Under the pieces are notes generated by a model, which had not been told where the DNA came from, made no database searches, and saw nothing but the letters and a program-made list of their open reading frames with translations. Below, piece by piece: positions 1 through 64,000 of a stretch of DNA of 64,000 bases. The stretch is from the NCBI GenBank assembly GCA_023362775.1, contig JALMGJ010000003.1:75935355-75999354 (forward strand). The letters run 5' to 3'. This DNA is from Charina bottae. Its lineage: Eukaryota; Chordata; Lepidosauria; Squamata; Charinaidae. The translations under genes were made by a program, and so were the position numbers. Numbering within the stretch: the first letter of the stretch is position 1; every line of letters starts with the position of its first letter.

Positions 1-534
1 AGGGGAAAAAAGGAAAAGAACTCCAAGCCCTCTGGTGCTTAGCATACCCACTCCTCCTTTGGCAGAGAGGAGGGGAAAGCAGACAGAACTCTTGTCAATT
101 TCACTCCTGCAGAGAATGGACAAGGCTGTGTATGGCACTGCCTTTCACTATTCTTTCTCTCTACCCCTCCTCCCCATATTTCTTGCTGTATTTGCAGAAT
201 ATACAGAAATCTCTGGCTGCTGCAACTGCCAGACAAGGTCTCAAAGTGATTTGAAATGCCTCAACAAGTGTTATCTCTGCACTTCAACAAAGTGAAGCAC
301 AACTGCCTTGCAGATATCCTAATGTTTTCTTTTTCTTTTTGGATGTTCTGTTCATGTTTACTAATCACCAAGGCATCTTTATGTGTAAGTGTGAATGGCA
401 ACCTATATCAACTTTTCAATCCATATTTACAGGGATTCCATAATATTGTTTTGCTTCTGTTTTTATGTGATATTGTAAATCTTGATTTCAATCGATTATT
501 GTCATCAAGTCGATATCAACTCTCAGCAACCACA
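1..534. other. Non-coding stretch, nothing recognised
   Basis: I see no exon-like reading frame, RNA gene or recognisable repeat here. Short open frames lack any family resemblance. Confidence 0.5.
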
Positions 535-785
535 CAGAAAGATTCTCTCTGGGATGAACCATCCCCAGCTCTGTCTTTCAGGTCTTCTAATGGGGCACCC
601 ATAATTGCTGAGTTGAATCCAGCCACCTTGCTGCTGGTCATCTTCTTTTTCTCTTCCCCTCCACCTTTCCCAGTATTATAGACTTCCCAAGAGAGCTAAG
701 TCTTTGCATAATGTGATAATTTGAGCCTGGTCATTTGTACCTCAAGTGAGAGCTCTGGATTGGTTGTATCATCCATTTGTTTGAT
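535..785 (-). mobile_element. LINE 3' end fragment (C-terminal reverse transcriptase ORF remnant)
   Basis: Read on the minus strand, this stretch resembles the C-terminal tail of RTE-type ORFs: a tyrosine-phenylalanine-glycine-histidine region, then a lysine/arginine-rich block and a tryptophan-containing end. A clearer copy of the same sequence lies at 44284-44690. Shared landmarks are the CACCTTTCCCAGTATTATAG and CTTTGCATAATGTG blocks. It is an immobile 5'-truncated fragment. The exact LINE family is not certain. Confidence 0.55.
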
Positions 786-860
786 TTCTGCCCAGAGTCA
801 CTTCTGGTGAGATGGGCAGCTATATAAATTTGATTAATAAATAAGTAAATAAACAAACAA
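786..860 (+). mobile_element. LINE 3' tail fragment (GATGGGC...AATAAATAA type)
   Basis: The stretch carries CCCAGAGTCAC, then GAGATGGGCAGCTATATAAAT and an AATAAATAAG tail. This 3'-end motif recurs at 5015-5095, 36520-36605, 42220-42260 and, inverted, at 29755-29825. Such ends close CR1/L2-type LINEs and dependent SINEs in reptiles. Confidence 0.45.
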
Positions 861-1109
861 TTATTTTAGTCAATCCTAAAAGGCAGAAGCTATCCACCAC
901 TTCAGTATCTTCATCGTCAGTTTTAGCACTGGTTGCTAGAACTGCTGTCATTGCTTTGGTCTTTATATTTCATCTTAGCCACACTTTTTCACTTGTGCCC
1001 CTTGGCACAGTGTCAGTGTCAGTAGACAATTGGCCATGTCGGTAGTAGACAATGCCAATTCAGTGCAAATAGGTGGAGAAGTTGAAACAGTAACCAAGTT
1101 TGCCTTCCC

Positions 1110-1965
1110 CAAAAATTAACAGGAATAGCTGTAGCCATGCAATAAAGAGACATCTACTCCTTGGAAGAAAGACTGTGATATGTCTGAAGAAAATATCAAA
1201 ATACAAAGACATCAAACAAAAAGTTAAAGTTGATCAGAAAGGCTGAATGAAATAAAATGTATGCATTTGAATTGTAGTGCTGGAAATAATGGCTGGGAAT
1301 ACAGTGGACCATAAGAAAAACAATTTATTCAATACTAGATGAAATAAGGGGGTGCAATGGCTCAGCGGTTAAGACTCCAGGCTTGTCGATCGGAAGGTCA
1401 CAAGTTCGGAGGTTCGAAACCCTAGTCCTGCATGACAGAGTGAGCTCCCGCACTCGCCCCAGCTCTTGCCAACCTAGCAATTCGAAAGCATGCAAATGCA
1501 AGTAGATAAATAGGTACCACTTCGGTGGGATGGTAACAGCATTCCGCGCGCGTTATGCCAGCCACATGACCACAGAAGCGTCTTCGGACAACACTGGTTC
1601 TTCGGCTAACAAATGGAGATGAGCACCGGCCCCTAGAGTCAGACACAACTGTGCGGGGGAACCTTTACCTTTAGATGAAATAAAACTGGACTGATTGCTG
1701 GAAGCATTACAGTAATAATGAAGCTAATGCCTAAATATTTTGGGCATACAATGTCAAGGCAAGAGTCACTGCAGAAGACTCAGAAAAAATTATCAAAAAA
1801 GAGGCTGACAGAAGACAAGGTGGCTAGATACTGTCACTGATGACACAAGCATAAGCTTACAAGAACTCAAAGGAGCAGTTACTGATAGACACTCCAGGCA
1901 AAATCATGTCCATCTGATCATGAAGAGTAAGAAGTGACTGAACAATTGAAAAGCAACAATTTGTT
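1110..1965 (+). mobile_element. Decayed RTE-type LINE C-terminal end, split by a SINE
   Basis: Despite stops, conceptual translation shows BovB-like landmarks in order: a KAE...AFEL.CW block near 1240-1290, then after the SINE a KYFGHTMSRQESLQKT block near 1720-1780 and a tail resembling LQELKGAV near 1860-1885. The SINE at 1348-1671 splits it, so the LINE is older than the SINE. The fragment is too broken to encode protein. Confidence 0.6.
1348..1671 (+). mobile_element. Full-length Sauria-type SINE
   Basis: The element begins with a tRNA-like head: an A-box-like GGCTCAGCGGTTAAGAC and a B box GGTTCGAAACC near 1411. A conserved body includes GCATGCAAATG and CACATGACCACAG. The end carries CTAGAGTCAGACACAACT and an ACCTTTACCTTT tail. 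The end resembles the BovB 3' end near 18811 (GAGTCGGACACGACT), as expected for a SINE mobilised by BovB. A perfect 12-bp target duplication, TAGATGAAATAA, flanks it at 1336-1347 and 1672-1683. Confidence 0.93.
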
Positions 1966-3431
1966 AACATACTTTTTGGGGGACATGGTCCTTCCCTGCT
2001 TTTTTTTGGGGGGGGAGGGGAGTATGGCTTTCAACACACACATGCTTGCAGATACATTTATTGGATGGAGTGAGGGAATCTCCAGGACTGGTTTTGGCTA
2101 TAGCAGTAATGTGGAGAAGTTGAGCATTGTATATTTTCTCTGTCCACCCCACCCCGCATATCTACTCTACTTGAAGGACCTTCAGGGACATCTTTCTTTC
2201 AAGTTAATACAGTACTTTATTCATCCCAATATTTGGGAAGAAAACTATTACTTTTGATCAGTTGTGTTTCTTCCCCCATTTCATTTTAATTTTCCTGCAG
2301 ATTTGGTAAAACACCAGATAAAAGGATAACCCAACAATTAGGTTATAGGGATATTTAGGAGGATATTATGAGACCCACATCTTCGTTTTGCAAATTGATA
2401 TGTGTGCGGGGGCGGGGGGAGCCTTCATTAGAGTCAGACTTCTGTGGATTGTCTGCTTTCCTCAGTCCCACAAATAATAATAAAACAAAGATTTGTGATT
2501 ATAATAATGATCAAGGAATTGTTTTATCTTTTGATGAAGTATACTTCCAAAATGAATTTCATTTTCTTTATGCTAGCTCTAGTAGAAATGGACCTACTTA
2601 CAGAGTTTGAAATACTTTTTGGTTGAAAAGAAATGGGAGGTGGGTGGCACTGGAGCAGCCACGAGGGAAACGTGGGATCTCCCAAGTAGTAGCAATTATC
2701 AGGTTTTTTTAGATCCTGAAGTGACGAGTCCCGTTTGATAGGAGTAACACAAGTGCTGGATCATTACACACGTCCATAGTTCCATAATCGTAAAATACTT
2801 GGTGCATCATGCAATTTCCATAGTATTGTCCTTGCCAGTCTGATTCCCTCCATATGTTGGACTTCATCTCTTAATTGCCTAGCCAGCATGTCCCACAGCT
2901 GAGGTAACTGAAGGAAAATGAGAGTTAATGTTCAACACAGATAGAAGGGATCAGTTTGGGGGAAATTACAATTGCACATTGTTGCAAAGTCATGTGCCTT
3001 TCATTCTCAATCATAACAAGTTAGCAGTTATTTATTGCTACTCTTTTATTAAGTATCTTTTGAAAGCTAAAAAATCATGTGCATTCTCCTTTATTAAAAA
3101 TGGAAGGGCTTCCCCTGGCAGTGGGTTTGTAGGAAGATTTTTGTGTCATGTTTATACAAAGTGTTCACAGAAAGGAGCATCTTGTACCCAACAGGCATTA
3201 ATTTCCTGATTTGGATCTGTATTAACAGAATGTTCAGACACTGGATCTGTATATTGCCTGCTAACAACTACAAAGCAAAGCAAAACCAAGATTTTTGGTG
3301 AAATAAGGTAGAAATATTTATTTAAAACAATCTCATAGTTCTAGAACTACAGGAGAAAGATGAAATTAAGGAACATGCCTATAAATGCTTCTGTATCCCT
3401 TAGTTCATCTTAGATGGAAACTGTAATGATG
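1966..3431. other. Non-coding stretch, nothing recognised
   Basis: There are only short G-rich or A-rich runs and no recognisable gene or well-defined repeat. Confidence 0.4.
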
Positions 3432-3952
3432 TTACCAATCGAAGAGAATATTTGTAGCTCAGGGTTGAACTGGGGAGTCTTTGGTGCTCTCTGAGCCTTG
3501 TTGTTTTCATGCAGACGTTTCATTGCCAGGCTAGGCAACATCTTCAGTGTGAAAAGGGAGTGGAACTTGCTGTCTGTTTATATACCCTGGCTTGTCCTGC
3601 CTGTGTTGGTGGGGGTCTTGTACTCTCCTTGGTAGTTCCTTGATTGGGCTGTTGTGTGCTGTTTGGGTGATTGACTGAGTTAATAGTTCCTTGATTAAGG
3701 TCTATTGTGTTGTTTGATTGCTCCTCTGCTGCTAATCTTGCTGTTAATCTATGCATATCTTGTTGTTGATTGCTGGCCCAGGAGTGTTCTGGTCTTCTGG
3801 CTATTCTATTGTCTCTTATGAATGGTATGTAAATGTTGTTAACCTCTATGTGTCTGTTGATGGCTGCTTTGTCTGAGTGCCAAGCTTGCCTAGCCTGGCA
3901 ATGAAACATCTGCATGAAAACAACAAGGCTCAGAGAGCACCAAAGACTCCCC
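3432..3952. mobile_element. Penelope-like hairpin copy (inverted terminal arms)
   Basis: Two inverted arms bracket about 330 bp: the left arm near 3470-3552 and the right arm near 3880-3952 share an identical block with GCTCTCTGAGCCTTGTTG in opposite senses. The left arm, read on the minus strand, contains a hammerhead-like core at 3518-3547: CTGAAGA, a short TTGCC/GGCAA stem, then GAAACGTC. A 12-bp duplication, ACTGTAATGATG, flanks the copy at 3420-3431 and 3953-3964. No reverse transcriptase remains. The Penelope assignment rests on the inverted pseudo-LTR layout plus the hammerhead core. Confidence 0.7.
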
Positions 3953-3964
3953 ACTGTAATGATG

Positions 3965-5014
3965 ATAATTCATACTTCCCTGACAGCATCATAACACATA
4001 ACAGCATCAAAAGAGATAGCTGAATCTGAACCCCAAATCTGAAACAAAACTTCTCTAGTCCAGAATTGGTACACAAGATAATATTGGAAACTCAGATGCA
4101 GGAGAGGAGGACAGTAGCACTTTATCACTGTTATCTCTTAACAAGCATCTCTGATTCTGAAATTAGACGTTGTATATAGCCATCATAACTGAACCTAATT
4201 TTCTATTATTTTGTCGAACCTTCTGATATAAGTTAATGGCCAGCACCACTCAGTTATGAAAGGCAATTCTATGGTTAAATTACATGCATGTGAACAAGTA
4301 CAGTACTTCCTTTTTCCTACCTTGAACTTCATTGGAAGGCCCATATTCTCACTGCAATGGAATATATCTCTTTTTTCTTATGTCAGGACGTGCACTTAGC
4401 TGTTCTGACAGCTGAAAAATTATATTAGATTTTAGCAACATGACCAAGCCTGAATTACAGCCTCAAATATTGGGCATTGTTGAACCAGGTTTTCTGAGTT
4501 GGGATTTCTGCCATGGTTATTGTCATCCCCACCTATATACATATTCATTATCTGTATTGTGTTATTGTAGTTACAATAAGATTTCACATGGAATACAACA
4601 AAGAGACATAACTAGGAGTTCAACTGTCATATAAGTGTCCCTCTTTTAGAATCCATACTAGAATATTTGTAATGTATTCATCACAATGTATGAATTAATT
4701 GCATCTTAATCCAGCTCTTACAAGAAACCTTAGACTGGATTTACACATTATTTAAAGTCAGTGTTACCTACTCTTAGGCCATTGCAGCCAACCTGCTGAG
4801 TGCAGGAGTCCAAATTAAAGCATTGCTGACACAACACGTTTAGGGAAGGCAAGGTCACCTCGAGTAATTGGTTCCACTGTCAAACTGTTCTTATTTTTTC
4901 CTAGCATTACATTCCTGTAAGTTAAATCCATTATTCTATGACCTGTACTCTGGGATGATAAAGGACAGGAGTTGACTTTCTTCGGTGTGACATCCATTAA
5001 GATGCTTGGAAAGT
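3965..5014. other. Non-coding stretch, nothing recognised
   Basis: No gene or well-defined repeat was recognised. Confidence 0.4.
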
Positions 5015-5095
5015 AACCGCCCAGAGTTCCCCGGTTGGGGGAGATGGGCAGTAATACAAATTTAAATAATAAATAAATAATAAAATAAAAAAGTG
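5015..5095 (+). mobile_element. LINE 3' tail fragment
   Basis: AACCGCCCAGAGTTCC, GAGATGGGCAGTAATACAAAT and an AATAAATAATAAAATAAAA tail match the 3'-end motif seen at 786-860 and at the end of the L2-like copy near 42225. Only the tail is present. Confidence 0.5.
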
Positions 5096-5179
5096 CCTCA
5101 TCCCTTCCTTCAGTTCTCTTTTCTTACATATTAATATCAAGTTATGTATCCCTCATATACCTGAATATCATATACCTGT

Positions 5180-5900
5180 ACATTTATTTTTTCCCTAAGT
5201 GAAGAACTTTGCCTTTATTCCCATTGAATTGCATTTTGTTAGTTTCTTCCCCCTCCCCAACTTTATCAATATCATTTTGAATTTTATTTGTTTTCTAACT
5301 ATCCTACCCAGTTTTGTATCATCTGCAAATTTGATAAAATATTCACTCCACCTCTTAATCCAAGTCATTACTGAAAATATTGAAGAGTACTAGGCCGTTG
5401 ACTGACCTGTTGGCCCTCCACTTGATACTTCACTCCAATGAGGAGCTGTTGATGAACATATTTTGAGTTTTCAAGCCAGCTGTGGATACATCTAATAGCC
5501 ATGATATCCAGCCCATAATTATCAGGTTTTCTGATCAAAACGTCATTGGAGTATCATGTCATATACTTGGCTGAGGTCAAGACGTACTGTGCCCACAGCA
5601 TTCCCACAATACATCAAAACAAGTGACCTGATCAAAAATTAAATAAGATTAGTCTCAGAAGGGTAGTTCTTGACAGATCCTTGTTAACATCTAGTAACTT
5701 CTAAAATCTTCCCAGAACTGCAATATCATGGATCCTCTATTTTCCAAGTTTTGAAGATAAGGACCTTCTCCAACCATCCTGTACTTCATCCATTCTTCTG
5801 ATTTCTCTAAAGTAATAGATTAAGGCTCAGCCAGACCATCAAAAAGTTCTTTCAATACCAAAATATGCAAGACATCTGACTCTGAAGATTTGATCTATCT
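5180..5900 (-). mobile_element. Old CR1 LINE reverse transcriptase relic
   Basis: On the minus strand the first third translates to CR1 landmarks: a KFADDTKLG-type catalytic box near 5310-5340, followed by an NKMQFN...KVLH block near 5200-5245. Upstream sequence to about 5660 matches the region around the RT palm in looser form. Many substitutions and stops make it a fossil. CR1 is an autonomous non-LTR retrotransposon of sauropsids; this copy cannot be active. Confidence 0.75.
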
Positions 5901-6510
5901 ATTTTCCTCTCTCCCTCCCTCTCCCCCAACATCTGATCCTAAAGTTTATCCTGTTGATTTTAATAGAACTTCAGGATGAATAGGACCATATTTTAATACA
6001 TATGAAAAATTAGTACTAAAATATGAATAAGAGTGTGCCATCACATCTTTAGCTTTGGAGCCTGGTATAAAATTTATGTGACCCAGGGCCCTAAGACAGT
6101 AATAGTATAGCATAGGGAAAGCGATCAGCTGCATGCAAAGTGGCTTGGTAAATCATCTGAACACAAAAACACATTTAACATCGTTTCTTGGAATATGGAT
6201 TGTAGCAGCATGCAATGACTATCCTTCAACACAAAGTAGTGTTGGTCGTGCCAAGATTCATCAGATTTCAGGAGTATTCATCAGTTGAGGACAAATGGGA
6301 ACACTAGAGGAGTTCATTTGAGGAAGCTGTTTATTCTGCCATGATTATTTCTTCAGTCAGCCTTGAAAATGGATATTGCATCTAAGCTTTTACCAAGCAT
6401 GCAGCTTCAATCAGTCTAGCTACCTTCTTGTTTGCTCGAATATAACCAATACTAGAAATCTTCTGATTTCTGAAAGCAGCATTCCTTTAGTCCTTTGTAA
6501 GCCTGTAGCA
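5901..6510. other. Non-coding stretch, nothing recognised
   Basis: No gene or repeat was recognised, apart from the 8-bp hAT target duplication at its right edge. Confidence 0.4.
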
Positions 6511-6781
6511 CAGGGCTTTCCAAAGTTTTCCCGCGGCGACACACCAACCGCCATTGGTGTGTCGCCGCGGGAAAACCCGGAAGTGCCGCCGTTGCGGCAG
6601 CGCGCAAAAACCCGGAAGCGCTGCTGCCGCTTTTGGGTTTTTGCACGCCGCCGTTGGTGTGTCGCCGCGGGGAAACCCGGAAGCGCTGATGATGATCAGC
6701 GCTTCCGGGTTGTGTGGCGACACACCAGACTGTGTGTGGCGACACACTTTTGTGTCGCGACACACAGTTTGGAAAGCTCTG
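6511..6781 (+). mobile_element. Non-autonomous hAT MITE, GC-rich (271 bp)
   Basis: The termini CAGGGCTTTCCAAA and TTTGGAAAGCTCTG are inverted repeats of the hAT CAG...CTG type. A perfect 8-bp duplication, CTGTAGCA, flanks it at 6503-6510 and 6782-6789, diagnostic of hAT transposase. The interior is unusually GC- and CpG-rich, built of nested palindromes around CCGGAAGCG/CGCTTCCGG and GGCGACACACC/GGTGTGTCGCC. The open frames inside are a by-product of composition. Sister copies lie at 52114-52363 and 55651-55921 in the opposite orientation. Confidence 0.93.
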
Positions 6782-7074
6782 CTGTAGCAGTTATTTTCCA
6801 GCTGACAAAAGAACAGATCATCTGCTTTGTATTCAGGAGGCTGATGCAGTCAACCAGGAATAAAAGTTTCTCCAGGGACAATTAAAGATGCTCTTCCTGG
6901 ATCCTGGCATACCATTGCCCAGCCAGCACAGTGTGGTTGTGTGTCTGTGGAATTAGTGGCCCAAACTAATGGGACACTCTTGGAAATTGAGTTAGACAGA
7001 AAGAGCTTTAATATATAGCTTATGATGTGGCCTGTATTTGCTATGCTACAGTTTCTACAGTGTTTGGTGGTGGG

Positions 7075-7334
7075 AATAGTATTATTGTTGTCATTGTTAT
7101 ATTTTATCCCACTTTTTAAAAAAAATATTTTGGTCAACTCAAGGCGGCAAACATACCTAATACTCCTGCCTCCTATTTCTCCCACAACAACAACTCTGTG
7201 AGGTGGGTTGGGGTAAGAGAGAGTGACTGGCCTAAAGTCATCCAACCGGCTTTCAGGCCTAAGGGAGGCCTAGAACTGACAATCTTCTAATTTCTAGGCC
7301 AGCACCTTAACCACTACACCAAACTGGCTCTCGT
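7075..7334 (-). mobile_element. tRNA-derived SINE (second squamate family)
   Basis: On the minus strand it reads as a tRNA-like head (GTGGTTAAGGTGCTGGCC, B-box-like GTTCTAG), then GACTTTAGGCCAGTCACTC, CACCTCACAGAGTTG and an AT-rich tail. The same architecture, in + orientation, is at 54945-55190. It differs from the Sauria SINEs in body and tail. No clear target duplication was found. Confidence 0.75.
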
Positions 7335-7350
7335 ATGTATATTTGCTACT

Positions 7351-7464
7351 TGATGATTCATTCATTCATTGGCGATCACTGGTAGCCGAGTAAGATTGTC
7401 TTCCAAGGGTAAAATTTTAACAGTGGATCCATAAGTGGCTGTAAAGGCCAATTCTAGATCCGCA
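7351..7464 (-). mobile_element. 3' end of the 'zinc-finger-tailed' LINE family
   Basis: This is the reverse complement of the block at 11431-11550 and 14364-14486. On the minus strand it covers the end of a C-terminal finger ORF, the 3' tract with AAAATTTTACC and GGAAGACAATCTTACTCGG, and an AATG-type repeat tail (7351-7371). It is severely 5'-truncated. Confidence 0.7.
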
Positions 7465-7599
7465 CATGCAGTGGGATATTCTGCATACAGCTACTATTCC
7501 TTGATGTTGTAATCATCAAAGTAGCGTCTTCCAAAGCAGCTACTTTGATGATTACAACATCAAGGAATAGTAGTTGTATGCAGAATATCCCACTGCATG
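7465..7599. repeat. Near-perfect palindrome, 61-bp arms, 13-nt loop
   Basis: The arms at 7465-7525 and 7539-7599 are inverted copies with one mismatch (position 7489 G against the right arm's T). The loop is GTCTTCCAAAGCA. The left arm directly abuts the LINE 3' fragment at 7351-7464. No transposon termini or target duplication were recognised. It could be a foldback insertion, a hairpin RNA source or a repair template-switch product. Confidence 0.9.
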
Positions 7600-7961
7600 T
7601 CAAATAGCATAAAAGCAGACAGAAATAGGGAGCATTGCTCAGGCATTGTTTGTGTATAGTGGAGAGAGTGGAACTGCACTTGCTAGTCCAATTATTAAGC
7701 AAGTTCTGTATAATAATTTCAGCCTACATTGGTTCCATTACACTTTGAATGGATATAAGCCCTGCCAGGGATTTGAAATAGACAGATCACCAGTCACATC
7801 CAATATCTGTACATAATCAGCACATTGGTTTTCTTAGACAATATGCTGAAAGTACAATATTTCTTCTAGGCATGTTCAAAGGCTAGAATACTGCTCAGGT
7901 GTGCCATCAAATTTGCATTAAGTTGTATGTGTATTGTGTGTGTGCATTTATTTATTTAATA
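7600..7961. other. Non-coding stretch, nothing recognised
   Basis: No gene or repeat was recognised. Confidence 0.4.
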
Positions 7962-8212
7962 GGCTGACCATATTTCCTTGAGACAAAAACAGGACCCACG
8001 GCTCGCCGGACAAGGCGTGTGTGCATGCACACACTCCGTCTAACAAAGCCTCGCCGGCAGTGCGGTCCCTGCGGCGCCCCGGCAAACGGGGAGGGTGGGC
8101 GCTCTCTCATTGAGAACGCGACAAAATGGACTTTTTTATTAAAATGACGGGACGGTCAGGAATTGTTTAAAAAATGGGACTGTCCCATTCAAAATAGGAT
8201 GTATAGTCAGCC
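7962..8212. mobile_element. MITE with TA target duplication and GC-rich core
   Basis: The ends GGCTGACCATAT and (inverted) GGCTGACTATAC are short terminal repeats, each flanked by TA (7960-7961, 8213-8214). This fits a Tc1/mariner-type mobilised MITE. The middle (7995-8115) is CpG-rich, unlike its AT-rich surroundings. No coding capacity is present. Confidence 0.6.
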
Positions 8213-8647
8213 TATTATTTAAGTATCAGAATTCTAAAGAACATTTCCATTAGGTTGTCATGAGTTATTTTAGGGTAGCTCAGCAATAGTAAATGGAAAC
8301 TTCTGTGAGACCTGTTAGTAATTTAAGCCATTCCATCTTTTTATATATGGAAGAGAGGATCTTCGTTCCTCAAAACATATATAATCTTACCAACAGGAAA
8401 GGAAGGAAGTATATATTCACTTACCAAGTCTTCTAGAAAATAATGGTTGTGGTTCATAATAAGCCTTAAACAAATGCTAAAATGCTAAAAAAAGAGTTAA
8501 TGTATTTGGTATGTGTTCTGGGAATTTACTTAAAATTCAGGATAGCACGAGCCTGCCTAGACATGCTTCCCTACAGATGTTGGTCTATAACTCTCAAATT
8601 GCCAGGCAACATATGTTTATTTTCTTTCAACTCTCTCATAATTTAAC

Positions 8648-8800
8648 AATCAGGAGCCAGTGTGATGAAGGGTAAAGGTTTTAGTCTAGGACTGAGGAGG
8701 CCCAGGTTCAAGTCCTCTAGGAACCTAACTAGGTGGCTTTGGCCAATCCCTCTCTCAGCCCAACATATCAATCTAACAAATAAAATAAATAACTTTGGCT
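8648..8800 (+). mobile_element. tRNA-derived SINE fragment
   Basis: GGAGCCAGTGTG, a degenerate A box, then CCCAGGTTCAAGTCCTC (B-box-like) and GGTGGCTTTGGCCAATCCCTCTCTCAG resemble the head and body of the SINE family at 7075-7334. The 3' part is lost. Confidence 0.5.
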
Positions 8801-8851
8801 GCTTTATTCATTGTGAAATAACTTCCCCCAATCCTTTTCTAGACTAGCTTA

Positions 8852-9066
8852 CAGTGGTATTTAAAAGTTTATGAACCCAAATATGTAGCTTTGGATCATT
8901 TTCATCAAGAAATCAATGAACAAGTATAATGTTTTTGACTTATTTGTTCAACTAGGTTCTCTCTATCTAGTTTTAGCACTTGTGTGGAGAACAGATCACA
9001 TTTTAGGTCATAATTATGCAGAAATATTTAAAATTCAAAAGGGTTCACATCTTTTAAGCTCCACTA
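8852..9066. mobile_element. Tc1/mariner-like MITE
   Basis: The left end CAGTGGTATTTAAAAG and right end CTTTTAAGCTCCACTA form imperfect terminal inverted repeats of about 27 bp, extending to GAACCC/GGGTTC. TA dinucleotides flank both ends (8850-8851, 9067-9068). There is no transposase. Confidence 0.75.
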
Positions 9067-10294
9067 TACTTTATTATGGCAGTTAGCATTTGTAAAGTTA
9101 CTTTTGCTCTAGTGTGAAGACCTTTGGCCTTTCTGTACCATCTGTCTTTCGATTAACATTCTAACTATATCTTTACTTATTTGCTTAGTACAGTATATTT
9201 ATCTCTTGCCTTTCTTCCTTCATGAAACTGAAAATTATCATTATTGGAACCAACCCCAGGGTCAGACTTGCTTAGCTTCATTGAGATGGATGCTTCATGG
9301 ACCGTTGTGGTCCATATTTTGTTCCTTTTAACTGCCTTTGAGAGAAATTCAAATCATTTTGAAATATGCTAGCTTTCCTTCCACTTCCCTTTATGCAGCT
9401 TATCACCAGCTCAATCCAGATGGACTCTAGACAGTTTATATACATACTTCCTTCTGGTAGTAAATGCTACAGGAGATAATACATTCTAATAGCAAGTGCT
9501 GTGGAGTATGTTTGGTTGAAGTTTCTCTTCAGTAAAAAGCATTCCATAAACTTTAACATAAATAACAACATTATTGTTATTATCACAGAATTCAATACAG
9601 TGCAAAGAAGGGGGTTGTGGAATAAAACCGCAAACATCATGCAGTGTGTTCACAGGAGAACTCTCAGTGAGAAGTAACATTCAGGCAGTGACTCTTGGAG
9701 TGACGAAAGAGGTGAGTGAGCACATCAGGACATCCCTGTTTTCACTTGTGAAATATTGGAGGGTTTACTTTTGTGATGCTCCCCGGTGGAGATGATATCC
9801 TCTCTCTTTAGGGGAACAAAAAGTAAGCTGTGTTGTATAAGGAACTACAGTAAGTTATTTATCTGCAGACTGTGTCATTTATCTGCAGACTATGTCATGC
9901 TTCTTCCTGTATTGCTTTTCAAGAATATTCTCAGTTCTCAAATGTTGGTTCTTTCTCCCATAAATTCTGGAAAGGCTCATGCAATATTTTCAGGTATTTT
10001 TTTTTAAATCAATTTGGCCCTAAATGGTAAATTCAACATTGTTTACCTTTCTATAATTTTATTAGTTTATAAAAAACTTAAACATACATATAAAAATACT
10101 TTATTGCTTGTTGGCTATGTTATCCATCCTGTTTCCAAGAGCATGACTATGTGTCTTCCTATTGCACAAAAGAATCCTCTTTTTAAAAGGGTCCGTTATT
10201 TGAAGGGCTGTACAGTCCAAGGCAAGCTTAGAAATAAAGAAGCATGTTTGTTTGTTTTAAAAAAAATCTTTGCTCTTTTTTCAATGATGCAGCT

Positions 10295-10298
<4 letters not shown>
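9067..10298. other. Non-coding stretch, nothing recognised
   Basis: No gene or defined repeat was recognised; an imperfect duplication of TTATTTATCTGCAGACT lies near 9855-9895. Confidence 0.4.

Positions 10299-10353
<55 letters not shown>
10299..10353. repeat. (TC)n microsatellite
   Basis: This is an uninterrupted TC dinucleotide run of about 55 bp. It produces a spurious serine/leucine open frame. Confidence 0.97.
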
Positions 10354-10360
<7 letters not shown>

Positions 10361-10750
10361 TGTCAGTGGCCATCTGACTCTTCAAGTATCTCATAATATA
10401 GGAACTGTTGTCCAGATGTTACTTAAACAGACTTCCTCTATATGTGAAACTATCTGTAAATACAGATACAGAGGCACACAGCATACAATGTATACTCAGT
10501 AAAGGTTAAATGAAAGCATAGCTGAGTCTTAGCTTCTTTAATTTTCTTGCTTTACATCATTTGATCACACTGCAGCTTTAAATAACAGATACAGAGCTTT
10601 ACCACAATGGGATTTAGCTGGCTGTCCCTTCTGCTATTGCACCAGCCTATGAAAGAAATCTAGTTACTTCTTCCCTTATTGCAAATCTGGTTAATTAACC
10701 CATGATAAGTATATTGGATAACAGCAATCTTTTATGACAACTCCTACAGT

Positions 10751-11128
10751 GTATCTGTAGGTTGAGTCATGGCAACTGGATTTCTTCCTTTTGGTTGAAA
10801 CGTTTCGCTGCTTGTCCAAGTAGCTTCTTCAGTCTAGGCAAAAGTTGGTGAGGGGACCCCATATATGTCTTCCAGGGTGGCTGTATTGACCTTACACCTG
10901 ATTGGCTTGTTAATTGGGCAGTTGGGGTGTAGATAGTCTACAATCAGGTGTAAGGTCAATACAGCCACCCTGGAAGACATATATGGGGTCCCCTCACCAA
11001 CTTTTGCCCAGACTGAAGAAGCTACTTGGACAAGCAGCGAAACGTTTCAACCAAAAGGAAGAAATCCAGTTGCCATGACTCAACCTACAGACAATTCCAC
11101 CTGGATGACTGAGAATCTTCATAGACAT
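10751..11128. mobile_element. Penelope-like hairpin copy
   Basis: The left arm (about 10758-10904) and right arm (about 10942-11087) are near-perfect inverted copies joined by a spacer of about 38 bp. The right arm carries a hammerhead-like core at 11013-11042: CTGAAGA, stem GCTACTT/AAGCAGC closing GGAC, then GAAA; the left arm carries its complement. An unpaired 3' tail, CACCTGGATGACTGAGAATC, follows the right arm, as at 27700-27725. The 11-bp duplication ACTCCTACAGT lies at 10740-10750 and 11129-11139. There is no coding sequence. Confidence 0.8.
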
Positions 11129-11144
11129 ACTCCTACAGTTTAGT

Positions 11145-11560
11145 TTATACTAGGCGGAATCAAAATGAATCACTTAAGAATGGAAAACGGAATATTGGTG
11201 GACAGCAAAAGAGATTCAAAGACACTCTCAAAGCTAATTTTAAAAAATGTAATATCAGCATTGAGAACTGGGAAGCCCTAACTCATGAGCGTTTCAATTG
11301 GAGGTCATCCTTTATTAAAGGCGCTATGGACTTTGAAGAAGCACGAGTACAGGGCGAAAAGGAGAAAAGAGCTAAAAGGAAGGCACGTCAGGCAAACCCT
11401 CATCATGACCGTCTCCCACCCGGAAACCTATGCCCTCATTGTGGGAGGTTGTGCGGATCCAGAATTGGCCTTTACAGCCACTTACGGATCCACCGTTAAA
11501 ATTTTACCTTTGGAAGACAATCTTACTCGGCTACGAGTGATCGCCAATGATGATGATCAA
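11145..11560 (+). mobile_element. 3' end of the zinc-finger-tailed LINE family
   Basis: One + frame reads through a GGQQKRFKDTLKANFKKCNI-type block (about 11195-11260), a charged linker, and a finger of the form CPHCGRLCGSRIGLYSHLRIH (C-x2-C-x12-H-x3-H, about 11432-11494), then a stop. Such fingers end certain APE-type non-LTR ORFs, and I infer it is the tail of the family whose 5' end starts at 57336. The copy is 5'-truncated and ends in a GATGATGAT tail. Confidence 0.7.
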
Positions 11561-12679
11561 CCTTTGGCCTTTAATGGAAGATCAGGCTTAATGACTCCTT
11601 GCTTTTAAGCCAGGATAGGCTTTTAATCCCATCTCACTGATGCAGGTGAGGCTGCCCCCATCTTTCCTGGGAGCAGTGGGCAAAATGCCATGTTGCCTGG
11701 TAAGGGTATAAAGATTGATCACCTGGGACACCTTCATTGAATATCGGCTTCCTGCCTAGCTAAATGACTGGAGTATTTTTCCAGGGAGTAGAAATACCTA
11801 CAGCTGATTCCTTTGCTTGCAGTAATATGTTGAGCAACTTCTTTTCTTTTAAGCTGAGCTAAGGAATCCAGCACTGGTTCGCCATTTCTTTTAAAATTTG
11901 AACATCGTAGAATTCATCTATACAAATGGGAGATTCTCCTGGCCACACTCAAGATAAAATATATGGTATGATATGGTTTTAACAAACATGTGTGAGAGGG
12001 GAAACAAGGTTATAGCTATAGGATCTGTCCACTGACCTTAAAACAGGAGAAGAGGCTATGGTGAAAATCCTGCTGCCTTCTACTTGTATGTATTTCCTGT
12101 TTCCTTCCACACACAGCAGGGCTGGGAGAGGATCATTAAGATGCAGGAAATACAATGTATTTGTAACAGAAGAAGGATAGTTACCAACAATTTGGTTTGT
12201 TTCTTTCTTTATTAAAAATAAAGCTAAAGTATAAAAAAAAGTCAAGTGTAAATGCCTGGTGGAGGCTGAGCCACTTCCTATAAATTTAACTGGATTTTGA
12301 GCACTCTTGAAATCTTAGGACAGCTAAGTGCATCGAGAGGCGCACTGCAAGTATCTAGTTACACTTTTTCAATTTCTGTATTGTGAATTATATCATCTGG
12401 CAAACAGGGCGCTTAGGCTGAAATGGTCATAATAACCATTCTGTTGAGGAATTTCTGTTTCTGTCATGGAGGTAAAACACGTGTATGAAGGAAGAGGCTT
12501 TTATGGTTTAATTTTAAAAAGTAAACCTACTTAATAGCATTTCTGAAACTGAAGTACAGGGACTGATTTGTGTCAAAATATGTTTCATCATTCTCTCTGT
12601 GTGTGCGTGTGTATATGAACAATCCAAGTTAGAAGAGGTAACAGCCCTAAGTCCTGGCCAGCATATAAATGAAATAAGC
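11561..12679. other. Non-coding stretch, nothing recognised
   Basis: No gene or repeat family was recognised. Confidence 0.4.
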
Positions 12680-12692
12680 ACAACAGTAGTTG

Positions 12693-12958
12693 GCTGTTGT
12701 GGGTCTTCCGGGCTGTGTGGCCGTGTTCTGGAAGTTGTGGTTCCTAACGTTTCGCCAGCATCTGTGGCCAGCATCTTCAGAGGGCAGGAGCACAGATAGA
12801 AGCAAAATCATTTTGCTTCTATCTGTGCTCCTGCCCTCTGAAGATGCTGGCCACAGATGCTGGCGAAACGTTAGGAACCACAACTTCCAGAACACGGCCA
12901 CACAGCCCGGAAGACCCACAACAGCCATTGAACTCCGGCTGTGAAAGCCTTCGACAAT
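12693..12958. mobile_element. Penelope-like hairpin, almost perfect palindrome
   Basis: Arms of about 115 bp meet near 12808 with essentially no loop; both strands encode the same short peptide, showing near-perfect symmetry. Each arm contains a hammerhead-like core (right arm 12838-12868: CTGAAGA, a GCTGGC/GCTGGC stem with two wobble pairs, then GAAA). The asymmetric end AACTCCGGCTGTGAAAGCC follows the right arm. A 13-bp duplication, ACAACAGTAGTTG, flanks it at 12680-12692 and 12959-12971. Confidence 0.85.
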
Positions 12959-12971
12959 ACAACAGTAGTTG

Positions 12972-13379
12972 TTTCTGGTCTGGTGCTATTTATCATTCCC
13001 AAAGATTTATCAAACCTGTGATGGAGATCAATATCTGTGGGCCCATCTGATGATGATCACGGCATATGGAAGATTGCAACATACAATGTAGGAGGAGTAA
13101 AATGTAAAGAGCATAATTAACTAGTGACATGAATGAGAAAAATAGGCATAAATAGGTAATGAAAGTTTATGTATGTAAGAAAAATGCATATAATGATTGC
13201 TGCAAAATATTGAGGAGAAGAAGAAAAAGATACTGTATAATATGTATACAGAGGAAAAATAGTTGCAAAGAATGTAGTCAGAGAGAACAAGGAATGGTTA
13301 AGATGAAAAGAGGCAGAGGTAATGCAGAGCAATTTAGTTAGAAATCATAATTGTTGTGGAAATGGATGAAGAGGGCTTT
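12972..13379. other. Non-coding stretch, nothing recognised
   Basis: A-rich sequence that may belong to the LINE relic which follows, but I see no diagnostic motif. Confidence 0.35.
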
Positions 13380-13690
13380 TAAAAAAGCTTCCAGCAGAGT
13401 GAATGGGATTAAAATGAAAGCAATGAAATGATTTGGGATGAAAATGAAATGAGGGAATGCTGGAAGAAGTATTTTAAAGATTTGTATTGGAATGATAGTG
13501 GTATGTTGAAGAGTAGAATGGAAAAGAATGTCATAATTGTATTGAAGAAAGAATTGTTGAAAAGAAAGTCAGAAATGCTGTGAAAATATTGAAAAATAGT
13601 ATGACTGCAGGTATAGATGGTATAATGGGAGAAATGTTAAAATATGGATGCAGTTTGCTTATGGAGTGGCTGTGCAACTTGCTTAACATG
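13380..13690 (+). mobile_element. Decayed non-LTR reverse transcriptase fragment
   Basis: In one + frame, around 13585-13690, the translation shows a TAGIDGIMGEMLKYG-type motif, the entry to the RT domain in many LINEs (consensus A-x-G-x-DGI-x-x-E-x-LK). A W-x-x-YFKDLY-like block lies about 130 bp upstream. Family unclear; it is A-rich and diverged from BovB and CR1 in this window. Confidence 0.5.
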
Positions 13691-14363
13691 TGTGTGTGAA
13701 GACAGAGTGGCTTGTAACGCCACTTTGAGCTTTGGGCATCATGATGACATATGGAGAACAGGAAGCATCCATTGTTAGCCCCATTCCCTTAGCTTTGTTC
13801 AAATCACACGTAGGACTGTCTGATCCATATGCATTCAATCTGGTATATGTAGTGGGAAAATAAACCTAACGAACAAAATGGAGACTGTACCCCTCCCCCC
13901 TGTCTTTTAGATATTACCGGGGTCAAACCCAGTTCCTCTCTTTGCCTAATCCCATCAGACCCAAATTGACCCTCCTTGCCCCAGACAAAGCCCCCTGCAA
14001 TCCTATCTAAACCAAAGGATAGAAGCGTCCTTACCAGCTCACAGTCAGCCCAAGGGCAGCCCTGCCAAGGGAATTGCAACATAGAGAAACCCCAAGGTCC
14101 CATCCTCCCTCAGCTGATGACCTCAGAATTCCCTCTCCTTTATCAATGGACTTCCCCAGCCCTGCTGCCCATTTTGCCTAAGGATAGAACAAACCCCGGG
14201 TACTCTTACAAGGACCTGCCTAGCTTCCCCCAGCTGGCCAGCAAATCAGATCCCTAGGATTTCCCACCTTGTAGCCCTCAACTTCTGTAAACAAACTTTG
14301 CTTTTCCATTGTTCAGGGTCCTTCCTTCTTGTAAAGCAGGCCTCCAATGATCATTACAATAAA
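13691..14363. other. Non-coding stretch; possible LTR-like C-rich tract
   Basis: The stretch 13840-14360 is C-rich and ends in an AATAAA at 14358-14363, just before the LINE fragment. It superficially resembles an LTR, but I found no paired LTR, primer-binding site or target duplication. Confidence 0.25.
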
Positions 14364-14486
14364 TGCCCTCATTGTGGGAGGTTGTGCGGATCCAGAATTG
14401 GCCTTTATAGCCACTTACGGATCCACCGTTAAAATTTTACCTTTGGAAGACAATCTTACTCGGCTACGAGTGATCGCCAATGATGT
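14364..14486 (+). mobile_element. 3' end of the zinc-finger-tailed LINE family
   Basis: It is nearly identical to 11431-11550, starting at the finger cysteine region and ending in CGCCAATGATG. The very high similarity with the 11.4 kb copy suggests recent activity of the family or local duplication. Only the last ~120 bp are present. Confidence 0.75.
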
Positions 14487-15642
14487 GCTCCTTACTTCGG
14501 CAAAAATCTACAACAGTATAAAACTTATTTAGAATTATAGCTTTTTAATTTTAGTAAGAAATTCTAAGGACTCCTAAGTATATATATTTTTACAGAAGGT
14601 AGACAAAAGAATTATCCAAGCATTGGAACACCCCTTCCCAATGCAGCTGTTGAACCGTATGTAAAATAACTTGACCTTTGTAAATGAAGTTGGATAATTC
14701 ATTCAAGGCATAGAATTAGAATTTATCTTGGGAATTTACATTACAAAAGAAGCACAGCTCTGAGCATTCCTCATTTACTCTTGTATTCCTTGCTTGATTT
14801 GGTGCCCTGAACTGTGTTTATGTGACCTGCTTTTCTTAATTGCTAATCTCAGTTTCTTCTTAAACAAGGAATAGAAGTCTGATGTCTTAAATCTTGCTGT
14901 CTGTGCCTTAATCACTTGCTTCCACATGATGATAAAAAAATAATAATGAACAGGGTGAAGGCCAGTAAGATTACTCTTAGCTGTTGAAAATGCTAGAACC
15001 TGTTTCACAAAAGAACAGTAGTTCTTTTCTCTTAATTGTTAGATTTTCATGATTCTGGAGATTTTTTTAGCCATGTGTGGGATGGAGCATGACAGAAATG
15101 TCAAGATCATGGAAGCTTTAATTAAAAATAGAGAAGAAAAAAAATGGTTGTGTTCAGCACCATCCCAAATGTGTATGTGAAGTGGCAGATGTCAACATAG
15201 GCCAGGCAGGCAGGAGTGGGCTTACTTCATGTTTATGGAGCCATTTAATTTTTTTCTCACTCTTCCATATTACTTCCCATGAGACAGTCAGATATGCTAC
15301 CACCAGGGTGGCCTGCTGGGGAGGGTGATCCTCCAAATAAGCTTTTGATCTAATTGATTCAAAGCTGCCTGCATCCCACCCTTTCACTCCTTCCAACCTA
15401 CCAGAATGAGAACAAGCCAGAGGTCACCGTTTTAAGTCAAGAATGCCGTAACAACGGCAACAAGGATGACGATGGAATGGCAGTGATGCACTGATGACAT
15501 TTCACCACTTTTTTAGTTCGGGTTTTGTTTGGTTTTGCTTTATAATTTAAATCGTGGAAGGAGCTTTCTTTTTTTAGCTGTTCCTATTAGAAAAAATGTT
15601 TTAAATGTTGCAGGATAGAAAAATAAAAATAATTAGTCCTGT
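14487..15642. other. Non-coding stretch, nothing recognised
   Basis: No gene or defined repeat was recognised. Confidence 0.4.
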
Positions 15643-15649
15643 AACATGT

Positions 15650-15686
15650 CCCCTTCATGGATCACTGCCTTGTCGTGGCGAAGGGG
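15650..15686 (+). ncRNA. Candidate HDV-like ribozyme core at the BovB 5' end
   Basis: P1 CCCCTTC (15650-15656) pairs perfectly with GAAGGGG (15680-15686). The latter directly follows a 3-bp P3, GCC (15667-15669) with GGC (15677-15679), closing the loop TTGTCGT. HDV-like ribozymes have a 7-bp P1 starting at the cleavage site and a 3-bp P3 abutting P1's 3' strand. HDV-like ribozymes are known at the 5' ends of R2 and some RTE LINEs. I could not define P2, P4 or the catalytic cytosine, so this is a structural candidate. Confidence 0.5.
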
Positions 15687-15806
15687 CTTGCATAACTCAA
15701 TGAAGTCAGGTCAAGAAGAACAGGTCATGATGGAGAGTTCTGACAAAACGTGGTCCACTGGAGGAGGGAATGGCAAACCACTCCAGTATCTTTGCCAAGA
15801 AAACCC

Positions 15807-18800
15807 ATGGACAGTATCAAAAGGCTAAAAGATATGACGCCGGAAGATGAGCCCCTCAGGTCGGAAGGTGTCCAAAATGCTACTGGGGAAGAGCGGAGGG
15901 CAATTCTGAGTAGCTCCAGAAAGTGTGAAACGGCTGGGCCAAAGCCGAAAGGACGCTCAGTTGTGGATGTGTCTGGAAGTGGAAGGAAAGTCCGATGCTG
16001 TAAAGAACAATATTGCATAGGAACCTGGAATGTAAGATCTATGAATCAAGGTAAGCTGGATGTGGTCAAACATGAGATGACAAGATTGAACATCGACATC
16101 TTGGGAATCAGCGAACTAAAATGGACAGGAATGGGCGAATTTAATTCAGGAGACCATTATATATACTACTGTGGGCAAGAATCCCTTAGAAGAAATGGAG
16201 TAGCTCTCATAGTCAATAAAAGAGTGGGAAAGGCAGTACTGGGGTACAACCTCAAAAACGACAGAATGCTTTCAGTTCGAATCCAAGGCAAACCATTCAA
16301 CATCACAGTGATCCAAGTCTATGCCCCAACCACTGATGCCAAAGAAGCTGAAGTTGACTGGTTCTATGAAGATCTACAACACCTTCTAGAACTAACACCA
16401 AAAAAAGATGTCCTTTTCATCATAGGGGACTGGAATGCTAAGGTAGGAAGTCAAAAAATAACCGGAATAACGGGCAAGTTCGGCCTCGGAGTACAAAATG
16501 AAGCAGGGCAAAAGCTAATAGAGTTTTGTCAAGAGAACACGCTGGTCATAGCAAACACTCTTTTCCAACAACACAAGAGACGACTCTACACATGGACATC
16601 ACCAGATGGTCAATACCGAAATCAGATTGATTATATACTTTGCAGCCAAAGATGGAGAAGCTCTATACAATCAGCAAAAACAAGACCTGGAGCTGACTGT
16701 GGCTCAGATCATGAGCTTCTTATCGCAAAATTTAGGCTTAAATTGAAGAACGTAGAGAAAACCACTAGACCACTCAGGTATGACCTAAATCATATCCCTT
16801 ATGAATATACAGTGGAGGTGAGGAATAGATTTAAAGGATTAGATCTGGTAGACAGAGTGCCTGAAGAACTATGGATGGAGGTTCGTAACATTGTACAGGA
16901 GGCAGCAACTAAAACCATCCCAAAGAAAAAGAAATGCAAGAAAGCAAAGTGGCTGACTGATGAGGCTTTACAAATAGCTGAGGAAAGAAGGGAAGCAAAA
17001 GGCAAGGGAGAAAGGGAAAGATATAAACAACTGAATGCAGAATTCCAGAGAATAGCAAGGAGAGATAAGAAGGCCTTCTTAAATGAACAATGCAAAGAAA
17101 TCGAGGAAAACAATAGAATGGGGAAGACTAGAGATCTCTTCAAGAAAATCGGAGATATCAAGGGAACGTTTTGTGCAAAGATGGGCATGATAAAGGACAA
17201 AAAAGGCAGGGACCTAACAGAAGCAGAAGAGATTAAGAAGAGGTGGCAAGAATACACAGAAGAACTATACAAGAAAGATCTTAATATCCCTGATAAATAC
17301 GATGGTGTGGTCACTGAGCTTGAGCCGGACATCCTAGAGAGTGAAGTCAAGTGGGCCTTAGGAAGCATTATTAACAACAAAGCTAGCGGAGAAGACAGTA
17401 TCCCAGCTGAGCTATTTAAAATCCTAAAAGATGATGCTGTTAAAGTGCTGCACTCAATATGCCAACAAATTTGGAAAACTCAACAGTGGCCACAGGATTG
17501 GAAAAGGTCAGTTTACGTTCCAATTCCAAAGAAAGGCAATGCCAAAGAATGTTCAAACTACCGTACAATTGCGCTCATTTCACATGCCAGCAAGGTTATG
17601 CTCAAAATCCTACAAGCTAGGCTTCAGCAGCATGTGAACCGAGAACTACCAGAAGTGCAAGCTGGGTTTCGAAGAGGCAGAGGAACTAGAGATCAGATTG
17701 CCAACATTCGCTGGATCATGGAAAAAGCAAGAGAGTTCCAGAAAAACATCTACTTCTGCTTCATTGACTACGCTAAAGCCTTTGATTGTGTGGATCACAA
17801 CAAACTGTGGCAAATTCTTAAAGAGATGGGAGTACCAGACCACCTTACCTGTCTCCTGAGAAACCTGTATGTGGGTCAAGAAGCAACAGTTAGAACCGGA
17901 CATGGAACAACCGACTGGTTCAAAATTGGGAAAGGAGTACGACAAGGCTGTATATTATCACCGTGCTTATTTAACTTATATGCAGAGTACATCATGAGAA
18001 ATGCCGGGCTGGATGAATCACAAGCCGGAGTTAAGATTGCCAGGAAAAATATCAACAACCTCAGATATGCAGACGATACCACCCTAATGGCAGAAAGTGA
18101 AGAGGAACTAAAGAGCCTCTTGATGAGGGTGAAAGAGGAGAGTGCAAAAGCTGGCTTGAAACTCAACATTAAAAGAACCCAGATCATGGCATCTGGTCCC
18201 ATCACTTCCTGGCAAATAGAAGGGGAAGAAATGGAAGCAGTGACAGATTTTATTTTCTTGGGCTCCAAGATCACCGCAGACGGTGACTGCAGCCATGAAA
18301 TTAAAAGACGCTTGCTCCTTGGAAGGAAAGCTATGGCAAACCTAGACAGCATATTAAAAAGCAGAGACATCACCATGCCGACAAAGGTCCGTATAGTTAA
18401 AGCTATGGTTTTTCCAGTAGCAATGTATGGCTGTGAGAGTTGGACCATAAGGAAGGCTGAGCGCCGAAGAATTGATGCTTTCGAACTGTGGTGCTGGAGA
18501 AGACTCTTGAGAGTCCCTTGGACTGCAAGGAGGTCAAACCAGTCAATCCTAAAGGAAATCAACCCTGACTGCTCATTGGAAGGACAGATGCTGAAGCTGA
18601 AGCTCAAATACTTTGGCCACCTAATGCGAAGAGAGGACTCACTGGAAAAGACCCTGATGCTGGGAAAGACTGAGGGCAAAAGGAGAAGGGGACGGCAGAG
18701 GATGAGATGGTTAGATAGCATCACCGATGTAATGAATATGAATTTGAGTAAACTCCGAGAGACAGTGGAGGACAGGAAGGCCTGGCGTACTATGGTCCAT

Positions 18801-18836
18801 GAGGTCACGAAGAGTCGGACACGACTAAACGACTGA
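15807..18836 (+). CDS. BovB ORF: APE endonuclease-reverse transcriptase (1009 aa)
   Basis: This protein nicks target DNA and primes reverse transcription of its own RNA there. The APE endonuclease spans about residues 70-305: the active-site Asn75 in TWNVRS, Glu in SELKW, the GDWNAK strand (Asp208, Asn210) and the terminal SDH (300-302). The RT domain has its catalytic YADD at 754-757, after a FIDYAKAFD box. A CESW...WCWRR C-terminal region follows, and the frame ends in TGA. I chose the ATG at 15807 because it aligns with the start of the 60.4 kb copy; the frame stays open upstream to a GTG at 15750. No stop or frameshift is seen, and no key residue is missing. Confidence 0.93.
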   Translation: MDSIKRLKDMTPEDEPLRSEGVQNATGEERRAILSSSRKCETAGPKPKGRSVVDVSGSGRKVRCCKEQYCIGTWNVRSMNQGKLDVVKHEMTRLNIDILGISELKWTGMGEFNSGDHYIYYCGQESLRRNGVALIVNKRVGKAVLGYNLKNDRMLSVRIQGKPFNITVIQVYAPTTDAKEAEVDWFYEDLQHLLELTPKKDVLFIIGDWNAKVGSQKITGITGKFGLGVQNEAGQKLIEFCQENTLVIANTLFQQHKRRLYTWTSPDGQYRNQIDYILCSQRWRSSIQSAKTRPGADCGSDHELLIAKFRLKLKNVEKTTRPLRYDLNHIPYEYTVEVRNRFKGLDLVDRVPEELWMEVRNIVQEAATKTIPKKKKCKKAKWLTDEALQIAEERREAKGKGERERYKQLNAEFQRIARRDKKAFLNEQCKEIEENNRMGKTRDLFKKIGDIKGTFCAKMGMIKDKKGRDLTEAEEIKKRWQEYTEELYKKDLNIPDKYDGVVTELEPDILESEVKWALGSIINNKASGEDSIPAELFKILKDDAVKVLHSICQQIWKTQQWPQDWKRSVYVPIPKKGNAKECSNYRTIALISHASKVMLKILQARLQQHVNRELPEVQAGFRRGRGTRDQIANIRWIMEKAREFQKNIYFCFIDYAKAFDCVDHNKLWQILKEMGVPDHLTCLLRNLYVGQEATVRTGHGTTDWFKIGKGVRQGCILSPCLFNLYAEYIMRNAGLDESQAGVKIARKNINNLRYADDTTLMAESEEELKSLLMRVKEESAKAGLKLNIKRTQIMASGPITSWQIEGEEMEAVTDFIFLGSKITADGDCSHEIKRRLLLGRKAMANLDSILKSRDITMPTKVRIVKAMVFPVAMYGCESWTIRKAERRRIDAFELWCWRRLLRVPWTARRSNQSILKEINPDCSLEGQMLKLKLKYFGHLMRREDSLEKTLMLGKTEGKRRRGRQRMRWLDSITDVMNMNLSKLRETVEDRKAWRTMVHEVTKSRTRLND

Positions 18837-18856
18837 ACAACAACAACAACAACATG

Positions 18857-19179
18857 GATAGCCACAAGATGTGTAATAGAAAATAAAGAGTTGCATTTTA
18901 GTTGAATAAAAAATATTCCCCTGGTTAAATCTCCTGATAGAAGCTGCTATAGCTTGATGGTGATACACTGACTATAGCTGTAGGCATGTGATCCATACAA
19001 AATGCTGACACAACCAACTTCTTTTTAGCTTGACAAGAACCCCTCTGGAAAAGCAGACAATATTGCTATTGAACTATCAGTAGTTACAAGATTATGACTT
19101 GACAAACTGGTACTTCATAGCACTGTATCTAGCCAAAGACGACACAATATGCCATTTATTTATTTTATTCCTGTTTTAC
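18857..19179. other. Non-coding stretch, nothing recognised
   Basis: Sequence between the BovB tail and a CR1 end; nothing recognised. Confidence 0.4.
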
Positions 19180-19520
19180 AGTACTTATCACCCAGGTTAA
19201 AGGGGGGTGGGGGCTTGAAGCAGAATTGGCAGAAAATGTATGAATGTCATTTTAATGCCTTCCCTTTCAGCTGCACCAACCATAATAAGGGTCTGAAATT
19301 ACAGGAAGGCAGATTCCAGGTGAATGTTAGGGGGGAAAAGATTCTAACAATAAGAGCAGTTTAACCGTAGAACTGATTGCCTAATGATATAGTGAGCTGC
19401 CCTTCATTGCACATATCTCAACAAAGCCTCAACAGCCATCTGTGGATTTACACACTGAATGAATAGCTGGACTTAATAAAGTAAATAGTCCTTTCTAACT
19501 CTGTGATTCTGTGATCCTGG
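19180..19520 (+). mobile_element. CR1 LINE 3' end
   Basis: A + frame shows a KLQEGRFQVNV-type block (near 19290-19325) characteristic of the CR1 ORF2 C-terminus. It is followed by GGACTTAATAAAGTAAATAGTCC and the end CTTTCTAACTCTGTGATTCTGTGAT, which contains CR1's short 3' tandem repeat (ATTCTGTG). It is 5'-truncated, the usual CR1 state. Confidence 0.85.
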
Positions 19521-20585
19521 TAACTCCTACTGTGTCTGTGTTTCTAGGACTTTAAAGAAATCAGAATGAAGTTGTGTTGTCTTAGAAAGAGGCACTTCCT
19601 TTGCTGTTTGCAGGCATAAATACATTACCAATTACTAGCTCTTGTTTAGGTGTATCTGTGTACACTTCTGTAGACTCATTCCTGGGAATCATACAAGCCT
19701 TTATCATTCCCTTTTTAAAGCAAATGCCTTAATCATTCTATTTGGCAATCAGCTCATAAGGGAGGAGACCCATAAAACATCTGCTCAGTTCTTTGAGTTT
19801 TCTCTGGAGCAGGTGAGAAAGGTGGTAATTTGCCAAATGGTGAACAGTTGGCACAAGTAATAAATTTCATGGAAGTTGAAGGCCAGGGAATCTAAAATAG
19901 AAGAACAAAGTGTGCGTATGTACAATGGACCCTTTTAATGCTTGCCTAAGAATGAGATCATACATTTTGTATTTGTTATGCGTCTGACAGAATGGGCTTT
20001 GACTTATGAAAGGTTGTGCCGCAATATAGTTCTTAATTTTTAAGGTACCAAAGAACTTTGGGGGGGGGGGGTGTTGCACATGACCAACAGGTCAAAAGTT
20101 TTACCTGTCATTGAACGTGATTATTTCCTCTTGCCACCTGTTGCACTCATGGGATTCTAAAATATATTTATCATGGTTGCTACTTGTTTGTACTGCATGA
20201 CCATGAGTATGGAAAGTCGATCCAGTCCATTTTTATTGTAAAGTTTAGAGGAAAAGGGGGAGGGACATAATTATTCTGTAAGCAATTTTACTTCGCTCTA
20301 CTGCTCGGCAGTTTTAAGAAAATCTACTGTAGCCCAGGAAGAGCTTTTAACAAGAAAAGTTCCCATTTAAACATCAGAAGGAGTCTGTCAGCATCTTTTC
20401 AGACTAACACATTTTATTAAAAGGCATAAGCTGTCATGAGCTATATATCACCTCATCATATGCATGGAGTGGCTACCTGAAGTGGGATGAGGCTGATGAT
20501 GAGGTGGGGGGAAGGGGGGAGACCTGTTTTAAATAACCCAGCTTAACTTCTGTCGTAGATGAAGGTGGCAGTGGACTACCTAGAG
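19521..20585. other. Non-coding stretch, nothing recognised
   Basis: A short poly-G run lies at 20060-20070. Nothing else was recognised. Confidence 0.4.
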
Positions 20586-20720
20586 CAGTGTTTCTCAACC
20601 GTGGTAACTTTAAGAGCTGTGGACTTCAACTCCCAGAATTCCCCAGTCAGCAAAGCTGGCTGGAGAATTATGGGAGTTGAAGTCCACACCACTTCAAGTT
20701 GTCAAGGTTGAGAAACACTG
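20586..20720. mobile_element. Short hAT MITE (135 bp)
   Basis: The termini CAGTGTTTCTCAACC and GGTTGAGAAACACTG are perfect 15-bp inverted repeats. A perfect 8-bp duplication, ACCTAGAG, flanks it at 20578-20585 and 20721-20728. The interior is largely palindromic, with inverted GACTTCAACTCCCA blocks. No transposase is encoded. Confidence 0.95.
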
Positions 20721-20943
20721 ACCTAGAGAAACATAACAATGGAAGCCTTGGAAATCCTTTCCACAAGTGAAATGTCAGCCTATTGATTAAATGAGTCCAA
20801 CAAAAAGAGAGAGACTGGTAAAACCAGGGAATAATTTCATCTTTTTTTCTGCTCTCACATTATAAGCAATAGATAGAGCAGCTGCCCAGAATATGGTTTC
20901 TTAGACCTGTCAAGGGAGAAAGCAGAAATGAACAGCTCATAGT

Positions 20944-21060
20944 TTGTTTATTTATTTATTTATTTGTCGTATTTATACCCCGCCTATCCCCTCCCTAACG
21001 GAGGACTCTAGGCGGCTTACATATATATATATATCATTAACATCATACATATACAATTTC
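20944..21060 (-). mobile_element. LINE/SINE 3' tail fragment
   Basis: The (TTTA)n run followed by TATACCCCGCC and GGACTCTAGGCGGC is the reverse complement of the GCCGCC-AGAGTCC...AATAAAT type of 3' end found at other sites in this window. A short TA run sits at 21022-21034. Confidence 0.45.
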
Positions 21061-21099
21061 ATTTTAAATCGCACGCTAAGGAAAGGGGTAAGGGAACCG

Positions 21100-21255
21100 A
21101 CTCTTCCGTGGCTTGGACTACAAGCCCCACAATGCCTTGCGTCGGAGCCGGCTGCTGACGTCCTGTAGATGAAACTGCTTCTTTCCGGGATCCGTCATTG
21201 CCGCCGCCATTCCAGGGATCTTCCGATTCGGTGGCCGACTCCCCGACAGGATGCC
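21100..21255. promoter_or_regulatory. CpG-rich promoter-like patch (candidate only)
   Basis: Within about 120 bp there are an ACTACAAGCCCCACAATGCC site (21117-21136) resembling the ZNF143/SBS motif, TGACGTC (CRE-like, near 21156), TTTCCGGGAT (ETS-like, near 21181) and GCCGCCGCCATT (YY1-like, reverse strand, near 21200). The patch is CpG-rich in an AT-rich setting and lies upstream of CDK18 on its strand. It is wedged between two repeat fragments, so it may itself be a repeat. Confidence 0.25.
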
Positions 21256-21257
21256 AG

Positions 21258-21395
21258 CATATTCTCCTACTTAAGGTGGTACCCATTTATCTACTTGCAA
21301 AGCTTTCGAACTGTTGGGTTGACAGGAGCTGGGACTAGCAATGAGAGCTCACCTCATTGCGTGGGGATTCGAACTGCCGACCTTCTGAGTTAGTT
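21258..21395 (-). mobile_element. Sauria-type SINE fragment
   Basis: GGTGGTACCCATTTATCTAC, GCTTTCGAACTG, GACAGGAGCTGGGAC and GGGGATTCGAACTGCCGACC are the minus-strand middle and head of the Sauria SINE. The 3' third is missing. Confidence 0.7.
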
Positions 21396-21789
21396 GGAGG
21401 AATGAAACAAGCAATCAAAATAGAAAAGGAACATATAGCAAATGAGGAGCTCTATCTTACACACACACATTTTATTTAACATTTTTCTAGTAAAACATTT
21501 CTCTGGTTCCTTTTCTTCTGTGCTCGTGGCTGATGTTGTAATTTCTCTGATCCTTAAACTTCTGTTTTAGAGCATGAGAATACCCTCATCTAACTGTGCA
21601 AGCCACTGTGGCAACTGCAGCAGCCTTCCTTAACCAGCCTCCTCCAGAGTCCTTAGGTTTTTCCCTGGCTTTATTCCAGGTAGACAATCAGAGTGCTGTT
21701 TCTGCTGAAGGGAAGGGGATGCAGGGTAGCTGTTTTTCCACCTCCTTACCCAGAGTGTGACTCTCTAAACAAAATGCCTTGTTGTTCAT
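21396..21789. other. Non-coding stretch, nothing recognised
   Basis: No gene or repeat was recognised. Confidence 0.4.
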
Positions 21790-22040
21790 TACATGTTCAT
21801 TACATTGGTGATGCTATCTAACCATCTCATCCTCTGCCGTCCCTTCTCCTTTTTCCTTCAGACTTTCCCAGCATCAGGGTCTTTTCCAGTGAGTCCTCTA
21901 CTACTGGAAAAACTTTTAATTTCATGGCTGCAGTCACCGTCTACAGTGATCTTGGAGCCCAAGAAAATAAAATCTGTCACTGCTTCCATTTCTTCCCCTT
22001 CTATTTGCCAGGAAGTGATGGGACCAGATGCCATGATCTG
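21790..22040 (-). mobile_element. BovB fragment with a double internal deletion
   Basis: On the minus strand it starts at BovB sequence equivalent to about 18180 of copy A. It runs to the Cys-rich region, then jumps from AAATTAAAAG to TTTTTCCAGTAG and again to AGGACTCACTGG, missing about 100 and 210 bp of copy A. It ends near the copy A 18735 equivalent. The same two junctions recur at about 44895-45045. Confidence 0.8.
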
Positions 22041-22077
22041 TTAAATGTTACCCCTCCATTATTCACCCTAGTGCCAG

Positions 22078-24394
22078 CTGTTGTTGTTCAGTCGTTTAGT
22101 CATGTCCGACTCTTCGTGACCTCATGGGCCATAGCACGCCAGGCCTTCCTGTCCTCCCCTGTCTCCCGGTGTTTATTCAAGTTCATGTTCATTACATCGG
22201 TGATGCTATCTAACCATCTCATCCTCTGCCGTCCCCTTCTCCTTTTGCCTTCAGTCTTTCCCAGCATCAGGGTCTTTTCCAGGGAGTCCTCTCTTCGCAT
22301 TAGGTGGCCAAAGTATTTGAGCTTCAGCTTCAGCATCTGTGCTTCCAATGAGCAGTCACGGTTGATTTCCTTTAGGATTGACTGATTTGACCTCCTTGCA
22401 GTCCAAGGGACTCTCAAGAGTCTTCTCCAGCACCACAGTTCAAAAGCATCAATTCTTCGGCGCTCAGCCTTCCTTATGGTCCAACTCTCACAGCCATACA
22501 TTACTACTGGGAAAACCATAGCTTTAATTATATGGACCTTTGTCGGCAAGGTGATGTCTCTGCTTTTTAATACGCTGTCTAGGTTTGCCATAGCTCTCCT
22601 CCCAAGGAGCAAGCATCTTTTAATTTCATGGCTGCAGTCACTGTCTGCGGTGATCTTGAAGCCCAAGAAAATAAAATCTGTCACTGCTTCCATCTCTCCC
22701 CCTTCTATTTGCCAGGAAGTGAATGGGACCAGATGCCATGATCTGAGTTTTTTTTAATGTTGAGTTTCAAGCCAGATTTTGCACTCTCCTATTTCACCCT
22801 CATCAAGAGGCTCTTTAGTTCCTCTTCACTTTCTGCCATTAGGGTGGTATCGTCTGCATATCTGAGGTTTTTGATATTTCTCCCGGTAATCTTAACTCCA
22901 GCTTGTGATTCATCCAGCCCGGCATTTCTCATGATGTACTCTGCATATAAGTTAAATAAGCAGGGTGATAATATACAGCTTTGTCGTACTCCTTTCCCAA
23001 TTTTGAACCAATCGGTTGTTCCATGTCCGGTTCTAACTGTTGCTTCTTGACCTGCATACATGTTTCTCAGGAGACAGGTAAGGTGGTCTGGTACTCCCAT
23101 CTCTTTAAGACTTTGCCACAGTTTGTTGTGATCCACGCAATCAAAGGCTTTAGCGTAGTCAATGAAGCAGAAGTAGATGTTTTTCTGGAACTCTCTTGCT
23201 TTTTCCATGATCCAGCGAATGTTGGCAATCTGATTTCTAGTTCCTCTGCCTCTTCGAAACCCAGCTTGCACTTCTGGTAGTTCTCGGTTCACATACTGCT
23301 GAAGCCTAGCTTGTAGGGTTTTGAACATAACCTTGCTAGCATGTGAAATGAGCGCAATTGTACGGTAGTTTGAACATTCTTTGGCATTGCCCTTCTTTGG
23401 AATTGGAGCGTAAACTGACCTTTTCCAATCCTGTGGCCACTGTTGAGTTTTCCAAATTTGTTGGCATATTGAGTGCAGCACTTTAACAGCATCATCTTTT
23501 AGGTTTTTAAATAGCTCAGCTGGGATAGTGTCTTCTCCGCTAGCTTTGTTGTTAATAATGCTTCCTAAGGCCCACTTGACTTCACTCTCTAGGATATCCG
23601 GCTCAAGGTCAGTGACCACACCATCGTATTTATCAGGGACATTAAGATCTTTCTTGTATAGTTCTTCTGTGTATTCTTGCCACCTCTTCTTAATCTCTTC
23701 TGCTTCTGTTAGGTCCCTGCCTTTTTTGTCCTTTATCATGCCCATCTTTGCACAAAACGTTCCCTTGATATCTCCGATTTTCTTGAAGAGATCTCTAGTC
23801 TTCCCCATTCTATTCTTTTCCTCGATTTCTTTGCATTGTTCATTTAAGAAGGCCTTCCTATCTCTCCTTGCTATTCTCTGGAATTCTGCATTCAGTTGGT
23901 TATATCTTTCCCTTTCTCCCTTGCCTTTTGCTTCCCTTCTTTCCTCAGCTATTTGTAAAGCCTCATCAGTCAGCCACTTTGCTTTCTTGCATTTCTTTTT
24001 CTTTGGGATGGTTTTAGTTGCTGCCTCTGTACAATGTTACGAACCTCCATCCATAGTTCTTCAGGCACTCTGTCTACCAGATCTAATCCTTTAAATCTAT
24101 TCCTCACCTCCACTGTATATTCATAAGGGATATGATTTAGGTCATACCTGAGCGGTCTAGTGGTTTTCCCTACGTTCTTCAATTTAAGCCTAAATTTTGC
24201 GATAAGAAGCTCATGATCTGAGCCACAGTCAGCTCCAGGTCTTGTTTTTGCTGACTGTATAGAGCTTCTCCATCTTTGGCTGCAAAGTACATAATCAATC
24301 TGATTTCGGTTGGAGGAAATTTGTAGGAGGAAATGGCAACCCACTCCAGTATCCTTGCCAAGAAAACCCCATGGACAGTATCAAAAGGCTAAAA
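22078..24394 (-). pseudogene. BovB LINE copy B, 5'-truncated, with an inverted 5' tip
   Basis: The 3' end is at about 22078 (reverse-complement tail, then the stop region). The minus-strand ORF is broken into 23808-22789 and 22693-22100 by a frameshift near 22700-22790, with a further break near 24030. The RT palm is recognisable. Homology stops at 24310, at the NQIDY region. From about 24324 to 24394, sequence equivalent to copy A 15765-15830 appears in the + sense. A tip inverted in this way is expected from twin priming. The copy is dead. Confidence 0.85.
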
Positions 24395-27300
24395 CGAAAT
24401 GCCTCCCCCTTCCCAAATTTCATTGATTAGAAGCTCTCTGTTTTATCTACGTGTTCTCTTAGCCTTGCTTCTGTGCAGGTGTTGCTAGCCTATTCAGATC
24501 ACTGCTAGTCAGTGGGACTGGCTCAAAAGAAATCAGCCTTGCCCCTGTGTAGCTTGCAGGTGTTGGCTGTGTTGATTCAGCATGTCCAACAGTTTTGAAA
24601 GTGTGTGCATTTAAACATTCTGCGAGGGATAATAGTGCCTGATCATCCAGATAAGTAAATCTCACATGGGCACATTACGGGAGGAGGGGGGACTGCAGTG
24701 GCTGGTAGCCAACAACATTTTTTTAGACTTGGTCTTCAACAATGCATTTTTGTGTCATATTTGCTATTCTTTCTTCTTTGTCCAGTGTAATGAGTAGACT
24801 AATATATTGCATAGGAATGTCAGTATTATTACTCAGCTTCATCTGTGGTTATTATGCAGCAGGGAATTTCGATTATGAAAAGTCATCTCCTTAGCCTGAC
24901 TATCCTAAAAGTAGTGTTATCTACTCTGTTAGTTAACATAGCTAGATAATGCTGGGTTTTTATTTTCTTTTATTGGCCTTTCTTAATGCTGCTTATTGTT
25001 CTCATGCTAATATACAGTATTTTGCTATTCAGAATACCAAACTGCTGTTTGGAAAGCAATTTCTTGGCCCCGGCATTTCAGGAACTGAAATGTCCTCTGG
25101 AATGAAGCAGCTTTTTTGAGCAAGCAAATGTAAGATTGAAAATGATGAACAAGAGAGCAGAACAAGAACAGATTTTGTTGCGCTGGTGGTGAACCAAAGC
25201 AACTCACCAGGCCCGGCAAGTAGGCGTTAGGGGCATTGAGAATCAAGATGCATTGACAAAGCTAAGTTTACAGAAGAACAAAGAGTGTTTTTATCTGGGA
25301 TTCATTATTGGGCAGAGTGTAAAACTTCATTTTGGGATTTATGGACAGAAAGATAACACATGAAAGTTACATTATTTTCCTTCCTCTATAATGGCAGAGG
25401 CAGACTTAAGTTGCTTAGGAAAAAAAATTAGTGCAATGCTTTCAGTTCAAGTTATAATTAAAAAGTCTTTTAATGAGAGAATGCAGACGATTGATAGTCA
25501 GCTGTTTGAAATTCATCCAGAGGAAAATAAGGTTTTCTGTGCTTTATTAGTAACTGGTTCCACAGACAAATAACACAACCCTTGTAAAATCCAATAGTAT
25601 GCAGACTGAGAGAAGAGAAGGAAACTAAAATGGAATGATGCAATTAGGAACAGGAGGCTAGGAGGAAAATGCACAAAGGAAAAAAATGATATTTAGTCCC
25701 ATAGACACACAGGAGTAAGTATTGTAGATCCCTACAATGTGGATGAATGGATAAATAGTCTTCAGAAACTGACAGACAGCCCCGACTCCTGAGCCCATTT
25801 AAGCCAGGGGTAACTTTTCTGATCACTTCAAGCCATGCCCTCTGAAACATGTGTCTCAGGCAGCTCAGATATTTTCAGATTTGTATTCTCTTTCTTGATG
25901 AAAATTTAAGTTCCAAGCAACATGGCTTTTCCACGAATTGTTTGTAACTAAGGTTAAGCCAATGAACTTTTCCAGCACAAAAAGGGAAGTATTAAAGGGC
26001 CAACAGAGGTAATTCACATTTGTCTGCTAGTTGGCACAACCACATTCTGTACTGCTGCTGGGCACCATATCTATTCCCCATCAGACAGTTTGCCTGGGAA
26101 TGTTGCTTTGGTCATATTCAGCTTCAGTCATCATGGTACCAAATCTGATCAGTGGCATCATCATGAAGATAAATGAGTTGAGAACGGGATTTCCTGTCCT
26201 CATCCTGATAGTTTAAAAAGAATGGTGCCCAGCAACAAGGGCATGACTATGCAATGTCCTCCTCTAGTTGCATCCTCTCCTTCTCTCCCAAAATCAGTAA
26301 CTATGTCTTCTCCTCCATCTTCTAATTTCAATACCTGTGTACAGATTGGCAAAGCTGACCAAGTTAGTACAAGTGAACCTAACTGGAAATTAAGTTAAAT
26401 GCATATGAGGGGCAGCTCTTGAGTCCCATGCAGACAGCTGCTTTGTGACCTTACAGATAAAAATCCCAAACAGACAAATCCTTGCAAACAATTGTGCAAA
26501 ATGAAATCTGACCCTCACCTCATTAGACAGGTATTTTAGCCACCAGACAGCACATCTAGTAAAAAGCTAGAAGCTGGTTGCAATTTATTACAGCTCTTGG
26601 AATACAGACCGGAGCAGGTTGAATGCTTATTCTTGTGGGAAGCAAATGGGCAGGAACAACCACATGCATCTCAAATTGTAGACATTTTAATTGGAGTTTC
26701 CTGTGAAAATAATAGGATGGTCCCAGTCTAGTTAGGAGAAATGGATCATGTTTTTGAGTTCAAAGAGTCATAAAGATAATGAATGCGGAATAGCCAAGCG
26801 GTAGCAGCAACAGGACCTAATAATATCCTGCAATTTCTCGGCGACTGTTTTTACCCCATCTCACTTCCTCTCCAAACTCTGTTATATTTAGTAAAATATA
26901 ACAAGTTAGTCATATGAAGAGAAATCTTTTATCACCTGCAATTTCCATATTAGCCTTATTAGAAGCCATTGATTTCAGCCAAGCATCTTTGGACTTGAAA
27001 GAGGCAGAATCTTGCATTTCAGACAGAATAGATGGGAGAACAAGAAATGGAGTAAAACCCAACATTTACTGATTTGTCCATTTCAAGAGCAAATACTTAG
27101 CCATATTGCACTGGATTGGATTGCACAGAATTACCAAACTCCACAATGTAAGTATGGATTTGTCTTCAGAATTTTGCTTCATTTGATCCATCTTAAACGT
27201 TGCATGAAAAAATACAGTCTGTGCAAGACAATGCAAACTTTTCTATATTAGGGGAATGTAGGACGATAAATGCTTAACACGTTGGCCAGTGCTAAATGAG

Positions 27301-27439
27301 AAATCAGCTGGGAACCCACACTGCCTCAAATTTCATGGAAGAAAAGTGGGTTATATGAATAATAAGTGATAAGCTCTCATTGTGGATTCAGATGAACGGC
27401 TAAGTTGGTAACACCGAATTATAAAATATACTAACATAC
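24395..27439. other. Non-coding stretch, nothing recognised
   Basis: Roughly 3 kb without a recognisable gene, transposon or RNA gene. Short open frames have no family resemblance or splice-site context. Confidence 0.4.
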
Positions 27440-27453
27440 TAATGCTAGTAGTA

Positions 27454-27725
27454 TCTGTAGCTTGAATCATGTCAACTGGATTTCTATTTTCTCAGTGGAA
27501 ACGTTTCGCTCCTTATCCAAGGAGCTTCTTCAGTCTGAGCAAAGTTGGTAAGGGAATCCTAAATCCTAATCCTAAATCCTTTAGGATTCCCTTACCAACT
27601 TTGCTCAGACTGAAGAAGCTCCTTGGATAAGGAGCGAAACGTTTCCACTGAGAAAATAGAAATCCAGTTGACATGATTCAAGCTACAGACAATTCCACCT
27701 GGATGACTGAGAACCTTCATAGACA
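27454..27725. mobile_element. Penelope-like hairpin copy
   Basis: Inverted arms (about 27460-27564 and 27586-27690) surround a spacer of short TCCTAA repeats. The right arm has a clean hammerhead-like core at 27610-27639: CTGAAGA, a perfect 7-bp stem GCTCCTT/AAGGAGC around GGAT, then GAAA. GAAACGTTTC (27636-27645) is self-complementary. The tail matches that of the 10.75 kb copy. The 14-bp duplication TAATGCTAGTAGTA lies at 27440-27453 and 27726-27739. Confidence 0.85.
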
Positions 27726-27739
27726 TAATGCTAGTAGTA

Positions 27740-28594
27740 AGATCTCAGTTTACCAGTTCCTGGTAAGTAAAAAACTGATGACTTGAAAACTTAATTCATA
27801 AAAGCTCTAACATACTAAATTTGTTCCATACATAGCAAATGTTTGCTGATCAAAAGCATTTACATGCAGTCAAAAGGCTGAAAACTTTTTGTGGCACAAA
27901 TGCATATTTTCAGAGTGATAGGCTCTGGGTACTTTCTGAATTGCCTTAATTGCACAGTGACTGTATCACCTGGCAGGAGAAGGAATTTTTTATTTTTCCT
28001 GGCTGATTATATGACGCTAATCCATATGACACTGCTTCAGAGAGGCATTCTTTCCATGAGTGTCAACTTGAGCTTATTGTTTGGGTTAGATCAAAAAAAC
28101 TTGTGCTCTGCACAGCCATGCAGAACTTGATCTGAGTTCTAACTTGGCTGAGCTCCAGTCTCCTGTTGAGTAGGTACTGGAATAAGCAGGGATGGGCAGT
28201 AAAGTGTGGAACTACATCCTGCATCTTTGTCATAAGGGGGAAAGCCTCAGTCTTTGGGACGTGTATGCTGGGATCCAGGGCTTCAGGGAAGATCTACTCT
28301 CTTTGAATTCTCAGATGCCAAAGAAGAGAGATGGGGTGGGTGAAGTGGAAATGGCCTCAGCCAATTTCTTTCAGGATGAATTTCATACTCCCTGGTAGGA
28401 TAATATCAAGGGATTTGATTGATTGATTAAATGTCAACCAAGAAACAGTAGATGATAAACAATAAAAAATAATCAATACTTAATCTAAAGCCAGAGCAAT
28501 ATAAAGAACATTTGTATGATGGTGTAATTCCAATAATTACGTTTTTAAAAATCTTCAGAAGAGCTCCACTTTAACTGACCTCTGGAGGCCAGTT
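27740..28594. other. Non-coding stretch, nothing recognised
   Basis: No gene or repeat was recognised. Confidence 0.4.
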
Positions 28595-28890
28595 AATATA
28601 ATATAATTACATATAATTAATACATATAATTAATTAATATGAATATAATATATATAATATATTAATATTATATATATATATTATTTATAATATATATATT
28701 ATAATATTATTATATTAATATTATAATAATATTATTATTATATTTATATAATATATTATATATTATATAAATATAATATAATATATAATATAATTAATTA
28801 ATTAATACATATAATTAATTAATATGAATATAATATAATATAATATAATATAATATAATATAATATAATATAATATAATATATAACATGT
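28595..28890. repeat. AT-only low-complexity array
   Basis: The stretch is nearly pure A/T, with an irregular TA/ATT/TAATT section and then a regular (TAATA)n run at about 28830-28882. A segment resembling CATATAATTAATTAATATGAA occurs twice (near 28620 and 28807), so part of the tract is duplicated. Confidence 0.9.
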
Positions 28891-29754
28891 ACAGTATATG
28901 TATATGTATATGTATTTCATTTTTTTCTTTTAATATAAGGGGATGGAACAACTGTATTTAGTGATTTTTATAATGTGCCAATGGGATTATTTATAGAAAT
29001 AATGTGATTTTGGTTTAATATAGATTTTCTCAGAAAATCAACATACTAGGTTGATTCTGGTTTTTGATAGCTGGTTTTTTTCTTGACCAGCCAGCCTCTT
29101 ATCAAGTTGACATGGTTCAGGAGATTTAAAGCAAGATAAAAAAGTGTTTCCTAAGGCTGGAAATGTGCTAACAGTACTAATGTGCTAAATGTACTAATAA
29201 CAGATTAGTAGTCTTGTCTCTTGTTCATATCCAATTTGATATCTGAAGTTATTTGATGTGCTATTCCGTTAATAATAGTGCCACTTTTCTGAGCAACTTT
29301 GGAACAAGGTATTGCCTACAGAACAGGTTGAGGTGTGTAAAAAGTTTCTGTTACTACTACCAATCTGGAATATTTGAGATTCAGGAAGAGATAATTTAGA
29401 ACTGAACGTGGTCAGAAGAGTTAAATGCTTGATTTCAAAGGTGATCATCCCCTATGGTATGATTGGATAGGAAGAAGCTGTTCTGATTTTTTTTTAAATT
29501 CTGATGAAGTAGATTGCAATATACATGAACTTCCAATAGAAGAGAATACATGAACCCAGTACATGAACTTCTGTCATAAGTATGTGAGTTTCTATTTCTG
29601 TTTTTGCTGGTAATACAACTACTGCCCTCAGCATCATATGTATATAATAGTCCTATATTATGAGATTGTGGATAGGGTAAATATAGTCACGTTTGTAAGC
29701 AGTCTGCAAATTAAAACATGTTATTAAAGTAACTATTAATAGCAAGTTTCTGAA
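28891..29754. other. Non-coding stretch, nothing recognised
   Basis: No gene or repeat was recognised. Confidence 0.4.
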
Positions 29755-31420
29755 TTTATTTATTTATACAGCATACAGTATGTGCTACCTAACTTCCAAA
29801 CGACTCTGGGTGGCTCACAATATAACAAAACAAAATAAAAAATTAACACAGTACAAGATGGATATTCAGCCACTCAGCAAAAAACATCTTCAAAATATAT
29901 GCCACAAGGGGCTCCATTCATCCTTCCCCAAGGCCTGGGAGGACAGCCAGAACTTCAAGGCCTTCTGGAACACCATTAGTGTGGGAGCCACACAAAACTC
30001 AGGGGGGAACCATATTCCAGAGTTCAGGCACTGGGACAGAGAAGGCACAGCTTTCTGGGGGCCCCATCTTCCTCCCTGCTTTGTCTTCTGTGCCTAGGAA
30101 GATTAAGACCATTTCACAAGCTCAACAGCAGCATGGTGATCTTAACGATCCTCCTTTAGATGATAAAAGGACTTAAAATAACATCTCAATATAACCATGA
30201 CCTAGCCCCAGGTGTAAGGTCACACAGCTACCTAGAAACATATTTAGGATTCCCTTACCAACTTTGCTCAGACTGAAGAAGCTCCTTGGATAAGGAGCGA
30301 AACGTTTCCACTGAGAAAATAGAAATCCAGTTGACATGATTCAAGCTACTGTCAGATAGCACTGTTTAATCAAAGGAACCTGGAGTGTGCCAACTCTGTT
30401 GGTCCATACTGGCCAGGCAGAAACCATGGAAGATAGGCAATCCCTCAAATAACCTGGCCTTATGCCATATAGGGCTTTATAGGTAACAACTTGCACCTTG
30501 AATTACACCTGGAAGCATACTGGTAACCAGTGCAGCTTACAGAGCAGAGGCATCACATAGGCATACCGAGGCATGCCTATCACTGCTGCATTCTGGACCA
30601 GTTCAAGCTTCTGAGTCATCTTCAAGGGCAGCCCCATGTAGAGCACATTGCAGTAGTTGAGCTGTGAGGTGACCAGGGCATGAGTAACTGTCTGAAGCAC
30701 CTCCCAATCCAGGAAAGGGCACAAGTGGCACACCATATGAAGTTGTGCAAAGGCTTTCTTGGCCACAGCTGCCACCTGCTCTTTGAACAGGAGCTGTGAG
30801 TCCAAAAAGACCCCCACATTGTGCACCATTCTTGAATGGGAAAGTGTTGCCCCATCCAAGGCTAGAGATAGAAAATCCCTGGATGTAGGCAGCCCTAATA
30901 TTCACAGCAACTTGATCTTGATAGGATTAAGTAACAGCCATTTCTTCCCCATCCAAGCCCGGACAGTCTCCAGACACTGGAACAGGGCCATGACAGCTTC
31001 ACTTGGCCAGCCTGAGGTCAACAGATATAACTGAGTATCATTGGCATAATAATGATACTGAACCCCAGACCAGCAGATGAATTCACCCAGTGGTTTCATG
31101 TAGATGTTAAACAGGAGGCAGGAGAGCATCAAGCTCAGTGGCATCCCACAAAGCCTAGGGAGTGACATCTCCCCCCACCAACAGTAAATGGAACTGGCCC
31201 TGGAGAAAGGAAGAGAACCACCATAAAATGGTGCCCCCGACCCCCACAGCCGGTGCAGAGGGATATGGTGGTCAATGGTATCAAAAACCACTGAGAGGTC
31301 AAGGAGTACAAGAATGGATACACCACTTCCATCCTGGCTCTGCCACAGGTCATCAACGTCATCACCAGGGCTGTCTCCATACTGAAATCTAAATGAAATG
31401 GGTCTAGATAGTCCATTATA
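29755..31420 (-). mobile_element. L2/CR1-superfamily LINE relic
   Basis: The 3' tail (TTTATTTATTTATACAG then ACGACTCTGGGTGGC) is at 29755-29825. Reading leftward on the minus strand, ORF pieces include an FDTIDHHIPL block (near 31280), YMKPLGEFICW...YHYYANDTQLY (near 31040-31100, where the catalytic YADD has become YAND), QVAAVAKKAFAQL and LDYCN-like YCNVLYMGLPLK (near 30640). Stops and a changed catalytic Asp make it a fossil. A Penelope-like fragment at 30244-30349 is inserted in it. Confidence 0.8.
30244..30349 (+). mobile_element. Single Penelope-like arm inserted in the L2-like relic
   Basis: These 106 bp appear identical to 27585-27690 and include the hammerhead-like core (CTGAAGA 30273-30279, GAAA 30299-30302). 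Only one arm is present, so the copy cannot fold on itself. The identity implies recent insertion or a shared recent source. Confidence 0.8.
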
Positions 31421-34400
31421 GTAATCCGTTATAGTAACTCCTCAAAATTATAGATATCAATTCAGAAAACTCTGAATTCAGACTTCACTACAGTGTTCAT
31501 GATTTTACATACATTATGAACATTTTACATACATTACATACTTCTTATGCATATGTAAAATCTCATTTGACATTTAACTGCATTAGCCCATTAAATTAAG
31601 GGTTTATATATTGGGAATGGAGGCTTTAAAAAAAGATAGATATTAAAGGTGGATCTTGGCTTCTGTTGTAAAAAAAATAAAGCAGATACAAACGTTCTTT
31701 AATGTAAGCTATATGTATTCAAATGTGGGGCTATTAGAAGCTAGCATAATTCACTACATTTCAATTTCATTTCACAAGAAAGTTATATATGACCTGGGAG
31801 GGATGTATCCTGTGTCGTCCTTTTGCAGCAAAAATAGAGAAACATTCTTTCATGGATTTGCAGCTGAGGGAAGTGGAAAAACTTCACAAAGATTTATGCC
31901 AGAATAATTTTGTTAATATTCAAAAACTTCTGTTTTTACTGTAAAGAAAGTTGCATTAGCTTTTGCATCTTATTAACAGCAGTGATGCTGAAATGCACAC
32001 TTTGACCCTCCCATGTGACTTGTTACATAACCACTTTGTCACTTAATTGCCTAAAGTAGTTTCCACCTTTGTTATATTGAATGAACAAGTTGGCACTTGG
32101 GTGTCACAAAAGCCTAAAACCATTTGTATTGCTCCTTCTAGATGGTCAAATAAAATATTTTATTCCACTTCATCAATGGTTAATTCACACTGGTAGATGA
32201 GAGATACCTTTCTGGACTCAACAGCTAAGAGAATTATGTGTTTTAGAACATGGGCTTTTTTTCCCCATAAAACTTCACAGTTCGTTCTTTTGCAGCTAGC
32301 AGCCTTACCACCAGGACCTTAATTATTGCTCTTTCAAAAATTTGCCAGAAGGTGGAGATGGCCGTGCAGCACCAGTTTTTGCACAATTGAATTATGGTTT
32401 TCAGAGGAGCAGGAGAAGATGGTGGTTCTTCTTGTTCAGTTTTTCATTCACTTCCAATTCTTTGTGACCCCATGAGCATCCATTTCACCAGGATGGTTCT
32501 TAATGTGTCATAAATAAAACTCACGTTTACATCATCATCTTTCCTTCTTGTCTCAGTCTCCTTTCTGCAGTTACCCTCATATGCTGGTATGGCAAAAGGT
32601 TCCCAATCTGTGTTTTCTAGTTATCCCTTGGATATGGCACTAAGAAAGCAAGGGCTGCTCGAGTCCTTAGAATGAAAGTGGTGTACCTAATAAAAGAAAG
32701 AGATTAAAAATACATTTTGGACCCCCTAGCAAATGCCTGCCTTTTGGAGTACTGCAAGTAAAAGAGCTGGCAATAGCAAAAAAACAACAACCCCGAAGCC
32801 TGCAGCATGTTTGTGACACTGACAGATAATCTTTTAAGCTTTTTCAGTGCAGACATTTTAACCCAAGGGTTCTGTTGCCATGGTGAACAATGAATTAGCT
32901 CTGGATGCTGAATCTGACCTCAACAATCTGGAATGTGATCTTCATTTGTGCACATATCCCATCATGGGATCACGCTGGAGAACAAATTGCAGCTTTGCCA
33001 AACACTGAGCTTCCACTGTGCATCATAATAAGAGTGGGGAGAACTATTGTTAATGTCTTAGAGAACCTCATGCCTTTTAGAGGTAATTTTGTCTTACAAA
33101 ATGAAATTCGTCTGATTAAAAAACTTTAGCCTGTTGTCTATTTAAAGGATAAATGTCTTCTGAGCATAAAAATGTTTCACTAATTGTGAAAAGTAAGTCA
33201 GTTGTACCTTCTGGACCCTCTGTGTTGGAGCATGGTGGGTATTGGTCAAAACTCTTAAAATAGGAGAAAATGCAGGTGTACCAGTGTCTTCTGTCCCTGC
33301 CCATTCTGATGGGAAAGCATAAGGACCCATTTTTTTCACCCTAGTATAGGTGAAGTTGTCTGAATGGAAATTCTCTATGCAATTTCATACCATCTCCTTA
33401 TCCAGAAAGAGTTGGTAGAAATGCTTCAAGGGTAATTGTGGGATGGATGAGGAGAAAGACCAGAGAGAAGTGTCTTATAAACCAAGGAATCCTTGCTAAC
33501 ATAAACTAGATGGTTATACATGTGTCTGAATGGATGATATTGCACCCCCCTCAAAAAGCTATGAGTGCAGTTTGGGCATTCCTCCAGCTGTGATGCTTAT
33601 CATCCAAGCACCTTTTTTTCCTCAGCTTTGGTGGATTTTCCAGCTGTTGACCTGGTCTTATTAACAAACACCCTGGTTACATCCAAGCTTAATGCTATCT
33701 GCTTTTGCATATTTGCATTTAATATAGATTGGCCTTGAAGATGATCTGGATACTGCAGTGTGTGTAAGATGCAGTGGCTTTAGAGGGTAGGAATTCAGAA
33801 CATGTTGCATCTGTCCTGCGTTAGAACAGGTGGAGGAACTTGCGGTCCTTGGTTGATTTTGAGGAAAAAAATTACCAGGATTGAAGCTCACTTCTTTAAT
33901 GGGAGACTACCAGGAAATCCCAGGGCCAAAATTTGAAACAACATCACTGAAGAAGGCAGTGGCAAACCCCTCCATGTAGGTGCCAAGAAAACTTTAGGCC
34001 AGCAGGAGTCAAACTGGACTCCAGAGAGTCTTTACTTTTTATATTTATTATGCTGTGAGTCCCCTGTTCTAATTGGTAGAGAGGAAGATTCAATATGGGT
34101 TCTGCTTTGGCTACAGCTGGGAGGCTCATTCTTCTAGTTTACAAGAGGGTGGTCAGATCATTAAAACAAAGGCATTCTTTGCTTGGAAAAGGAGATTCCA
34201 ATTTCCTCATAGTTCCTCTGAATTGTTATATTTATTGATTGGTTTGGTTTATACTCTGCCTTTCTACTTAAGAGTAGACTTATTTTTCTACTAGCGAGAC
34301 TTCCTTGGTTTACAAGACAAAATTGCAAAGCCGAATAATATATACATGATGTTGAGAGGCAATTCTGGAATAAGAATGGGGATGGTATCCTGTATGTTGA

Positions 34401-35309
34401 TAGATACATATGCAATGAATTTATAAGAATAAATTCATACATGAAAACCTTGGAACTTAGTTTAGCTCACTGCAGAAACTGTTAGGTGTCAATTCAGCTT
34501 TATGTAAGTATACCTATGGGAGAAAGCAGAATATCAGAGAGGGTGATAAATTACACCTATGTTCCTTAATTTAAAAAAATATCGGGGGAAATGGCACTCT
34601 TTTCACCAATGTGAAATCTAAACATAGCAAGACCATGTAGTTTAGAATTTATTTTGAGACTTTCTGATTGGGGAAGTGTACAAATATTGTAAAATAAATA
34701 AGTGTGTTACTGACTTCTGAGAGTAAGTTACAAATCACTACACCTGTCATCGGACAGCACTCAGGTTGGTGCTGTATCACTGGAAATGTCACTGCTGGTA
34801 CTACCCATCTGTTTTCCTTGGAGTGAACAAAAACATAGTAACTGTTGTGCAAGTGGATTTTTCTTTACCGGTTTTGAACAGGTAACAGAGAACATGGAAA
34901 AAAGGGAAAGTATGCTGCAAGATGGACAGAATAGCCAAAGAGAATTGGCATCTTCAGCATGATTTGCATTCTGCAAATGTGCCTTGACTTGCTTTCTTTG
35001 TTTTTTGTATTTCTGATTGCCATATAAGACAATTGCACAAGGTACTGATTCCCTAATATTTGGGAAATTCTGCTCAGTCCCTTTTCTCCTATTTTATTTG
35101 ATACCGTACCTGCCATTGAAGTTCATCTGTCCACAAAACTAACAAAGATAGATGTTCTAGGCACTGAATTCTGTTTCTGCCATTAGTTTTTATATTTTAG
35201 TCTGACTATAAGTTCCTCGTTCAATGCAGCATATTCTGTAGTAATGGAACTGGTTTTTTATAAGGTGCAAGAGGCACGGCAGAACCATTTCCATCTGAAA
35301 ATGTATTAA
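31421..35309. other. Non-coding stretch, almost nothing recognised
   Basis: About 3.9 kb with no recognisable gene. A patch near 33945-34000 (GAAGGCAGTGGCAAAC...GCCAAGAAAAC) resembles the BovB 5' region at 15765-15805, but it is too short and diverged to place. Confidence 0.35.
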
Positions 35310-35648
35310 TGGGGAATACAGTAATGGTTAAGACTACCGACTGTCGAACGAAAGGACAGCAGGTCGGCAGTTTGAGACCCGGAAGCACCGCGTAACGGGG
35401 CGAGCTCCCGTTCTCGCCCAGCTCCTGCCAACCTAGCAGTTTGAAAGCACGTAAAAATGCAAGTAGATAAATAGGTACCACTCCAGTGGGAAGGTAACAG
35501 CGTTCCACGTGCCTTGGCATTTAGTCATGCTGGCCACATGACCATGGAAGCGTCTATGGACAACGCTGGCTCCCTCAGCTGAGAATCGGAGATGAGCGCC
35601 GCCCCCTAGAGCCGGATACGACTGGAAGGGGAAACCTTACCTTACCTT
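35310..35648 (+). mobile_element. Sauria-type SINE
   Basis: The tRNA-like head is GGTTAAGACTACC with a B-box-like GCAGTTTGAGACC. The body is CCAACCTAGCAGTTTGAAAGC, GTAGATAAATAGGTACCAC and CTGGCCACATGACCATGG. The end is CCCTAGAGCCGGATACGACT and (ACCTT)n. It carries small differences from the 1.35 kb copy; no clear target duplication was seen. Confidence 0.88.
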
Positions 35649-35969
35649 ATTTCTTTACTTACCAGCAAGGCTCTGGGCTCTGGGAGTCCTGTCTCTCTCA
35701 CATTCTAGGGTTAAGGGGAAGATTCCAGGTAAAGCTACCCTTCCCAGGTAAAGAAAATAGAGGAGATGCAGCAATAACTACCAAGCAGCTACATCAAGAT
35801 AGGAAGGTGGGGCCAAGGTGAGTTGAGACCTCCCACCTTTGACCTTGTAACCTCAGCCCTGGTACCACACATGCATTGGACTAAATGTCTGTGTCTTTGG
35901 GTTAAGTATGTGTGTACCCTAACAATACAGTATCATGCTACATGACACTGTAGCTTTCATGCTATAGGG

Positions 35970-36255
35970 CAGAGGTCCCCAACCTTTTTGGCACCAGGGA
36001 CCAGTTTCAAAAGACGATTTTTCTGCGGACCGGGGGGGCAGGGTTTCCGGGATTTCTGCGGACCGGGGGTGGGGTTTGCAGGCGGGAGCCAATCGCGTGC
36101 ACCAGGGGGTGGGGTTTGCGGGCGGGAGCCAATCACAAGCACTGGGGCGGGGTTTGTGAGCGGGAGCCAATCGCGCAGAAGGGGGCAGGGTTTGCGGGCG
36201 GGAGCCCCGTGGCCCAGTTCCTAACAGGTCGTGGCCCACAGGTTGGGGTCCCCTG
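35970..36255 (+). mobile_element. Non-autonomous hAT element with internal tandem repeats
   Basis: The ends CAGAGGTCCCCAACCT and GGTTGGGGTCCCCTG form hAT-type terminal repeats. The 8-bp duplication CTATAGGG flanks it at 35962-35969 and 36256-36263. The interior has four or so units of about 40 bp built on GGGTTTGCGGGCGGGAGCC and AATCGCG-like spacers. It is GC-rich and non-coding. Confidence 0.92.
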
Positions 36256-36519
36256 CTATAGGGCATCAGTGTGGAGAACGCATGTTTTCAGCTTTTAATG
36301 GATGTTATAAAACAATTAAATCTTGAGTTAATCTGTGTATGGGTCAAGTTAGGCAATAGGCCCCACCCACCCCACCCCCATACCTCCTTTGGTTGGCCAA
36401 CAGGCTTCATTCTTCTTTATTGGGGATCCCAGATTGATACGGAGCCCATCAAGTGGTTTGTTCGAATGTATTGTTGTTGACAGGGTGGTGGGGGTGAAGT
36501 GGGTGTTGTATTTGGGGTT

Positions 36520-36605
36520 TTATTTCTGTAAGCCACCCGGAGTCACTGTGAGTGAGTTGGGTGGCCATATAAATTTTTTTAAATAAATAATAAGATAAAA
36601 TTTAA
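36520..36605 (+). mobile_element. LINE/SINE 3' tail fragment
   Basis: GTAAGCCACCCGGAGTCAC, GTTGGGTGGCCATATAAAT and an AAATAAATAATAAG tail match the recurrent 3'-end motif. Confidence 0.5.
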
Positions 36606-37084
36606 ACAAATAACTTATTTAAAAATGAAGTGTCTCACTTCTTAAAAAAATAAACAATTAAATGGAACACAGGCTTCTATGAAGCAAAATAGTAGCTCCC
36701 AGCATTGCCTTTTCTGCCCTACATTGGGAGGGTTGAGAGCACCTGGGAGTGTGAAGAGATAAGGGGTGTTATGTGACTGGCCAAGCCCACATGGCAGATG
36801 TTATATGAAGGCAGATCTCCTATAGGAACCCCTTTGTGAATGCACTCCTCACAAGTTCTCACAACTGCAGCTGTGTCCATGGTCCAGAAATATTAGATAC
36901 CCTGGTCTGGGTGCTCTTAGTTCCATAACACATTCTTCCAACAGACCCTTTGATTTTTTTCTCTTCTTGGTTGTGTTGTTATTCTATTAACCTCTCTGCC
37001 ACTTCCATCAAGCACACTAAGCATTTTTAATGTGTTTACCATTTTAAAGTCTGTCAAAATAAACTTAGATGCAGGCTACATAAA

Positions 37085-37800
37085 TAGTAAGAATATAATA
37101 AGAACCCCGCTGGATCTGATCAAAGGTCCAGCATCCTGTTTTCCAAAGTAGTTGGAAAGCCTGCAAGGAGCATTTGAAGATAAATGTTCTTTTCTTCCGC
37201 TGCCCTGCTGTACAAGGTATTTAGCAGCATAGGTCCTATAAACTTGTAACATTCCAGAATCCTTAAGTTAACAGGGTTTTACTTCATTAAAGTGTTTAAC
37301 TCCCTTTTAAAGCGATCTAAACTACTTGGCAGCAAATTCCATAAGTGAATTATATGTTGTTCAAAAAAAAAAAACCTTTATTTTCTGAGTCTTGAAAATT
37401 TTGCCAGTTTCATTGGGTAAATCACTGGCTGGCTTCCTAGTTTAATGTATTTATAGACATCTTGCTGTTTTGTCTTTATATTTTTAGCAGTATGTCCCTC
37501 AATTTTATTAGTTTTTGTTGTTTGTTATATTATCACTTTACCTTAGTATTGCCAGAATTTGTTCTCTTGAGAATAAGAGCTCCATGTTTGAAAGAAACCT
37601 TTGCTTTTTATAGCTTTCCTGACTCTGCTAATTAACCATGCTGGCATCTGTTGGATTTAGTCATATATTTTCTAACTCAGAATTTATTTTTTAGCTGAGT
37701 GCTTATTAGTATGGTTTTGATTCTCCTTCAAATGCCTTGACGATATGGGCCCTTTTGACTCTCCCCTTTAACTAGCCCCCTCATTCCTTGAACATCTAAT
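37085..37800. mobile_element. Probable old sauropsid interspersed repeat, family unknown
   Basis: The segment opening AAGAACCCCGCTGGATCTGA and CAAAGGTCCAGCATCCTG, and a later one around TGACTCTCCCCTTTAACTAG, resemble sequences that recur widely in turtles and other sauropsids. I cannot name the family or set boundaries, and there is no coding sign. Confidence 0.3.
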
Positions 37801-38057
37801 TTGAAATTAAATGTGTCTGCAGCTGGGAATTTTTCCTCTTAATATGCATGTTCTCCCACAGTCTAACATTGCTTGCATCCCAAGTCAAGTGCAGGGAACC
37901 ACCTCAATTGTCAGCTGTCGCCTTCCCCTATTTAGTTCCCATGACTACCTCTTCTGTCGCACAGCTTTTTATTATATGTCTGCAACACAACCCAAACATG
38001 CACTTTTTTTGTTGTTCATGCACTTACCCAGCCATTATAAGGTTAATTGATGTTCTA

Positions 38058-38061
<4 letters not shown>

Positions 38062-38143
<82 letters not shown>

Positions 38144-38147
38144 TTTT
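38062..38147. repeat. (TA)n-(TTTA)n microsatellite
   Basis: A TA dinucleotide run is followed directly by about a dozen TTTA units. Confidence 0.97.
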
Positions 38148-39639
38148 CTGATATAGTTCAGCTTGCAAAAGAAACCACAAGAAAACATCAGTATATTGTT
38201 ATTCAATTATTTTAGCACTTTAGTTCATTATTTCAGTAGATCAGCATTTGTAGTTAGGATGACCATGTAGACAATTTGTGGAGGACAGCTCTCTATTTAA
38301 CAATATCCACTCCAAGCCCAGTTTCAAGAAGGGGCAGTAGGGACAGTAGGGACCCATAAAGCTTTAGCAAGACTCCTAGTCATTGTCTTTCTGATGATGA
38401 GAAGATGTACTGGATTTTTCAGAGGCATCTGCAAGATCAGTGGCTTTCATCAAAAAGATGAAAGTAGCACTATGACACAAGAACCACCTCCTTTGGTCCT
38501 GACTTATGTATAAAATGGGTAGAACTTGTCAGCCCCCCTTCAGCCCCTCCCCCCATGCCTCTGATATTTTTATTTAAATTTTAGCAAATAATGCACACCT
38601 AATTTCTAAATGTGCATCTAAGCCACCATATGAAAATATCCCACAGGATGTTTTTCACCTAGGTATATGGGGGGGGGGGTGCCATTTTTCTTTATGACAA
38701 TGTGTGTGTGGTAAGCTTTGATTTTAGCTTCTGATTTTCCTTGAATAACTAGCCTTTTGTTTTCACTGAAGAATGTAATTATATAATGTAAGGATGGAGA
38801 GAAAGTGGTTTGAGCAATAGTGCTGAGGCTGCTAAAGATTGCAGAAAGCCTTACTTAAATGCACTTGCCCTAATTAACACCTGAAACATTCCTTTGTGAA
38901 ACCAAAGTTAATTAACAGAAGCACAAGATAAACAGTTTGGTTGCTGTAAGTCTTATATTTCTCCACTGAAAGATTGGGTGGTGGTGGTGGGGTTAGCTAA
39001 TGGCTGCCCGCTATTATTTCTGAGCTGAAATTAAACAGAACCAAACCTGCCCAGGTATGAATCAGAATAAGGCAGAATAAATTCCAAACACTGAATGCAG
39101 TGCTTTTATTGTACTACATGGGAATGACGGTTTTTTCCTGTGGATTTACTAATAGCCTTAGTAACTTTGAGTTAAATGAAAAATTGGTTAAGATGGATTT
39201 AGAAAAACCAGGCAGAGGAAGGATACCCTAGCATTTAGTTTTCATGGTTTAAAGCATGTGGCACACCACTCTTTCCTGAAAAACTTGAAGGTACTCTGCA
39301 AGCTGCTCCCCATTACCTTTAAGCTACTGAAAATAATTGAAAACAACAGTTTCAATTTGTTCACTGCCTTAATGGAACTTACATACAAAGCATAATAGAA
39401 TAATAAAGTATTTTTCTATTTATACTGATTATCATTTGTGTTTGAAAATGTTGCCAATCCAATTTGCAACGTAGTTTCCTTTAGACCAAGATTCAAGAAA
39501 AGGTCATTTATGAGTTTGGATCCACTCTGTACTTTTAAGTACTTATTCCTGAATGAAGAGGGGACATTACATTGAAAGAATTGGGGTGGGGGGTGGAGAG
39601 GAATCACTAGAAGGCTTAGGATGCACGTGCATATATGGG
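38148..39639. other. Non-coding stretch, nothing recognised
   Basis: Short poly-G at about 38669 and a GGT run near 38980; no gene or repeat was recognised. Confidence 0.4.
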
Positions 39640-40025
39640 CAGCATATATGAAGTAAAAAACCCCAAACGATATTGCAAATGAAAGCCATACAATGTTAAC
39701 AAAACGTAAAACCCATAATCAACCATACAGAGCTGGGGCTCACCAATCATACACTCCACCTCTCTGGGCTCATCTTTTATCCTGGCCCAACACCCTGAGG
39801 AAAGTCCATTTTTTAAAGCTTTCCTGAAGGCTAACAGGGTCAGGGCCATCCAAATCTTAGGAGGGAAATTGTCTGAAAAGGCAGTCATGGCATCAGAAAG
39901 CCAGGCCTCCCAGGTCCCATCAGGTAACATTGCCTCAAGAAGGGGACCAGAAAGATGCCCAACCCAGCGCTGTGCCATGTTGGGCTTTGTAAGTGATAAC
40001 CAGCATCTTGAATTGTACCTCGAAG
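39640..40025 (-). mobile_element. L2-like LINE 3' fragment
   Basis: The minus-strand frame shows FPPKIWMALTLLAFRKALK near 39810-39870, the C-terminal end of the L2/CR1-type ORF, and a QFKMLVITYKA-type block near 39990. It is joined head-on at about 40026 to a + strand copy of a related subfamily. Confidence 0.7.
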
Positions 40026-42260
40026 CATAGTGGCGGAGGCCCTGGCTACCGTCTGGAGAAGGGAGGTGGCCAGGGCCTTGGACAGGACCACGCCTGTGCG
40101 ACCTCTCTTGTCCCATTGAACCTGACACCGTGGTTTACGGAGGAGCTGAGGGTTCTGAAGAGGATTAAGAGACGTCTAGAGCGCTGCTGGAGAAAGACAA
40201 GGACCGAACCCGACCAAACACAAGCTAGAGCTGCTATTAAGGCCTACCTTGTGGCAATAAGAGCGGCAATATTTCTCCGCTTTTATTGCATCCGCAGAAT
40301 GCCGTCCGACAGCCCTGTTTAAGATCACTCGATCCCTTTTGGGGAAGGTGGGTCATGTGACATACCTACAGGGCCATGCAGAGGAGTTTTCTGGTCATCT
40401 GGAGGATAAAATCATTCCAAGTTGGATGCCAAGCATGCGGCATGGCCTGTGGAGATGCCTGGGGAGCGTACTTACCCGGTTATCTGGGAACGGTTTGACC
40501 CTGTTGGGCCCAAGGAAGTGGACAGGGTTCTCCGGACTGTAAACACCACCACTTGTCAATTAGATCCTTGTTCCTTTTGGCTGGTGAAGGCAGCTCGGGA
40601 GGTCACGTGTGGGTGGGTCCAAGTGATGGTGAATTCATCCTTGGGGGAGGGAGTGTTTCCGGCTACCTTTAAAGAGGCGCTGGTGCACCCCCTCCTCAAG
40701 AAGCCGTCACTGGATCCCACCATGCTCGACAATTTTCGTCTAGTCTCCCACCTCCCCTTCTTAGGGAAGGTGGTTGAGAAAGTGGTGACGTTGCAGCTCC
40801 AGAGGATCCTGGATGAAACGGATTATCTGGACCCCTTTCAGTCGGATTTCAGGCCAGGATATGGGACGGAAACAGCTTTGATTACACTTTTGGATGATCT
40901 CTGGCAGGAGCGGGATGGGGGCAGTGCATCCATCCTGGCTCTTCTTGACCTCTCAGAGGCTTTCAATACCATCGACCATGGTATCCTTTTGGGTCAGCTC
41001 AGGGAGTTGGGGGTGGGCGGTGTGGTCTTGTGCTGGTTCACCTCCTTCCTTCAGGGCCGGTCCCACTTGGTGTTGATAGGGAGCAAGAGATCCAGCCCAT
41101 GGCGGCTCCTTTGTTGGGTGCCGCAGGGTTCGGTACTCTCTCCTCTCCTTTTTAACGTCTACATGAAACCGCTGGGTGAGATCATCCATCACCATGGAAT
41201 GAGGTATCATCAATATGCTGATGATACCCAATTATACATCTCCATCCTGGGTGACCTAAGTGATGCTGTGACCACCCTCTCTCGGTGCCTGGAGGCTACA
41301 GGGGTCTGGATGGGGAACAACAAGCTTCAGCTGAACCCTGGCAAGACAGAGTGGCTGTGGGTTGGGGACTCCTTGGTACCCAGGAATTTACCATCTTTGG
41401 TTCTGGATGGGATCCGGTGCGGAACCTGGGGGTTCTCCTGGACTCACAGCTCCTGCTTGAAGAGCAGGTGGCAGCCGTGGCCAGGGGAGCCTTTGCCCAA
41501 CTTTGTGTTGTGCGCCAGCTACGCCCCGTCCTGGATCGGGAGGCCCTCCGGTCAGTCACTCATGCCCTAGTCATCTCCCGCATAGACTATTGCAACATGC
41601 TCTACATGGGGCTACCCTTGAAGAGCATCCAGAAGCTACAGCTGGTTCAGAATGTGGCTGCGCGAGCCGTTTTAGGAGCCCCAAAGACGGCGCTTTGCTG
41701 TGCGAGCTGCATTGGGTGCCAGTTTGCTTCCGGGTCCAATTCAAGGTGTTGGTTATCACCTTTAAAGCCCTACATAGCATGGGTCCAGCTTACCTGAGGG
41801 ACTGCCTCACCCCCATTACATCGACCCGTCCCACCTGGTCAGGCAGAGAGGGCATGTTACGGACCCTGTCCATGAGAGATTGTCGATTGGCAGGGTCCAG
41901 GAAGAGGGCATTCTCTGCCGTAGCCCCCACCCTCTGGAATAAGTTACCCCCAGGGGTAAGGCAGTCCCCCACTCTCCCGGCCTTCTGAAAGGAGGTCAAG
42001 ACTTGGCTGTGCCACCTCGCTTGGGGTGGGAGGGGGGATAGTCTGTCATGGGGGTGGTTGGCACCTTGATGTGGCCCTGGGAAATTTTATTGAGACTGTG
42101 GTTTCACCATCTTGGATTTTATATTTCATATTTTATATCTTAGAGTTTTATGTATATTTATATTTTTATAATGAATCTGTTTTATTGATATTTTAATTTT
42201 TTATTGTCTTAATTTGCTTGTAAACCGCCCAGAGTCGTTTGTCGAGATGGGTGGTGAAGA
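40026..42260 (+). pseudogene. L2-like LINE reverse transcriptase, frameshifted
   Basis: The RT is open from 40422 to 41570 with canonical boxes: FRPGYGTETALI (near 40850), DLSEAFNTIDHGI (near 40950), VPQGSVLSPLLFN (near 41120) and the catalytic YHQYADDTQLY (near 41205-41235). Frameshifts move the continuation (EEQVAAVARGAFAQL, IDYCNMLYMGLPL, PTLWNKLPPGVR) into other frames before 41988. The 3' end, CGCCCAGAGTCGTTTG and GATGGGTGGTGAAG, is near 42220-42260, with a GATA tail. It lies close upstream of CDK18 exon 2. It cannot make a full protein. Confidence 0.85.
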
Positions 42261-42264
42261 AATG

Positions 42265-42265
42265 T

Positions 42266-42320
<55 letters not shown>

Positions 42321-42345
42321 GATAGATAATAAATAAATAAAGCTG
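42265..42345. repeat. (GATA)n microsatellite at the LINE tail
   Basis: About a dozen GATA units followed by AATAAATAAATAAA form the simple-repeat tail of the L2-like copy, ending some 30-60 bp before the CDK18 exon 2 acceptor. Confidence 0.95.
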
Positions 42346-42408
42346 AGTGCCATCATTTTGCTTTTCTTCCCTATCAGATCCTGCGGTTGTCTTGCTCTAC
42401 AGAATACA

Positions 42409-57388
<14,980 letters not shown>

Positions 57389-60217
57389 TGAACCCTGTGA
57401 GCGAAGCCGTCGGGAGTCATGTACTCCTGGCAGGGTCACCCATGGCGGTAAGGTCCAGGGGGAGGAACCAGACAAAGAACGATCCAAGAAAGTCCTCAAC
57501 GGAAGAACAGGCGGAAGATAACAAGGTGTATTGTTACAACGGCTGCGAAGGCGGATGAAGGCTGCAGCAGACAAAAGGTCACCAATCGTCATGGTATCCA
57601 TGCCATTGGATTAGAGCCTTTTTCTGTGAAGGTTGTGTGCTGATCGTTGTGCACCGATCTCCACACATAAAACAAATTCACGCACAGGCGTCTTCCAACC
57701 ACACCAAACCCAAAACAACCAAAAGTCCCATGGCGACTGACGAATGGCAACGGGGGCAGGACTGTGAAATCCGGAAGCTCCTAGTCATGGACCAGCACAT
57801 GGGCGGTGGATACGGATTCAGTCGCCCTGACTCAAGGATCGAGGCAGTTGAGTAGTTCGGCAGCTGTATCCACGACTGAGCAGCCCTATTTAGGATCCAC
57901 TCTGCTCACCCCATATGGGGAGGGGGCTAGAAAAGGTGCCCTAAACATAGTCTGCCTCATTTTCTCCCTGACTGGATTACCGCGACCAGTGGGGTCACCA
58001 TCTAGCGGTCATAAAAAACACATGAATTTTGGAACATGGAATATACGGACACTGCAAGACAATATGGATAGTGAACGACCTGAACGTAGGACTGCCATTA
58101 TTGCAAGGGAGCTGAGACGTTTTAATATCGATATAGCAGGACTCCAAGAAACTCGAAGAGCAGGAGAAGGACAGTTGAAGGAAGAAAAAGGAGGTTATAC
58201 CTTCTTTTGGAAAGGACTGCCTGAACAAGAACGACGAATACATGGGGTAGGCTTTGCTATCAAAAACGACATTGTGAAGCTCTTGTCAGAAGTTCCCACT
58301 GGGATTAACGAACGACTCTCAACTCTGTGAATAAAACTCGCCAAAAACCAACAGGCAACTATCCTAAGTGCTTATGCATCAACACTAGATGCAGATGAGA
58401 ATATCAAGGAAAAATTTTATACCCAGCTGGACACCATCTTATCAGAGATACCAAAGGAGGATAAAATTATCCTCCTGGGCGATTTCAATGCAAGAGTTGG
58501 GCGTGATTTTGATTTGTGGCCAGGGATCATTGGGAAAGAAGGAGTTGACAACAGCAACACGAATGGAATCTTACTTCTGACTAAATGTGCAGAGCATAAC
58601 CTTGTCATTACTAACACACTCTTTCGCCAGAAAAATAAATTTAAAACATCATGGAAGCACCCACGGTCGAAGCACTGGCATCTTTTAGATTATGTAATTG
58701 TCCGTGCTAGAGATCGCCGTGATGTACTTCTCACCAAAGCAATGACGAGCGCCGATGACTGCTGGACAGACCATCGATTAATTCGATCCACGATGGCCAT
58801 AAAGATTGTCCCTCATCGTAGGCTCCAAGGAAGAAAACCAAGGCGTAAAATGAATACACTGGCCCTTCAAGATCCTATTAAACGAGCTTGCTTTCAATCA
58901 ACTCTCAAGGAACATCTGCCTATGGAACTTCCTGAAAATGTTGAGGAACACTGGATTAAATTGAAGACTTCTATTATTTCAGCCTGTGAACAAACTATCG
59001 GATACCAGACTAAGAGACATCAGGACTGGTTTGATGAGAACAATAGTGAGATTGAACATATTATTGACAAGAAAAGGAAAGCCTTCTAGATATGGCAAAA
59101 AGATATTAACTGTGCCGTTAAGAAAAAAAAATCTACGCCAGTGCAAAGGCAGAAGTCCAGAGAAGAACTAGAGAACTTAAGAACATATGGTGGATAAAAA
59201 AAGCCCAAGAAACCCAACATTTTGCAGATGCTCATGATGCATGGGGCTTTTTTAATGCCATAAAGGCCATCTATGGACCAACAAACCATGGTACAAATCC
59301 CTTACACTCAGTAGATGGTGCTAAACTTCTAAAAGACAAAGAGTCTATTGCACTGCGCTGGAAAGAGCATTACTACAATCTCCTTAATCGTCACTCTACT
59401 GTGGCTGATGAAGTCTTCTTGAAAATCCCGCAAAAACAAATAAGAAATGAGCTTGCAGTACCCCCTAGTTTGGAGGAAGTGAGTAAAGCCACTAAACAAA
59501 TGAAAAATAACAAAGCTAGTGGACCTGATGGGATTCCTGCTGAAGTCTTTAAAGAAGGCGGGCCTGAACTTACACAACAACTTCATAAGCTCATCGAAAA
59601 AATCTGGATGAGGGAGGAGATTCCAGCAGACTTTAGGGATGCCATAATTATCACTCTCTTTAAAAAGGGTGATAGAACAGACTGTGGAAACTATCGAGGC
59701 ATCTCCCTTCTAGCCACAGCAGGCAAAATCCTGGCAAAGATCATTGCAAACCGTCTCCTATCTGTATCAGAAGACATCCTCCCTGAAATGCAAAATGGCT
59801 TCCGCCCTTCCAGGGGAACAGTGGATATGATCTTCACTGCACGACAGCTTCAAGAAAAATGCAAGGAGCAAAACCGCCCTCTGTACATGGCGTTTATTGA
59901 TCTGACTAAAGCTTTTGATACTGTAAATCGTACTGCTCTCTGGACCATCCTTCTGAAAATCGGATGCCCTGATAAATTTGTGAACATCTTGCGGTTACTC
60001 CATGACGACATGATGGCAACAATCCTGAATAACAATGGCTCTCAAAGCGATCCATTTAAAGTGGAATCCGGCGTTAAACAGGGATGTGTTATTGCTCCAA
60101 CCTTATTCGCTATCTTCATCGCTATGATTATGCACCTTGTTGAAGAGAAACTTCCTACTGGTGTAGAAATTATATATCGAACAGATGGAAAGCTTTTTAA
60201 TCTTAGTAGGCTGAAAG

Positions 60218-60257
60218 CTCCAGCAAAGGAGATCGTTACCTTGTCGTGGTGCTGGAG
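60218..60257 (+). ncRNA. Candidate HDV-like ribozyme core at the BovB 5' end
   Basis: P1 CTCCAGC (60218-60224) pairs perfectly with GCTGGAG (60251-60257). P3 ACC (60238-60240) pairs with GGT (60248-60250) around TTGTCGT, and P1's 3' strand follows at once. Compared with copy A, both helices change sequence yet keep pairing. The first P1 base is the first base after the target duplication, which is where a self-cleaved transcript would start. P2, P4 and the catalytic base were not resolved. Confidence 0.55.
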
Positions 60258-60398
60258 CTTGAGCACCTCAATGAAACCATGAGCTAAACCGTGAAGGGAC
60301 ACCCAAGACGGGAAGGTCGTGGCAGAGAGGTCAGACTAAATACGATCCCTGGGGAAGGTAATGGCAACCCACCCCAGTATTCTTGCCATGAAAACTAA

Positions 60399-63300
60399 AT
60401 GGATCAGTACAACCAAAGATATGTCGGTATACCATCGGAAGATGGGACTCCCAGGTCAGAAGATGGTCAAAATGCTACTGGGGAGGAACAGAGGATACGT
60501 TCAACTAGCCCCAGATGTGATGACGCAGCTAGCTCAAAGCCGAAAGGACGGCTAGCGGCCGACGGTGCTGGTGGTGAACGACGAATCCGATGTTCTAAAG
60601 ATCAACACACCATAGGAACCTGGAATGTAAGATCTATGAGCCAGGGCAAATTGGATGTGGTTCTTGGTGAGATGTCAAGATTAAATATAGACATTTTAGG
60701 TGTCAGTGAACTGAAATGGACTGGAATGGGCCACTTCACATCAGATGACCACCAGATCTACTACTGTGGACAAGAGGACCACAGAAGAAATGGAGTAGCC
60801 TTCATAATTAATAATAAAGTGGCTAAAGCAGTGCTTGGATACAATCCAAAAAACGATAGAATGATCTCAATTCGAATTCAGGGTAAGCCATTTAACATCA
60901 CAGTGATCCAAATATACGCCCCAACCACAGATGCTGAAGAAGCAGAAGTAGATCAGTTATATGAGGATCTGCAGCACCTACTAGATAATACAGCAAAAAG
61001 AGATGTTATTTTCATTACAGGAGACTGGAATGCTAAGGTGGGTAGTCAGACGACACCTGGAATTACAGGCAAGCATGGTCTGGGAGAACAAAATGAAGCA
61101 GGACATAGGCTGATAGAATTTTGCCAAGACAACTCACTGTGCATAACAAACACTCTCTTCCAACAACCTAAAAGACGACTTTATACATGGACTTCACCAG
61201 ATGGTCGACACCGAAATCAGATTGACTACATCCTTTGCAGCCAAAGGTGGCGGACATCTATACAGTCGGTAAAAACAAGACCTGGAGCTGACTGTAGTTC
61301 AGATCACGAACTTCTTATTGCAAAATTTAGAATCAGACTAAAGAGAATAGGGAAGACCCACAGATCAGTTAGATATGAGCTCACTAATATTCCTAAGGAA
61401 TATGCAGTGGAGGTGAAGAATAGATTTAAGGGACTAGATTTAGTAGATAGGGTCCCAGAAGAACTATGGACAGAAGTTCGCAACATTGTTCAGGAGGAGG
61501 CAACAAAAAACGTCCCAAAGAAAAAGAAAACCAAGAAGGCAAGATGGCTGTCTGCTGAAACACTGGAAGTAGCCCAAGAAAGAAGGAAAGCAAAAGGCAA
61601 CAGTGATAGGGGGAGATATGCCCAATTAAATGCAAAATTCCAGAGGTTAGCCAGAAGAGATAAGGAATTATTTTTAAACAAGCAATGTGCGGAAGTGGAA
61701 GAAGACAATAGAATAGGAAGGACAAGAGACCTCTTCCAGAAAATTAGAAACATCGGAGGAAAATTCCAGGCAAAAATGGGTATGATCAAAAACAAAGATG
61801 GTAAGGACCTAACAGAAGCAGAAGAGATCAAGAAAAGGTGGCAAGAATATACGGAAGATCTGTATAGGAAGGATAATAATATTGGAGATAGCTTTGACGG
61901 TGTGGTCAGTGAGTTAGAGCCAGACATCCTGAAGAGTGAGGTTGAATGGGCCTTAAGAAGCATTGCTAATAACAAGGCAGCAGGAGACGATGGTATCCCA
62001 GCTGAACTGTTTAAAATCTTGCAAGATGATGCTGTCAAGGTGATGCATGCCATATGGCAGCAAATTTGGAAAACACAAGAATGGCCATCAGATTGGAAAA
62101 AATCAACTTATATCCCCATACCAAAAAAGGGAAGCACTAAAGAATGTTCAAACTATCGAACAGTGGCACTTATTTCACATGCCAGTAAGGTAATGCTCAA
62201 GATCTTGCAAGGTAGACTCCAGCAATTCATGGAGCGAGAATTGCCAGATGTACAAGCTGGGTTTAGAAAAGGCAGAGGAACTAGAGACCAAATTGCCAAT
62301 ATCCGCTGGATAATGGAGAAAGCCAGGGAATTTCAGAAAAACATCTATTTCTGTTTTATTGACTATTCTAAAGCCTTTGACTGTGTGGATCATAACAAAT
62401 TGTGGCAAGTTCTTGGTGGTATGGGGATACCAAGTCATCTTGTCTGCCTCCTGAGGAATCTGTATAACGACCAAGTAGCAACGGTAAGAACAGAGCACGG
62501 AACAACGGACTGGTTTAAGATTGGGAAAGGAGTACGGCAGGGTTGTATACTCTCACCCTACCTATTCAACCTGTACGCAGAACACATCATGCGACATGCT
62601 GGGCTTGATGAATCCAAGGCTGGAGTTAAAATCGCTGGAAGAAACATTAACAATCTCAGATATGCAGATGATACCACTTTGATGGCTGAAAGCGAGGAGG
62701 AGTTGAGGAGCCTTATGACGAAGGTGAAAGAAGAAAGTGCAAAAGCTGGGTTGCAGTTAAACCTCAAAAAAACCAAGATTATGGCAACCAGCTTGATTGA
62801 TGACTGGCAAATAGAGGGAGAAAAAGTGGAGGCAGTGACAAACTTTGTATTTCTAGGTGCAAAGATTACTGCAGACGCTGACTGCAGCCAGGAAATCAGA
62901 AGACGTCTACTTCTTGGGAGGAGAGCAATGGCAAATCTTGATAAAATAGTTAAGAGCAGAGACATCACACTGACAACAAAGGTCCGCATAGTTAAAGCAA
63001 TGGTATTCCCTGTAGTAACCTATGGCTGTGAGAGCTGGACCATAAGGAAGGCTGAGCGAAGGAAGATAGATGCTTTTGAACTGTGGTGTTGGAGGAAAAT
63101 TCTGAGAGTGCCTTGGACTGCAAGAAGATCAAACCAGTCCATACTCCAGGAAATCAAGCCAGACTGCTCACTTGAGGGAATGATATTAAAGGCAAAACTG
63201 AAGTACTTTGGCCACATAATGAGAAGACAGGATACCCTGGAGAAGAAGCTGATGCTAGGAAAAGTGGAAGGCAAAAGGAAGAGGGGCCGACCAAGGGCAA

Positions 63301-63431
63301 GATGGATGGATGATATTCTGGAGGTGACAGACTCAACCATTGGGGAGCTGGGGATGGTGACGGCCGACAGAAAGCTCTGGCGTGGACTGGTCCATGAAGT
63401 CACGAAGAGTCGGAAGCGACTGAACGAATAA
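60399..63431 (+). CDS. BovB ORF: APE endonuclease-reverse transcriptase (1010 aa)
   Basis: This is the enzyme for target-primed reverse transcription. The endonuclease has TWNVRS (Asn76), SELKW, GDWNAK (Asp209, Asn211) and SDH (301-303). The RT palm has FIDYSKAFD and YADD at 755-758. The C-terminal region (YGCESWTIRKAE, WCWRKILRVPWTARRSNQ, KSRKRLNE) is complete up to a TAA. The start ATG at 60399 aligns with that of copy A at 15807; a QNATGEE block follows about 23 residues later in both. No premature stop, frameshift or lost catalytic residue is visible. Confidence 0.94.
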   Translation: MDQYNQRYVGIPSEDGTPRSEDGQNATGEEQRIRSTSPRCDDAASSKPKGRLAADGAGGERRIRCSKDQHTIGTWNVRSMSQGKLDVVLGEMSRLNIDILGVSELKWTGMGHFTSDDHQIYYCGQEDHRRNGVAFIINNKVAKAVLGYNPKNDRMISIRIQGKPFNITVIQIYAPTTDAEEAEVDQLYEDLQHLLDNTAKRDVIFITGDWNAKVGSQTTPGITGKHGLGEQNEAGHRLIEFCQDNSLCITNTLFQQPKRRLYTWTSPDGRHRNQIDYILCSQRWRTSIQSVKTRPGADCSSDHELLIAKFRIRLKRIGKTHRSVRYELTNIPKEYAVEVKNRFKGLDLVDRVPEELWTEVRNIVQEEATKNVPKKKKTKKARWLSAETLEVAQERRKAKGNSDRGRYAQLNAKFQRLARRDKELFLNKQCAEVEEDNRIGRTRDLFQKIRNIGGKFQAKMGMIKNKDGKDLTEAEEIKKRWQEYTEDLYRKDNNIGDSFDGVVSELEPDILKSEVEWALRSIANNKAAGDDGIPAELFKILQDDAVKVMHAIWQQIWKTQEWPSDWKKSTYIPIPKKGSTKECSNYRTVALISHASKVMLKILQGRLQQFMERELPDVQAGFRKGRGTRDQIANIRWIMEKAREFQKNIYFCFIDYSKAFDCVDHNKLWQVLGGMGIPSHLVCLLRNLYNDQVATVRTEHGTTDWFKIGKGVRQGCILSPYLFNLYAEHIMRHAGLDESKAGVKIAGRNINNLRYADDTTLMAESEEELRSLMTKVKEESAKAGLQLNLKKTKIMATSLIDDWQIEGEKVEAVTNFVFLGAKITADADCSQEIRRRLLLGRRAMANLDKIVKSRDITLTTKVRIVKAMVFPVVTYGCESWTIRKAERRKIDAFELWCWRKILRVPWTARRSNQSILQEIKPDCSLEGMILKAKLKYFGHIMRRQDTLEKKLMLGKVEGKRKRGRPRARWMDDILEVTDSTIGELGMVTADRKLWRGLVHEVTKSRKRLNE

Positions 63432-64000
63432 ACAACAACAAAAGGCTGAAAGCAAAAAATAAGGTAATTGCAACTTCTGTTATAGAACTTCAATATGCTG
63501 ATGATAACGTAGTCTGTGCACACTCCGAGGAAGATCTTCAAACTATCCTAAACATCTTTGCAGAAGCATATGAAAAACTCAGCCTCTCGATTAACATTAA
63601 AAAAACCAAAGTGCTTTACCAGCAAGTTCGAACCAATCCCTCTGCAGTGCCATCAATCCAGCTTAAAGGTGTGTCACTAGAAAATGTCGATCACTTTTCT
63701 TATCTCGGCAGCCATCTATCTACAAAAGCCGACATCGACGCTGAAATTCAGCATCGCCTGAGCTCTGCGAGTGTAGCTTTCTCCCGAATGAAGCGTAGAG
63801 TGTTTGAGGATCGGGACATTCGCAGGGAGACCAAAATGCTTGTTTACAAAGCCATTGTACTACCAACCCTTCTGTACGCCTGTGAAACATGGACCCTCTA
63901 CAAACGCCACCTCCAACTTCTTGAAAGATTCCATCAACGCTGCCTCCGAAAAATTCTGCAAATTACTTGGGAAGATAGGCGGACTAATGTTAGCGTATTA

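Follow-up and report, generated by a model that had tools for sequence, protein, structure and literature searches.

HDV-like self-cleaving ribozymes at the 5′ ends of LINEs, RTE elements included, are established according to PMC3774820, PMC8256844, PMC4035085, PMC7761336 and PMC13188248. The cleavage site of these ribozymes is the first nucleotide of helix P1, and their core is formed from L3 and J4/2 (PMC4908430). The ribozymes of R4, L1 and RTE elements cut at the 5′ junction of the element (PMC3774820). Since HDV-like ribozymes cleave at the first P1 nucleotide, a transcript carrying one at the tip of a LINE would cut itself just before the first base of the element. Several vertebrate genomes contain BovB in abundance; this LINE moves between species and is a standard case of horizontal transfer. 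The original prediction proposed an HDV-like ribozyme at the 5′ tip of BovB and knew of no description for this element. Searches of the open-licence literature agree with the latter statement: they found no paper, judged in part by title and opening of the abstract, that connects an HDV-like or other self-cleaving ribozyme with BovB (Bov-B). Ruminski et al. 2011, the central work on LINE ribozymes, may contain an earlier description.

We analyzed a DNA stretch of 64,000 nt, hereafter the window, which contains the similar LINE copies D and A together with another LINE, E, that differs from them. Locus E surfaced when D was compared with the rest of the window. The coding regions and the target-site duplication of D are as follows.

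15744..18836, + strand: open frame of copy A, 1030 codons from stop to stop, with the start codon inside
57785..60216, + strand: coding remains of LINE E (57785-58330, 58331-59089 and 59122-60216), with a stop and a frame change
60208..60218, + strand: left target-site duplication of D, AGGCTGAAAGC, an exact 11-base match to 63443-63453
60399..63431, + strand: uninterrupted open reading frame of copy D, 1010 aa, endonuclease and reverse transcriptase
63443..63453, + strand: right target-site duplication of D, where the reading frame of E resumes

PF03372, PF14529 and PF00078 were detected in both D and A, each with a single ORF for an APE-type endonuclease and a reverse transcriptase (RT), and the two proteins shared 75.4% identity over 1006 aa. 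Following the original prediction, we refer to both copies as BovB elements of the RTE clade. D sits within the RT frame of E, which is open from 59122 to the insertion. Read across a single copy of the duplication, this frame continues in phase after D and, with a YADD motif, reaches the end of the window. Over 350 aa, the RT piece of E shared 34.0% identity with D. E is an old, broken APE-type LINE (57785-64000) that is split by D and leaves the window at its end.

The 5′ ends of BovB (D and A) and of LINE E very probably form an HDV-like self-cleaving ribozyme, as judged from their nucleotide sequences. The parts of the fold are listed below; the fold of E lies 5′ of a different LINE and was absent from the original prediction.

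60218..60224, + strand: 5′ strand of P1 in D, CTCCAGC; predicted cleavage just 5′ of 60218
60231..60236, + strand: 5′ strand of P2 in D, GATCGT, between P1 and P3, pairing with 60342-60347
60238..60250, + strand: P3 in D, ACC (60238-60240) and GGT (60248-60250), with L3 TTGTCGT (60241-60247)
60251..60257, + strand: 3′ strand of P1 in D, GCTGGAG, pairing with CTCCAGC
60265..60269, + strand: 5′ strand of P4 in D, ACCTC, pairing with 60327-60331
60327..60331, + strand: 3′ strand of P4 in D, GAGGT, pairing with ACCTC
60336..60341, + strand: J4/2 of D, CTAAAT, with C60336 as candidate catalytic C by its position and the CNAA motif
60342..60347, + strand: 3′ strand of P2 in D, ACGATC, pairing with GATCGT
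15650..15757, + strand: ribozyme-like fold of copy A, with P1, P2, P3, P4 and J4/2
15650-15656 and 15680-15686, + strand: P1 of A, CCCCTTC and GAAGGGG
15658-15665 and 15750-15757, + strand: P2 of A, TGGATCAC and GTGGTCCA
15667-15679, + strand: P3 of A, GCC and GGC, flanking TTGTCGT (15670-15676)
15694-15698 and 15735-15739, + strand: P4 of A, AACTC and GAGTT
15744-15749, + strand: J4/2 of A, CAAAAC
57336..57486, + strand: ribozyme-like fold of LINE E
57336-57342 and 57367-57373, + strand: P1 of E, CTCACTC and GAGTGGG
57345-57352 and 57479-57486, + strand: P2 of E, TGGATCGT and ACGATCCA
57354-57366, + strand: P3 of E, ACC and GGT, with L3 TTGTTGT
57381-57385 and 57464-57468, + strand: P4 of E, GTTCC and GGAAC
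57473-57478, + strand: J4/2 of E, CAAAGA

The P1, P3 and loop sequences that had been predicted for D and A were thus all found in place. The predicted span of 60218..60257 was correct for these sequences and covers part of the fold, which ends at 60347 and measures about 130 bases (60218-60347) in D. The prediction had left P2, P4 and J4/2 to be looked for and had counted on P2 and P4 being possible; P2, P4 and a CNAA joiner were found in all three copies. Together with the two-sided changes and the boundary of D described below, they support its HDV-like reading of the BovB 5′ end.

The spacing of the three folds is constant around the core. P1 is 7 bp long from the predicted cleavage site and its 3′ strand abuts P3; one base lies between P2 and P3, and L3 has 7 nt. 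P1 is followed by C, TTG, three bases and the 5-bp P4, and the far side of P4 by CNG, A, the 6-nt J4/2 and P2. J4/2 starts with CNAA in each case (CTAAAT in D, CAAAAC in A, CAAAGA in E), and the role of C60336 as catalytic base is proposed from HDV-like ribozymes. In all three copies, L3 retains a U at position 1 and a G at position 6, like the L3 U and G that pair with each other in HDV-like ribozymes; in Nasonia R2, the L3 G paired with an L3 U is highly conserved and needed (PMC3774820). The variable parts are J1/2 (6 nt in D, 1 nt in A, 2 nt in E), P2 (6 bp in D, 8 bp in A and E, with pseudoknot placement in all three) and the segment between the P4 strands (57 nt in D, 36 nt in A, 78 nt in E). 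P1.1 can form one G-C pair, between G3 of L3 and the C after P1, and the next pair would be U-U; the G-C pair is invariant in D, A and E, and there is therefore no covariation at this position. In HDV-like ribozymes, P1.1 consists of one or two pairs (PMC4908430). The first P1 pair is C-G in all three copies.

Directly 3′ of the fold, shortly before the start codon, lies another hairpin (60349-60377 in D, 15758-15786 in A), formed by CTGGGG/CCCCAG in D and CTGGAG/CTCCAG in A, with a two-sided change in one pair. The stretch of this hairpin is kept in the Bov-A SINEs of ruminants. At 24121-24400, a + strand fragment of BovB 5′ UTR (from about 24328; 85% identity to D over 54 bases) adjoins minus-strand BovB coding sequence in an arrangement like a 5′ inversion. 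The BovB fragment begins just 3′ of the expected ribozyme end.

The exact 11-base duplication places the first base of D at 60218 or 60219, the last base C of the left duplication being ambiguous between duplication and element. Because 60218 is also base 1 of P1, the boundary of D matches the predicted cleavage site within one base. This boundary would fit cleavage at the element 5′ junction, by analogy with the RTE ribozymes. For copy A, the duplication comprises no more than AACATG and merges with the AAC tail; T15649 precedes P1, and the sequence is consistent with a start of A at 15650. For E, whose 3′ end lies beyond the window, 57336 is the putative and not a proved first base.

We compared the pairing of the helices across D, A and E, a small sample of three related sequences that all come from this window. 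Because the J1/2 lengths differ, the MAFFT alignment introduced a gap inside P1, and the pairs were tabulated by hand instead. All 67 tabulated cells of the 23 pairs were paired. For the two outer P2 pairs, the table takes its cells from A and E alone. By eye, the two corresponding cells of D, next to its 6-bp P2, hold one A-C mismatch and one G-C pair, and their inclusion would give 68 of 69. Two-sided changes were seen in 11 of the 23 pairs (P1, four; P2, two; P3, one; P4, four), which bears out the compensatory changes that had been noted for P1 and P3. Since D and E have the same P2 and P3, the covariation in these helices is that of A against D and E, and a strand swap between D and E changes nothing there. 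When the 3′ letters were re-dealt among the copies, none of 200,000 trials reached 67 (mean, 56.7; maximum, 66). Dealing whole strands between copies lowered the pairing of P1 from 21 to 13-18 and that of P4 from 15 to 9-13. All three copies can adopt the fold, which keeps its spacing and shows compensatory changes.

These results bear on the reading that the pairings are chance matches inherited from a common ancestor of the three 5′ ends. Taken by themselves, P1 and P3 are not rare and say little: the 64,000-nt window offers 53 qualifying start positions on its + strand and 49 on its − strand. When D, A and E were each subjected to 100,000 dinucleotide shuffles, P1 and P3 appeared at one fixed start in 11, 13 and 16 of them, respectively. 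With P2 added, the number was 2 of 100,000 for each, and with the full descriptor, which includes CNAA and P4, it was 0 of 100,000 for each. In the window, the full descriptor matched on the + strand at 15650, 57334/57336/57338 and 60218 only, and had no match on the − strand; this specificity is an upper estimate, because the descriptor was written after the three sequences had been viewed. It allows a J1/2 of up to 6 nt; a version with up to 5 nt missed D, and the widening is tuning. Looser full descriptors also match elsewhere. One gave nine (+) and seven (−) matches in the window, and 12 Markov-resampled windows, each scanned on one strand, gave one to six matches apiece. With − strand positions counted on the reverse complement, one relaxed descriptor added 7166 and − 57430, and another added 7166, 9000/9001 and − 20122. 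Allowing one P1 mismatch gave nine other places on the + strand and four on the − strand, and omitting P4 added 7206 and five − strand places. The site at 7166, isolated and tied to no known LINE 5′ end, matched both the loose and the relaxed descriptors and is probably a chance match. Chance is nevertheless a very improbable explanation of the three folds. Common descent keeps letters and not complementarity, and the two-sided changes without any broken pair among the 67 cells counted therefore speak against it, as does the drop in P1 and P4 pairing upon every exchange of whole strands between copies.

A conserved 5′ UTR fold that does not cut, and serves the binding of the RT protein or the ribosome, perhaps as a ribozyme that lost its activity, is a more serious alternative and still an unlikely one. 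The first P1 pair of HDV is G-U. The C-G first pair found here counts against a ribozyme, as does a P1.1 of at most one G-C pair. So does the 1-nt J1/2 of copy A, since an Agam-2-1 construct with a one-nucleotide spacer showed little cleavage (PMC4908430). The hairpin that directly follows the fold in D and A also favors a non-cutting structure, indicating that structure in the 5′ UTR extends past the ribozyme. Rfam gave no HDV match at the gathering threshold in the whole window, nor at E ≤ 10 for the D, A and E stretches, both searches being run with no positive control alongside. This absence agrees with a non-cutting fold, but an Rfam match is not a defining feature of the HDV-like fold, and models that are blind to pseudoknots may miss folds with a long P4 insert. 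Pseudoknot-free minimum free energy folds contained P1 in D and E, had P2 in place of P1 in A, and contained P3 in none. Two observations speak against a fold that does not cut: D, A and E all retain the J4/2 C, CNAA and the U and G of L3, and the boundary of D lies at the predicted cut, for which such a fold gives no reason. Another class of ribozyme is the least credible reading, with hardly any probability. An example would be the truncated twister ribozymes that PMC7761336, citing work in preparation, describes as conserved at RTE 5′ ends. The helix order and the abutting P3 and P1 are HDV-like instead, and Rfam had no twister match at E ≤ 10 for D, A and E, a search that truncated ones may escape.

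Relatives were also sought outside the window. Viral contigs searched with the D protein and the RT piece of E, genome contigs searched with the D protein, and viral contigs and phages searched with DNA patterns yielded no relative. One genome-contig match to a DNA pattern, in a Hyphomicrobiales MAG, had no upstream P1 partner by eye and was taken as chance. Among plasmids, 385 records matched the D protein, none covering 80% of D; among the matches listed, 15 of 20 were annotated as group II intron RT/maturases. NZ_CP104070.1, filed as an Alicyclobacillus fastidiosus plasmid, contains within 17232-24752, a region of 7.5 kb with no annotated feature, a stretch that matches about 500 aa of the BovB protein at 26% identity; it is possibly eukaryotic contamination.

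We propose the following course for an HDV-like ribozyme at these 5′ ends. Transcription would enter from upstream of the element, and the first ~130 nt would fold into the nested pseudoknot of P1, P2, P3 and P4. The C heading J4/2 would help to cut the RNA just before base 1 of P1, and the element RNA would keep a defined 5′-OH end. Reverse transcription of the cut RNA would then give full-length copies that start at P1 base 1. Cleavage, its co-transcriptional course and its link with the boundary of D are the parts that we infer. A ribozyme at the tip would explain an exact RNA 5′ end under outside promoters, would predict the first base of every full-length BovB copy, and would let BovB cut its RNA out of a host transcript exactly where the element begins.

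The less expected part is that the core and its spacing are common to two LINE families with distant proteins. A second family with a distant RT and the same core and spacing suggests a module whose age or mobility exceeds that of one family. There is about an even chance that BovB carries an undescribed HDV-like subfamily (L3 UUGUYGU; C-UUG-N3-P4; CNG-A-CNAANN) in common with a LINE whose RT is only 34% identical. If so, the ribozyme would be a 5′ module, either inherited from long ago or swapped, and would free both LINEs from carrying a promoter of their own.

The HDV and CPEB3 ribozymes have the same nested double-pseudoknot order, 7-bp P1, 3-bp P3 and C at the head of J4/2 (see PMC8256844). 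In contrast to them, the folds described here have UUGUYGU as L3, a P1.1 of at most one G-C pair, a C-G first pair and no Rfam HDV match. The L1Tc/ingi Pr77 ribozymes of trypanosomatids are likewise HDV-like and located at the 5′ end of a LINE that is not site-specific (PMC4035085). They belong to a different LINE clade, and the comparison is one of described features. The R2 ribozymes share a P1 of 6-7 bp, a P2 of at least 5 bp, a variable P4, the catalytic C and the conserved L3 G (PMC3774820). R2 inserts site-specifically into 28S rDNA, and its P1 frequently includes rRNA sequence (PMC3774820), whereas P1 of D is wholly element-borne and its target is not rDNA. The ribozymes of RTE/R4 clade LINEs (Ruminski et al. 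2011), known here through citing papers, likewise lie at the LINE 5′ end and cut at the 5′ junction, as is predicted here; the elements in the present case are BovB and LINE E.
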